Assembly: GCA_025331445.1 (NCBI GenBank)
Contig: JAIWNE010000045.1
Span: 124,001-188,000, forward strand
Direction of reading: 5' to 3'
DNA: 64,000 bases
Source: Blakeslea trispora
Lineage: Eukaryota; Mucoromycota; Mucoromycetes; Mucorales; Choanephoraceae
The notes beneath the pieces were generated by a model. The model was not told where the DNA came from and did no database searches. It saw nothing but the letters and a program-made list of their open reading frames with translations. Numbering within the stretch: the stretch's first letter is position 1; every line of letters starts with the position of its first letter. Below are positions 1 through 64,000 of the stretch, one piece after another. A program made the position numbers and the translations under genes.

Positions 1-836
1 GCATAGCTGGAAACTATTCTGTGAGACAAAGTTACAAATCAAATCCAATCATCTCATGTCTGAAACGGTGCTTTAATATTCATGGTATTATTGTCACCAA
101 TAAAGTTTCCCTTCTTGGTTTTCCCTCTCTTAGTAGCTATTGTTACTGATCATGCTACTGATAACCTCGCTTTTTCTGTAAATTGCCCTTCTGTAAGACA
201 TGCCCTCCTAAGCTATAGTGTTGTTAGCTTTTTGCTTGGTATGTGTGAATTACATGTTACCTTCTAGGTTTTAAATTAGTTACTTCTTGGATCTAGTCTT
301 TAAACTACTTCTTTAGATATAAAACCTAAATAGGTTTGTCAATATGTGTTATAGGATAAGATAAAACACGACGAACCTGCCTTTATTCATCTCAGTAATC
401 AATGACAAATGAAGATACCAAATACTGATGATGAGTTCAATTCATTTATCCAAGTATTAGCTACTATAGTTCAGCCAATACTTGATCTGTTTCTGAGAAA
501 CATAAGGTTAATTTTAAGCAAGATAGTCATTACTATCTTCACATGCTGTTTCTTTCATGTCGATCCTACACAGAAAAGAAAGTATTGCTCTCGGATTTTC
601 CTTTTTGCAATATGCCTGCCTCCTCTGACTTCAAAAAAGAGGAAAAAAACAAACATTGCCCTTTGCCTCATCGTTTTGTACAGGTTCAATCATCTAACAA
701 AAAAAAAGTGCAAATTTTTCTAATTAGTGATATGCAATCGGCTTCATTCATTCAAACGTGACATTTCTTGTTGAGTTACTGAATGATGGTCCTTAGACAT
801 GCTGAACTGAAACCTCTTTTTTTCTTTTGTCCATAG
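1..836. other. unassigned AT-rich DNA
   Basis: Several short open frames occur here, but none has recognisable protein character, coherent splice sites or family resemblance. I see no RNA gene. Confidence 0.4.
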
Positions 837-926
837 ATCGCAACTTTCGCACTTGCCGTTCTTATTGTTTTTGTGTCACAGAGTTTAAGAAAGCTCACTG
901 TGACACCTGAACCACGTACTCAATAA
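837..926 (+). CDS. possible terminal exon of an unidentified membrane protein
   Basis: A T-rich stretch ending in CCATAG is followed by a 30-codon open frame ending in TAA. It encodes a hydrophobic helix (ATFALAVLIVFV) and a short basic/polar tail, which looks like the last exon of a tail-anchored or multi-pass protein. No convincing upstream exon was found in positions 1-836, so the gene may begin outside the window or this may be chance. It is reported only because acceptor, hydrophobic segment and stop fit together. Confidence 0.22.
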   Translation: MATFALAVLIVFVSQSLRKLTVTPEPRTQ

Positions 927-1329
927 CTCAACTTCAGTTTCCATACAAAATGATGTAGTTAAATAGACTAAAGAAATAGAGCCGAAACCAGTGAAATGAA
1001 AATAGTGACCCCATCTGACACATTGTGTTAGCAATCCGTAGATCAAGTTTTTGTTCTCATAAGGCTTTTGCTAATTGTATGTTAAGATAACATAAAATCA
1101 GTTCTTCATCTATGGGTTTACTTGTCTTTTTCTTTCTTTTGAAAGCTGATAAGGAAGCTGTGCCTATGTGGAATGAAGGTTGTATACTTGTTGTATTTCT
1201 TAACTTTTAAATGTTGTCCCAAGACGTTCGTCAGCACAGTTACCTCCTTTGAATAGAGCATCTAGACCCTTACTTAATTGAGCAACAAGTATCACTCTAG
1301 AGTCCTTAGTCTGCTCAGTTGCACAAACC

Positions 1330-2010
1330 AAGATGATAGTATTTGTAAGATTATTTTAGCTCAGACGAAACAAAAGAAACAGACAAAAGACTTATGTCAT
1401 TAAAGTAGCTCATGTTGAACATACAGTGTATCCATCCTCAATTGAAAGGCAGGCAAAAGAACAAACAAAAAAAAAGTCTGTTCATTTTGATCAGAACAGA
1501 CACGCGTTAACAATCATATCAAAATACATGCCTTTTTTCCAAACACACACTCTTTTGCATATTGTATAAATAGCAAAAAAAGCGCGTGGCTATTAATCCA
1601 AGCAATCATTAGCAAATAGCTCACAGTCTACTGAACAGCTTTCTTACCTGTGTATACGTAGCATTCATTTTTACAATAATTAGAGAATATTTTTTTCTTT
1701 GTTTTTATAAAGCAGATTGACCACATTACTGACCAATGTCCTCATTGGCTGATATACTGATTGTTTGTTTATTCTTTGTATAGACTAGTCTATATCAATG
1801 TACATTTCAATGTTTTGTTGAACAGTTCAAAAAGACCACACTTCTATCATTAGCTCGAGAAGAGAATAATATTGGCATAGAGTATTCATAATGATTACTG
1901 CTCAATATTCTGCAGTAAAAAAAAAGAGAACAAAATGATTTATCGATGCTCTCGTATTAATAAAAGCATGCAAGTTAATTAGCTGATCATGTCATATAAA
2001 CAGCCAATTA
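1330..2010 (+). repeat. dispersed repeat, copy A
   Basis: This block matches the reverse complement of about 31690-32340 over several hundred bases with many substitutions and small gaps. Shared landmarks in the same order include CATTTTGATCAG, AATACATGCCTT, TCATTAGCAAATA, a GAACAGCTTT..TTACCT stretch, GTCCTCATTGGCTGATATA and ATTGTTTGTTT. The other copy lies inside the Tc1/mariner-type element at 30683-34111, directly upstream of its cargo gene. Copy A has no recognisable cargo gene beside it, so it looks like a decayed or solo copy of the same mobile segment. Edges are approximate. Confidence 0.75.
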
Positions 2011-2340
2011 ACATACATATGTAGACGTGTTTATTTTGATAGTTAGTCTGCTTATACAGCTCATCTTGTTGGTTGCGCCTATGATTTAGACAATTGTGGA
2101 GAGAGTGTTTGCTTTGGTATTGCAGGAAAAGTAGACAGTACTTAAGCTTGCTTAGTTGTTGGCGAATCTTACTGACTCAATGTCTCTTATTGTGCCCAGA
2201 CAGCTTCATGTACTTTTAGTGTACCAAATTGTAGTGTATAGTGCTAATGAATCCTATATCTTCCTTCCTATTTTCTCAACACAATAATATATTGTGTACA
2301 ATAGGTAACAAGTCTTTGCCTTTGGTACTTTGACATCTAA

Positions 2341-2481
2341 CAATTTCTTATCAAACTCAGTTTTGCCATGGCCATCAACAAGTCTCAAGGTCAATCACTT
2401 ATTAATGTTGAGATTGACCTCCGTACTTTACCATGGACTCATGGCCATCTATATGCTGCAGGGTATACATGTCTTGCATAA
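2341..2481 (+). pseudogene. Helitron/PIF1-type helicase C-terminal fragment
   Basis: One frame reads FAMAINKSQGQSL then DLRTLPWTHGHLYAA, which matches the late helicase motifs of PIF1 and Helitron Rep/helicase proteins (FAMTINKSQGQSL, HGQLYVALSR). The frame opens just after a TAA at 2338-2340 and ends at TAA 2479-2481. The expected ALSR motif is broken, and later similarity drifts into another frame. This is a short dead remnant of a Helitron or a PIF1-like gene. No Helitron termini could be defined; a 10-bp stem hairpin lies downstream. Confidence 0.75.
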
Positions 2482-2589
2482 ATCTGACCAACAAAACCTT
2501 CACCGAAAATATGACTTTGTTTGCCTAGAGCATGTTGAACATAACACATTGCTTCGGTCGATACTCTTTTATGATTACTTTCTACATAT

Positions 2590-2616
2590 AAAAGACTAAG
2601 AACTATTTAGTCTTTT
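2590..2616. other. 10-bp stem hairpin
   Basis: AAAAGACTAA at 2590-2599 pairs with TTAGTCTTTT at 2607-2616 around a 7-nt loop. It sits about 110 bp past the helicase scrap. It could be a Helitron 3' hairpin or chance; no CTRR terminus follows directly. Confidence 0.4.
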
Positions 2617-2691
2617 CTTTTTTGTTTGGTTACCCGCGCATTTGATGTCCTTTTTTTTTAATACATTGTGATACCTCTCAGACAATCGTAG

Positions 2692-2696
<5 letters not shown>

Positions 2697-2725
<29 letters not shown>
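2697..2725. repeat. (CA)n microsatellite
   Basis: An uninterrupted run of about 14 CA dinucleotides, followed by T-rich DNA, beyond the 3' end of the ATP3 gene. Confidence 0.95.
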
Positions 2726-2727
<2 letters not shown>

Positions 2728-2852
2728 CACAATCATGACAGCATCTTTTTTTTTTTCAATTTTTATTATGATACATTGTTACAAAGAAAAGAAGTGAAGA
2801 TCACACAATACCTTTCTTTTTATTTTTTTGAGAGTGAAAGCGATAAGATAAT

Positions 2853-4121
2853 TTAAAGAGCAGAAGCACCAGTAATAATATCAATCAATTCGTTGGTAAT
2901 AACGGCTTGACGACCACGGTTGTAGGTCATGGTCAACTTGCCAATCATTTCACCAGCGTTCTTGGTAGCGTTCTCCATAGCAGCACGCTTAGCACTCATT
3001 TCAGAGGCATGACCTTCAGCCATAGCCCAGTAGAGACTGTTGGCAAAAGTGAATTCTTGAAGGTTAGCAAGAACATCGTCTTCGATTTCGTAAACAGAAA
3101 AGTTGGGGGAGCTCTTGAAAGCATCTTGAGAGAAAGCAGGGATAGTTTGAGCTTCGTAAGAGACAACAGAGTTGAACTTGTTGTAGACAATGTTGGCAGC
3201 ATCAAACTCGATTTCGGAAGACTTGATGATGTCGACAATAGAAGAAGCTTCTTCGAAAGTGGGGACATCCTTACCGATTTGGTTGAAAGTGAGACGGATG
3301 TTCTTACGAACAACACGACTCAATTGAGCCTTGGGCTTATCACCGAGAACAACGAGTTCGGATTCGGGGCTTTCGTTGAGGGCCTTACGGGTGGCCTTGG
3401 AGACACTGGAGTGGATACCACCACAAAGACCACGGTCAGAGGAAGAAGCAATGTAAAGAGTCTTGGCATCGTCAGCAACCTTGGTTTCAGCGCTTTCAAA
3501 GAGAGCTATTCGAAAATGATTTGCATTGAAAATTAGTCTTCTGTAGTCAATAATAGAACGATTTGACAAATGTCATCCACAGTATCGCGTCTGCTTTTTT
3601 TTTCTCTCTCCTTTCTATCTGTTCTCTATCTTCTCTCGTCTCTATACACACACACACACATCTTCCTCTTTCTCTCTCTCTCTCCTTTTTTTCTTTATAT
3701 TGTCTTGTGTTCAATCGATAAAATGAGATACGTACAGTTAGAGGCTTGACCGAAAACACGGGCAGCTTCCATACCACGTTGAGCCTTGGTGACCTTGGTG
3801 GAGGCAATCATCTTCATAGACTTGGTGATCTTTTCGATGTTTTGAACAGACTTCAAACGTTGTTGAACTATTGTTTAAACTGGAGTTAGTTGTCTTTTGT
3901 GGTGCTTGAAGTGATTGTTTGCTTACTTTCTTTAAGGGTGGCCATGTTACGGACCTGAGTGCTACATTGAAAAATAAGTAAATGAGTCAACTATGTTCTA
4001 TAGAAACAGAATAAAAAGATAGACACGCATAAAGAGTGAATTTGAGTTTATTTTTTCTTTTAGCTTACCCCATGGGAGCCTTGCAGGCACGAACAGTTTG
4101 ACGAGCGACGGGAGCCAACAT
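2853..4121 (-). CDS. ATP3: mitochondrial F1-ATPase gamma subunit
   Basis: The central rotor shaft of mitochondrial F1Fo ATP synthase. Four exons join in frame: 4121-4069, 3961-3927, 3867-3736 and 3505-2853, giving 290 residues, a normal length for the fungal protein. Diagnostic segments are the N-terminal coiled coil (LKSVQNIEKITKSMKMIAST), SSDRGLCGGIHSS in the Rossmann-like domain and the conserved C-terminus RQAVITNELIDIITGAS. The first about 20 residues, MLAPVARQTVRAC..., are basic and Ala-rich like a mitochondrial presequence. The 230-nt third intron (3735-3506) carries CA and CT microsatellites. The gene is divergent from the SUMO protease gene, sharing about 550 bp of upstream DNA. Confidence 0.95.
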
Positions 4122-4669
4122 GTTGTTAAAATCAAGTAAGACGGAAGGGAAAAGTTGGTTCTAATTTTTTTACTTTTTTTTTTTACACCTGGGTGAGGCG
4201 TATGGCAGCCAGCCTATGAGAGATTGGCTACTAAAACCCCCCCAAAAGAGTGATGTCACCTCGTTATTGATTTTCCAATATTTTTTAAGCTGTGACTTTT
4301 TTGTCTTTCTTTTGATTTATTTTCATTCATTGTCTATTGCATTAACGAATAAAAACCATAGAATACACATAAACTAGCTTTCGTGTCAACTAGAGACATT
4401 CCCTATTTCGAGAACAATAGCTTTCTTGTCGAGACAATAAGCGCTGTCTCCGTTTTTTTTTTCATGTTTTGTAGAGTCAAAATAAGCTTTTCAATATACC
4501 AAATCTAGACGTGTTTTAAGATAAACGAGAAAGAAAGGGCTTTATTAATTTTAAGCTTACAGTGGCACCACCATTCACCTAACTGAGTCATACAATTTTC
4601 TTTATTTTATTTTTCTTTCCATTTCTTTTTTTTTTTTTTTTAAACATTTCATATTAAACTACAACAGTT
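4122..4669. promoter_or_regulatory. shared divergent promoter region of ATP3 and the Ulp1 gene
   Basis: About 550 bp between two divergent start codons, with long T and A runs. I see no clear TATA box or named operator. Confidence 0.5.
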
Positions 4670-5961
4670 ATGCGTGATAAGCTTTTAGCCAGAGCAATTC
4701 CTGTTGACTTTAGTTATCCTCAACATCATAAAAAGACAAGAAGTGGTAAAGGAAGCCCAAGCTACATTGCTTTCTCAACTAGACTCATTCCCCCACAATA
4801 GACTCCATCCCACCCTATAGCTTCTATTCGAAATTAGCAGCCATGTCAACTACAAAACAGGAGCAAACTGAAACATACGAGACAAGCAAAGATGACCAAG
4901 AAGAAGAAGAGAAGGATGAGTTTGATGGACTCTTGGAGAGGCTGGATTCATTGACTGTAGTAGACACACCCACTCAAGCAGAACAACAAAAGACAAAGGT
5001 AAGTGTTTAGATAGAGGTACTTCCTTGTCCGTATCACTCATTCAACTTTTCTTTTAGTTTCTTGACTTGAGATCAAATATACTCAATGTAAGACATACAA
5101 GAGTAGAACAAGAAGGCAGGCATGTCAAACTTATTTCTTACAGTAGATCTTGGCAGAACCTCATCTTCAGTCAACACGATTCGAGCAGCGATGGAAACAA
5201 TCAGCAATACCTGAACGTAGAGAGACAGTAAAACCTTTGACCGAAAAAGAGAATCAACTGGTAGACAGATTGTTCCGAAAAGGACAATCCGGTCAAGTAG
5301 CTGAACTTCGGAATGCCATGGTCAGCTACAAAGACATCTATAGACTCTATCCTGAGACTTGGTTAAATGACGAGATTATCAATTTCTATTTCGAATTGAT
5401 TTCCGAACGAGCCAATAAAACAGAACAACTGCCTCAGATTCACTGTTTCAACACTTTCTTTTGTTCTACCTTACGAGATCAAGGTTACGCTAAAGTGAGA
5501 CGATGGACCAAACGTGTTAGTATCCTAATCCTTGTCTTGTAGGTGCTTTTATTCTTATTGTTCTTTTTTTTTCTATATAGGTGGATATATTTCAAAAGGA
5601 TTTGTTGTTTGTACCTATCAATCAATCCTATCATTGGGTACTGGGCGTGATGGATATCAAACATAAAAAGGTGTGTGTCTATGATTCTCTGCATGGAAAT
5701 CATGACCGTACACTAGATTTGTTTCTGGATTATTTGGAGAAAGAGCATTTGGACAAAAAGAAAGAATCACTGGATACATCTGATTGGATAAAAGAAACAC
5801 CTAAAGATATTCCCCGTCAAGAGAACATGTCTGATTGTGGTGCATTCACTTGTACATTTGCAGAGAGATTATCGAGGGCAGTGCCCTTTCACTTTTCGCA
5901 GAGTGATATGACCACCATTCGAAGACGCATGGCTCTCAACATTGTAAATAAAGCTATTTAA
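4670..5961 (+). CDS. Ulp1-type SUMO-specific cysteine protease
   Basis: A C48 family protease that matures SUMO and removes it from targets. Five exons join in frame: 4670-4745, 4802-4998, 5058-5087, 5147-5515 and 5581-5961, giving 350 residues. The catalytic core is in the last two exons: TWLNDEIINFYF substrate groove, His242 in YHWVLG, Asp259 in VYDS, the oxyanion Gln304 and Cys310 in RQENMSDCGAF. The acidic N-terminal third (DDQEEEEKDEFDG) is probably regulatory. The start and first intron are inferred: without that intron the 4670 frame stops at a TAG, with it the frame is continuous. An internal ATG at 4848 is an alternative start. The long Asn-rich termini of Ulp2 types are absent. Confidence 0.9.
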
Positions 5962-7715
5962 TAAAGAAAAGAAGAGAAGAAAAAAGGGGCTATCCGGTAA
6001 CTCCCTCCCTTTTCTTTTTACATTTTCTGTCTTTCCTTTCTTTTTTATGCTAAGTCGATCTGTGTTACAGTTAACTTCTTTGGATTTCTTTGTATAAGTT
6101 CATGGCTTAATAGTAAAGCGTACCGAGAATTTCACCTTCTTTTCGCTCTCTATGAATGTTATTGCTTGTTTGATTCTCTTTCTCTAACTCAAGGACATGT
6201 TGTTTGAAAGTGAGTTGGGATAAAAATGAGCGAAACTATATTAAAATTCCTTAGAATCGAATCTTTCCATACTACATGAACAGGTCTATATCAGCAAAAC
6301 TCAGGCCCTTATCATGACTGATTCCCTACTACTGTAATCCTTGACTGACCTAGACAGTTACAATATATCCCCAATTAGAATTAACTCAACAAAGTCAAAT
6401 AACCTACACAAATGAGGGCTTGATTCTCGAATTTACAAAGTAAAACTCAAGCCAAAATAATGATAGCTTAAAGGCTCTTGTAAACCAAACAAACAAAAAA
6501 AAGAAGTACTTGATTTTTCTTTCTAAAAAGAAAAAAATAGCATACAGCCATTTATAGTAGAGTAGTACAATGTTCGTCAATACACAACTAACCATATTGT
6601 TTCTTCCTCATTTATACAAACTCATTATTGTGATAAGAAAAAACTTAATGCTTCGTGTTTCCCTATTGAAGTGACCAAGTACTTTAAGTTCTGTTTCAAG
6701 AAAGAAAAGAACAAAGAGGCAAAAATGAAAAAAGCGATTTAACTCTAGTGTAAATTTGCTAGTCAAAAATGATCTTTTGTTTGTTTTTCTTGTCACTTGG
6801 TCTAATTTCTTTTACAATCGATTGGGTGCAGGAAAACATCTACCTAGCCTGTCTGGTCTAATTCAAGAAAAAAAAGCAAAAAAAAGGAAATAAACCTCAT
6901 CAAGACTGATTCGCTTCAAGCAAGCTGTATTTAGAAGAGAAAAGAGCTTATGACAACATAATTCAAGCATCCATATCTAGGTAAAGTCCGAAGATTTTTA
7001 GGACGCACCTAGATTTTCTTGAACAAAGAAAAGAAGGAGGAGAGAGAGGGGGGGGGGATACCTTTGAAATGTATGGTAGTACAATCTCTAAGAAAGTAAC
7101 TCAAGATCTAGAAAAGGAAGCACAGGCCAATGTCTAGCATATGAAAATCAACATAGGCTACACACAAGCTACATCTGAAGATTTCACATAATAGATTTTC
7201 CTGACGAAAAATAAATAAACAAATACATCTATTTGCAAAGAAGACACTTTTACGTATGAAACGAACAGCAAGAGAAATGTTGCTTTTATTGAGGTATTAA
7301 AGTTTATCAAGAAAGAGCTTATCTTGTTTATGGATGGTCTAATGCTTATTTGGAACTGCGCTTGTTGTTTTCTCTCTATCTCCCCCAAAGTGTTATTGTA
7401 ATAACGAACCCATATAAAATAATATCACCTCATTCTCACGCGATCCTTTGCTTTTCTTTTGCTTTTTCAACTCTTTTCTTTCTTTCTCAGAATGGGTAGA
7501 ATTGATGGACATCAACTCTCAGAAAATGGTATGTATTTTAAGCCAGACACATGTCCCCCTTTTTAAAAAATGTTGTCAATTATGTGTAAAAAGAGAAGAG
7601 TTTAAAGATAAGAACATTTCAATGAGCTTATCTCTCCCTCTCTTTTGTTCTACTTTCTTTTCTTTTCTTGAGGAGATTGTGTGATTAATCTCTTCTTTTC
7701 AAATTCTATTGAACA
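5962..7715. other. intergenic region
   Basis: About 1.75 kb without a supportable gene. It has AT-rich low-complexity frames, one strong hairpin at 6975-7014 and a G10 tract at 7048-7057. The part after 7450 is pyrimidine-rich and probably holds the promoter and 5' UTR of the perilipin-like gene. Confidence 0.5.
6975..7014. other. two-part inverted repeat (hairpin)
   Basis: ATCTAGGT (6975-6982) pairs perfectly with ACCTAGAT (7007-7014). Inside it, GTCC (6986-6989) pairs with GGAC (7001-7004) around an 11-nt loop. The two stems are separated by a small internal loop (3 nt and 2 nt). No known RNA family is recognised and no protein gene is within 650 bp. Confidence 0.55.
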
Positions 7716-8822
7716 ATGGAAGGCCAAAATGGACATGCAATGGAATACAATAAGACGAATGGTGCCACTGTCGACACAAAGACAAAAGCGTCATCAAACA
7801 ACATATCAAGCCGTTTTATAGGACGCGTTGCCTCTATCCCACTCATCAAGGACAGTATGTCAACAGCACAAAACATGGCCAATAAGACTTTTATTGGTAG
7901 ATATGCTCTCTCTACTGCTACGTCTTCTTATGAGTACGCTCTAAACAATCCCTGTGTTCAGACATATTATCAGCAGTACCTGCAACCTCATGCAGAAAAG
8001 GTAGATGAGCTGGGCTGTAGCTACCTAGATATCATTGAACAGAAGGTACCTGTGATCAAAAAACCTACTTCAGAAATCATTCCTTATCAAGCAATCAAAG
8101 TCAAGACCGATTCAGCACTCGGACATGTCACTCAGCCTGCTCATGTTGTCATCCAGTCAGTCAACAACAGGTTAGCAATGGCAGTGGATCACTTTGAAGG
8201 TGCTGTGAATACATATCTCCCATCTACAGAAGACGATAAAGAAGCAAGCACCGAAAGTAACCAAGTCAAGCGTGCCTATCATGTCTTGAACAAGGCTTCT
8301 CGTCGTGTAGTAACTCGATCTACAGCGCAAATTCCCAAATCGCGCGAAGAGATGGTTCGTCTAGCCGAAAACAATACAACTGTTCGAAACATCTATGAAC
8401 AACTCAAGATAATTCAAGAAACCATTGTCCAATCAACTGTTGTATACAGACAGGCTGCTGAGGAGAGATTGCCTACTTTTGTTGTCGCACGTGTTCATGC
8501 TACAGCAGAATATGTGTCTCAACTAATGAAATCTATTCAAACACACATTGAAAAATTAAACTTGGCCGGAACACCTGCTTGGGCCCAAGAGAGATTAAGT
8601 ACTTTAGTTGAGGCAACTCAACAACAGGTTGATTTGGTGCGCAAGGAACTAGTACGCACGGATATCAGTATGGCTGACAAATTCAAGCATGTAGCTAATA
8701 CTCTTCAGAACCAAGTGATGCCAGTTCTGGAAGACTTGAGTTCTCAGTTACTCCTTTTGAAGGAAAAAGTACAACAAGAACTTCCTCAATTGAATTTCCA
8801 ACAAAAGATAAAGACACAATAA
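7716..8822 (+). CDS. perilipin-like lipid-droplet coat protein
   Basis: Single-exon gene of 368 residues. The N-terminal segment around residues 33-60 (SRFIGRVASIPLIKDSMSTA) resembles the PAT/perilipin N-terminal motif found in fungal MPL1/CAP20 proteins. The rest is amphipathic helix without cysteine-rich or catalytic motifs, as expected for proteins coating triacylglycerol droplets. The long C-terminal helical part (residues about 220-360) would form the 11-mer/4-helix region. The ATG at 7716 precedes the conserved motif closely and follows a pyrimidine-rich leader. Role at the lipid-droplet surface is by family analogy. The 3' end lies 53 bp from the convergent COX20 gene. Confidence 0.75.
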   Translation: MEGQNGHAMEYNKTNGATVDTKTKASSNNISSRFIGRVASIPLIKDSMSTAQNMANKTFIGRYALSTATSSYEYALNNPCVQTYYQQYLQPHAEKVDELGCSYLDIIEQKVPVIKKPTSEIIPYQAIKVKTDSALGHVTQPAHVVIQSVNNRLAMAVDHFEGAVNTYLPSTEDDKEASTESNQVKRAYHVLNKASRRVVTRSTAQIPKSREEMVRLAENNTTVRNIYEQLKIIQETIVQSTVVYRQAAEERLPTFVVARVHATAEYVSQLMKSIQTHIEKLNLAGTPAWAQERLSTLVEATQQQVDLVRKELVRTDISMADKFKHVANTLQNQVMPVLEDLSSQLLLLKEKVQQELPQLNFQQKIKTQ

Positions 8823-8875
8823 AATAAAAACAGTGTTTGCTTTTTCTCTTTAAACAATCATAATAAATCTTATTT

Positions 8876-9402
8876 TTATGCATCTTTCTTGGGTTGTTCT
8901 AAACTGGTAGGTGTCTCAATGACAACATTGAAAGCACCATTCTTTCCTCGTTCTGTCACTGTCATTCTTTCGTCTGGCTTTGGCTTGGAATCTGTTGCTT
9001 TGACGATTAGCTTTAGTTTGTCCAGCTTTTGTCTTCTTTCCCATTGACAATATTCAAAAGAAACAACAGATACACCACAGAATGAGCCTACTGCCCAGTT
9101 GGCAGAGGTAGGAATAGATCGTCTAGAGAAAAATCGAAGCATACCCATAGTCACACCAACACCTATACCCCAATCATAAGCTCTTTAAACTCTCTCGTAT
9201 CCTATATTCAATACATTACCTATGCCATACAGTAAAGCATTTCGAGCACAAGGGATTTTATTGACATCTTTAAAATCATCCAACTTGACAGTCTAGACAG
9301 AACATTTTTTTTGTTTACTTAGTAAGCTATACAAGACTTAAGTTATCTTCCTCTTACTTTTAAGGCATCAACAAATTTAGGATTCTCTTGTTCTGAAGAC
9401 AT
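8876..9402 (-). CDS. COX20: cytochrome c oxidase assembly protein Cox20
   Basis: Chaperone of Cox2 in the mitochondrial inner membrane. Three exons join in frame: 9402-9358, 9292-9220 and 9162-8876, giving 134 residues. Family features are IPCARNALLYGIG leading into the first membrane helix and SANWAVGSFCGVSVVSFEY in the second, followed by a basic stretch (CQWERRQK). The last about 45 residues are polar and end in a Lys/Asp-rich tail. The middle exon boundaries fall exactly within the conserved LLYGIG-VGVTMG segment, which supports the splicing. It is convergent with the perilipin-like gene. Confidence 0.88.
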
Positions 9403-10739
9403 GGTTCAAGTAAAAGAAGTAAACAAAAAAAAAAAAAGGGAAAAGTAAACGACAGCATGAATTCAACATTTTTTCCTCGAGAAAATGCAAACATCTTATT
9501 CGTTAATGCCCTAAAGAAAGTCACGTTGGTGTTTAAAGCACCTAGAGCATGAATCTCTTTTTCTTTGAATTAAGCATAATCGCTGTAAGTGTTGCGTTGA
9601 TAATAGTACAATGCGCAAATCCTATAGAAGAAATTTAAAAAAACATTGGGAGCGATGATTTTATAAACGATTTTGCTGATTGTTTCAACAAATTCGAGAT
9701 TCAAGACTCGATCCAGATTTTATGCTTTACAGGTTTTACATAGGATCATATTGTGTCAAGGAGTCCTTCCAAAATTTGCTATGTACTAAGATTAAGGTGT
9801 TAAAAAAAGACAGTAAATGGATCCCATACATTTTTAGCCAAGGAAGCAAAGAATGCCTACTTTGTTTTATAAAGGCTACACAGAGCCCTATGCCCAACCA
9901 ATCTTCCTCATTGGTTTTAATCAAAAGTCTTTTTTTCCGGTAAAGAAATTAGGAAAGCTACAGCTTTTTCTTTATTCACTTTTACAAAGTAACTTGTATA
10001 GTATCTACACAAGGTAACTTCGAGAGCGAACATCTTAGTGGCAAAGCCAGATGCTTTAAACAACGTCTATTTGACCATGGCTTTGTAAGGAAAGTTCATC
10101 CTAAAAAGGTTATTTTGATCTAAAAAAAAACGTGAAATGCTGTCAAGATGTAAACACTCTTCTGTGTTGATGAGCATGATACTGCTCAGAATTGAGAGAT
10201 AAATGGTGCATACCACTTTCTTATTTTGGCTAAGCTATAACAACTGAAGATTATTTCTAAAGAAACCACATCAAATTGTCGCTATATATTGAGCAATGAT
10301 ATCATGACTCTGTGGTGTTGTCGCTTGTATAGAATCACTAGTATTTAACAAGCCTCAACTTTAAAGGTTGATTTTAGAGTCAGAGAATTCTCAGATTTGC
10401 AAGACATGAATTGTGGCAGTGCAATTATGATGAGGTTTTTGCTCTGACTGTGTAAAAAGACATAAATGTCAATCAATCTACATCTTCTTCCTATTTGTTG
10501 TTTTCAAAATATCGTGTTTTAGTGTATTGTGTAATTTTCCGGAAAAGAGCAGAGAAACAGAGCAACACTTTCTTCTATCAAACTCAGTGTTTAATCATAT
10601 TAGCCTCGTATCGTGTTTCCTTGTTTACATTAAACCAAAGCCAATATACTTTTCCTTGTTTGGAATCATATGACATAGGTGCAATCACATAAATACAAGA
10701 AATTATCTTGATCCATTCTATCACTCAAATACAACCGGC
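9403..10739. other. intergenic region
   Basis: About 1.3 kb with only short, non-convincing open frames. Nothing recognisable beyond promoter-like T/A tracts close to 9430. Confidence 0.45.
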
Positions 10740-12546
10740 ATGAAGTCCGATATAAGAAATGGATGGATTGCTTCTTTAATAGCGCTCGCATTACTCTCGT
10801 ACACTCATGCCACATACACTTTTAGACCTACTTTTTATGATCATGGTTTTAGAAATATTGCTTTCTTTGCTGTATAGGGAGGCACATCTCATTCTGTTTG
10901 GGTCTTAAATATATGTGAGGAAGTTGGAAATAGAGGACACAACGTTTCTTATTTAACAACTGTAAGTCAAACGAGACAAGAAATCTGGCTAAATGTTCAA
11001 CTGTTGCTATAGGAAGAGCAGGCCAGATACGGTAGACCATACCAAAGTGTTACTACTGTTCCTATTGGTTCGGGGAACTATGTCATGAAAAATGTTGGAG
11101 ACAACTCGATCATAAAGGATTTAGGTCCAATTGGATTTATGTTTCGTGCATTTGGCATGCTTTATGTAAATTATGAAAGATGTACAGGCATTTCTATGGA
11201 TGATACAAGATAAAAGAGAGCTGAGAATAGGTTACTTAGACTATGAATTTGCCAAGGATTATTTCATATTAAAGGAAATTGATGTTGCTATTTGTGATCA
11301 TTTTGGTGAAGCCTGTGTAAATGCTGCTACTACCTTGAACATTCCTTACATAATCACTTCTTCAATGGATTTCACTAAAGGTATTCTCTTTTTTGTTGTG
11401 CATGTCTATAGCTAAATTATTTACACGTTGACTTTAGATTCTAGTACGCCTTATACCCACACGGATGTAACAAACTTGGCTGAGCCTACAACAGAGTTTC
11501 AATCTCTAGCAACTCGATTTTACAATGAATTTATTGTGCCCATAAAGTTTGTAAGAATTATGTTTCCAGCTCTCAAGAAATTGAACGATCGCAAGAGAGC
11601 CATTGGTATAGAGACTGAAATGATAGACCCCTCTGTCAAGTGGCAGAATGCCCTAAAGCTAGTCAATAACGTTCATGGATTGAGTGCTCCTCGACCTGTT
11701 GGACCACTTTTTGAACTGGTTAGGCCCATCCTCCCTAAAGATTATCCAGAATTAACTGAGTATATCAAGACTTTATTGGATCAACATGAACATGTGGCCT
11801 ATGTTGCATTTGGTCAATACTCAACACCTAATAAGCACGATGTTAACCTTATTTTGACCAGTTTGTTGGAAAGTATCATTGATGGCTTTATCTGGGCTGC
11901 TGTCAGTTACAACAGTCTATTTCCCGAAACTGTGATCACATCTTCTGGTACAACTTATTTTACTGAAGCCATACGTAATCAAACAGACTTACATGCTCGT
12001 ATATTCTCCTGGGCTCCTCAGGTGGCCATCTTAACACACCCCTCTCTTCATCTCTTTGTTTCTCATGGTGGTCTAGGCTCTTGCTATGAATCTATTCATG
12101 CAGGAAAACGGATGATCATGTATCCTTTCTTTGGAGATCAGCCTGTCAATTCCCATACAATTGAACAAAATGGACTTGGAGCTATTTTAAAACATGATGG
12201 CACAGTAGAAGAAGCTGTCAGCACCATCAAGTGTGTTGCACTGGACCAAGATGGAGAGATTGTGGAAAACCTGAAACGCTTCCAGTCTCTTATTCAAATC
12301 CGTTCTCAGCATAGTATTATCCGAGGTGCTGATGCAGTAGAAGAGGTTGTGTACACTCATAAGAATGGGATTCTGCCTCATCGTATCAGTGCTGATCGTC
12401 GTATGTCTTTTATCAAGTCACACAATCTGGATATTTACGGCATTCTTGTCTTGATATTTTCTGTATTTTTTGGAACGACTGTATTTGTTATCTTTAAGAT
12501 TTCTTCTTTTGTACAAAGTTATAAAACAAAAATAAAGAGAGCGTAG
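10740..12546 (+). pseudogene. UDP-glycosyltransferase (GT1 family), disrupted
   Basis: A membrane UDP-glycosyltransferase gene with exons near 10740-10961, 11013-11380 and 11438-12546. The signal peptide (WIASLIALALLSYTHA), the UDPGT signature (FSWAPQVAILTHPS...FVSHGGLGSCYES...DQPVNS) and a C-terminal membrane helix (IYGILVLIFSVFFGTTVF) are all present. Two lesions break it. An in-frame TAG at 10875-10877 falls inside the conserved NIAFFAV-GGTSH loop, where an ordinary residue is expected. A frame change occurs near 11178-11181, between FRAFGMLYVNYE and DVQAFLWM. The region just before DGFIWAA also looks shortened. No splice choice removes the TAG without losing the conserved block, so I call it a pseudogene; sequence errors are an alternative. 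Confidence 0.75.
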
Positions 12547-12823
12547 CATGCATACATTGTTCTACTCAATAAATATTGTTTGAATGGCTTTCTTTTTCTT
12601 GTATTCACAAAGGCTCAGCTCTCTTGTTGTTTACCAAGAGAGGAGGTCTTGAATAATGTGGAAATCAAAGTAAATTCTTGAAAAACAAACTAGCAATATC
12701 TTTTGTGTGCGATGACAACAGGTGGTAACACAAGATACAGCTTAAAAGAGAAAAAAAAAGAATCAATTTCTCTCTGCTTTTTTTTTCCTATATATTTTTC
12801 CAACTTTTTTTGTTTGTTTGAGA

Positions 12824-13942
12824 ATGACACCTCTGTTTTCTTCGATTGGTGGATTAATCATCGATGATATTGTCTATCAGGATGGAAAGCGTGTTCAAGA
12901 TGTACTAGGTGGAGGCGGTGTATTTGCAATATATGGTGATTTTAAATTTTCTTGATTCTCTGTACAAATTACAATGAAATAACCACTCTATTGTTAGGCA
13001 TGAGGTTATGGCATATGGACTCGGAAGCAAAAGATGTGGGCTATATTGTTCACAAAGGCTTTGATTATCCCAGCCATATTGATGAACAAATTGAGCAACT
13101 CGACATTTCAATTCGTTCTATTCACCATCCTGATAAACATACTACACGAGGTCTCAATACCTTTGGAAAAAACGATCATCGCGATTTCGAGTATATTCAT
13201 CCCATCATTCGCGTGACTGCAGACGATTATCCAGACAGCTGGATCCAATCGCTAAAGGTACTTCATTTGATCTGTGCAGCTGAAAGAGCTATTGAAATTG
13301 TGGATCAATGGAGAACAAGAGAGCGGCAGTTGAACGCACCGTACCCAACTCAGTTTATTTGGGAGCCTTTGCCCTGGGACTGTTTGCCTGAGGTAAGGCT
13401 ATACAGTCTTCTATACGCGCGCATGATACTCATAGGGTCAAGAGAGCTTGGATCGTATTATAGAAGCCACCAAGCGAGTGGACATCATCTCACCCAACCA
13501 TGAAGAGCTAGCTGGCATGTTGGGTTTTTGTTTCGATGACCTCTTGGGTCAACAGGGACATGATGTTCAACATACAGTAGAGTACCTCGCTCAACAGTTT
13601 GTATCACGATTACAATCATGTACGTTAGTTGTCCGTGTAGGCAAATACGGTGCCATGGTTCTGCAAGAAGCATCAGCCCATTGGGTACCTGCTTATTGGA
13701 ACAGGAAAGAAGACAGTGAGCGTGTGGTAGATGTGACAGGTGCAGGCAATACGTTTTGTGGAGGTTTTGCTTATGGATGGGTCAAGACAAAAGGAGATGC
13801 CTGTGCATCTGCCTATTATGGTGCAGTAGCTGCCAGTTATGCAGTGGAACAAGTGGGTGTGCCTGATGTAGCCAATTGGAAACATAAAGAGAGACCTGAA
13901 GACCGTTTGAATCGATTGAAAACTCAATCATGTATATTTTAG
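12824..13942 (+). CDS. pfkB-family protein of the Mak32 type
   Basis: Ribokinase-like fold protein of 337 residues from three exons: 12824-12935, 12998-13392 and 13436-13942. The N-terminal SSIGGLIIDDIVY...VLGGGGVFA matches the sugar-kinase substrate site. TTRGLNTF and FHLIC-like LHLICAAERA follow the Mak32 pattern. The C-terminal pfkB signature reads DVTGAGNTFCGGF, with Asn where active kinases usually have the catalytic Asp. I recall this substitution in the Mak32 subgroup, so kinase activity is doubtful. The start is the first ATG after the T-rich leader. The stop TAG overlaps the antisense stop codon of the next gene. Confidence 0.82.
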
Positions 13943-14510
13943 ATAAAATCTTTATTACTTTCATTTTCTTGATGTGACTTGGCTTGTTCCATTGCTTCAT
14001 AAAACTCATATGTTTTTTCGCAATTGGCATAAGAATATTTTGCTGTAATATAACCACTTATACCAGAGGCAGCTTATATATGTATATATGTTAGTGCTAG
14101 AAGTATACTTGTGTGAACAAGTCCTTACTTAAAGCTGAGAATAAAGATTGATTTTTGTCAAACCCAAGACGACGAGCAATGGGTACTGATATACATATTT
14201 TTTTTTGAAAAAGAATAAGTTACTTAGAAAAGAGAACAGGAGAAGAAAAAGGAGGATTTGTATTTGAATGACACTTACATGCCACTATAATTGTACCAAC
14301 TTGAAGATGTTGTGTCTATAAGTATAGATAGAGTTATCTATGTATTAAAACTTACTTGCAGCATAAATGCCAGTCTTGTTTGCATTCATCTGGCATAATC
14401 GTGGTATTATCCACTCCTATATACAAACAATTTAGTGCGTTTTATAGAAGCAAACAAGTCTGCTTACTTACAGGATGGTCTCTAGCAATACCTTGTTGAA
14501 TTCGTGACAT
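13939..14510 (-). CDS. small OCIA-domain-like protein
   Basis: Five short exons join in one frame: 14510-14472, 14416-14360, 14315-14279, 14185-14129 and 14072-13939, giving 107 residues. The second intron must use a GC donor (GCAAGT) for the frame to stay open; the GT donor 4 nt further on leads to a stop. The product has a central helix pair (QVGTIIVALPIARRLGF; SGISGYITAKYSYANC) followed by a Lys/Glu-rich tail. The segment SGYITAKYSYANCEKTY resembles the GYxxGKxSYxxxC signature of OCIA-domain membrane proteins (mitochondrial or endosomal in animals). Assignment is tentative, but the exon structure is coherent. Confidence 0.6.
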
Positions 14511-16100
14511 AATAAATACAGAAGAAAAAAGGATGCCTTTCAGCTATTCGTATTTTGAAATTTTTGTCGGGATTTTTCATGCAGAACACTGTTGCATTTC
14601 AAAATTCATTTGGCGCAGCAAAGGGCTTTAAACTCGAAACAAGCATGAAAGGGTTTAATAGAACAGTAGAGAATTGTAAACATTAGGAACAGTACTACTA
14701 TGATTACAAACATGATTCTCAAGATAAGCGTACTTGTCTAAACTTCTGAACAAGCATTCTTATATCTTGTGCTCATATTGACTGATATATTTGTAAATCG
14801 AGCTCTCAGCTCATTCTCAGGAGGAAAGGATAGGTAAGCTTTAAAGTATTTATTGAACTGATAACGGACTACAGTCATAATAGAGCGAAAGGATGATGGT
14901 TGTACTCAAAACAAAGAGGAAAAGATAATAACCTTGACATCATGTTGCTTTGATGAATCAAACATACACTAACAAAAGTGGCCCTCAAGGTCAATTAATT
15001 GGTTTCAATTGATAAAGAAAAACTCGAAATAAGCAAGTGAGTATCTCCCTGAGTTTTTTATTCAATTTCTTCAAGAAACAACTCCCTGTCTTCAAAAGAT
15101 CCTTTTGTTCATAGCAATGATCTTTTTCTTTTTAAAAGAAAATTATCCTTGTATGTCTCCTTCTCTTTCTAGAATAAATACTCTCCCTTTTTTTTCTTTG
15201 ATGCAAGAGTGCCTTCTTGGAATTTTTATGGCATCTAAAACGACAGCACTACAGGACACTTTAGAACACATATCATCTTGTTTTCAATGGCGTCTCTTTG
15301 AAAACAAATGAAGCAGTAAAACAAAGTAGGATGATTCATCCCTTTTGTTTGTTGGAAATAGCGTTTTCTCTGCTTTTCTGAGCGATGTTGCTATGCTTCC
15401 CATGAAAGGACTTGTAGAAAAATGAGCATAGAATAGACTATCCTCAAGATTCTTTCTAGAAGCTAAAAGAAAGCAATTTGCTACAAAGAACAAACTTCTT
15501 CTTCTTTGCATAGAACATAGATGCATTTGTACGCTTAGAGAAAAGAGAAGTAATGCATCTTAAAGCAAGCTTTTTGATTAAATAAGCTAAAAAACGAACA
15601 TAGCTCATTTGGCTGCACTTGTGCTTCTTTTCGTTCAAGAACGAACAGTATGCTATGCTGCAAGAAGATTCTTTATCATAACAACTTGTTTGAAAATGAC
15701 AGGAACATATCCCCCCCTTATTGTAATGTGCAACGTCATCTTTTCCAACATCCAATAATATATTAAACCCAGAAAGCATGTCCCTTGCTGATGGTGGAAT
15801 ATTCGCACACACATTTTTACATTGACACACATTTCTGAGTTGTTGGCTGCTTATCATATTTTCTTGTGCCTCGGGCAAGTTGTGAAGAAAAAAAAAAGTC
15901 GAGTGAGCATGCTACTTGAGTGTGCGTGAATAAGGGCGGCTACCCAGGGATTATTATTCATTTGGCCCAAAAAAAGTTTTGATTTTTTTTTTTTTACTTA
16001 AACTTGTTAAAGACAGTAAGCAAACTTCAAAGTAGATTGACTTTACAGCATTCACCTCATTGGCTTCCCTTTTTATTTTTCTCTATCTTATTAGTATAAA
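14511..16100. other. intergenic region
   Basis: About 1.6 kb. The longest open frame (15456-15878, antisense) is Lys/Ser/Cys-rich with no family resemblance and no splice context, and is not called. The last 150 bp before the ATP4 start are pyrimidine-rich promoter-like DNA. Confidence 0.45.
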
Positions 16101-17060
16101 ATGGCTTTCCGTTTGATCACCAAGAACGCTGCCACTGGTAATATATTATAGACTCTTGTCTTTTCATGAGCTCACTACTTTTTATTATTGTTATTATGTA
16201 TAGCTGCCCTTGCTCGCCCTGCTATGTTGAGCGCTTCTCGCCAATCTTTGGGTGCTACTGCGTAAGGGAATAGAATGAGATCAGACTAGAAATTCACCAT
16301 TAACTCTTTCTTTCTCTTTTATATAGCGTTCGCCATTACACCACTCAAAAAGAAGGTACTTGTAAACAACAATCACGCTTACACCATTTCTTTTTATCGT
16401 GACAACCAAAACACCATGGAAGATGATAGACACTAATGCTCCCTTATTACAATCATAGTTGAACCCAAGGAAAAGGCCAACAGTATTATCAATGCTCTTC
16501 CTGGCAACTCTCTTGTTTCCAAGACTGGTTACCTTACTTTGGGTACTGGTATTGCTACCTTCATGATCTCCAAGGAAATCTATGTCTTCAACGAAGAAAC
16601 CTTGGTTTTGGTTGCCTCTACTGGTCTTCTCGGTCTCTTGCTCAAGTACTTGAGAGAGCCTTTCACTAACATGGCCAACGAGCACATTGAACGTATCAAG
16701 AATGTCTTGGTCCAAGCCCGTAATGACCACAAGAGCGCTGTTCAGGAACGCATCAATGAAGTCGGTCAAATGAAGGATTTGGTTGATGTCACAAAGGCTC
16801 TCTTTGAGCTTTCTCGTGAAACTGCCAAGTTGGAAGCTGAAGCTTTCACCTTGAAGCAACAAGTAGCTGTTGCTACCGAAGTCAAGGCCACTCTTGACTC
16901 TTGGGTTCGTCATGAAGCCAACGTTCGTGAACGCGAACAAAAGCAATTGGCTGCTCACTTGATCGAAAAGATCAACAAGGACTTGCAAGACCCCAAGATT
17001 CAACAACAAATCCTCGAACAAGCCATCGTCGATGTTCAAAGTAAGTTGTTAAAGCAATAA
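16101..17060 (+). CDS. ATP4: mitochondrial Fo-ATP synthase subunit b
   Basis: Peripheral stalk subunit anchoring F1 to Fo in the inner membrane. Four exons join in frame: 16101-16137, 16204-16261, 16327-16355 and 16459-17060, giving 241 residues. Exons 1-3 encode the presequence (MAFRLITKNAATAALARP...). The mature part starts near KEVEPKEKANSIINALPG, followed by the paired membrane segments (TGYLTLGTGIATFMISKEIY; VLVASTGLLGLLLKYLREP) and a long charged stator helix ending SKLLKQ. Length and order match fungal Atp4. It is one of three ATP-synthase-related genes in this window. Confidence 0.95.
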
Positions 17061-17261
17061 GGAGGTTATTCTTTTTTGTTGACTGTGTTTTTATCATGGA
17101 TAGAGATTGCCAAGACTCATTAGATCTGCCATCACTCCAATCTCTGTTTTCCTATTTTCTCTCTCATTTTTCCCCCCTCATCTATTTTTCAGTCAGCAAA
17201 ATAAAAAACCAAAAAATAACCACTTTTGTCCTTTTTTCTTTTTTTTTTCTTTTCTCAACCA

Positions 17262-18331
17262 ATGTCTTCTTTAAACAGTCAATTACAAAACTTCAAAAAG
17301 TCTTTCAAGGCAAGCACAGATATCGCTGTCAAACGTGCTGGTCAGGCAACAGTGCATAAAGACAAGCCAACTTCAGGATCTATTTCAAACAACACAAAAG
17401 CATCGTTTGAGTCAGAATCAAAGAAGCGAAAGAGAGCTACAGGTGAACCAAAGATGGGCCTGTCTTGCTTGACTCGTACTCATGTCCTTTCTCTATAGTC
17501 TATTCTCAACCTGCCAACACAGGCACAGGTCACCATGCCATGAGTCAACTCTATACAGTGATTCAGTTCTTAAAGGATAGTGATACACCTCAATCAGTCA
17601 CCAGTATTGTATCTCGAACTAAAGTGGATATTACAAAAAACAAGTTATTATGGGATAAACTAGCAGAGAATGCAAAGATTGAATATGACCCAGTGAACAA
17701 CACATTTGCTTATAAAGTAAACAATAGACACACCCATTTGTTAAATGCCTAACCTCTTTTCTTTTTTTTTCTATAGCCTACTTATCAGATTAGAAGTAAA
17801 GACGATTTACTGAGTTTATTGATACAGCATAAAGATGAAGGCGGCATGGACTATAAAGACTTGAAAGACTCTTATTCCAAACTGAGTAGTGCAGTAGAGG
17901 AATTGGCTGCATCGGGTCAAATCTTGGTAGTTAGAAACAAAGATGGAAATCCTCGAGTTTTATTCTATAACGATGTTGAATATAATACGCCTATTGATTC
18001 AGGTAGATAGGGTGTGTGTTTCATGAATCAACCGAGATACTTATGCAACCTTAGAATTTAAACAAATGTGGTCCGAGATTTCTATTCCTGACGAAACTGA
18101 TTTGCCCAAAGCATTAGAGGCAGCTGGTTTAAAGACAATGGAAGTATTTGAAAAGAAAGTGACATCCGAGGTAAAGGAAAAGAAGTTGCTGGCTAGATCT
18201 GTAGTCACTCATCCACTTATTAGTCCAAGCCAAAACGATCCAAGACAAGAAACAAGCGTATCAAAATCACCAATACTCACTTGTCTCATATTGATTTATC
18301 TAAAGATTATGTGCCAGCCAATAAGAAATAA
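17262..18331 (+). CDS. TFA2: transcription initiation factor TFIIE beta subunit
   Basis: Small TFIIE subunit that binds promoter DNA and links Pol II to TFIIH. Five exons join in frame: 17262-17442, 17499-17716, 17777-18002, 18055-18170 and 18224-18331, giving 282 residues. Two winged-helix domains are visible: residues about 70-140 (LYTVIQFLKDSDTPQSVTSI) and about 140-205 (LLSLLIQHKDEGGMDYKDLK). The C-terminal basic block with NKRIKITNTHLSHIDLSKDY is characteristic. That block is reached only by removing the intron 18171-18223; reading through gives an unrelated tail. It lies 63 bp upstream of the PIG-Y start, in the same direction. Confidence 0.9.
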
Positions 18332-18394
18332 AAGAAATGAAACATTTTCTTTTTCTTTTTTTTTCTTTCTTTTTTTTCTTTAACAGCACAACTT

Positions 18395-18814
18395 ATGCAG
18401 ACTCATCGAAGGCGATCCTCAAAGTCAATCCTCTTTCCACGCATAAACAACACTTTAACTAACGCAGGGAGTGGACAGTTGAGTTATGCCAGAAGAATGA
18501 CAGTGCACGTACCTGAGACTATACCTGATACAACTTATCTCTATGGTTACGCCTTACTCTGTTTTTCCTTTTGTTTCTTTACCTTTTCTCTCTATTCAAT
18601 GATAGCCAGTAAATACATGCCCGATACAGGCATCAAGGTAAGATTGCTCTAAATCTATACAATGGTAGGGAACGAAATGAACAAGATGAAATAGGTGTTG
18701 GATTGGATAAAAAGAGATAATTATTATTGCCTTTTGATACCTTGTACAGCCATTGTATGGATTTATTGGGTACTCTGGAATTGGATGGGCATGAAGTTTT
18801 TTCGACATAATTAA
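18395..18814 (+). CDS. GPI-GlcNAc transferase subunit PIG-Y homologue
   Basis: Subunit of the ER enzyme that starts glycosylphosphatidylinositol synthesis. Two exons, 18395-18637 and 18695-18814, give 120 residues. There are two membrane helices: GYALLCFSFCFFTFSLYSMI and the helix within CLLIPCTAIVWIYWVLWNW. The C-terminus WNWMGMKFFRHN is nearly the same as the diagnostic end of animal PIG-Y (WTWMGIKLFRHN), and the splice junction precedes it in frame. The basic N-terminal 45 residues are longer than in animal PIG-Y. Only 63 bp separate it from the TFIIE-beta stop, so the two may share regulatory DNA. Confidence 0.87.
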
Positions 18815-19062
18815 AAAAAGCAATTCAGAATTTAGTTGAACAAGGAGAAAGGAAGAGGAGAGGGGGGGGGGACAATTTGATTAAAAAAGGAGACACATAG
18901 GATTGTATTAAATCGAAGTTTATGCTATTACGACAAAATAAGAAGGGAAGGGGTAGTAGTAGCCATGTTGTTTAAAAAAAAACACATATATTCCCCTTTA
19001 TATATTTCAGATCTTTTTTTTTTCTTTTTCTTTTTTTCTTTACTGTTGTTATAATCTATAAA

Positions 19063-21753
19063 ATGACAGTAGCTATTCTTCAAGTAAAAAATGAGGATGA
19101 AATCAATTGCGGTTCAATGTCCCCCGAGACTGATAACAGTAGTATGGAAAATAGTATGAGTAGTCATAGTAGCAGTCAACGCTCTAGTGTGACAAGTATC
19201 GATAGCAACCACGATCATACTGTGCCCCTCGAATTAGGCTTGGTGATCCATGCTCTTCAAACAGCTTCTCAAGAAGACAAAGTTCAATCAAAACAAGAGA
19301 AAGAGATCAAAACATCCACCAATAACCAATCTTCAGCCAATATGATTGTTTTGAATGCGGAAGACATCAAATCTGTCAAACCTACCCTCTTGTTACCTCG
19401 AGAACAAGAAAAGACAGGTAAGCAAACAACGGAAGGCATTCAAGGTTTTTTAACAGCTAAAGGATAGACGAACCTGTTTCAAGAGCCATCCATTTGCTTT
19501 TCAATAATCAATTCATGGAAGCCAAAAAATTGTTTGAAACACATGCACACATGTAAGGCGAATTTTTGGCTTTATTTATTTAACTCTAAATACAAAAAAA
19601 AAGGGATCCGTTATATGCTTCTGGATTAGGCTTTATGACATTTTTTAAAGGTATGAAAATATAAACAAAACAAGAAAAGAAAAAGAAAACTCATCCTTTT
19701 CTTTAGCATCTATGGTAAGAAGAATAAAAAGAAAAACAAAAGACTCAAGCATCCGTTTATTATTTTTAATGTTTAAAAAAGACAATATGTGCTTTCAAAT
19801 TTATTTTGAACAATTTAGACTATGGACGAAAAATCAGTTGAAAGCGCTATACAAACATTGATCACTATCTACACTATGGCAACTACACAGATCAGTCAGG
19901 CTTCAGGAACACACATTGGTAGTTCTTTTTTTCAATATGTCTCTTCATGCTATCAAAACATAAAAACTGCCCGAGGATCAGCTATTCCTATTCATGCTGC
20001 ACCTGTGAAGCCCAAATGGATCGAGACACACAAAACACGTATTGTTTCTAATGGCATTCTCAGAGCACATGTGGTAAAAGCAGAAGCTTGTCTACAGATG
20101 GCTATCCTCTATCTTTTTCAAGAAAAAGTATCTAGCTACATTAAATGTGGACTTAATTTAAGGCGAGGTAAAATATCCTTTCTCTTTATGTACGCTTTTG
20201 ATGGCTCATTACTTTTTTTATGAACAAAAAAAGCTTATACAAGCTATAGTGTTGTATGGCAAGAATATAAACGTATGGGTCAATTGTGTGATCAATATAT
20301 TGATCGAAATACTGTTTCTGGTATTCAATTTGGTATCGGTGCCATCCATTTGATCTTATCTTCACTCCCACCCAAGATAACAAACATTATCTCTGCTTTT
20401 AGCTGGAAAGCAGACAAACACTTGGGATTTGCTTTACTAAAACTCTGCTTTGAAAACAAACAGTCCCGATCCCCCCTGGCCTCGGGTATGTTGCTTGCTT
20501 ACTATACAACCTTGATCCAGTGTTGTCCACAACTTCTTTCCGATATCTACACTCAACCTGCTATCGAGACATTACTGGAAGCACAAAAGACCTATCCCAA
20601 TTCATCTATCTTTCTCTATTTTGCCGGAAAGACCTCGCGTATTGCACACAACTTGACTCTATCCACTGAATCCTTTACGTATGCTATTGAGACCAGTAGA
20701 AAGGAGTGGGCCGAGGTAGAGATCCATCAGGTTTGCCAGTTTGAGATTGGTATCAATCAGATGATGCAAAACAACTGGAAAGAAGCAATTCCTCATTTTT
20801 ACGCCTTGTTCCATGAGGGTTATGGATCCTCTGCTGTTCTCTGTTATTTGACAGGTGCTTGTTTAGATATGGCGGGTCAACGAACAGAAGCCATCTTGGC
20901 ATTGGCTCAAATTCCATCTCTTGTTCGTACCTCGTCCAAGGACTATCATCAGAAGAGCACATCGGGTATGGAGTCCTATGTCTTGCGAAAGGTTGAGTTC
21001 TTTCAACAAAGTGGATATCAAGATATGGACATGACCATGTGCGCATTAGAGTATCTGTATTTGATGAATGCTTACGAGTTAATGGAAGCTGCTCAATTGG
21101 AACAGAACCTGAGTCTGACAGATCATGCACTAAGTAAGATTTTGGAGGCAGAGAAATTAGAATACAGCATTCGTGCCAAAGAACTCTTACCCGAGACGCC
21201 TCCTCCCCAATATGATAATCAGCGTAGCGTGTTATTGTTGATCAAGGCAGCTATTCTGAATGCCATGGGCCGTGCACAAGAAGCCATTGTTCATTTAAAT
21301 TGGATTATCGATCATCGATCAAATATCAAAATAGATACTTGGGTTTTGCCTTTTGCTTACTGGTAAAATACACAAAAAAAAAAAGATTGAGATATGTGTT
21401 TCTCAAAACATTTGGTATTCTTGTAGGGAAGTAGGCTGTACATCTCGAATCTTAAATCACCATAAGCGAGCACAAGAGTTCTGGAAAGCTGCCTTAAGTT
21501 ATAAGAAACATGATTTTGAATATAGATTAGCTATGGTAAGATATTGAAAGAAAAAAGAAAGTACGCAGACATCTCATATTATACATGCAAATAGCGAATA
21601 CATGTAGCAATGACACAAGCTTCTTCAAATAGTGTACATAGTACAGTGACCAAATTGGACAGCAGTACAAAGCATTTGTCTGTATCCAAAGATGATCAGA
21701 TGGAGCAAATGATCAATCAACTAGAGGTTGCTCAAGCTAGATTATCCACATGA
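19063..21753 (+). CDS. TTC39/IML2-family tetratricopeptide protein
   Basis: Cytosolic/membrane-associated TPR protein family (yeast Iml2, animal TTC39). Eight exons join in frame: 19063-19417, 19468-19552, 19604-19650, 19707-19714, 19819-20167, 20234-21362, 21427-21535 and 21595-21753, giving 746 residues. Exon 4 is a microexon of 8 nt that supplies the codons for Ala-Ser-Met. A Ser-rich low-complexity N-terminus (about 120 residues) precedes the family core. The core starts at AIHLLFNNQFMEAKKLFE and includes DPLYASGLGFMTFFKA, the long helical repeat array and GYGSSAVLCYLTGACL. The C-terminal tail is polar. In yeast the family is linked to lipid droplets and inclusion clearance; the role here is inferred. 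Confidence 0.85.
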
Positions 21754-22346
21754 GTCTAATAAAACCTATTATTGTTATCATTGTTTACTGCATATACCTA
21801 TAAAGCTTATTTTCAGAAAAAGAACTTGCAGTGCTTACAATCGGGTTAGGAGAAACAAGCTGAATATTAAACAGAAACTGTTAGTTTATGTAAAATATAA
21901 AAAAATCCTCTCAGTCGAACTTTTTGATAAAATTTGAACTCGAAACATGTTTCCTTCCCTCCCTATTTCTTTATCCACACTTCCATAATTAAACAAAGGC
22001 TGAGATAAATAGCCAAGTGTGTGTGTGTAAAGGAAATTTTTTAATCCTATATCCCTCGGAGGTTGAATATCGATTTCATTGAAAAGCTGAAGACCAATAC
22101 AAATGCTTCATTTTCAATCTTCGACTGAATGAACGTGACCTTTGAAATTTTTTTTTTCCTTTAATGGCTGTCAATGTTTAAATGCAAGTGTGACAATTTT
22201 GGAGGTTAAAAGCTTCATAGGTAATGAACTCTAAATTTTATTAAAAGCGTAATGAAAAGGGAACTATATACATAATAAGAGGACAAGAGAAAGAAGGCTG
22301 AAAAAGTACTGCTTATAGAGAGTGATGCATTTGCCTATACTAGATT
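21754..22346. other. intergenic region
   Basis: About 590 bp between the convergent TTC39-like and transporter genes. AT-rich, and nothing recognised. Confidence 0.5.
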
Positions 22347-23818
22347 CTAAGCTTTACAGCTTGTCATATCGATGACTAAGCCATTCGATTCAACAGGGTG
22401 TACCCAAGAATTAATATTGACATAGAGTGTATAAGCCATACAGAGAATACCAAACAAGATTAATAGAACATCCAACACTTTGGCTATCTTTCTGTTTGTA
22501 ATCCTATAATGAAACAGACCGGGAAAAATGAAACAAAGAGGCATACAGGCAAATGAACCTACAAGCGAAACAAACTTGCTCAAGTTTTCAGGACCTACTC
22601 CAAAACTAATAGCAGCGCATACAAGAGGGATCAAGGAACGAACAAGATTCTTTCCCCATTTGATTTTTTGGTTTTTGGCACCAGCGCGTTCACCAAACAC
22701 GTACTTTTCTATGATAGTCAAGGGAGGGTATAACATGAAAGGACAACTGAATATCATGGCAACAGCATACAATAATTGTACTGTAATCGATAATGGTACA
22801 CGAGGGAGGTTGGCAACTACACTAGCCTGTGTGATATCACCATAAGCGACATAGCCAATAGCACCAATCAATGTAAAGACAATAGCACAAATAAGCATAC
22901 CAAGGTTTAGGACAAGAGGAAACTTCTTGGGATCCTTCATACCATTGACAATGGGTAATACTAAAGAGAAAGGACATATGAGTCATAGATACAGATGAAG
23001 AACAGCTTTTTTTTTTCTTTTTACCCATGCCAATGCCTTCATAAGAAAAGATGGCAGTACCAATCATTAATCCAAATGTATTTTGATTGACCATGACGAG
23101 GTTTTTACCTATGCCATGATCATGAATCTGAGCAGAGGAAAAGTAAAGAACACAGACAAGACCAAAAGCAATAAAGACATCACCAATGATAGCTGTAGGT
23201 GATAATTTGGCAATCTTTCTAACCCAACAGAGAGGAATGATAAGGGCTAGAATGATCCAAATATAATACTTGGGAGCAAAAGGACTTTGACAACTGTTGA
23301 GAGTATCCACCACAATACCAATGTTTTCAGAGATAAAGATCATGTAAGAACAAACAAAACCGATCTGTGAGATACATAAAAAGAACTGAATCAAATGCTT
23401 CAAGTAGGGACCATAGAGATGCTCGGCAACATCACCATAAGAACCGCCAATTGATTGTTGAGCTTTGACAAGAATTTGAAAGGCTATACAACATATGACA
23501 GCAAGCACGATCATTAAAATAATAGACAAAACTAAACCACCACTAAGAAAACTAGTAGCCATGATTAAAAAAAACAGAGATCAATCAATGAAATTCCTAA
23601 TCAAGAAGAGTACACACTCACGATCCAGGCAAGAAAATGACACCTGTGCCAATGAAAGCCTTTAGTAACATAAACAATGCTTTTCCGGAAGAGGCTGTGC
23701 CTTCAGGTACATGTTCTATTTGTTCCTCTGCTAAATCTTTTTCGCAATCATCTTCTTGATGATACTTTTCATGAATGACAGACTGAGGACCAGCCACTTT
23801 TTCTTCGGGCTGATTCAT
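22347..23818 (-). CDS. AVT-family vacuolar amino acid transporter
   Basis: Amino acid/auxin permease family member, most like the fungal AVT3/AVT4 and animal SLC36 groups that export neutral amino acids from the vacuole. Three exons join in frame: 23818-23622, 23551-23025 and 22960-22347, giving 445 residues. A hydrophilic acidic N-terminus of about 48 residues is followed by the signature ALFMLLKAFIGTGVIFLPG and about eleven membrane segments. Conserved SIGGSYGDVAEHLYG and TAIFSYEGIGMVLPIVNGM are present, and the second crosses an exon junction exactly, which supports the splicing. Substrate and direction are inferred from the family. Confidence 0.88.
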
Positions 23819-24280
23819 GATTAAGTCTACAACAGAGAACTTGAGAAAGAAGAAAAGGAAAAGAAAAAGGAAATGTCAAAATTAAGATTGTCCCTTCTTT
23901 TTTTGTGATCTTTTTTTTTTTAATCTCAAATGAATGCTGATTGTAACCCAGGCCCAATGAAAAGAATTACAAGCTGATCTATGTGTTGTTAAAGCTCAAC
24001 GCAAATTGTCAAAGCAAAACTGGCTCCTCCAAATAAAGGAAGGAGAGAGGGATTGGCATCAAGCAGTTGGAACATCTTCAAAATTTTTTACTAGTTCTGT
24101 AGGCTCGATAAACTATGGCTTTTAGATAAAAGTCCTGGATCAATGCTAGGATGAATTGTGGATCCAGTCATTCATTATAGCAGCACTAGCACATTTTTGT
24201 TCCATTCGCTTACCTTCAGATGTGCGTATGCTTTACCAGTAAAAGTATGTCTTTTACATACGTTTACACCCAAATTCAGT

Positions 24281-24601
24281 ATGGCTAATGATGACTTCAC
24301 TTTGCTGGTCGTTTATGATGCCATCCAAGCCACACAATCAATGGTTTATTTTGACATGCCAATCACAAATGATCTATACGATGCGGTCCAAGACGATGGG
24401 AAGATGTACATGGATTTGAAAACTGACTCAAATAATGGAGATGTATTGAATTACCAAATTCTGATTACTGCATCTGGTGCAGTCTTATCCGGACTGAAGT
24501 TGAAACATTTGGCATATATCTTTACAGTGTATACACTCTCTACTCCCCCCCCCCTCCTTTATCAAGTTGTATTTACATGCTGTTTTTTTATTTTATTTTA
24601 A
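24281..24601 (+). CDS. unassigned small open reading frame
   Basis: A 106-codon frame starting MANDDFTLLVVYDAIQATQS, with ordinary codon use over its first about 85 codons. It then runs into a C10 tract and hydrophobic low complexity. The frame is open further upstream to 24158. No family is recognised. It ends at 24601, overlapping the antisense stop codon end of dCMP deaminase by a few bases. It could be a real single-exon gene, an exon ending near 24525 or a remnant; I would not rely on it. Confidence 0.3.
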   Translation: MANDDFTLLVVYDAIQATQSMVYFDMPITNDLYDAVQDDGKMYMDLKTDSNNGDVLNYQILITASGAVLSGLKLKHLAYIFTVYTLSTPPPLLYQVVFTCCFFILF

Positions 24602-25757
24602 GCCTAACAAATTGATCTCCTCTTCTATATCGGTACGCATTTCTATTCGTAGAGATGGAGGACTGTGTTGTCTAAGTTTGACATTGGCTTCTTGAAATAT
24701 CTTTGCTGTCATTTGATCCATGCCGTAAGAGCGGTTGTACACTACCTCCTTTACACCTTGTTGAACAATCTTGATAGCACATCCTAAACAAGGACAAGTG
24801 TTGCAGTAAAGAACCACGCTACTGTCATACACAACAATGCTTCTTCCTGCCTCCAAGAGGGCATTCTCTTCTGCATGCATACATAGACATCGATCAAGAC
24901 CAGCACCACAGGGAGTGGCGTCATTGCAGCGACCACAGCCACCTTCATTACAGTTGCGCAAACCTCGAGGCGTACCATTGTAACCTGTAGCAATCACACG
25001 ATGATCCTTCACCAAAATACAACCCACACGCCGTTTCATACAATTGGATCGTTGAGCAGCTAAATCGGATAGCTGCATAAAGTAAGTATCCCAACTAGGC
25101 CTTAATCTTTCTTTATTGATCAAATCTCGACGATCCAATGCTTGGTAAAGATGGTCTGTTTCGTGATATATGTTGGTGACAGTCAGATCAGAAGAAATCA
25201 TGATGTTCAATAAAGGTGTGATTGTCTGAACTTCTTCTTGATCCTGAGCGGATATGTTGAATATAAAATGATCATCCTTGACCAAAAATTCCTCTAAACT
25301 CAGTATGGATTGGTTTTTAGAGGCTAATCTTTGATTGCAAAAAAGTGTGAATAGACTACACATTTAATTTTCTTTCTCGCTTTATTACCTTGCTTTATAT
25401 CGTTCATATCTTAATGTAATAGGTGCCTCTACAGATACCAATAAAAAGAAAGGACGCTTTCTTCAACTTGAAGGTAAGGATATTGGACTTCTCTTAAAAT
25501 ATAGTCTCTTACTTGAGTGCCCAAAGATCTCGACAATCGACATCGCAAGTGACAAAATTTTGCTGCCAACGCTCAGTAACATATTGCTGCATGTCATTGA
25601 TCGAGTCAAATAGAATGGCATGATCATAAAGCCCATCTCGAGCAAAAGTATCTTTAAAGTTTTTCAGTGTCAAGTACTGAAAACGATGCTTTTTAACAAG
25701 ATATTGAGCAACAGTATGTTTGCCGCTACTTTGTGACCCGGTAATACCAATAAACAT
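24593..25757 (-). CDS. DCD1: deoxycytidylate (dCMP) deaminase
   Basis: Converts dCMP to dUMP, feeding thymidylate synthesis. Three exons join in frame: 25757-25513, 25460-25389 and 25328-24593, giving 350 residues. The N-terminal half has a P-loop-like start (GITGSQSSGKHT) and SVEAPITLRYERYKARL, as in fungal Dcd1, which carries a degenerate kinase-like N-domain. The catalytic half has SNCMKRRVGCILV, zinc ligands in MHAEENALLEAG (HAE) and CNTCPCLGC, and a GYNGTPRG loop. The middle 72-nt exon is needed to produce the conserved SVEAPITLRYERYK block. The last residues carry an extra acidic tail. Confidence 0.92.
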
Positions 25758-26396
25758 TTATCTGTTTGTTAGCAGGAAAAAAAAAAGAATTGGAATATGT
25801 ATAGTAGATTGACTCCTTCAGTGTACCTTTAACACTTTAAAAAAAAGTTTTAGGATGATTTAATTTTCTAAAAATGACCCAATATTTTCTGAATAAAGCG
25901 TGTCAAGTCCGAATGTATATTTCTCTACCAATGAGAGAAACTGCTGTTATCTAGAGCAATACCTGACATGCTTTATTAAATGATGGGTGCTTACCTTTAG
26001 CTATTGATGAAATAACAAAGTACGAAAACAGTCATTGCTATAGCATTGCTCAAATGAATTTTGTTGTCTCTTTTTACTCATGTTATTGTTCAGTATCATG
26101 TATTGACTCAGAAGTAAGGATTCATGAGCCATTGATTTTCTCTTGAACTATACTTGATTCTTTAGAAACAAGCTATTTTGGCTTCAACAACTAGGCTAGT
26201 TTTAGCTGAAGAGTTTGTTGTGATATCTTTTTTTTTTTTTTTTTGCTTAGAAAGCTTTGTTTAACTGAGTGAGCTTTTTTTTTTCTTAAGTAATTGAGAC
26301 GAGTCACATTTGATTTTACTCTATTTTTTTTAATCCCTTTTTTCTCTCTCTCTTCTTCTTGTTTGCTATCATCTATATCATTTGAGCGCGTGCATA
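25758..26396. promoter_or_regulatory. divergent promoter region of DCD1 and TAF12
   Basis: About 640 bp between two divergent starts, with a long T tract near 26230-26250 and pyrimidine-rich DNA just before TAF12. No clear TATA element or operator is seen. Confidence 0.45.
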
Positions 26397-27915
26397 ATGT
26401 CAGCCAATCCAGCCCCTAATCATATACCACCTCTTCCTCAGATGATTGCCCAGTATCAGCAACAAGTAGAATTCTTTAATAATCAAATAGGCCTTATACG
26501 TAGAAATCTAGAGCGAACTGATATTTCGAATGAAGAAAAAGAAACACTTCGAAAACAAGAACAAGAGATACAGTCTAAAGTAGCTATGCTTCAGTCTATC
26601 ATAAGCCAAATGGTGACTCAACGCGTATTATCTCAGCAACAGCAACAGCAACAACAGCAGCAACAACAGCAGATCGGCTCTCCTTCTTCTCAGCAGACAG
26701 GTGATAATATGAGTGTTACTTCAGCACCTGGATCGCCTGCGACATTTAATCAACAACAACAACAGCAACAGTTTGCTGCAGCTCAATTACGCAAGTGACT
26801 ATGAAGGGCATCTTTGAGCAAAGTTATGATAGCTAACATATTTCTCTTTGATAAAATAGGTCAACAACAGCAACAACAGCAACAAGCTGCACTTAATAAA
26901 ATGGGTTTAGTAGCACAACAATTGAGCAATGCTTCACCACAGAACACTTTTGCTCCACAACAGCAACAACAACAGCAACCACAACCATCACAGCCACCAC
27001 AACAGCAGCAACCACAACAGCAACAACAACAACAGCAAGTAAAGCCTAACCCAGGTGCTGTATCATCGCCAGCAGTGGCAGCTCAAGCAGCAGCAGTAGC
27101 AGCAGCAGCAGCCCAAGCAGCTAAAAACAATGGCGGTCTATTCACTTTCCCTACTCAACCACAACAACCACAAGCACAACAGCCTCAGACACAAGCACAA
27201 CCTCTAGCACAGTCTCAAGTACAGCCACCACCACAATCACAGTTGCCACAAGTCAATCAGATGCAAGCTCCAGCATTGGCCACAACACCCGGCGGAACAG
27301 CTATGATGATGCCTGGTGCTGTTGCCAACACGAATGCAAACACTGGGGTTGTAACATCTGCACCAACAGTCAGTACGGCTCCAGCAGTCACGCCATTAAA
27401 GCCAGCAACAGTACCTTCTTTAGATAATGATGGTGTTAGTCGTGTCTTGACTAAACGAAAGATTCAAGAGCTTGTATCTCAGATCGATCCATCAGAGAGG
27501 TTAGAACCTGAGGTAGAAGATGTATGTATTTCCCTCATATTGATGTAAATACGATTGAACTAAATGATGATTATTTCAAGATATTATTGGAAATAGCAGA
27601 TGAATTTATTGAGTCTGTCACTACATTTGCCTGTCAATTAGCTAAGCATCGTAAATCAGATACATTGGAAGTCAAGGATGTTCAGCTACATTTAGGTAAG
27701 ATCAATAGAGGTGAGGCTTACTCTCTAAACTAAATCATGACTTAGAACGTAATTGGAACATTCGTATACCTGGATTTGCTGCTGATGACATTCGGCCCTT
27801 AAGAAAGCCTGCTATTCCTTCTTCTCATCAAGCAAAGGTTCAGGCTGTCAACACAGCCAAAAATCAGGCCACTAACTCTACATCAAAAAAAGAGCATCAT
27901 GTCAATAACAATTAA
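26397..27915 (+). CDS. TAF12: TFIID/SAGA subunit TAF12
   Basis: Histone-fold subunit that pairs with TAF4 in TFIID and with Ada1 in SAGA. Four exons join in frame: 26397-26790, 26860-27521, 27581-27695 and 27746-27915, giving 446 residues. A helical N-terminus is followed by long Gln-rich and Ala/Pro-rich tracts (residues about 80-300). The histone fold is [20 protein letters not shown]...[20 protein letters not shown]...[16 protein letters not shown]. The first intron requires a GC donor (C|GCAAGT at 26791); the nearby GT donor gives an early stop. The Gln codons mix CAA and CAG, which limits repeat expansion. Confidence 0.92.
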
Positions 27916-28500
27916 AGCTTTTTATTCTCTTCCCTCTCTTTGTACCATCTTAGCAGAAAAAAAAAGAGAGAGAAAGAGAGAAACAAACATGCACCAAATA
28001 TTAAACATCCTATTGAGCCCAAATCACCTTCAATGGTTGACAATGCTTTAAGAAATCAACTTGTATGTTTATAAACTCGACTAGTTAGATACCCTCAAAG
28101 AATAAGATCTCTCTCTCTCTGTCTGTCTTTTTTACGTTATTTATTTTGTTTTGTTTTTTTGCTTCGAGCAATAGCTTTTATGTGCTTCTATCTTTCTCTT
28201 TATGTGTAGGTATTCTCTTACTATGGCTTTGGAAGGTGACATAAGATCGCTGTCTTTTTTTTTTACTTAAAAAGTACACCGTCATTTTGACAAAAAGGTC
28301 AATCCAAAGGAAATTGAATTTTGGCTGGTACATATTTTTCTGGACTTTTCCATAAATAAACAGATTGACGTCAAGATGTGGTCAGAGGACCTTACTCTCC
28401 AAGGTACAAACGCGTAACAAGAAATACATATAAATAGGGTTTGATTTTCTCTTTATTGAGTGTTTTCTTTTTATCTTCTTTATTTTATACTCATCTAAAC
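27916..28500. other. intergenic region
   Basis: About 585 bp. AG-rich after the TAF12 stop, then T-rich. The IF1 core promoter occupies the last 75 bp. Confidence 0.5.
28429..28436 (+). promoter_or_regulatory. TATA-like element of the IF1 gene
   Basis: TATAAATA lies 65-72 bp upstream of the IF1 start codon, the usual placement for a TATA box with a short leader. Confidence 0.5.
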
Positions 28501-28846
28501 ATGTTCTCTCAACTCTCTACTCGCGTTTCTGGTCGTACCAACATTTTGTCTCGTCGTGCTTTACACATGACTTCTATCGCTCGCTCTGAAGGTTCCACTG
28601 CCAGCTCTAAAGGATTCAGTGAAAGAGAAGCTGCTGCTGAAAACAGATGGGCTCGTGCTCACGTAAGTAAAAAAAAAAAAAAGAGAGATAATAGAAATAA
28701 GAGGCTGGCTTTCTTAACTTTTCTCTCTTTTTTTTTTTTTCTTTTAGGATGCTGAGAAGATTAAGATTCTTAGAGAACACTTGGCTGCTCAAGAACAATC
28801 TACTGCTGATATCAAGAAGAAATTGGCCGAATTAGAAAAGAAATAG
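28501..28846 (+). CDS. INH1: mitochondrial F1F0-ATPase inhibitor IF1
   Basis: Small protein that blocks reverse ATP hydrolysis by F1 when the membrane is de-energised. Two exons, 28501-28662 and 28748-28846, give 86 residues. A basic presequence (MFSQLSTRVSGRTNILSRRA) precedes the inhibitory helix GFSEREAAAENRWARAHDAEK, whose pattern is typical of IF1. The C-terminal coiled coil ends in KKLAELEKK. The intron falls inside the inhibitory helix. A TATA-like element lies about 70 bp upstream. Confidence 0.93.
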
Positions 28847-29208
28847 ATTTTTTTTTCTTACATTTCATGAACTTTACCTATTCTAATATTGCTTGTAAAT
28901 AAACCTTTTTCTCCAATGTATTTTTTGTTTTATGTGTTTGGTTTGACAATGAGTACTTTCTTGAAAATGAGCTGATTAATTCTTTCTCGGATAATCTTCG
29001 GGCTATAACAATTAAGCGGGTAAAGAGGACAATAAAAAAAAAGGCAGTTTCAAACACGTTACACTTTGGTAAGACAAAGTCGACACTACGCTAATCCCCC
29101 GTACCCATACACATACACATACACACAAATGTTGTTTTGAGAAAGAGAGAAAATGTTTCTTTAATTTCGAGGAAATGAAAAAAGTAGATAAACAGAACTT
29201 TATTCTGT
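28847..29208. other. short convergent intergenic region
   Basis: About 360 bp between the IF1 and eL18 stops. It contains a CATACA repeat near 29106-29125. No gene is seen. Confidence 0.5.
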
Positions 29209-30457
29209 TTAGACCTTGAAACCACGAGAAGAACGCTTACCACGAGCCTTTTCGAACTTGCGGCCCTTGGAGCGAACGTAGGGCTTCTTGTTCTTGTGGG
29301 GACCGAAACCGAAGTGCTTGACGGCTTCACGGCTGTTCTTGGCACCACGGATCAAGATGGTGTTGGCACCAGTAGGGGCACGGAGAGCCAATTGATCCAA
29401 GGTCAAAACTTCACCACCGGCCTTCAAGATACGGGCCTTGGCAGTCTTGGAGAAGTTGAGAGCAGCAACAGAGATCTTGGGGAGATCGAGGAGACGAGAG
29501 TCATCGGTGATACGGCCAACAACGACAAGAGTCTTACCTTCCTTGTTGTTCTTAACAAGACGGGAGACAGTGACAGGGGGACGGTTGACACGAGACATAA
29601 AGAGACGCTTCAAGACGACCTTGTTGAAGTTAGCATCAGTACGACGAGCAAGGAAACGGTAGAGCTAGAGAAAACAATGAGGTCAGTTTACGCTACTTTT
29701 TTCTCCCATGTTTTTTGTCTACGGCTTTAGTCTCTTACCTTGACCAACAAAGCCAAGTAAACGTTGTCAGACTTGGGAGCAGAACGGTTGGAGTTCTTGA
29801 CGTGGTGGTTCTTGAGGTCGATACCCTAGAACAAAGAGAGAATGTGTGTTTAATATCAATGTAAGTAAAAAGACGCAAGCTATCTTTGAACAAGCTTAGC
29901 ATGAATATGGAGGAGGAAAGGATCTTTTCTTTTTCCGGATATGTCACAAATTGTCTGCTGTTCATAGTTCAAGTATTTGCTGTATTCCTCTTCTTTTATG
30001 TGCTTACAGTTGTCTTTTTTCGGGAGGTTTCTTTTAGTGCTGGAAAACTGGCCTTTTCTTTCCTTCTCTCTCTTTTGACTCACGTGTTAACGAAGAAGAA
30101 CTGCTTCAGAAAAGCAGTTAACAGAGAGAAAAGAGAAAAAATTGGCTGCACAAACATACTTGGTCTAGCATGTGTCTTTTTTTTTGTTTTGAACAAAGTG
30201 TAACTGACATGACTTATGACGCGTTGTTTGAGGAAAGTGCTGAATTGGTTTGTAATAGATTGGGAGTGTTGTTGAGCACAACATTGTTGCTGACTTGTCG
30301 CAAGGCTGTCTAAAAATATGCTTTTTACAGTTTTTTTTTGTGATGGAGAATCTATCCATCATCCATCCAGGAAAGAAAGGAATCCCATCCATCCATTCAT
30401 AAACTCTACTCCATGCTTGTTGAAGATGCTTGGCCTGAGTGATTCTAGCATTACCAT
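29209..30457 (-). CDS. RPL18: 60S ribosomal protein eL18
   Basis: Large ribosomal subunit protein of 181 residues. Coding exons are 30457-30455 (ATG only), 29825-29739 and 29664-29209. Conserved blocks include [53 protein letters not shown] and the C-terminal [20 protein letters not shown]. The first exon is inferred: the frame needs an ATG with a donor directly after it, and the only AAAATG|GTAATG site found upstream is at 30457, giving a 629-nt first intron. Such an intron right after the start is common in fungal ribosomal protein genes. Codon use (GTC, AAG, CGT) is strongly biased, as expected for high expression. Confidence 0.9.
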
Positions 30458-30682
30458 TTTAGACTACAAAGAAAAGAGGGTGAGCTATGAGTTGCACTTT
30501 GGCTTCTGATATTCAATTTTCCCTTACCTATATTTTCCCCCTCCTCTCATTTTATTTCGTGTGTCAACAGATTCTATACCATAAAGTATGAATTTGAGTC
30601 CGATGACTTGAGAAAATCCGGCTCGGAAAGTTCTTTTTTTTTTTTTTTTTACTTTTACTCTAAAAGGAGAGAATCTTTATTA
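30458..30682. other. short spacer upstream of RPL18
   Basis: Pyrimidine/purine-rich DNA with a T17 run (30636-30652) next to the transposon insertion site. It is the likely RPL18 promoter, cut by or lying next to the element at 30683. Confidence 0.4.
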
Positions 30683-30855
30683 CAGTGCTTCCGGTTCCAA
30701 TTGGTCACTTTTTTGAAAATTTGGTCTCCCAAAAATACTAAAAATAGAGCTTCATTTGGTCACTTTTTTGACTCTCAATTGGTTGATTTTTCAAATCTCA
30801 ATCGGTTACTTATTTAGACTTCATTTGGTTAATTTTTCGAAAATCATTTGGTCAT
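30683..30855 (+). repeat. left terminal inverted repeat, 173 bp
   Basis: Identical, as far as I can read it, to the reverse complement of 33939-34111. It contains internal repeats of TTGGTCACTTTTTTGA and CAATTGGT/CAATCGGT-like words, which could be multiple transposase-binding sites. Confidence 0.93.
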
Positions 30856-30877
30856 ACAATAGAGACACTGCTCCTTC

Positions 30878-31666
30878 TTAGATAGGCTCTTTATTTAGAC
30901 ACTTGGGAAAAGTATTTATGGAATGCTGAATGTAGTTTCGTATATTCTGAAGCGGTACCTTCTCACAAGCATCCATCATTCGCGAAGTAAGAGTCTCATT
31001 ATCTTTAAGTTTTTCTCTCTTAACATAGTCCTTAAGATCCTTCCAAAATTGCTCAATTGGATTTAGTTCGGGTGAGTAAGGTGGAAGATACACAGGTTTA
31101 TATCCACGACGAATTATGATGGGATCAACGATGTTATGAACGTGGATGGGAGCATTATCCATGACAATGTGATAGCCCCTCATTTCTGGAAACTGATCCA
31201 TAATATCCATCGTATCCACAACAAACTGCATGAAATGGTTACCAGTAGTACCCTTTGGCAAGTTGAGACGATCTTCTGGAGCCTTTCTTTTCGTAGCACC
31301 AGCTACTTTTCTCCTCTTCACATTACCAGCTTCTCTAATACTTACATTGACAATGCCAGCAGACGATACAGCGCCGAGAGCAGTCTTTGATACTGCTTTT
31401 GTAGATGGCGTTTCTTCAATAGCTGGCTCTCCTTTCTTTGACCAGGCTCTTCCTCGAGTCATGTTGACGTTGAAGCCAGATTCATCAACAAATATACAAT
31501 TGTTGTGGTAGTCGATTCCCTTTGCAATCCATTCAGCAACCCAAGCTGCCCTAGCCTCGAGAGTTTTGGTACTGTTTCGTTCTTCTTGTGAATAGTCGGC
31601 TTTATCTGCCGAAGTCAAAGTGACGGATTCACCAGGCATCAGTTCGAGTACCTTTTCATTCAGCAA
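30878..31666 (-). pseudogene. DDE transposase, catalytic C-terminal part
   Basis: A 262-codon open frame of the IS630/Tc1/mariner superfamily (DDE_3). The triad is visible: Asp in CIFVDESGFNV, Asp in YHIVMDNAPIHVH and Glu in YSPELNPIEQFW. With 34 residues between the second and third positions it is a DD34E type. The frame starts inside the protein: the helix-turn-helix DNA-binding region expected before LTSADKADYS is missing, and upstream sequence turns into the dispersed repeat at about 31690. It is therefore a truncated transposase, though the catalytic part has no stop codon. Confidence 0.85.
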
Positions 31667-31689
31667 ATCGACAGTATATATATGATTTG

Positions 31690-32340
31690 TATGACATGAT
31701 TTACTCGCATGCTTTCACTGATGCAAAGGCATTAATGTATCATCCTACTCTTTTTTTTTTCTTTTCACTACAGAATAATGAATAGTAATCAAGGTAAATG
31801 ATCTACATCAAGCTTTACTCTTTTCATGATAAGAATGAAGATTTGGTCTTTTTGTATTGTTAAATAAAGAACCAGGGTGTTCATTGTTTATAGCAGAGCC
31901 CAGACCAATTTACACAAAGATCAAACAAACAATCAATATATCAGCCAATGAGGACAGCTGATCAGTAATGTAGTCAATCTAATTTATAAAAACAAAAGAA
32001 AAAAAAAGTACCTTTTCTTTCTTTTCTTTCTTTAATTATTATTTAGAATGAATACATTACAAACAAAGGTAACAAAGCTGTTCTTTAGGCTGTGAAATAT
32101 TTGCTAATGATCTCTTAGAGTAATTACTGCGCGCTTTCTTGCTGTCTAGATGACATGCAGAAAAGTAACTGTTTGGAAAGAAGGCATGTATTTCATCATG
32201 ATTGTTGTCGCGTATCTGTACTGATCAAAATGAATAGGCCTTTTTTTATTTGTTCTTTTCTTAAGAAGAGGTAAGCGATCCATTCAAGAGCTAAAACGAT
32301 GTCTAAGAAACAGAAAAACTAAAACAATGTTTACACTTTA
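31690..32340 (-). repeat. dispersed repeat, copy B (5' region of the cargo gene)
   Basis: Reverse-complement match to 1330-2010. One edge coincides with the break in the transposase frame at about 31690. The other runs up to the first possible exon of the cargo gene, so the repeat is probably its promoter region. Confidence 0.75.
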
Positions 32341-32349
32341 GGTTTTTCT

Positions 32350-33543
32350 ATGTTGGAGGTAATCTATGCACAGTTTTTTAGAGGGAAGGACAACTCTCCC
32401 CCTTAAACCCCCTACCCCTCTCAGGTTGATTCAGGCTTAATCTATGTAAGTTTATTCGCGTCTAGTACTAAATTCTTATATCATGTGGCTGTGCTCTAAT
32501 TTTTCTCAAATTTCAGTAAGACATGTTTTGATTAATTTTAGGCCCTGGCCCTTGTAGACTTGAACAAGCGAAGTGATTTGCGATATGAACTTCTGCAAGC
32601 TGCAAGCTATATGTAATAAAATAAAAAAAAAAGGCAGCAAATGAACACTTTAAACTGATATGTTTTATTTAGCTTGCACAATATTGAAAAGTGGGAAAGT
32701 CAAAATGACAAATCAGAAGCTGAAGTTGTTGGACAAGTCAACGAAATGCTGAAGATCGTGTTCAACTCTTCAAAGTTGAAGATTAGGATGTAAGTTTGTT
32801 TTTAATTTGTACTATAAATATATCCTGCGTTGACAGTTAACGGTGTACTAGTGGCGAGATTGGTGCTGCCTGTACTCGCGAGAACAGAAAGAGTAGAGAG
32901 ACCAGTTTTTCTGGTGGCAGCTCATCGGCCTTCATCACAGGCAATAGCAGCAACATCAGCAAGAAGAACATCAACGCAAGAAAAATTGATCTAATGATCA
33001 CCGGTGCCAATGATGTTGAGCTCTCAATTTGCGAGTTCAAGGCAAAAGATGAATACAGGTCGTTAACAAAGCAGTCTGGCAAATGTGCCAGACTGAACCA
33101 AGCATTGCTAGAAGACCTGAAGACTATTGAAGTCAATGAAATGGTTGTAGGGATGAACTGGGGTGGTAAGCTGAAAATAAAACAGCTAGAAATCTAGAAG
33201 CATTCATACCAATACTCATTGATTAGATCGTTCCGGAGAGCTATTTGGTGTACAAGAAGCAGATGGTGTATTCATCTGCTACCAGTTGTCAAGACTGACA
33301 ATTCCCGCCTACAGGGTGTTGATCGGTGATGTCTTTATCTCATTGATGAAAGACTTGTACGCTTGGAAAGTATGTATAGAGTATATCTATATGTCAAGAC
33401 AATCTAACCATCTACTTTAGGATCATTTAGAAGCACTAAATGACAAAGTGATCGTAAATAGTGCAAGAGTGGGCCCAATCAAAAGAAAGAGAGATTCTTA
33501 TGTTTGTTGTTTGACGCCAAAATGGGCTCCCAATAAAAAATAA
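32350..33543 (+). CDS. transposon cargo protein with PD-(D/E)XK-like motif
   Basis: Seven exons can be joined in one frame: 32350-32358, 32425-32445, 32542-32612, 32673-32789, 32852-33165, 33227-33369 and 33421-33543, giving 265 residues. The first two exons are tentative. ARKIDLMI...DVELSICEFKAKDE places Asp119, Glu134 and Lys136 in the D-x(n)-E-x-K pattern of PD-(D/E)XK nucleases, after a Ser/Asn-rich loop. A basic/polar helix (TKQSGKCARLNQALLEDL) follows. I recall many Mucorales hypothetical proteins with the same D...E(W/F)K layout and no assigned function. The reading frame and splice sites are intact, unlike the surrounding transposase. Nuclease activity is inference only. Confidence 0.6.
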
Positions 33544-33645
33544 TTTTTTGTACTAATGTTGTGAGCAAGTGTGGAGCCAGTTAATTCTTGAGAGAGAGAG
33601 AGAGAAAAGTGAATGGATGTTCTCGCAAAAAAAAAAGAAAATTGG

Positions 33646-33915
33646 AAAGGTTGTCTCAGCCAAATTAATATAAGGAGTATATTTCGTATACTCCGTAGCT
33701 CTATCTTTCTTCTCTGGTGCTTCTTTCATAGTGGTGTCATGGCCTTCGTATAGACCAGACATATCAACCTCTGTGTATTTTATAAACTTTTGAAGGGTCT
33801 TCAGCTTTGTAAGGCGGAATGAAGCAATCTCATCAACTGCCATTGCCTCCCTTCCATTTTCATCAAAGATGTTTCCTTGCCCATCTTCGTTATAAAATCT
33901 CAAATCAGATGCCAT
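33646..33915 (-). pseudogene. transposase N-terminal fragment
   Basis: Ninety codons starting MASDLRFYNEDG and reaching KYTPYINLAETTF, which resembles the lead-in to the HTH region of Mucorales DDE_3 transposases (KxTPY motif). The similarity then stops and low-complexity sequence follows. With 31666-30878 it would make one transposase lacking roughly its HTH domain. Confidence 0.65.
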
Positions 33916-33938
33916 CTCAAGTATGAAGTCAAAGCGAA

Positions 33939-34111
33939 ATGACCAAATGATTTTCGAAAAATTAACCAAATGAAGTCTAAATAAGTAACCGATTGAGATT
34001 TGAAAAATCAACCAATTGAGAGTCAAAAAAGTGACCAAATGAAGCTCTATTTTTAGTATTTTTGGGAGACCAAATTTTCAAAAAAGTGACCAATTGGAAC
34101 CGGAAGCACTG
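33939..34111 (-). repeat. right terminal inverted repeat, 173 bp
   Basis: Reverse complement of the left repeat. Its inner edge is 24 bp upstream of the transposase start codon at 33915. Confidence 0.93.
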
Positions 34112-34181
34112 TATCAAGTAAAAAAAAAAAAAGTAAAGGGGAAAGTGAAAGTGAAAGGGGAAAAAAGAGATGCAAAAATGT

Positions 34182-37100
34182 TTACACCAAATCGTCAGTG
34201 TATGATATAGGTGAATAGTCTAACTTTTTCTTTGTCACATATTCATTTAGAATACATTTGGAGACAATAGCAGCATGGTGTAAAGGACTGTAGGGTGTGA
34301 AGGGAAACATAGGCCCCACGGATCCATCGGCTTCTCCGCCAAGTGTAATGCCAGTGGAGATGTTACCATCAATGCAGACATTCTTGAATGTCTGAGGAAA
34401 ATAAGAAGCCAACTTTCCGTAGGTCATGTATTCCTCAGAATCCAAATAATATCGGCCCGCTTTCTCATGCTCTCGCAACAAACCTTCTGTCATTTCAATA
34501 CAAGTCCGATCAGTATAGTTATCATCGCCGTCATTGTTTAGATGCATTGTCAGTAGCGGCCGTGTCGAGCTTTCCATACGACTATAGATATAGTACCGAA
34601 TAAGCGCTATCAATCGTAAACACAAGGCTCGTAATTGCTTTAAATCGTTTGCCTCTAATTTCTTCAGTAGACTATCTGTAAAGGGAAATAGACTTTTCCA
34701 TGTTGCTGAAGCTTGTCTAAATGGAATTTGAGTGTTTACTTTGTCAGTAAAGTAAAAAGTGATCATATAGTCGCACAATGCATGGAAATGATCAATGATG
34801 GCGAATATAGCTGTCGTCTGTGTGTCACCTCGTCGCTTGTGCGCATGTGCTAATTGTTTAAATCTACAAATAATCCATGAGTTTATGACTTCCAGCCTTT
34901 TTTTTTTCAATATTTGAAGAAATCACACTTACACAAATATAAATACTCTGCGTTGCTCTGTGGCATCTTCATTGGATGTTGAGGTAGTTATAGGTCTGTC
35001 AGGCACCGTGTGAGCAGATGAGGACGACGATGATAGAGGTGTTGCAGTAGCTGCTGGAATAGGTGTTGTAGCAGACTTTGGTGTGCTTGCGACATTAGAA
35101 CTGAAAGCGGATGTTGCTCGCTTACCATTCTTCGTACTTGAAGATAATGACGATGTATGATTATTAGTGGTATATTTTTGACTACTTCGATCACTGGTAG
35201 ACAATGGTGTTTTGTTTTCTTCTAGGGATGTGATAGTCTTCACGCCTTCAATGGCTTGTCGTTTTGCTGGTGGTTCACCTTCATGCTTTGGCGCCTGTTT
35301 ACTACTGCCATTGCCCATACTACCGCTATTGCTACTTTCGAAATCAGCAGTACTTCTTCGTTTACCTTCTTTTTCTGATATACGTGAAATGGGTGAAGAA
35401 AGCCGGCGATGATCCAGGCTTGTCTGTCTTCGTCTGTCGCTAGGCGAGCGGTTTTTGTTTTTACTCTCTGAGCGATGACTGCGTCCGACAGGTGAACGTG
35501 AACGGGAGTGAGAGCGAGAACGAGAGCGAGAGCGATGATATGAAGTGCGGCGGTTTTTATCTCCTCTTCGGCTACTTGTATTATCTTCGTAGTATCGATC
35601 TCGTTTGGAAGACGATTTGTCCTCATCACGTCGGATACTTCCTCTATGCTTACGTGAATAATCGGTGCGTTCATGATCGTCTTCTTGACTATCGTTGTAT
35701 CCACGATATCTGCTGCTGGAAGTAGTCGAGCTTGTTACAGCTGGAGTTGCCGCAGTATTAGCGACAGCATTGCTGTTGTTACCAGCAGCATTGGTAGCAG
35801 TGGCGTTGGCAGTAGTAGTATTAGTAGTAGTAGAATTTGTGGCTACAGCAGCTGTAGTAGTATTTGGAATAGGAGCAGGGGTAACAATAATAGGTGTTTC
35901 ATTAGTTGGCACTACACTTGATGGTGCAACTGTTTGTATGGGCGAGGGAGATGGACTGATTGTTTCGCCTTCTTCCAGTTCCATCTCTGGACTTTTGTTA
36001 TAGTGACTGGTATGAGTGTTACTAGCATTGTTGTTTCTTTTTGGAATCTTGATTGACTTCAAAAAGGCTGCAGATACAGAGCTAGGATACGCTTGCTTTT
36101 CTACAGAAGACGAAGGTGTAGGTGATGGCAAGGGTGATTTGCTCATAACTGATTCTGACTCTTTGGGTTTTTGAGTAGAAGATTTTGATCGTTTTGTTGA
36201 ATCGCTCAGCGATTTCTTGGAAGCTACAGTGGTGGTAATGACAGGAACGTCGGTCGCTGATGCTTTAATATCTATGCTAGTTTTAGACTGAGGTTTAGTC
36301 TGATTAGTATTAGATTTGGATAACGCTGAAGTAGCAGAATATTCGTCTATAAAAGAAAGATGAAGAAAAAGCAAAAGAGATCGTATGTGTTAATATGCAG
36401 GTGAGTCCAACTAGTGAAGAACATGCTTTACTTTTTGTAAGAGATGGCTCCAGCGCATTGGTGCGAGATTTCTTATTTACATGTTGAGTGACTTTAGTTT
36501 CACGAGGTTGATCTATCGAAGATGTACCGGTGCGCTGAGAAGTTGCTTTAGCAACCTTAATTTTTGATTTTTCTAAAGTGGCATTTGCTATATTGCGCTC
36601 TTTAGCTACATGAAGCAAGTCGTCAGATACTTGATTGAAATGGAAAAATAAACTTGGTCTCTGTATAGGCTCGGTAACGCGTGGAACTCTAGGTATATTT
36701 GTGTGAATAAACAAAGCTCTTTTTTGTTGAAACAGAAACACATGCATACTCTTGCAAGGCCTTTAGGCTTCTACATTCAACTTCATCCATCTCTCCCAGT
36801 AGGTATTTGCGAGCTTCAATAAGATCCTAAGCACGTTTAACCACATAAATATATCAAAGCATTCTTTTCTTTTTTTTTTGCCATTGCTCAAAACTTACTG
36901 GTATATTTTCTGTGTATTTTGTTTTTTCTGTAGGCATTGATTTTGAGGAGATGCGGGGACGTGCGCTTGATGCAGTAGTGCCTTGTATCACATTGAGGGG
37001 TTGTTGTTTCTTGACAGCAGTTGATTTCTCAGGACTGATTACAGACTTGCTCTTACTTGCTGAAGAAACAGAAGTCGTCTTATCGTTAGGTTTAGTGGCA

Positions 37101-37855
37101 TAAATCTTGGCTGTTTTGGTATTACTTGAAGGCTTTCGTCTAGTTGTATCAGTTAGATTCTGTAAGACGCCTTTGATCTTATCTGGTATGGGTTCCATTA
37201 ATCGTTTGTTTTTATCTTGAGTACGCGTTGAGCTATTTCCAACCGCACTAGATGCATTAGGTGTAGAGGAAGAAGCAACTGTTGGTACAGGATGAGTTAC
37301 AGGAGTTTGCTTGGCTGATACTGCTCTATTGTTATTAGAAGACGGTGGTAGCTGTGGAGGTGTAGCTTTATGCGAATTGGTATTGTTAGCAGCACCACTG
37401 GCAGCAATGGGTGTATTGGATTTACTGTATTCGTTCATGATGTCTTCTACGGGCCGCAATTTGACACCTGTGCTTTGAGGATAAACTGGCTCAGGCTGTC
37501 TTACTTTTTTATTGGAAGCGGGCACTGTCCAGTATCGATCTTGTACGCGGTGCTGTTTGGTCAGCTCCTTAACGGGCAAATCAATACTCATGTCCTGAAG
37601 GATAGGCCAAACTTCCTTTGGCTCGGCTCTAAATTCCTCTTCGTCTTCGGCCACCAAGTTTGCAAATTCTCCAGGCCGCAACCAGGTACTCTTGTCTCGA
37701 AATCGTTTGTAGGTGATGACATTGGTTGCTCGGAATCCCTTCATACAACGACTGATTTCGTTTTTTAGAATAACGTCAAAGCTTGCGCTATGGTTGCTTT
37801 CTCTTTTTATAGAAGGCTTGTGTTCTCTCGAATATCGCTCTTCTTTTGTTGTCAT
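34182..37855 (-). CDS. large Ser-rich nuclear protein, possibly AF4/FMR2 (AFF4)-like
   Basis: Five exons join in frame: 37855-36899, 36826-36750, 36688-36432, 36346-34933 and 34863-34182, giving 1,128 residues. The N-terminal 120 residues are conserved-looking (FRATNVITYKRFRDKSTWLR, EPKEVWPILQDMSIDLPVKE). The middle is a long disordered Ser/Thr/Asn/Pro region with an RS-rich block (SRSRSRSHSRSRS). The C-terminal about 230 residues are helical (AHAHKRRGDTQTTAIFAIID...LRALCLRLIALIRYYIYSRM) and resemble the C-terminal homology domain of AFF proteins, the scaffold of the super elongation complex. That link is by remembered pattern only. An unrelated disordered nuclear factor is the alternative. 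Confidence 0.6.
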
Positions 37856-39095
37856 GACAGTCTGTATTCAAGGTGGAAAAAATAACAGTATAGTAGCTGG
37901 ATCTAGGTAATACTAAGTTCTTTTCTTCTTTTATAGAGCCTGGCTGTACAGCAAAGAAAATTGAGTAATCAGTCAGAGAGGAGAAGAGAGATAAAGAGAA
38001 CGAATTATTAAGAGTGGAGTGAGAAATATATCTTTGTATTGCAAGACAGAAAATATGCAAGTCTTAAAAAGAAAGCACTTGTTTCTAGCTTTTGCTACCT
38101 AACAATTGCACTATAAGTCTCTATGAACGAAAGAAACAGAACCAGAGGAAAGCTGGAAATGCCAGAGTACGTCAATCAAAGAGATAATGGAGAGTGCTGA
38201 GAGAAGAGAAAGAAAGACACAGGAAGTAAGAGAGAAAGGGAAAGGCCACAAAATCTTGGTTGCATTCTGAGTTTTAAAGTGCGTGAACACGTCACAAAGC
38301 AATGGACAAAAGACATTCTCTGTGCAGCAGAGTGGGTTGATTGATGATGACTATTTATTGTAAGAGAAAACAGGCTCTATTGGCTATTCTGTATGCTTTG
38401 AATATAGCATGTGTGATTTTTTTTTTATATTAATTTGGTCTAAATGTACGTGTACTGTAATTTGCTAAACAAATCGAGATCTGAGTTTAGACGGTCTCAG
38501 GTTCAAACATGTAACCATATGAACGCCGTTTCAATGTTTAATGGTTGAACTGTCACTAAAGATAGTAAAAATTGTAACAATACATCATTACAAGAAAACA
38601 GCAGAGTTTGATCAAGTTGATGTACAAACTAGTTTGCAATGAACTCTCCAGAAAATCTGTTGTGTATGCTGCATATGTTTATTAAAATAGTTTCTTTTTT
38701 TTTTCTTATTTATACCGAATTATTCAATATGGTAGGAAATATTTGCTGTATGATATGATCAAAAAGGTACGTAGTATGCTTCTTCTTTTCCTTTTGCAAC
38801 TGTCAATAATAGAACGTTAAATATAGAGACCATCACAATAAAAAGGGTGTCTTTACATAAATAATCTTTGATATCAAATTTGAAAAGTCAATATCAGCAT
38901 AATGGCTTTGATGGTTTAACTGTTAAAGATAAGTGTCATTCTATGAAACAACTTTAATACTCAAATACGCATACTTTGCTCTTGGTTACAATTGCTTCGA
39001 GATGTGCGGGGTATCAAGTCCTTATAGGGTATGATAGGAACAATACGATTCTTGAAATTATCAAATAAACTTTACATGTATTTTCTGAAAAGACT
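37856..39095. other. intergenic region
   Basis: About 1.2 kb between the AFF-like start and the Fanzor relic. The last 400 bp may contain more decayed Fanzor sequence on the minus strand, but no motif could be matched. Confidence 0.4.
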
Positions 39096-41427
39096 TCATA
39101 CTTGGTTCTGTTTTATTTCTCTCTCCCTTATTTTCTTTGTAAGAAAGATGAAGCCTTTCTCAGGATTTAACAAACTACATTGCTCAGCCTTTAAAACACC
39201 TCGAGTCGCACTTGTAAGCAAAATGGATGACTGATTTTCTGTTTCTTCTTCTTTTGGGACATCAGAGACACCTTTTCCCTTCTTGGAAATCTGAGCTCTA
39301 TAGCGCAAGGTCATTCTCTTGTAGTATAGATCTTGATTAAGTGAAGCTTTGGTGGACTTGCACTTTTGAATGTCAAGATTTTCTTTGTATTATTGATCCT
39401 TGGCTGTTTTCAGTTTAGCTTTAAGCTCGCTGTCGTTTTTGACCCTGGCCACATTGGTCTTGATTTGTTTTATCTCATTCATCAGCTTGACCACTTTGTC
39501 AGACTTGTACAGGTCTCGTAACGTATCGTTCAATTTCTTGACTTTGTCTTGCAAAACAGTAATTTCCTTTATCCACTCGGAGGAGCCATTCTTACACTCT
39601 TCTTTAATTACAGGATGATTCAGGATACGCGAAAAATATGTAAATATGTATCTGATTTCTCTACTTGAACTTTGTTAGCTCTGTAGGTAGTCTTTGATCC
39701 TAGTACTTTGCAAGCTTTCATTCCGGGTATCACGTTGATACTTTGTGCGAAAGTGAGCTTGTAATTTGTGACATATCAAAGATTTTGGCGGTGAACAGGA
39801 AGACTCATCGTCAACAGCCTTAGCTTCTTTTTCAGCAGAGCTATATAAAAGAGGCGAGTTAGTTATTTTCAATTGTGCAGACAGAGACTAGTTCTTACCA
39901 AATCGTCATTTTCCTTTTTCTTTCCTATGACAGCACTAGTAGAGAAATATCATACATACTTGTTAGTATGCTCTCTTAGCCATTAAACTCTTATCTTACA
40001 AAAACGGAGCCTCTATCTTTTCTAGGACTCTTGAAAAAAATTGATTCTTTGTTCGTTTTTTTGCGCATGGTATTTGCATTTTTCTTACTTTTCTTTATCA
40101 ACCATTTTCTGAAGCTTCTTTTTGAGTTCCTTCTTCTTATATTCTTCTCTTGTTAACTCTCTGCGTCTTTTGGAGCTGAGTACTGGCATATTTCTCTGAG
40201 CACTCTTTTCCTTCTTGTCTTTTCTCTCCCTCTCTTTTTCCTCTGTAATGTATGATATGTAATCATTAGCTCTACTACCAGCTAAATGCAGCTTGATCAA
40301 GACAGAGACCAAGCAATCAAGAAGTTTTGTAAATATATTGTTGCAGACCCACATGTTCTTTGTGTTTGTCATGATTTTAGTTGTAACAACAACTTTTTCC
40401 TCTTGTTTAATTGAGTTTGTGTAAGTGGCTTTCTTTATTCCGTTTTTTTCTAGTTCCTCAAAGAAAAAGCTCTCTACAGGATGTTTTTGAAGATTGCTTG
40501 GAAGAGCATCTGAACCAAAAAAAATAGGAGGCAATGAGTGACAGGTGTTGATCAGTGAATAAAATACTTAGTTCTTCTTAAAGCCCACTTGGAATATCTT
40601 TCAGGAGACGTATAGAGGAGAACAAAGACTGAATACTGTTCTTTTAAACAAACTCGTTTGGGAGCAAACCAAGTATATTGTATCCTTCTGATGATTCTAC
40701 ATAAAAGCCATCACTGTCGACGTCAAAGGCTGTGCTTTTCATGATGATTGCCATGGAGTTTACTACAAGCAGAAACTGAAAATGATAGTCACTTGCGTTC
40801 TTAATGGATGACTCTAACTTTGTTATGACAATCTCTTCTATCTCTTTGGGTAATTTTTTAAGGGCTTTGTTTATGAATATAAAAAAAAGTTCTGCACTCA
40901 TCCCTGGTATTTGAGCTATCTTGAACTGGCTATACAGATGAAGAAGAGGGGTTTCTCTTTGAAAGAAAAAGATGTTTTTCTCTTTAAAAATACTGGCGAT
41001 TGAGTCAAGTTATTCATTAACATAATCTGCAAATAAGTGAATTTGCAGCTTCTTGGCACTGTTTTTCGCAAAGTTTCTCATCACGGTAGCTTCCAGGCCA
41101 GCAAATGTCGCAGCATCTGTCATTATTCCATTTGAAAGCTTTTTCTTGCTTTGTAAGTCCTTTTTTTGCTTTTTTTGAACCAACATCAAGTTTCTTGCTA
41201 CTTCTTATCTTATTCAGAATTACAGTTAATGTAAAGTTGTGCATTGATTGATTAAAATATGCAAGATAAGATAGGTCATTATTGTGTTGTTTTTTGGCTC
41301 TCTTAGCAAAGTGTGATTGTGAAGATTCTGCATCACTGAGACGTCGCTTGTTTGAGAGTGAAGGCACTGGCGTTTGCTTGTCTGCATCAAAGGAGCTGAC
41401 CTGTTTTTTCCTCTTTGAGTTAAGCAT
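39096..41427 (-). pseudogene. Fanzor-family relic, truncated second copy
   Basis: Pieces of one decayed gene can be followed on the minus strand and matched to the Fanzor gene next to it. IEEIVITKLESS...ASDYHFQFLLVV (40901-40644) matches IKTIFDTKM...ASDFVADFQLLVF. NMWVCNNIFTKLLDCL...IKLHL (40534-40085) matches NMWAEKKMFKILLDKL...RIHL. A coiled coil at about 39610-39400 and DLYYKRMTLRYRAQISKKGK (39314 on) match the region before RuvC. At the RuvC-I site this copy reads TSATRGVLKAE where the other has SGTDNGIVKMSE, so the first catalytic Asp is gone. Nothing matching the zinc ribbon or RuvC-III follows. Multiple stops and frame changes make this a dead, truncated paralogue. Confidence 0.72.
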
Positions 41428-41744
41428 TCTTTTACCATAGATCTTGAAGATTATGTTTACTGAAACTATAGATGAACATAACTTTTTTTTATAACTGAAC
41501 CTTTGTTAAGAATATCGAAGATCAAGCTAATGTGAGGAACAATCGAAAAAAAAATGGAAAAAATACATCCCAAATTAGGATATGATCATAGGAAATATGG
41601 TTGCGTCTTTCTTATATTTCAAAAGCTATCATCAAATTATAAATTGAGTTTAAATTGGCAAAGCTGTCATGTCTGGGGGGGGGGGAGAGAAGATTTAGCA
41701 ATTTAAAGCAATTAGAGTTTATGTAACACTTACAACCTTGCTCA
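41428..41744. other. spacer between the two Fanzor copies
   Basis: AT-rich DNA with a G11 tract (41675-41685), directly 3' of the Fanzor stop codon. For TnpB/Fanzor elements this is where the guide (omega) RNA is expected, but no conserved structure can be assigned by eye. Confidence 0.4.
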
Positions 41745-41745
41745 T

Positions 41746-41758
41746 CACGCTTCGCGTG
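41746..41758. other. GC-rich hairpin overlapping the Fanzor stop codon
   Basis: CACGC-TTC-GCGTG, a perfect 5-bp stem with a 3-nt loop, overlaps the TGA at 41747-41745. It is unusually GC-rich for this AT-rich region and could be the first stem of an omega RNA. Confidence 0.4.
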
Positions 41759-43926
41759 CAGCCAATACACCGCTTCTTGTACAAAAGGATGCTGTTTTGT
41801 GATTAAATTCAGTGTCGGAGGGACTGATGGTCTGAGAGAAAGCAGGGAGGGTTTGCTGAAAGAGCATACTCGTAATCCCGGAAATGGCAATAGCAAGAGC
41901 AGACAGTTTGTCACGGCCACTTACCCCACGACCATTCTTGACAGATGGGCATTCAGGGTTCAAACAATGGAACGCGCCTTTCATGTTTCTATATACTGTT
42001 TTGTTTTTCACTTGTATGAGCTGCTTTGGATGTTGAAGTTTGTGAAAGCAATAGACACATGTCTGGGAAGTATAGTTTTCATTGGTAATGCTGACTGTTG
42101 TATAGCGGGCATGGTTATCCTGTTTCCAAGTTCCACCATAGCGCAGGTGCCGCTTGATTCTGGAGCCAACACCCATACCTCTATCACCAATCATCATAAC
42201 CAACTGCTTCTGAGATGACTGAGGCTCTACTTTCTTCTTGCCTTTTCGATCTTTGACTGCTTCTACTTTAGGGTTCAACCAAAGACGTTCTCGAGCACAA
42301 ACACGGTCTTTTGACTTCTTCATAAACATTTCTCTTTTCATATCACCCTTCTTCATCTTGGCATTCTGGTAGAAGCTTCTCACTACATTCTTATTATCTT
42401 GTAAACATCTGTACGCATTCCAAACATCTTCTTCATTCTTGATAGTACTGAAATTTTGACGTGACAATGCTGCTTCTGCTTCAGCGACTTGCGGACTGTT
42501 TTTCTTCATCAACGCCAACTCATGTCTGTAATGAAAGCTTCTACTTGCAAAATCAACATCTTCAGCCGAGACTGTCTTTGCTTCAGGCAATGGTTGGAAT
42601 TCAGGTTCAGTTTGCTCAGTCAAAGCAGCGAAACGGTTGTGGAGCTTCAAATGGTAGACATATCGTTCAAGTGAAACAGGTACTGATTCTGACATTTTTA
42701 CAATGCCATTGTCCGTGCCAGAGAAAACGAAATCTTGAGAAAGTTGTTGAGGATCTGGATCAAGTTTTGCATCTTCAGACTTGAATATAGCACCTCGTTC
42801 ATTGACATCAGCCTTTTGGATATGTCTCAAGGTCTTTTCAGCCTTCTGCTTTCCCTTGTCTTTTTTAGGCATGGCAAGAGCTCTACGTCGAATATACAGA
42901 CTAAATCTTTGATCAGACAACTCGCGCTTGCATTCTTCAACAGCCAAATAACCCTCATATCTTTTTTCTTTTAACAAATTGATGAGCTGAGATATCTCCT
43001 TTCGAATGTCATCTAAAGCTTTCTTTTGTAGCTCGGTAGGTATAGCCACTGGCAGTTCCTGCTGACCAGATTGAGTACCTTTGAGTTTGTTGATTGCGTT
43101 GCGAATGATATTAAAGATGTCTGGCAAGCAGCCACAAAGACCGGCTTCAGCTTCTTCGGAAGGAGTGGATGGCCTAGATGGTTCAGTTGGTAGAGCTTGA
43201 ATTGCAGAAGGCTCGGAGAAGGGGTTTTTCCAATATCGCTTAGCTACTTTGATTTGAATACCAAAGTTACCATCATTGTATGCTTTATAAGCTTGCTTCA
43301 GGTTCTTGGACAAATCATTCACTTCTTTCTGCAAAGTAGCAATTTCATTCTTGAGGTTGTTCTTGTCTTTTTCAGACTGCAACAGGATTTGCTGCCATGT
43401 TGATTCTGGAAGATTGCTGGTGGAAGGCTGCTTTTTTAAAGAAGCTGTTGTTTCCTTGGGCTTGTTCATCTTTGTACCTAACAACCTTACATGCTGTAAG
43501 CCGGGCAGAATAGTGATGTTGTGTGCGAATATTAACTTGTTTCTTTTGCATGCTGCTTGAATGCTTGCCATATCGAAAAAGGAATTAAACACAGCATCCT
43601 TATGATTATAGACATCAATTGTACGCTGAAGCGGTGTGCCATCATATTTGAAAAGGCTTAGTCTTTGTTGACCATGATTACAATACAAAGAGTAGAGGGA
43701 TTCTGCATTCATTCGGAAAGCTTTTAGGCTGGCAGAGGGCATAGGACACATGTTGCGATTAAATCTAGCATAACCGGCACAGCGGAGAAGATCGTTTGCA
43801 AGGATAATAAATGGAAGTTGGTGGCCAATAGAGTCACAGTTTGTTTTTGATGGGATATATGGTTTGAGCCTTGTGACAATAAGTAAGCATACATTAATCT
43901 CATGTTCTGCAAGATCAGCGCGTTTA

Positions 43927-45281
43927 CAGTGTGGTTCGAAATAAGCTGCGGATTTTGTAAACTCCGCAATTTGATTATCTAGCCCATTGTTGTTCTGTTG
44001 ATCTTCCCATCACCTTTTTCTTAATAAACATAATAAAATGAACACATCTACTATTACTCCTGTTACCAAAGAAGCCAATAAGCACCTTTCCGAATTCGAT
44101 TATGGTAGATTAGCAGGCGCTTTCTTGTACAAAGGAAACTTTGTTCAAATCTCAAGAGATCTCGACCTCCCTAAATCAACTGTACAATCATCTTATAAAA
44201 GACTTCAGAAAACACAAACCACTCTTCCCAAAACTTCAACTGAAAGAAAAAGGCTTCTTTCTCAAACTGGTTTGAACGCGATTAGTCAAAGCGTTCGTCG
44301 TCGACCTACTGAGTTAATTAGGGCTCAGCATCGTCGATTTTTGGGTTCAGGCAAGAAGGTCTCTTTGTCCACTTTTCGAGATGCATTGACTCGTATGAAG
44401 TTCAAACGTCGTGTAGCGGCAAAAAAGCCTGCTCTGAAGCAGACGCACAAACAATTGCGTTTAGCTTGGATCAAAGAGAGGTTGGATTGGGCAAGAGCTG
44501 ACTGGGATAAGGTAGTTTGGTCTGACGAGGCCAAGTTCACCCTGAAGAGCGCTAGTGCTGGAACCAGAGTAATCAGAAAGGATGGATAAAGGTACGAGGA
44601 GAGGCATATCAAGGATACCCACAAGTTTGGTTTGGGTTCTGTGATGGTATGGGGATGCTTTCACGCAAATGGTGTTGGCCCTTTAGTCACAACAACATGG
44701 ATCAATTGATCAAGAAGTCTATGTCCAATGTTTGGTTGATTACTATCTTCCTTGGATCGAAAAAGAGTCCAAGAAGACCAACATTGACTACATACTGCAA
44801 GAAGACAATGCTCCTTGTCATGTAGGAGCATATTCTAGGTGGTTGAAGATGGAGACCATGACCAACACCTTTGACAGATGGCCACCACAGAGTCCAGACC
44901 TCAACCCAATTGAAAAGGTCTGGGCTCAGCTGAAAAAGCGCTTAGATGAGCGTGAGAGTGAGGTGAACACCCTCAGTGACTTGGAAAGGGTTTTGAAAGA
45001 AAGAATGGTACCAGCTGACGCCAGAGTATCTAAACAACCTTGTTAGCAGTATGAGCCGAAGATGCAAATCAATTGCAAAAGCGCATGGAGGCCATACAAA
45101 GTATTAACAAATCCACTTTTTTTTTTAGCCAAATAGAACAGTATACTCTATTTTACACATCCTCAAAGTTTGAAGGTACTTTTAATAGGCAAAAGCTGTA
45201 CTGATGCACAACAGCCTTCATGATGTAAAGTACTCTTTAAATTTGATTTTCGAAATCCGCAACTTATTTCGAACCACACTG
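43927..45281 (+). mobile_element. Tc1 element inserted in the Fanzor gene
   Basis: A 1,355-bp element with 29-bp inverted repeats starting CAGTGTGGTTCGAAATAAG (43927-43955 and 45253-45281, one mismatch), flanked by the TA duplication (43925-43926, 45282-45283). Removing the element and one TA joins the Fanzor frame exactly: the codons around the site read ...ESLVN then KRADLAEHE. The insertion therefore came after the Fanzor gene was a continuous frame. Confidence 0.93.
44038..45107 (+). pseudogene. Tc1 transposase, decayed
   Basis: A Tc1-family transposase with an N-terminal HTH region (FVQISRDLDLPKSTVQSSYK), first catalytic Asp in VVWSDEAKF, second in YILQEDNAPCH, and PDLNPIEKVWAQLK with the third acidic residue. 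The C-terminus SIAKAHGGHTKY is typical. It is broken by a TAA at 44587-44589, a frame change near 44700 and another near 45010. It cannot make a full transposase; movement would need one supplied in trans. Confidence 0.88.
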
Positions 45282-47259
45282 TATTCACCAAAGATTCACG
45301 AGTGAGATCATCATCTTCAAATAGTAAGCTTTTCATCAGACCCTTCAATTCGAATATACGCCTTCTACTAGCATCTTGGCTACTATCCCTCAAAACATCT
45401 TCTTCTTCAATTATATCTACTTCTTCAACACTAGAATAGTCATCGGGGGATGGAGGTAAAGCAGCTTCTTCAGATACTTTTTTGGCCATGGCTGATTCTT
45501 CTAACGGGGATCTCATTGGTTCTTTGCCTTTGCTAGACTTGATATTTAGAGGCTTTGCAGATTGACTTCCAACAGATACAGCCAATTTTTTGCTGCCTTC
45601 AGCTCGTTCTTGGGAACCTATATCTTCAAGAGGTCGCTTTCGACTTGGACCAGGGGCATTTTCAGCAACAACATGTTTAGATGTAGTTTGTTTTTGTGTC
45701 TCTCGCTTCTTCTAAATAAAGTGAAGATAAAGGTTTATGAGTGCTACTGTTATAAGTCGAGATAAGAAAAAACTGTTACCTTCTGTATGATAAAATCTTC
45801 GTACGTCTTGATACGTTTTTTGCTCTCGGCAGCGCGTACGATCCAAATGTCACCTTTTTTTGCTTTCCGGTTATACTTCCTCAAGCGGTATTTCTCATTC
45901 CTAATGATCTTGCGATACACACTTGATGGTAATACAGAAATATCATGGTTTTGAACTTGTGGGGGCAACTGGCTCTCCTCGTTTTTCTTCTTTTGACGTT
46001 CTTTTGCACGGTCTGCGTAGGTACTGAGGTATTCTTGATGCTTTTTTTCTCTCAAAGGAGACAGATGGATTCTTAAGAGTGCTAACAATAGCTTGTCCAA
46101 CAGGATCTTGAACATTTTCTTCTCGGCCCACATGTTGGATAGATTGGTTTGGTAGGTAGTCAGGGCAGACACGTAGCATTCTCTGTTTAGAGAGTTTTTT
46201 TTCAAAGGTAGTTTGGGAGCTGTATTGTGGTTTTATGATGTTGATTAGACTCAAAATTAGAGGGTATTTAGATTTGCTAGCATCAGTCATGCCTCTTGCT
46301 CCATAGAATTCAGATAATAATAAACTCAGATGATTGCTGGTAAACAAACCGCGGATTTGTGCGTCAAGAGCATCATGGTTTTGAGGTAGTGGGCTAGCGG
46401 AATGCTGAACATGTTCTTGCATTTTGAAATTGTCAGAAAATATGTCTTGTGTTCTAAAGCCTTCTGCTGCTTGGAAGTTGATTTGGTTTGTGTCCAGCAC
46501 AAAATTATGATTGCGAAATGAAAGCATGGTTAGAAATACAAGGAGTTGGAAATCAGCTACAAAATCAGATGCAGAAGGGACAAGCATGTTCATCTTGGTA
46601 TCAAATATGGTCTTGATTGGTTCATTCAAGTTTTTACGCAAAATTGAGTTGAATGACACAGTACAGACAGCATAGTTTTCATCTTCAGTTTCTTCAGTTT
46701 CCAGTTCTTCAGGCACATCTTCAGATAGCATAGGTATATCTTCAGATGGAGAAGCAGCCATGCTCATGGGACTAGCTGCTGAAGGCGAAGCAGCACTCAT
46801 TGGGCTTTGCATTGTCAGAGCAGAAAGGAAATCACTAGGAGTGCCTGCTCTAGCAGACTCTTGAAATTCTTGATAGATTTGATCAAAATTGTTTGATAGG
46901 TACTGATTCCAAGCGATATGACCCCTGGGCATATTATTATCATCTCTGAATCTTGCTGATGCTTCACCTTTTTCTAGATTGGCCATCTCCTCTACTTTGG
47001 CATAGAACCCTTTTGGAGCCGTCCTTTTAGCTTTTAGTACTTCTTTACCATTAGCAGGGTTAGGCGATTTTTGCATCTATTCAATAATATAAGTTTTTGC
47101 AGCCATTTCAAATGCGCCGATGAATTCTTGTGCAGGTTGATCTCTCCATCTTCTTCGAGTAGCTTGGGTGACAACAGAAGCAGAAGCAGATGCTAGGATT
47201 GGTCCTCTGACATCTTCATCTGTATAAACAGAGTATTGTCTGGCCTTTTCGCGTACCAT

Positions 47260-48820
47260 TAAAGTGATGATACTGGCGCCTGATTTACGACTTGTGTGAG
47301 TTCATTACGTTTACCTTTACAATCTTCTTTAAGCTAACTTACTTTAAATTGATTACCTGTATTATTTGCAGCACAACAATGAAATTAACAGAAAAAAAAG
47401 GAATTAAAGAAGAGTGATATAAGAATGGTCCAATCCTTCTTCTAATTTATCTCTCTATTTATATATTTCTAAAGCCAATGCAGTTTTCATTGTCTTCTAT
47501 TATCAAGTAATATTCCTGTTTTTGGTGTTATGTTACACTTGAAGTGGGAAGCACACATCTTCTCAAAACAAAGAAAGTAGTACTCAATAAAGAAACAGAG
47601 TTTAATGATAACTAAAATAGATAACCATATTCAAAAAAAGATAAAATACACATCTATTTGATCAGACTCATCATGCTAACCCTTAAAGACAGCTTTAATC
47701 GCTCGAAACGGCTGACAATAGGAAAGAACAATGAGCCGTTATTTGAGATAGAGGCTGATTGAATAATACAGTTATCTACAGTAATACAATTTTAGTACAC
47801 AAAGCGATAAGAGAAAGATAGGCAGGAAAAAAGCAGCAGGAGAAGAACTGCTCTTTGCTATGTCTGTGTTACAGCAATCAATGCAGTTTATTGATTCCTT
47901 CTAAAGATAGCCAACACATATGAAAAGACCTATTTGATAAGGATATAATATGTTTTTGCTTTAACAATATTAGACTACTTGCTTGATATCGAGTTGTACA
48001 TTTTAGATCGTTTTGTACGTGGAGTGAACGCTATTCACCAAAAAAATCATCAAATTTATTACTAAGGAAACAATAGCATGAAATCTTTTAAGGTAGACAG
48101 TTTTCTTTCTTTAGAGAAGCTAAGCTTTTGAAAGAACAAATACAGTCAAATGTTTGATTTATATAGACAAACGACAACAACCAAGTTTGATCTGGGTACT
48201 GCTTGTGGTCGCCCTTCTCAAACAGAAACAAACTCCCTTTAATTTATAGCAGGAGGTAAGTTATTTCATATGCCTCAAATGTACAGTGCTGATGACTTTT
48301 ACCCAAAAAAATCACATTACAAGCTTGATTCCATAAATGGGACACTTTTTTATTCGAGCATATCTTTCATTGACTCCTCTAATAATGTTCCTTAAACGAA
48401 ATCCAGCTCTTGCAAGGATTGCAGGGCGTTACTGGCTTCGTTTCTGAGATAAGGCTTACTTCATTAGCTTGATTGTCTTACTCACTTTCGTTTCTTATTT
48501 GTAGTCGAACAAGCTCTCAATCACTGTAATTTTCTTGATGAATCTCTTTGGTAGAACAGAGAGAAACTTTTGTAGTTTTTAGTAATGTTCTGTTTGAGCC
48601 CACTCATCAAAAAGCATTGTATGCAAAAGCTTAAATGAGCGACGGTAATAACAACTTTTATTGGCTAACAGTGTCCAATCGTATTGCTTATTACCGGCGG
48701 AGTAGTCCCCCAGACACAGCAGCCCCGCCTTTAAATTGTATTTGCGGAGTTCAAGTTGTGATAATATTTTATGCAGCAGAGATCTGATAATTATTTTTCT
48801 TTTAAAAAATTCCTTTTACC
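47260..48820. other. intergenic region upstream of the Fanzor gene and the LRR gene
   Basis: About 1.56 kb between divergent genes. I looked for an inverted repeat matching the far side of the Fanzor locus and found none convincing. The last 150 bp contain a GC-rich patch (near 48690-48735), unlike its surroundings. Confidence 0.45.
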
Positions 48821-50440
48821 ATGTCTTATCTAAACGGCGGGAAGAGCTTGGAAGGAGTGAGCATAGTCCAAGACTTTGAAAAATGTGCGGTAGAAAGATT
48901 TGATAGCTCAGCTCCAACAAGTACGCTATTTGGTACATCTATTGGATTGATAGATGAAGATGCGCTTATGTTTCGGAAGCTACAACTCTCATCTGAAGAG
49001 TTTCTTCAAAAGCTTGATGGAGTACTTGAGAAGCATCGTCCTTGGGTCTTGAATGCTTCTCGCAATCATATAGATCTGCTTCCTGTAGAACTCTATAAAT
49101 TCAAAAATATGACAAGTCTTATTCTTTCAAACAATCGCATTAGGCATATCCCCTCTGACTTGTACCGTAGCCTAAGGCAGTTAAAGCAAATAGATTTATC
49201 TGGAAATTCTATAGAAACTATTCCAGAAGAAATGCCGTTTTATTTGAGCAACTTGGCTACCTTCAAAATCGATAACAACCTCATTCAGCAATTACCAGAC
49301 TCCATAGGCAAATGGCAAAATATTCGCGATTTTCAACTTGGCTCAGAAGGTGGAGGCAACCTAATTCAACGCCTACCTATTACACTATCTTCCATGAAAA
49401 GCTTGGTTAGTTTTGATTTGTCATTTAATCGATTAGAAGACATATTACCTGGTACATTCGATGGTCTATCTCAGCTACAGCATTTGAACCTTTCTCATAA
49501 TCGACTTACAGACATCCCTCAATCAAACATGTTCACTGATTGCGAGGCTCTGATAACACTTGATCTTTCAAAGAATCAACTCTCTTATCTAAATGATTCT
49601 GTGATATCAGACTGTCTTTACTTGATAAACCAACATCAACTTCGGACACTAGATTTAAGTAATAACAGAATTCATCTTCTTCCGACAGAAATACTAAGTC
49701 AAGAACTTGGAGCGCACGTTGCAATTAGTGGAAATCCAATTGTACAGGCACACTCTTTTCTAGATTGGTCTGATACCATTAGGCACTTGGGAGCTAACAA
49801 TGTTTCTCAAGTACATACTGGAAACACAGTTCAACTTCTCAGACCAGAACTCGAGTATTCCAATACATTGGACATGTTTGGATTTGCAACGAATTTACAA
49901 GGAGACCAAACAGACGAACAGAGTCAACATCCTGCACACCATGGCGATATTCAGGACATAAGACGCAATTCAGATAATGATCTACCAATAGCTATGGACG
50001 AACCAAGTAAAGCACCATCCATCCTGCTTCTTTCTCTTCATGAAATAGCTCTAAGAGCCTTACTGGAATCTGATGACTATGCAGACTATTTTCTATCTAT
50101 TCCAAAACACACACAGGACGAAATTCACTACAAAAAGCAAACATGTTTTCACTGTCAGAAGCCTTTCTTTAATGAATGGGTTAACTCTGTTGTTTCAAGA
50201 AGATGCTTTTCTGCTTCTTTTGCAGCACAGCTGGTTAAATTTTGTAAAAGTTCTTGTTGGCATGATTATCATACTTCGCTATCTCAGCGAGTGGTTTCAT
50301 TGGAGCAAAAGTCAAGCCAGATCCATGCAAGAGCTCTTGAAACTGTACTGGAGCCACATTCACTCGAATGGATTGAGGCTGCTGTTACAGCAGCTTCACT
50401 TCAAGAAGAACGATTGAATGTTTTAGTGAATCAAGTTTAA
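48821..50440 (+). CDS. leucine-rich repeat protein
   Basis: Single-exon gene of 539 residues. About nine LRRs occupy residues 75-300, with repeats such as MTSLILSNNRIRHIPSDLY, LKQIDLSGNSIETIPEEM, LQHLNLSHNRLTDIPQ and LRTLDLSNNRIHLLPTEI, the typical LxxLxLxxNxIxxIP pattern. The C-terminal domain has a cysteine motif (TCFHCQKPFFNEWV...CKSSCWHD) that could bind zinc, then a Gln/Glu-rich helix. No signal peptide or kinase domain is present, so it is probably an intracellular interaction scaffold. No specific orthologue is recognised. Confidence 0.82.
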   Translation: MSYLNGGKSLEGVSIVQDFEKCAVERFDSSAPTSTLFGTSIGLIDEDALMFRKLQLSSEEFLQKLDGVLEKHRPWVLNASRNHIDLLPVELYKFKNMTSLILSNNRIRHIPSDLYRSLRQLKQIDLSGNSIETIPEEMPFYLSNLATFKIDNNLIQQLPDSIGKWQNIRDFQLGSEGGGNLIQRLPITLSSMKSLVSFDLSFNRLEDILPGTFDGLSQLQHLNLSHNRLTDIPQSNMFTDCEALITLDLSKNQLSYLNDSVISDCLYLINQHQLRTLDLSNNRIHLLPTEILSQELGAHVAISGNPIVQAHSFLDWSDTIRHLGANNVSQVHTGNTVQLLRPELEYSNTLDMFGFATNLQGDQTDEQSQHPAHHGDIQDIRRNSDNDLPIAMDEPSKAPSILLLSLHEIALRALLESDDYADYFLSIPKHTQDEIHYKKQTCFHCQKPFFNEWVNSVVSRRCFSASFAAQLVKFCKSSCWHDYHTSLSQRVVSLEQKSSQIHARALETVLEPHSLEWIEAAVTAASLQEERLNVLVNQV

Positions 50441-50758
50441 TTGCAAATACATTTAATGCAGCAGTGGCACCATCTTTCTATTGATAATCCTATAGGAAGG
50501 AACATTCACAAAAAATCAACTTTGTTCTGTTTTTTTCAAACGATTTTAGCAGCTTTTTATTTTAGCAAAAAAAAAAAAAATTGCAAAACAACAGTGATTT
50601 CATTTGAGTTATATTGAGTTTGCCTTTAGGAAGAGAATATGTTTCTTATTCAAGTCTACTTGTTTTGGAGAAAGAAAGCAATAAAGGCTGCTTTCGTATG
50701 TCAGGAAGATGTCCGTCTTGTCGTACCTCGTCTAACCAAAACAATGGTTAGCTATGCT
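50441..50758. other. short convergent intergenic region
   Basis: About 320 bp between the LRR and YAE1 stops, with an A14 run. Nothing else is seen. Confidence 0.5.
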
Positions 50759-51358
50759 TTAGCATTGGTGCTTGTTGGCGACAGCATTTAGAGTCGAGTT
50801 AACTTTGTCTTCTAGTTGTTTAACAAATGCTTCAGGAGCAATGTAGCCATCAGGCTTTTTTGCTTGGTCTCCACGAAAGTAATCAACATTATAAACATGG
50901 TTAACTTCTATTTTGTCGATCTCGTCAAACAAACTATCCAGCTCCTTTGCTGCCTCTTCCTTCTTTAAAATCTGTCTATAAAAAGTAATTTGACAACTGA
51001 ATTGTCGTTTGTTCTGTCAACACAATAAAAATTTAGCTGTATGGCTGATTTATTTACCTCACTACTCCACGAAGTCTACCAATTGCTCTTCCAATTGCAA
51101 AACCCTCAATATAGCCTACATCAAAGCCTTTCTGCATGTTCACTTCCTTCCCCTCTACAATGCCTTCTTTATAGCCAGTCTTTATATTGTGAAAAGTTAG
51201 AACCTTATGTTAAAATGATTGCCCGCATTTACGTTGCCATGATCTTCTTGTAACTTTTCCCACTCTCTTTCTGCAAGATTTCTTTCGTAAGAAACATGGT
51301 CGTCGTTATCGCTATCGGCCCAAACATCGTCCTGAGAATCAACTTCAGAATTTGACAT
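50759..51358 (-). CDS. YAE1: Yae1, adaptor for cytosolic Fe-S insertion into Rli1
   Basis: Partner of Lto1 in the complex that recruits the CIA machinery to the ABC protein Rli1. Three exons join in frame: 51358-51233, 51179-51058 and 50975-50759, giving 154 residues. The deca-GX3-type repeat is clear (GYKEGIVEGKEVNMQKGFDV then GYIEGFAIGRAIGRLRG). The acidic N-terminus (SQDDVWADSDNDD) fits Yae1. A conserved-looking helical C-terminus follows. The repeat is reached only through the two introns, with normal donors and acceptors. Confidence 0.85.
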
Positions 51359-51573
51359 TTTTTGTGTTTCGAAAAAAAAATAGTTGAAAGGAGAAAAAAA
51401 AAGATATTTGGAAAAATGTTAGTTGAAAGGCTTCTACTCTGTGACTTTTTATTTGTAATCAATTGAGCTTAATAAGACAAAAGAATATTCAAGAAACAAA
51501 CAAGAAACCTTAAGACTATTGGAAGTATCATTCATTTCTTGCTTTAGTTCAGATCATAAAACACGAACCTATA

Positions 51574-53223
51574 CTATCGCACGACTATCATTAAATGAGT
51601 AAGTGCTGTCTGAAGCTCTTCCATATCCTCAGGAGCTGACTTGTCCAGTCCTAATAGGCGATAAGTAATCATTGTTTGCTTGATGTGCGTCATTGCTTCT
51701 TGCTTGAGTTGCCTATGACCCGTAATGCAAGCATTCAAGAGGAGTGTTGAGAGCTTCATCATTTCCTCTGCTGCCTCAATACTTATTTTTCCATGCACAT
51801 GTTGAACAATATCAAGCGACTTTCTAGAGTAGACAGAAGCTGTTTTCATATCACCTTGCATACAATACAGCTGTGCCAATCTATCCATGGTTTCACCTAT
51901 CACAATTGTGTGAGGATGATACAGGGCAGATTGTAATTCAAGCACCTTCAAAAAGTTGTACTGCTGCATATACATTTCAATTTCTGATTCTGTCTAGTAT
52001 AGGAAATTTGTCAATTAGACCTCTAACAAAAAAAAGTACTCATTTAAGCTTACTTTAATAAAATAAGGCCAGTGAGCCTCTTGTTGACACTCAGGGCATT
52101 TGAATTGTTGACGGTACATTTTCCCTGTTTTGCAGAATTGACATTTGTAGATTGCATCTGGATTATGTTGGCTATCAAACAGTTTTTCTTTTGTTAGAGC
52201 TCTATAGACCAGTATCCTCCTTTTCTTACTTTTTGTCCTCGCAGGAAGAGCATCGGCAGTCAAAGAAATAGTCTTGCTTCAATTTCTTTTGACGCTCATC
52301 TTGGCTATGTACACTGGCTAAAGGTCCATAGCTAATAGTGATTTCTTGCTTCGGATCAATCTGCTTTTTGGAGCACCTGACTTGCATTTGGCAGAGATTG
52401 ATGTCGCCATTACCAAACGAGACAATAGAATTAGGGTCGCAGTCATGGTTTAGCTTACTCGCCATCAGGTAGACAGCACGTCCAAGAATGATATGCTCTC
52501 TCTCCACAACCAGATCAGCACCAACTTGTTTATTTCTAGCTTGCTTGACTGCAAAAGTATTACACCGAATCTGACAAAAGATGGTCACAAGGGTATCCAC
52601 AATTGAAGAAGAAAGATGGAAGATGTTGCTCAGCATATTGAACTTTTCACGATAGTCAGCAAGTGTATTTTTACCATGGAGTTCTTGATTCGAAATCAAG
52701 CCAGGTAATGCTAAGTACAAGATGGTTAGCTCTTGGTCTTATCATATGAAAGATCAATTTTTCTTTTTCCTTCCCAAATAGACTTACTCTTAGTTTGGCC
52801 AGCAATAAATCCTTGAAATGCAAACAATACATCGCAATCCTGATTCTGCAGTTCTGGAAAATCACAAAGCCAGTAATGGATACTAAACCAGCTTCTTTCT
52901 TCACACACTTTTGAGCAGTAATGGACAAGCCATTTACAGTCTGTATTGCGACAGTTAATTACAGATGAATTGAGGCTACCAAAGCAGTAATAACAATGAT
53001 CTTTCCAGTGATCCTTGTTCAGCTGACGTATAAAAGGCTCTTCTGTCATCAACAGTTCGCCCTGTTGTATCTTTTCAGTTGCCACGTAGTGTTGTCCCCG
53101 TTCAGCCGTGTGTTGGTCCTTGATCTTGTTTTGGCTACCTTTGTGTTGTGGGCACTTTTCTGTCAATGACCTAATGTGAGCTGGTGTTAACCTCTCATGA
53201 AGTTGATCTATTCCGGTTGACAT
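51574..53223 (-). CDS. SET and MYND domain (SMYD-like) lysine methyltransferase
   Basis: Four exons join in frame: 53223-52788, 52710-52230, 52201-52054 and 51993-51574, giving 494 residues. The split SET domain begins near residue 40 (GQHYVATEKIQQGELLMTEEP). It is interrupted by a MYND zinc finger (CYYCFGSL...CKWLVHYCSKVCEERSWFSIHYWLC) and continues with MASKLNHDCDPNSIVSF and ITISYGPLA. A post-SET cysteine cluster (CRCSSC) and a second Cys pair set (CQFCKTG...CPEC) follow, then TPR-like helices at the C-terminus. This order is that of SMYD proteins, which use S-adenosylmethionine to methylate lysines. The substrate cannot be inferred. Confidence 0.9.
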
Positions 53224-54478
53224 AAGAAGTTATAAAAAGAAAGAGAAAAAAGCCTCTTTTGAGAATAAAAACTGAGAGTCGTTTTAAGGTTTGAGCTGGA
53301 TCTCCGTTTCGTACAGCGTTGCTTGATATCAAAAGACCAAGTAGCAGTTTATGCCATAAAGAGATTTCGCAGTCAATTAAAGCTAAACACTAATATGTGC
53401 GACTTATGCATAGAGAGAACTACTCCGCGCATTAAAGCTTTTTTTTTGGCCATAGGTTGATTTGATACTATGAGCAGCCAAAAGGGAAATACCTGGCGCC
53501 TGATACTAGATCTATACACTTGATGCCTAAAATACATTTTGCTTTTTTGTCTTGGAATAATTTTGCTTTCAGTCTATAAACAATTTTCAAATGCTTAAAA
53601 GAGATAGTCGAAGTTTGAGGTGAAGAACACTTTGACTGGAATGATGTCAACTATATCAAGCAAGTTTGTTTTCTAAAGCCGACTTTAAAGATTCACGATG
53701 CTGAAAGGAGAAGGAGTCGATCAAAACATTTTGGCTGGCACCGACTCTTGAATAGCATAGGACTTTTGCTTTACTGCCACAAAAGCAAGAATGTCAAGAA
53801 GGAACATGCATCTGAGAAAGCAGAAGCAAACAAAGGAAACAGTGTGTACAGCATGTTAGGCGTAGAAAGTTCATTCACTTTTTGATCTATTATGGTGGAG
53901 GCCGCCTTTTTTGATCTAATTTCACAAGCGCTCTCTTGTTACTTTAGGAGCCATAAATTATGATATTTTCTCAAATATTCTGGAATAAGCCAATCATGCG
54001 TTTGAACTTTTGACATTAGAATTGTCTATTTAAGCTCCAGAACATACATACAACAAATATGATAATTTACTGGTTTCTAGCCTGTTTTTTTAGTGTTCTT
54101 ACTATGTTTGAAGATTCACCTATAAGAATTACAACGCTGAATGAATTTCTATATTTTGTAACTCATTTTATACGCAGAATAAAGGCTTGACATTGATTGT
54201 AAAGATTCAATATTCAAAAATCATCCATGATTGCTACATTAAACACTGTGAGCAAATATTATCAGAAATGTAATATTCGATACTGATATTCTACTATTTT
54301 GTGGTGCTTCTTGATATTGTCTAAATAGAGTTATTTATATGCATATGTGTTACAAGAATGTAAGCTTTGAACAAAACATTCTTTAAAAGAGCCCTCTGCT
54401 CTGTTATTCTGATACTTTTGCTCTTTATTTCTAGCTTACAATCAAATTGGAGTTCAAGTGATTACTACTTAAAGCTTG
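53224..54478. other. intergenic region
   Basis: About 1.25 kb, AT-rich, with no supportable gene and no repeat matched elsewhere in the window. Confidence 0.45.
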
Positions 54479-55438
54479 ATGAGAAACCTGTTTTTGCCTT
54501 TTGTGTTGTTAACGTCTGTTCTTTGTAAAATCACTCACGATGATGACGGTAATGAGAAAGTTTTATTCATCAACTACACCATTAAGAAAGATAACAACCA
54601 ATCAACTCAAATAGAAATAGCACAGCGCATAGTTGAGCATATACAGACAGTGACAAGATGGGAACCATACCCTATCACTTTTACCACTACAAAATCCGCA
54701 CATCATCCCAGAGAAACCGCAAGAAAGGGCTTATCATTCATTGAAATGGAAGATGATGATTCCCAATTAGAGCTTGATGATGATATGGAAGACTACGACG
54801 ATGATACAAATTATGAGGATATAGAAGATGAAGATGATGAAGATTATGTAAACGATTATGAAAGCTTGGAAGATATAGACGATGACGATGAAGATGATGA
54901 GGATGAAATGGATGAATGGGATGATGATGACGATGAAACAACAACACGAAAAACGCTAAAATCTACAGAAGACCTTTTAACAGTGACTCGAACAAAAATG
55001 CATGTAGTTACTGCGCTAGCTATGCTCGACTTGGTTGATGATACTGAATCAGTTACAAACAAAGAGCAGTGTTCCATGACTGTAACTGAAACAATCACCA
55101 AAGAAGCTCAATCAAACAACCACCAATTCGCTACAATGACTGTGACAGAAACAGAGACGGAGACAGAGACAGAGAAGTTCACCACTACAAAAACAGTTAC
55201 AAAAGGACTTTTTCTTGGAAACTTTTCCTTTAACGAAGAATATACTACCGAAGAAACCACTTCTGTGGAGCCTAATTCTGAGGATCATAAAGTAGAAGAG
55301 ATAGTCACAGCAATGCTGAAAGCAACAAAGTCAAATTGCTTAGCAAATGGTCAACCCTGTACGTTTGAGGATCCGGCTAGCTGCTGTAGTGGTGTATGCA
55401 TCAATCAATATGGAACAGGAAAATGTGGCAGCATCTGA
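54479..55438 (+). CDS. secreted acidic protein with a C-terminal cystine-knot-like module
   Basis: Single exon, 319 residues from the ATG at 54479. A signal peptide (MRNLFLPFVLLTSVLC) is followed by an extremely acidic Asp/Glu stretch (residues about 95-155) and a Thr/Glu repeat region (TVTETETETETEKFTTT). The last about 33 residues have six cysteines in the order C-x6-C-x6-CC-x3-C-x8-C (NCLANGQPC...ASCCSGVC...GKC), the spacing of inhibitor-cystine-knot (knottin-like) folds. In fungi such modules occur in secreted proteins of unknown role. No function is claimed. The acidic tract could bind cations or serve as a spacer or propeptide. Confidence 0.75.
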   Translation: MRNLFLPFVLLTSVLCKITHDDDGNEKVLFINYTIKKDNNQSTQIEIAQRIVEHIQTVTRWEPYPITFTTTKSAHHPRETARKGLSFIEMEDDDSQLELDDDMEDYDDDTNYEDIEDEDDEDYVNDYESLEDIDDDDEDDEDEMDEWDDDDDETTTRKTLKSTEDLLTVTRTKMHVVTALAMLDLVDDTESVTNKEQCSMTVTETITKEAQSNNHQFATMTVTETETETETEKFTTTKTVTKGLFLGNFSFNEEYTTEETTSVEPNSEDHKVEEIVTAMLKATKSNCLANGQPCTFEDPASCCSGVCINQYGTGKCGSI

Positions 55439-56285
55439 TCACTCTTGCAATATTACAATTACCGCAACTATGTAATGCCTTCAAAATTCTACAAATAAAT
55501 AGTGTTTATTTTTTGCACCTCCATTATGTCAATCAAAGCTTTTTTAATAATGTCTAGTACTCGTCAGATTCAATAATCATTTTTCCTTCATTAGCATCAA
55601 ATGGGACCTTTGACTAGAAGAGATAAAAGATTTCCTACAATTGCCCTTTGCATAAATATTACTAGAATACATTGCGCTTACTGATGATGAATATAAGAGC
55701 AATTTGATGTTTGCAAACTGAAACCTAAAAAAGTCTCAATTAGTTGGATCATGCATACTTATACAGGAAATGCTTAAGGCCTTCATTATTCGATTTCAAC
55801 CTTAATTTATAGCATACGATCTGCACATATTGAATGATTGGCCAGGGCCACAATGATTTATTATACCTTAGTCTTGCTCGATCTTATCTGTTAATTTTGA
55901 CCAAAATTGTAATCAATCAAAACTCAACATTACCAGTTGACTTTGACTGACGGAAAGAAAAGAAAAAAAGAAACGTAGTTTTTCAATGGTTCAGCAAATA
56001 CAAATGTGATATAGCTATACATGACAGAAATGGTTAAAAGCTTTTTTCTAGTAAACCTAATAGCTTTTATATATTTGTATTTTCTTTGTTACAAATGCTG
56101 CTGCCTTTTTGCACGAAAATAGCCTTAGGCTCTATTGTTTGAAGAGCTCAAAGAAGTACTGATAAACAACTGAGATCAGAAAGAATGGCAAACTGTGTGT
56201 AAATTGAGTCTTGCTATAATGAACTTGAGATCTTTGTATTTATTGAAATGAAAACAAAAGACACCAGTTGTTAATGCTTCATGCT
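55439..56285. other. intergenic region
   Basis: About 850 bp between convergent genes, AT-rich. Nothing recognised. Confidence 0.45.
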
Positions 56286-57746
56286 TTAACAGTTGCTATT
56301 GGATTTTTTTCTTTTACATGACAAATACAAACGACGTATATAGACCAAAACAGACATAACAGCGATAAGACAATGACCAACACCTAAAAGCAAGAATGGA
56401 GCTCCTTTCATCCATACATCAAATAAAACACCACCTATCTTTGATATAGCAATAATTCCAACAGCACCAATAAAAGAGTATGTAGCAGAGATTGAAGCAC
56501 TATAATCCTGATTGATGTAATCGCCTGTGCACATGGCCATTCCAGAAATAATCATGCCGTATTGGCCACACGATAGCAAGATGACAAATCCTAGAGCCAC
56601 TTTAGTAGTTGGATCTGGTGAAAACGCGAATGGAAGACAGCCACAGGCACCTACTACACCGGCAATAAATACAGCTAATTCTTTGGGAATATATTCGCTT
56701 GCTGGACCAAAGAAGCCAGTAGAACAAAGAGCCACTAATTGGGCATATCCTGTCAAAGAAGAAGAAGATGCAAGGGAATACAAACATGTTTCGCCGGCTT
56801 TACATCTGCCACTATCAATATAGTATTGTGTTATCCATAAGGATATGAAGTTAGAAATGATTACTTCATCAGCACGGGCAAAAAAGCTTGATGTATAGCC
56901 TAAAGCGATACGGGGTTCCTTAGCTGCCTTCAGACCATAGTAAAGCTTATCAACCCATGCCTTGAAATGATTAATTCTTGAACGTTTGTATAAATCTTTT
57001 GGGAGAGAAAAGTAAAGCAAGATGGCGACTACCATTGCTGTTCCGCCGATAGCACCGTGAGAGTAAATAATACCGTGATTAGGGCCAGGATATTTTATGC
57101 TCAAGGAAGCAGGTATCATGAAGAATACCAAAGCAGCAATGATAGCACCTAACCCAGATGCAAGTCCAACACAACCAGAAACTAAGCCTCCCTTTCCATG
57201 TGTTATCTCCATCACCATAGCCATCATCATGGCAGTTGAGCCAGCCGAGCCAACCGAAAATATGAGCTTCAAAATTAACATACTGGGATATAGACTGTTT
57301 ACATGAGGATAGCAAACAACCACCATACCCATGAGAAAAATTGATATACTCATTACTCCACGGCGCTCAATGATATCAGAAACCATAGACCAGATAACTA
57401 CTGCAACTAAAGCAACTATTTCTCCATAAAGGGTAAGGGATCCAGTTATATCACCTGTGTTTGTAGTTATCGATAAAGCACCAGTTAAGATTTGACTTTG
57501 AGTTCCAGAGATATATACAATCAAACTTAAGGAAATAAAGACAGATAATATGAAAGCTAGGAATTGAAATGAATGAACATTCGGATTTAGAGGAATTAGC
57601 CACAGAAACTTTCTTGATGGCTGCGAGTTTGCAAGGGAAACATCAATCCCTGCTAATTCCGGAAGGCATTCTCTTGAAAATTCTGCTTCAGTCTTCTGAT
57701 TGAGTTTGTCTTCTTTGATATAATTAGCGTCTTGCATCTTAAACAA
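56286..57746 (-). CDS. major facilitator superfamily transporter
   Basis: Single exon, 486 residues with about 12 membrane segments. The loop between helices 2 and 3 reads GEIVALVAVVIWSMVSDIIERRGVM, the MFS motif (D-x-x-x-R-R-G). The soluble N-terminus is about 55 residues and the C-terminus ends in a basic tail (RRLYLSCKRKK). An external loop with three cysteines (SGRCKAGETCLY) lies mid-protein. The substrate is unknown. It shares a divergent upstream region containing several GATA-factor-like sites with the gene at 58458. Confidence 0.85.
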   Translation of the reverse strand: MFKMQDANYIKEDKLNQKTEAEFSRECLPELAGIDVSLANSQPSRKFLWLIPLNPNVHSFQFLAFILSVFISLSLIVYISGTQSQILTGALSITTNTGDITGSLTLYGEIVALVAVVIWSMVSDIIERRGVMSISIFLMGMVVVCYPHVNSLYPSMLILKLIFSVGSAGSTAMMMAMVMEITHGKGGLVSGCVGLASGLGAIIAALVFFMIPASLSIKYPGPNHGIIYSHGAIGGTAMVVAILLYFSLPKDLYKRSRINHFKAWVDKLYYGLKAAKEPRIALGYTSSFFARADEVIISNFISLWITQYYIDSGRCKAGETCLYSLASSSSLTGYAQLVALCSTGFFGPASEYIPKELAVFIAGVVGACGCLPFAFSPDPTTKVALGFVILLSCGQYGMIISGMAMCTGDYINQDYSASISATYSFIGAVGIIAISKIGGVLFDVWMKGAPFLLLGVGHCLIAVMSVLVYIRRLYLSCKRKKSNSNC

Positions 57747-58457
57747 ACAGTTCCAAAAGGTAACTAATTATAGCTGGAAACAAAAGGAGCAAGAAATATA
57801 GAAGAGAAACTTTATTTAAAAGGTTATAAAGCAATATGGTAACACATAAGGGAACACATATCTTCTTGCTCTTTCTAATAGACTTAAATCACAAGCTTTT
57901 CTATGTTTCACACAAAAGATCTTATCAGATGAAATAAAAAAAATCTGACTTTGGTTTTCTGTACATTGTTTGTAACGGTTGTTTATAAATCCATAGAAGC
58001 TTACAAAAAAGAAGTATTGCATAGTGTCGCCAACATAACCTTGTGTTATCAACCTATAATATCCTAGGTTTCAATTCCTCATCAAAAAAGCTACCATCGG
58101 CTTATCATATAATAGTGATGGAAAATCTAATCTGATAAAGAATTTTTTTGTGCCTCAATGGAAAAATCTGATAAGTCTTGCGTGATACAATCTAATAATT
58201 TAGAATATGATTATAGCTGCTACAAAGCGCGGAGAACCTACCGAAGACGTTAAGGTAGCCTGAGTTCATTAGTTGAACTATCTATGTTGCACATTATGGA
58301 ATGCTTATTCCATACAATTTATTTTCTGTTTATTACAGAAAGTCATATATAGAAAACTCTAAAAAAGGAGCATGAGTTGGGCTACACAGAGATGGCTATA
58401 TAAAGCTTGGGTTGCTTGATCGTCTTTTTCTCTTTCAAGGTTTCTTTAACTCTCACT
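57747..58457. promoter_or_regulatory. divergent promoter with five TGATAA sites
   Basis: TGATAA or its complement occurs at 57922-57927, 58046-58051, 58102-58107, 58133-58138 and 58169-58174. Three of the five lie within about 75 bp. This is the core site of fungal GATA factors (nitrogen or iron regulators). Rough expectation from base composition is well under one per 250 bp. Confidence 0.5.
58397..58404 (+). promoter_or_regulatory. TATA box of the GPI-anchored protein gene
   Basis: TATATAAA lies 54-61 bp upstream of the start codon at 58458, just downstream of the TGATAA cluster. Confidence 0.55.
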
Positions 58458-59004
58458 ATGTATTCTTCGATTGTTTTGATATTGTTTGCTTCGGCTGCTA
58501 CAGTGTTTGGATCTACAACAGGCTGTAACCCTTCATACAATGTGACTAGCTCAGGTACTTGCTTCTCAAACTGTAATTCAGTAAGTATATCCTTTGATAG
58601 AAAACAAGCATATTACCTATCTTAATGCAGCTCAATAGCAAGCGGGCAGTGCCTACTTATCTGGCTGGACTATGGATCCTGATTCACCTCTCTTCATAAA
58701 GTCTCTATCTATCATGTGCAACAAGGGAACTCCAGAATATCTGGCTTTTATGACTAAGGCCGGCATGTGTATGGTGAACTGCCCGGATGATCCTACTCTG
58801 TTTAACACTGAATTTTCAGGAGCATGTTCTTGGTACAATCAGCACAAAAATGATACATGTGTTTCCTCAGACGCTCTATCTACTAGTGCAAGCAACTCTT
58901 CTAGTTCTGTAATGAAGGAGTCATCATCTGCTGGGACCAATCATGCCTCGTATGATACTATTTTGTTTTTGGCCCTGGCAGTCACTGGACTGATCGCTTT
59001 CTAA
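58458..59004 (+). CDS. GPI-anchored cysteine-rich cell-surface protein
   Basis: Two exons, 58458-58580 and 58639-59004, give 162 residues. The signal peptide is MYSSIVLILFASAATVFGS. The mature part has about eight cysteines (CNPSYNVTSSGTCFSNC..., MCNKGTPEYL, GMCMVNCPDD, GACSW). It ends in a Ser-rich stalk and a hydrophobic C-terminus (ILFLALAVTGLIAF) typical of GPI attachment. The acceptor is the TAG at 58636-58638; the CAG 8 nt upstream would leave an in-frame stop. Function is unknown, and wall or membrane location is inferred from the signals. Confidence 0.82.
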
Positions 59005-59982
59005 TACTTCTAGCAGCATTTTAATGGATTAGAAAAAAAAAACCATAATTCTTGTAACAATATAAAATAAAAGACATACATTTTTCTATTCACATCAGTC
59101 AAAAGAACAGAAACCTATTTTCTGTAATAATCAAAGTTTGTTCTTGTACTTTATATGAGATACCTAAGTGTCTATTCTTATTTCTCTTCTTTCCTTGGCT
59201 GACTGACTCATTTTATAGGAATGACTTGTTGCTTCAAACAGGTCTACTTATTGCCAATATACCAGCACTGTCTTCATTTAGTGATGCCAACTTTGTAATT
59301 TGCACAGATCAAAGTAATCACCACAAGTATTAAATAATTTAATGTTAAAAGATACATTCATAGTCTTTACTTTCTCTCTCTTATTAATACAGTAGTCTCT
59401 CTATTTAAGGGTAGCCAAAAATCTTGAAAATCTCACCCTTAAATAGAGAATACCCTTAAATAGAATTGGTTTTAGAGCTTGTATTGAAAAATATTTTTCA
59501 GAAACCCACTCTTATATAGGGAATACCCTTACATAGAACACCCTTAAATAGAGCGACTACTGTACGAGCTTTGTAAAAAAGTTCCTTGAATGTCGCATCT
59601 GATAAAATTTCTTGTGATGTGACAATAGATAGACTACAATCATACCTCACAATGCGCTTACAATCTTATGCAGGCGGCTATTCTTGTTTGTCATCGACAC
59701 AATATTAGCACCTTTCAAACTAAGGAACAAGTATTTGCTTTAAATTTAAAACAAAAACCGAAAAGAATACCAAGGAAGGCCCATGTAATACATTTATCGC
59801 TTTATGAGCTTTCTTTTTTTTACACTAATGAATTTGCTATACAGCTAGAGATGAAGTAGGGATTTAAAACAAAAGATCTCCTCAATTCTGATAGGCCATG
59901 GTCCGCATATCAATCTCATCTCAATTTTTATGTTTTTATTTCTCTTGACTCTTATTATTTTTAGTGTTCTTGTTTAGTATTA
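59005..59982. other. intergenic region
   Basis: About 980 bp holding the MITE at 59390-59562. The rest is AT-rich and without a recognised gene. Confidence 0.5.
59390..59562. mobile_element. Tc1/mariner (pogo-like) MITE
   Basis: A 173-bp non-coding element with inverted ends: CAGTAGTCTCTCTATTTAAG on the left and the complement of CTTAAATAGAGCGACTACTG on the right (one mismatch), flanked by TA at 59388-59389 and 59563-59564. Several internal copies of CCCTTAAATAGA in both directions would let the whole element fold back on itself. Confidence 0.85.
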
Positions 59983-61449
59983 ATGTCAGAAGAACAAACA
60001 CAGTTTGAACCTATCCGTGGTGGCGGATCGCTTGTACTCGCTTATCAAATCGCTAACAAAAAAGTGCTGATAGTAGGTGGTGGCAACGTTGCTGCTCAGC
60101 GTATTGTTTCGCTCAAGATCGCAGACGCACATATCATCCTTATATCACCAGAGTCTGGGCTCAACGACGAAGTGCGCTATCGTATTGATCATGGAGAAGT
60201 CGAATGGAAGGATAGGAAGTTTGAAGATAAAGATTTAGATGATGTAGACATGGTTTTGACTGCTTTGGATGACCACGAAGAGTCTCTTCGTATTGGTCAG
60301 CTGTGTCGCCAGAAAAAAATCCCTGTCAATGTAGCTGATGTGCCTCCTATGTGCGACTTTTATTTTATGTCACAACATCGTGATGGTCCTCTTCAAATTG
60401 CTGTATCTACAAATGGAAAAGGGCCTAAGCTGGCCAATATGGTACGTGTAGCTGCTGCTAAGGCTTTACCAGAGCGTATGGGTGATACAATTGAAAAGAT
60501 GGGCAAGTTGCGTGCTCAAGTCCGCCAATGGGAACCCGAGATGAAGAATTCAGGCAAGCGTATGACTTGGGTAACTCAAGTGTGCGAAAAGTGGGGTATG
60601 GACGGAATGGCACGTTTGAATGAACTTGAAACACTCGAACAAGAGCAAGCAGCTTTTTCCAAGTTAAAAGAATATTTTATTGTGGGCGGCATTCCTTCTG
60701 TGCACGATGTTTTAGGTCACAAACAACCTCCGCGTATCACATTGATTGGCGGAGGACCCGGTGACCCCGAATTGATTACAGTCAAGGCTAAGCGGCTTTT
60801 ACAAGAGGCAGATTTGGTAGTAAGTGACCGCTTAATCCCCAGTCAAATTTTGGACCTTGTTCAAGGGGAGCTCAGAGTAGCTCGCAAAGTGACAGGCAAG
60901 TCAGATGAAGCACAAGAAGAATTAATGGAATGGTGTCTCGAAGGGTTAAACAAGGGTCTTCAGGTTGTACGACTCAAAATTGGTGATCCTCTCTTGTTTG
61001 GTCGAGGTGGTGAAGAAATCCTCTGGTTCCGTGAACGCGGCTTTGAGCCAGAATTAGTTGCAGGCATTTCTAGTGCCTTCTCAGCTCCTATGGCCGCTAT
61101 GATTCCTGTGACTTTCCGCGGCATATCCGATCAAGTAATCATCACCACCGGAAGAGGTACAAAAGGTTCAATGCCTGATTTGCCTATTTTCGGTCCCACT
61201 CAAACTTTGGTGGTGCTAATGGCTGTTGGCAGAGCTTCAGAGTTACGCACTATGCTGTTAGATCGACATTATCCCGAAGAAGTTCCTGCTTGCTGGATTG
61301 AAAATTCCAACTGCCCTGAAGAGCGTGTCATTTATGGAACTTTGAACTCTATGTCACTGATGGTAGAGGAGCATGCTATCAAGGCACCTGCAGTGCTTGT
61401 TGTAGGCCATGCTATTTCTGTGCTAAATAAGAAGACAGACGAACTTTAG
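59983..61449 (+). CDS. siroheme synthase: Met8-type dehydrogenase/chelatase fused to Met1-type methyltransferase
   Basis: Single exon, 488 residues. The N-terminal domain (about 1-225) has the NAD-binding start KVLIVGGGNVAAQR and PVNVADVPPMCDFYFMS of Met8/CysG-B, which oxidises precorrin-2 and inserts iron. The C-terminal domain (about 248-480) has ITLIGGGPGDPELITVKA, VVSDRLIP, RLKIGDPLLFGRGGEE and GISSAFSAPMAAMIPVTFRG of uroporphyrinogen-III C-methyltransferase. The order (dehydrogenase first) is that of bacterial CysG. Budding yeast keeps the two activities in separate proteins. The product is siroheme for sulfite/nitrite reductases. Confidence 0.93.
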   Translation: MSEEQTQFEPIRGGGSLVLAYQIANKKVLIVGGGNVAAQRIVSLKIADAHIILISPESGLNDEVRYRIDHGEVEWKDRKFEDKDLDDVDMVLTALDDHEESLRIGQLCRQKKIPVNVADVPPMCDFYFMSQHRDGPLQIAVSTNGKGPKLANMVRVAAAKALPERMGDTIEKMGKLRAQVRQWEPEMKNSGKRMTWVTQVCEKWGMDGMARLNELETLEQEQAAFSKLKEYFIVGGIPSVHDVLGHKQPPRITLIGGGPGDPELITVKAKRLLQEADLVVSDRLIPSQILDLVQGELRVARKVTGKSDEAQEELMEWCLEGLNKGLQVVRLKIGDPLLFGRGGEEILWFRERGFEPELVAGISSAFSAPMAAMIPVTFRGISDQVIITTGRGTKGSMPDLPIFGPTQTLVVLMAVGRASELRTMLLDRHYPEEVPACWIENSNCPEERVIYGTLNSMSLMVEEHAIKAPAVLVVGHAISVLNKKTDEL

Positions 61450-61794
61450 AATTCCTCCTGCCCTGTCTTCTCTCTCTCGTGCACTGGTGTAACAGAAAGA
61501 AAATAGAGTATATTTAAAAAAGGCTAGAAATGATAGAATTTGGTATAAATAAAGATCTTGTACATAAATCAGTCAAAGAAAAGGGGGAGTGATAACGTTA
61601 TAGGCTGAGAAGTAAAGCTGGCTGCTTTCTTTGCTTTTGTTCTTGCAGCCCTTTTTTTTTTGATTCTTGAAGACAATATTTGGTTGCATTAAAATTAAAT
61701 TAGCTCTAATTACTAAAGCCGACCAGTCTCGCTTTCCTTTCCTGCTTTCCCCTTTTTCTCTTCCTATTTGTTTCCATAGTTATTCAATGAAAAC
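61450..61794. other. intergenic region
   Basis: About 345 bp. Pyrimidine-rich towards the next start codon. No element is recognised. Confidence 0.5.
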
Positions 61795-64000
61795 ATGAGC
61801 AGTTCTTCCTCTAGTACCTCATCACCTTCCTCTTCCAACCGACCATCTCCTGCATTCGGTACTAGTATGGCCAGGTCGTCCTCCAATCGCTCCATCCTTC
61901 GAGAAACCAACAGAATAGGTCGATCACGACAAAACACGGTCGGACTTGATTTTTTTGAAGATCTTAACAAGAATATTGGATCAGACTATCAAGAAATTCA
62001 AATTCGTACATTGACTAAGTGGATCAATGCTCAGCTAAAACTTGTAGATGACCATATTGACAACATCAAGACAGATTTAAGGGATGGCAAAAAGTTGTTG
62101 AAGCTACTGTCTGTCATCTCCAATGAGCCTGCACCAAAACCCGAGCGAATGAACATGCGCATTCACCAACTAGCAAATGTCGCACAAGCTCTCAGCTTTC
62201 TGGAGCGTCATGTAGGATCGGATTCGATGCCTGACATTGGCAACGAGGCTATTGTAAATGGAGATTCAAAGAAAACTTTGGCCCTCATTTTTTTTATCAT
62301 GCTCAAATATCAAATCCAGCTAATTTTGACACAACACGGCGAGGATTTTCTACAGTCGTTGACAGTAAGTGACACCTGTCTGCTTTGTAACATGTGTCTG
62401 CGCATATTGCATAAACTCATGCTTATCTTCTCTCCTTCTGCGTATGTAACAACAGGAATTATCTGAGCGAGAAAATGGTACAAAAGCGCAATCAGCTGAA
62501 TTTCAAGTAGAAAACAAATCTCCCGTAGCCTCGTCTCGTAAATTCAGCAGTCTCCAGTCTCTATCAGATAAGCTGCAACAGCACAATTCATCTACAACTG
62601 CGGAAGCCAAAGTAGCTCTTCTTTATTGGGTACGGATTCAGCTTGAAGATTATATATCAGCCAATATTATACCCTCTATACAGGACTTCTCCCGTTCCTG
62701 GAGAACTGGTGTTGCTTTTTGTCTACTTATTCACCGCCACAACCCATCATATATACCCGATTTATTTAGTGTACATTTAAATGCTGATCTGTCTGAGAAA
62801 ACTACTTGGCTTCATCTGTTAAGGCTAGCTTTCGATTTGGCTACGAACCAAATGGGAGTGCAACCATATCTAGAACCGGAAGATTTGGTAGAGGTTGATT
62901 ATCCACATGAGCCTAGTGTGATGATGTATGTTAGTGAGTACTACAAAATTATGTCGAAACACCAAGAGGAAGAGCCACCAAATGTCAAAAGAGAGAGAGC
63001 TGTTAAGCGCAAGGCTGCTATTGTCATGGCATCAGGAGGCATCCTTGCCGATAACATCAATCCAGACAATGATGACGATGACGATGACGATGAAGTTATA
63101 GAGCCCAACTACTCTGTACTTGATTCTGTTCAACAAGAAGAACCTATGGAGATCGAACCTGATGTACCTGAAGCACCTGTGCCTATACCCATACCATCTG
63201 CACGCCGCAAAAAGAAGATGCAGCAGCGAAGATCTACATTAGGTGATGCAGACAAAGCGCGAATTAAAGCAGATCTAAACACGAAGTTGATGATGCAACT
63301 CACTGGTCATTTGCCCCGAGGCGTTCATCCTGTGCTAGATGAGTTGCTGACAATCCACGATACTGTACTCTCCTTTATTAAATCTAATACACGTACTATC
63401 GACGAAATGCCTGAAGAGTTTACCAATTCCTCATCTGTGACAGAATACATTGATGCACTCGAGATCGTGGAAGAACAGGCTGATGACGAACTCAATCATC
63501 TAGAAACAGCAAAGGGAGCCAAAGAGACTCTGACAGCACCACCAGAAAAAGCAGATGAAACCCTTATTCATTTAACAGATTTGCAGCGCACACAGGTTGT
63601 CAAGTTGTATGAAATGCTTCAGAAAGAATGGACACAGTTTCTCGATTTACTCAAGACGACAAAAGAAGATTTGCTGAGTGTAGAAAGCACTTTAATCGAC
63701 ACAGAAGAAGGTGTTGAGCAATATCAAGCTCGTGCAACAGCCATTGAAGCTCAATTAGATTTGCTTCAACAGTTGCTACAACAAATAGCACCTTCTGTCA
63801 AATGTGAAAGCAATGTAGATAGCAATGGAAACGAAGAAGTAACTCTGTTGCATCCTTTGGAAGGATCTCTAGATGATGTAGTAGCCTATCAAGAACGCTT
63901 GACAGAATTCTCCACCACTTTTAATGAATTTGAAAATGGCGACTGGAAGGAATTTAGAAAAGCTACTCGTCAACTCTCTCGATCTGTTATGCAGGTAGTT
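61795..64000 (+). CDS. tandem calponin-homology (actin-binding) protein, 5' part
   Basis: Two exons, 61795-62364 and 62456 to beyond the window end, with 705 codons visible. A Ser-rich N-terminus is followed by a CH1 domain (residues about 65-190: TLTKWINAQLKLVDDHIDNI, DLRDGKKLLKLLSVIS). After a short linker comes CH2 (about 235-340: ALLYWVRIQLEDYI, FSRSWRTGVAFCLLIHRHNP). Paired CH domains form the actin-binding module of spectrin, alpha-actinin and nesprin-type proteins. A basic/acidic linker and helical, spectrin-repeat-like sequence follow. The CH1-CH2 linker is longer than in alpha-actinin. The 3' end is missing. Confidence 0.85.

Follow-up and report, generated by a model that had tools for sequence, protein, structure and literature searches.

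Introduction

Fanzor1 genes are borne by transposable elements. The available part of Bao and Jurka (2013, PMC3627910) gives ten Fanzor1 families for Mucor circinelloides, describes Fanzor elements without a transposase gene and reports 9-bp duplications for MuDR-like Fanzor1 elements. According to the excerpted text of Yoon (2023, PMC10711439), the Fanzor RuvC domain has an alternative glutamate six residues ahead of a CxxC, and DPG at RuvC-I is found "near exclusively" in Fanzors. In the sections of PMC11423790 and PMC10432273 that deal with GtFz1, SpuFz1 and PpFz1, a zinc ribbon precedes the last catalytic residue, and the relocated glutamate is seen for GtFz1. Strict target choice is described in the accessible portion of PMC3706591 for Dada transposons, which carry a DDE transposase, make duplications of 6-7 bp and hit small RNA genes.

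Here, we analyse a stretch of 64,000 nucleotides (the window) from Blakeslea trispora. This fungus is used for carotene production. The initial annotation placed a Tc1-interrupted nuclease gene at 41745..47259, which is inside the locus but too narrow, as the mobile element covers 41657-48729. The locus is a multicopy transposon of about 5.7 kb with a fixed target motif. What was taken for one broken nuclease gene thus belongs to a mobile system whose targeting is unusually precise.

Ends, duplications and copy families

The window copy has the following outer features:

41657..48729, minus strand: whole transposon copy of family A, 7,073 bp including the nested Tc1
41649..41656: left 8-bp target site duplication, TTTAAATT
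48730..48737: right 8-bp target site duplication, TTTAAATT
41657..41680: left terminal inverted repeat, GGCAAAGCTGTCATGTCTGGGGGG
48706..48729: right terminal inverted repeat (GGCGGGGCTGCTGTGTCTGGGG.. in the minus-strand reading)
48356..48729: conserved right end, 374 bp
48640-48664 / 48675-48699: arms of an imperfect hairpin in the conserved right end, 72% complementary

The inverted ends are about 24 bp long. A 19-mer from the right end, allowing at most two mismatches, occurs at 89 places in the genome, while its reversed control occurs at none. The ends pair into 50 elements with sizes clustering near 5.7, 4.95 and 0.75 kb, leaving 26 left and 40 right ends unpaired. Nine sister copies of family A measure 5,712-5,755 bp, and the miniature copies of about 750 bp keep both ends, which are the same as those of family A. 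A second family (B) also has these ends in common, and the A and B proteins are 51% identical. At the 40 places scored, the conserved right end is 90-100% identical to the window sequence. Right ends on C231, spaced 7.3 kb apart, were considered as an autonomous element and rejected as an old, diverged copy.

Among the 28 copies with both ends read, the 8-bp duplications are exact in 21, contain one mismatch in two and do not match in five. Their length differs from the 9 bp given for MuDR-like Fanzor1 elements in the part of PMC3627910 cited above. With copies that are 98% identical and with exact duplications, the multicopy family is recent.

A target motif at a fixed distance

Past the right duplication the following motif is found:

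48745..48755, plus strand: target motif CGGAGTTCAAG, 7 bp past the right duplication; consensus CGG-R-N-TTYRAA (39 flanks)

The CGG lies exactly 15 bp from the right end (offset 16) in 27 of the 39 distinct right flanks and at offset 15 in two more; at the remaining offsets of these flanks the mean count is 0.16 and the maximum 1. The motif lies at the right end, which is the 5' end of the gene; it was searched for in 35 left flanks and found in none. It may be a general promoter element. Genome-wide, CGG-RN-TTYRAA is present at 581 places against 237 for the reversed pattern, a count that includes repeats (L100 resembles L111, and one place is inside a Tc1 copy). Within the window, its number falls short of expectation when one mismatch is allowed, 18 against 30.7.

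Among DNA transposons, such a fixed-distance rule is in itself unusual; a host factor to which the element is tethered may account for it. The motif resembles the CDE/CHR sites bound by LIN54/MuvB, as described in the excerpt of PMC4974476: TTYRAA equals the CHR consensus and a GC-rich half site lies upstream. The spacing, however, is 2 bp here and 4 bp in CDE/CHR sites, and we treat this as a resemblance only. The strict target choice is shared with Dada transposons, which differ in the properties listed in the Introduction. For Fanzor1 elements, the portion of PMC3627910 at hand notes no fixed-distance target motif, a distinction that compares descriptions, not sequences.

Two other target rules were rejected. 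The motif is separated from the duplication by 7 bp, and therefore it is not a TAM directly adjoining a guide derived from the flank. Genes for tRNA are found near two of 20 sampled genomic motif sites, at differing distances, and ARAGORN with the bacterial code detected none in six right flanks, three longer copies and the window.

The gene and its product

The only sizeable gene seen in the transposon has two exons and encodes about 1,360 amino acids in a sister copy:

45780..47259, minus strand: exon 1, which encodes 493 aa in the C2 copy
45712..45779, minus strand: inferred GT-AG intron, read by eye; single-chain Mucor homologues span both exons
45282..45711, minus strand: exon 2, 5' part
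41745..43926, minus strand: exon 2, 3' part with the RuvC-like and zinc-ribbon region
42711..42713, minus strand: putative RuvC-I Asp, D433 of the 754-residue frame (D347 of the 668-residue part)
42078..42080, minus strand: putative alternative catalytic Glu in E-x6-CxxC, E644 (E558 of the 668-residue part)
41949..42059, minus strand: putative zinc ligands C651, C654, C682 and C687
41910..41912, minus strand: putative RuvC-III Asp, D700 (D614 of the 668-residue part)

Apart from the main gene, the two family A copies that were read whole contain only antisense frames of at most 163 aa; for family B, part of the gene content was read. Pfam gave no match to exon 1 at E<=0.01. Exon 2 evolves under purifying selection, with pN/pS between 0.11 and 0.34 in all 15 pairs of six copies, the interrupted window copy included, over 2,016 nt.

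The three residues named in the initial annotation (Asp347, Glu558, Asp614) do fall at the positions of the Fanzor RuvC Asp, alternative Glu and second Asp, and the CxxC...CxxxxC pattern is present. Six residues separate E644 from CVYC (C651, C654), giving a RuvC triad with the alternative Glu, and CxxxxC (C682, C687) follows. All nine rows of alignment A2 have the first Asp, the Glu and the first Cys, and all eight rows that are ungapped further on have the three remaining Cys and the last Asp. A scan of 22 proteins found Glu-x6-CxxC, the second Cys pair and the Asp in the same order and spacing in 11; several of the other 11 are fragments that end upstream of the signature. When the protein was shuffled 200,000 times, a loose signature arose 5 times, or once with the upstream D-x-G, but it uses published ranges that were loosened and is thus partly post hoc. 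GtFz1 has PEHYTSQECPSC where NENYTSQTCVYC stands here. Carriage by a transposon is a further likeness to Fanzor1.

The class name given to the gene, a Fanzor-type RNA-guided nuclease, holds for the placement of these residues and not for the similarity searches. PF07282 scores 13.8 bits against a cut-off of 26.3 (E=0.067), and among 13 relatives two match it at E<=0.1. Whether single proteins or profiles were used, Pfam and NCBIfam gave nothing convincing, and PDB searches gave no Fanzor and no sensible match up to E=10; the protein escapes profile detection, unlike those of Fanzor1 elements. Profile comparison with the PF07282 proteins of this genome has a probability of 1.9% (P 0.026), and the PF07282 protein of this genome has no match to plasmids. 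Two AlphaFold models are poor (mean pLDDT 51.4 and 50.2), and Foldseek with the second of these poor models found no match at E<=0.001. In these searches, neither sequence nor fold matches a known Fanzor, TnpB or Cas12 significantly. In place of DPG, TDNG is invariant in the nine rows of A2, and the ribbon reads CxxC...CxxxxC against CxxC...CxxC in Fanzor1. Compared with GtFz1, SpuFz1 and PpFz1, this putative nuclease shares the relocated Glu and the ribbon ahead of the last catalytic residue, but differs in the DNG, the second Cys pair, the 493-residue exon-1 part and the lack of detectable homology. The PF07282 score, the PDB result, the poor models and DNG in place of DPG leave the protein a candidate member of the Fanzors.

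A conserved 3' end

The end of the gene overlaps a further conserved region:

41657..41815, minus strand: conserved gene-3' terminal stretch (frame end and 88 noncoding bp), a candidate for a guide-RNA scaffold, a transposase-binding end or both

One A and one B copy were compared, and they do not differ at any of the 87 bases between the stop codon and the element end. Fourfold sites agree at 15 of 17 positions in the 40-codon block beside the stop, against 46 of 120 upstream. This likeness could be due to module exchange between the families. The stretch folds slightly better than shuffles (z -1.39), and none of 28 pairs is compensatory.

The nested Tc1 element

Exon 2 is split by a second element:

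43927..45281, plus strand: nested Tc1-type element, 1,355 bp, transposase in three frames

As in Tc1/mariner elements, it is bounded by TA (43925-43926 and 45282-45283), has inverted ends (43925-43961 / 45247-45283, 37 nt, 92% complementary) and its first frame matches HTH_Tnp_Tc3_2 (6e-8). The frames, in contrast, are broken, so that the transposase is not intact; the last D and E are 35 residues apart (eye count). Elsewhere in the genome 14 further matches to this Tc1 were counted by eye, excluding short matches of inverted ends.

Excision with one TA was predicted to rejoin the coding frame, and this is confirmed. On either side of the element, a codon begins on the A of TA (frames of 45711 and 44009, the second by arithmetic), and therefore the frame is continuous across one TA. 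In 20 other copies the matches meet at the Tc1 site without an insert, 15 of them with an overlap of exactly two bases; 40 of 186 candidates were scored, and the window copy is the sole interrupted one among 21. The claim that the gene was whole when Tc1 landed is unsupported, because the frame of exon 1 runs into a stop codon at 47077-47079 and jumps near 46200. The uninterrupted C35 copy has the same stop, which therefore may be older than Tc1. A start codon directly after this stop is possible.

Discussion

Transposases of the MULE, KDZ and hAT families were searched for, and none of 45 matches compared by script is inside the 50 paired elements; five neighbouring pieces were also placed outside by eye. 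Inward of three unpaired ends (C216:206908, C273:28701 and C2:556025) there are two MULE matches and one weak hAT piece, at distances of 3.3, 4.2 and 6.7 kb by eye. The usual view of Fanzor elements that lack a transposase gene is that they move in trans.

We consider it moderately probable that the locus is a damaged copy of a cut-and-paste-type DNA transposon with a very divergent Fanzor-like gene, a transposase acting in trans and RNA-guided retention. The protein would consist of an N-terminal part, helical segments, a RuvC-like core with relocated Glu and a zinc ribbon. A transposase in trans would move the ends, and this transposase, or a host factor bound to the motif, would set the target. 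An RNA from the conserved gene-3' end, running into the flank, could partner the protein, and the two may cut vacated or related sites and so retain the element, as thought for TnpB. Tc1 entered the window copy later.

The protein might instead be no Fanzor but an unrelated Mucorales transposon protein, in which a zinc ribbon and acidic residues resemble the signature. The PF07282 score under the cut-off, the PDB searches, the profile comparison and the poor models all point this way, but the signature keeps its order and spacing in 11 of 22 proteins, is rare in shuffles and corresponds to that of GtFz1, and we regard this as unlikely. It is quite unlikely, in our view, that the protein itself mobilises the element or selects the target, with the N-terminal half binding ends or motif and the RuvC-like core making staggered cuts, in which case the element would be autonomous. 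The absence of another sizeable gene in two whole family A copies, the selection on exon 2, the retention of both ends by miniature copies and the lack of MULE, KDZ or hAT matches in paired elements are consistent with it. However, known Fanzors act as nucleases and not as transposases, only those three families were sought, MULE and hAT pieces do lie inward of three unpaired ends, exon 1 has no Pfam match and elements without a transposase are described in the available part of PMC3627910.

In a further reading, a protein of Fanzor lineage has come to mobilise or target the transposon that carries it, so that copies are placed 15 bp from a host promoter motif resembling CDE/CHR. We think this very unlikely; if true, it would be a eukaryotic nuclease-guided, motif-targeted integration system. 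Finally, exact frame continuity, the TA duplication and uninterrupted sister copies would fit a Fanzor gene that was intact until Tc1 silenced it recently and that precise excision could restore, but the exon-1 stop, present also in an uninterrupted copy, the frame jump and the broken Tc1 transposase make this highly improbable.

Under the favoured reading of a Fanzor-like gene on a transposon moved in trans, the locus bears on why Fanzors ride many eukaryotic transposons. The family has a single gene under selection, gives rise to miniature derivatives and follows a sharp target rule. In this natural system the sequence alone reveals the donor and target sites, the candidate guide RNA and the enzyme. 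As to promoter placement, a start codon is nearby in two of the nine flanks inspected (window, C35, C2 and six others): that of a clear gene is 92 bp past the element end in the window and 98 bp past it in C68, where the gene presumably encodes a RING protein resembling NOT4.

Ends, copies and target motif

The features of the window discussed here are:

41657-48729, copy of the element; its right end is the 5' end of the gene
45780-47259 (-), exon 1 of the Fanzor-like gene
47077-47079, in-frame stop
43927-45281, Tc1 element, between the two parts of exon 2
30878-31714 (-), second transposase remnant (DDE_3 match, 5.8e-29)

The DNA similarity between the window copy and the copies on contigs C35 and C2 stops sharply at inverted ends, with 8-bp duplications outside. 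In the 28 copies where both ends could be read the duplication is exact in 21, differs by one base in two, and does not match in five. Three of these five (C113, C1, C107) have one flank in common with another copy while the other flank differs, as after recombination between copies (C45/C113, C1/C74, C107/C242).

The right-end 19-mer, with up to two mismatches, occurs at 89 places in the Blakeslea trispora genome and the left-end 20-mer, with up to three, at 75; both reversed patterns have zero matches. Pairing of the ends, with one C45 left end put in by hand, gave 50 pairs, leaving 26 left and 40 right ends unpaired. The pairs cluster at about 5.7 kb (family A, with the Fanzor-like gene), 4.95 kb (the related family B) and 0.75 kb (miniature copies), others being of other sizes. 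Over the right 374 bp, identity is 90-100% at the 40 places scored, of 116 candidates. The protein of family B is 51% identical to that of family A, and the ends of both are nearly alike, which means that the two families have their ends in common, through selection or exchange. Between the C2 and C242 copies all 87 bases between stop codon and element end are identical, as are 15 of 17 fourfold sites in the 40 codons at the 3' end, compared with 46 of 120 upstream. The terminus pairs as a stem with a site about 75 nt inward in most of 21 copies; no compensatory change in the stem was found among them. On C231 three right ends (313009, 320300, 327593; L091) lie 7.29 kb apart, and this is an old diverged copy repeated in tandem.

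The insertions follow a target rule on one side. From position 16 on, 39 distinct right flanks, mostly from the 40-place right-end match list and not from all 89 end places, read CGG-R-N-TTYRAA (C 33, G 32, G 31, A25 35, A26 34). CGG stands exactly at position 16 in 27 of the 39, against a mean of 0.16 and a maximum of 1 at the remaining offsets, with neighbouring ones left aside. In 29 flanks at least 9 of the 11 motif positions match at this offset, and the fit is poor at three places (L057, L080, L064). The 35 left flanks show no motif. The rule is valid for family A, family B and several miniature copies. Genome-wide the motif is found 581 times and its reverse 237 times, an excess partly due to repeats, and inside the window it is below expectation (18 found, 30.7 expected, at one mismatch). 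LIN54 is described as binding the CHR consensus, TTYRAA (PMC4974476), and we regard the link to our motif as a resemblance. A leucine-rich-repeat gene in the window has its start codon 92 bp beyond the element. Elsewhere, about 35 bp separate a motif copy from a tRNA-Val gene downstream of it (L108, 355-428).

Neither the family nor Fanzor elements with a fixed target motif are found in any title or abstract among the open-licence literature matches listed. Bao and Jurka report ten Fanzor1 families in Mucor circinelloides (PMC3627910), one of which may be a relative of this element.

The interrupted gene

The initial annotation had proposed that a Tc1 element splits the minus-strand gene, and this was borne out. 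The insert has a TA dinucleotide on either side and inverted ends of 37 nt (92% complementary), its protein matches a Tc3-type HTH (6e-8), and 14 relatives occur elsewhere in the genome. By translation and arithmetic the codon begins with the A of TA on both sides, so the frame runs on unbroken through one TA, as had been stated. The insert is absent from 20 other copies with matches on both sides, which are paralogous copies and not alleles. The inverted ends of this Tc1 contain near-matches to the target motif (43949-43959, 45249-45259), and one genome-wide motif match falls within another Tc1 copy (C22:96431).

The gene had also been thought whole when Tc1 landed. This is unsupported, because exon 1 of the window copy carries the in-frame stop, which C35 has too, as well as a frame jump near 46200; the C275 copy has neither. 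The uninterrupted C2 copy (L050) encodes 493 residues in exon 1 and 869 in exon 2. Single-chain homologues from M. lusitanicus (1,268 aa), M. hiemalis (1,030) and M. circinelloides (1,114) align to exon 1 with E-values of 3e-33, 7e-145 and 2e-21, respectively, and also to exon 2.

Relationship to Fanzor

The catalytic residues named earlier, D347, E558 and D614 of the 668-residue part, are D433, E644 and D700 in the 754-residue frame; all 9 rows of the protein alignment keep the Glu as well as the first Asp and first Cys. Fanzors are described as having the RuvC-II glutamate six residues ahead of the zinc-finger CxxC (Yoon et al. 2023, PMC10711439), and the Fanzor-like protein has the same placing, E-NYTSQT-CVYC. 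By reading of the sequence, its canonical Glu position appears to be a Gly (MMIGDRG). The Glu/zinc/Asp signature is present in 11 of the 22 proteins scanned (P0002-P0015, P0024-P0031), nine with an upstream D-x-G as well (in P0025 it is not the usual D-x-G); the remaining 11 proteins are without the region or part of it. In 200,000 shuffled sequences the signature occurred five times, once together with D-x-G.

The Fanzor-type identity holds for the places of these residues but not for profile, PDB match or DPG motif, which is replaced by DNG, and we do not file the protein as Fanzor. The PF07282 profile gives E=0.067, and among 13 relatives two reach E<=0.1 with it, while NCBIfam and PDB searches returned no sensible match. 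The AlphaFold models have a mean pLDDT of 51.4 and 50.2. Homologue searches (13, 8 and 19 matches) found proteins of Blakeslea, Choanephora, Mucor and Helicostylum and some without an organism name, and no homologue name among the matches listed carries a Fanzor annotation. Compared by profile with this genome's own PF07282-bearing proteins, the sequence aligns at the Glu and Cys positions, but at a probability of 1.9% (P 0.026). The likeliest reading of the residues is still a protein that works like Fanzor. Six other genome places (L001-L006) exceed the PF07282 cut-off and appear to form a separate Fanzor/TnpB-like family of more typical kind; L002 resembles GtFz1 (E 0.008).

Selection and mobilisation

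In six exon 2 copies (2,016 nt), including the interrupted window copy, pN/pS is 0.11-0.34 in 15/15 non-independent pairs; the protein was needed during the spread of the family. We favour the view that a transposase acting in trans would move the element, with the Fanzor-like protein serving as a retention nuclease; the bolder alternative is that this protein mobilises its own element. In a scripted test, none of 45 MULE, KDZ and hAT matches on pair-bearing contigs lies inside an element pair. By eye, two MULE transposase matches (C216:206908, C273:28701) are seen on the inner side of unpaired left ends, 3-4 kb from them, and they could be nested elements or the source of the transposase. A weak hAT piece (C2:556025), also seen by eye, lies less than 7 kb inward of an unpaired end.
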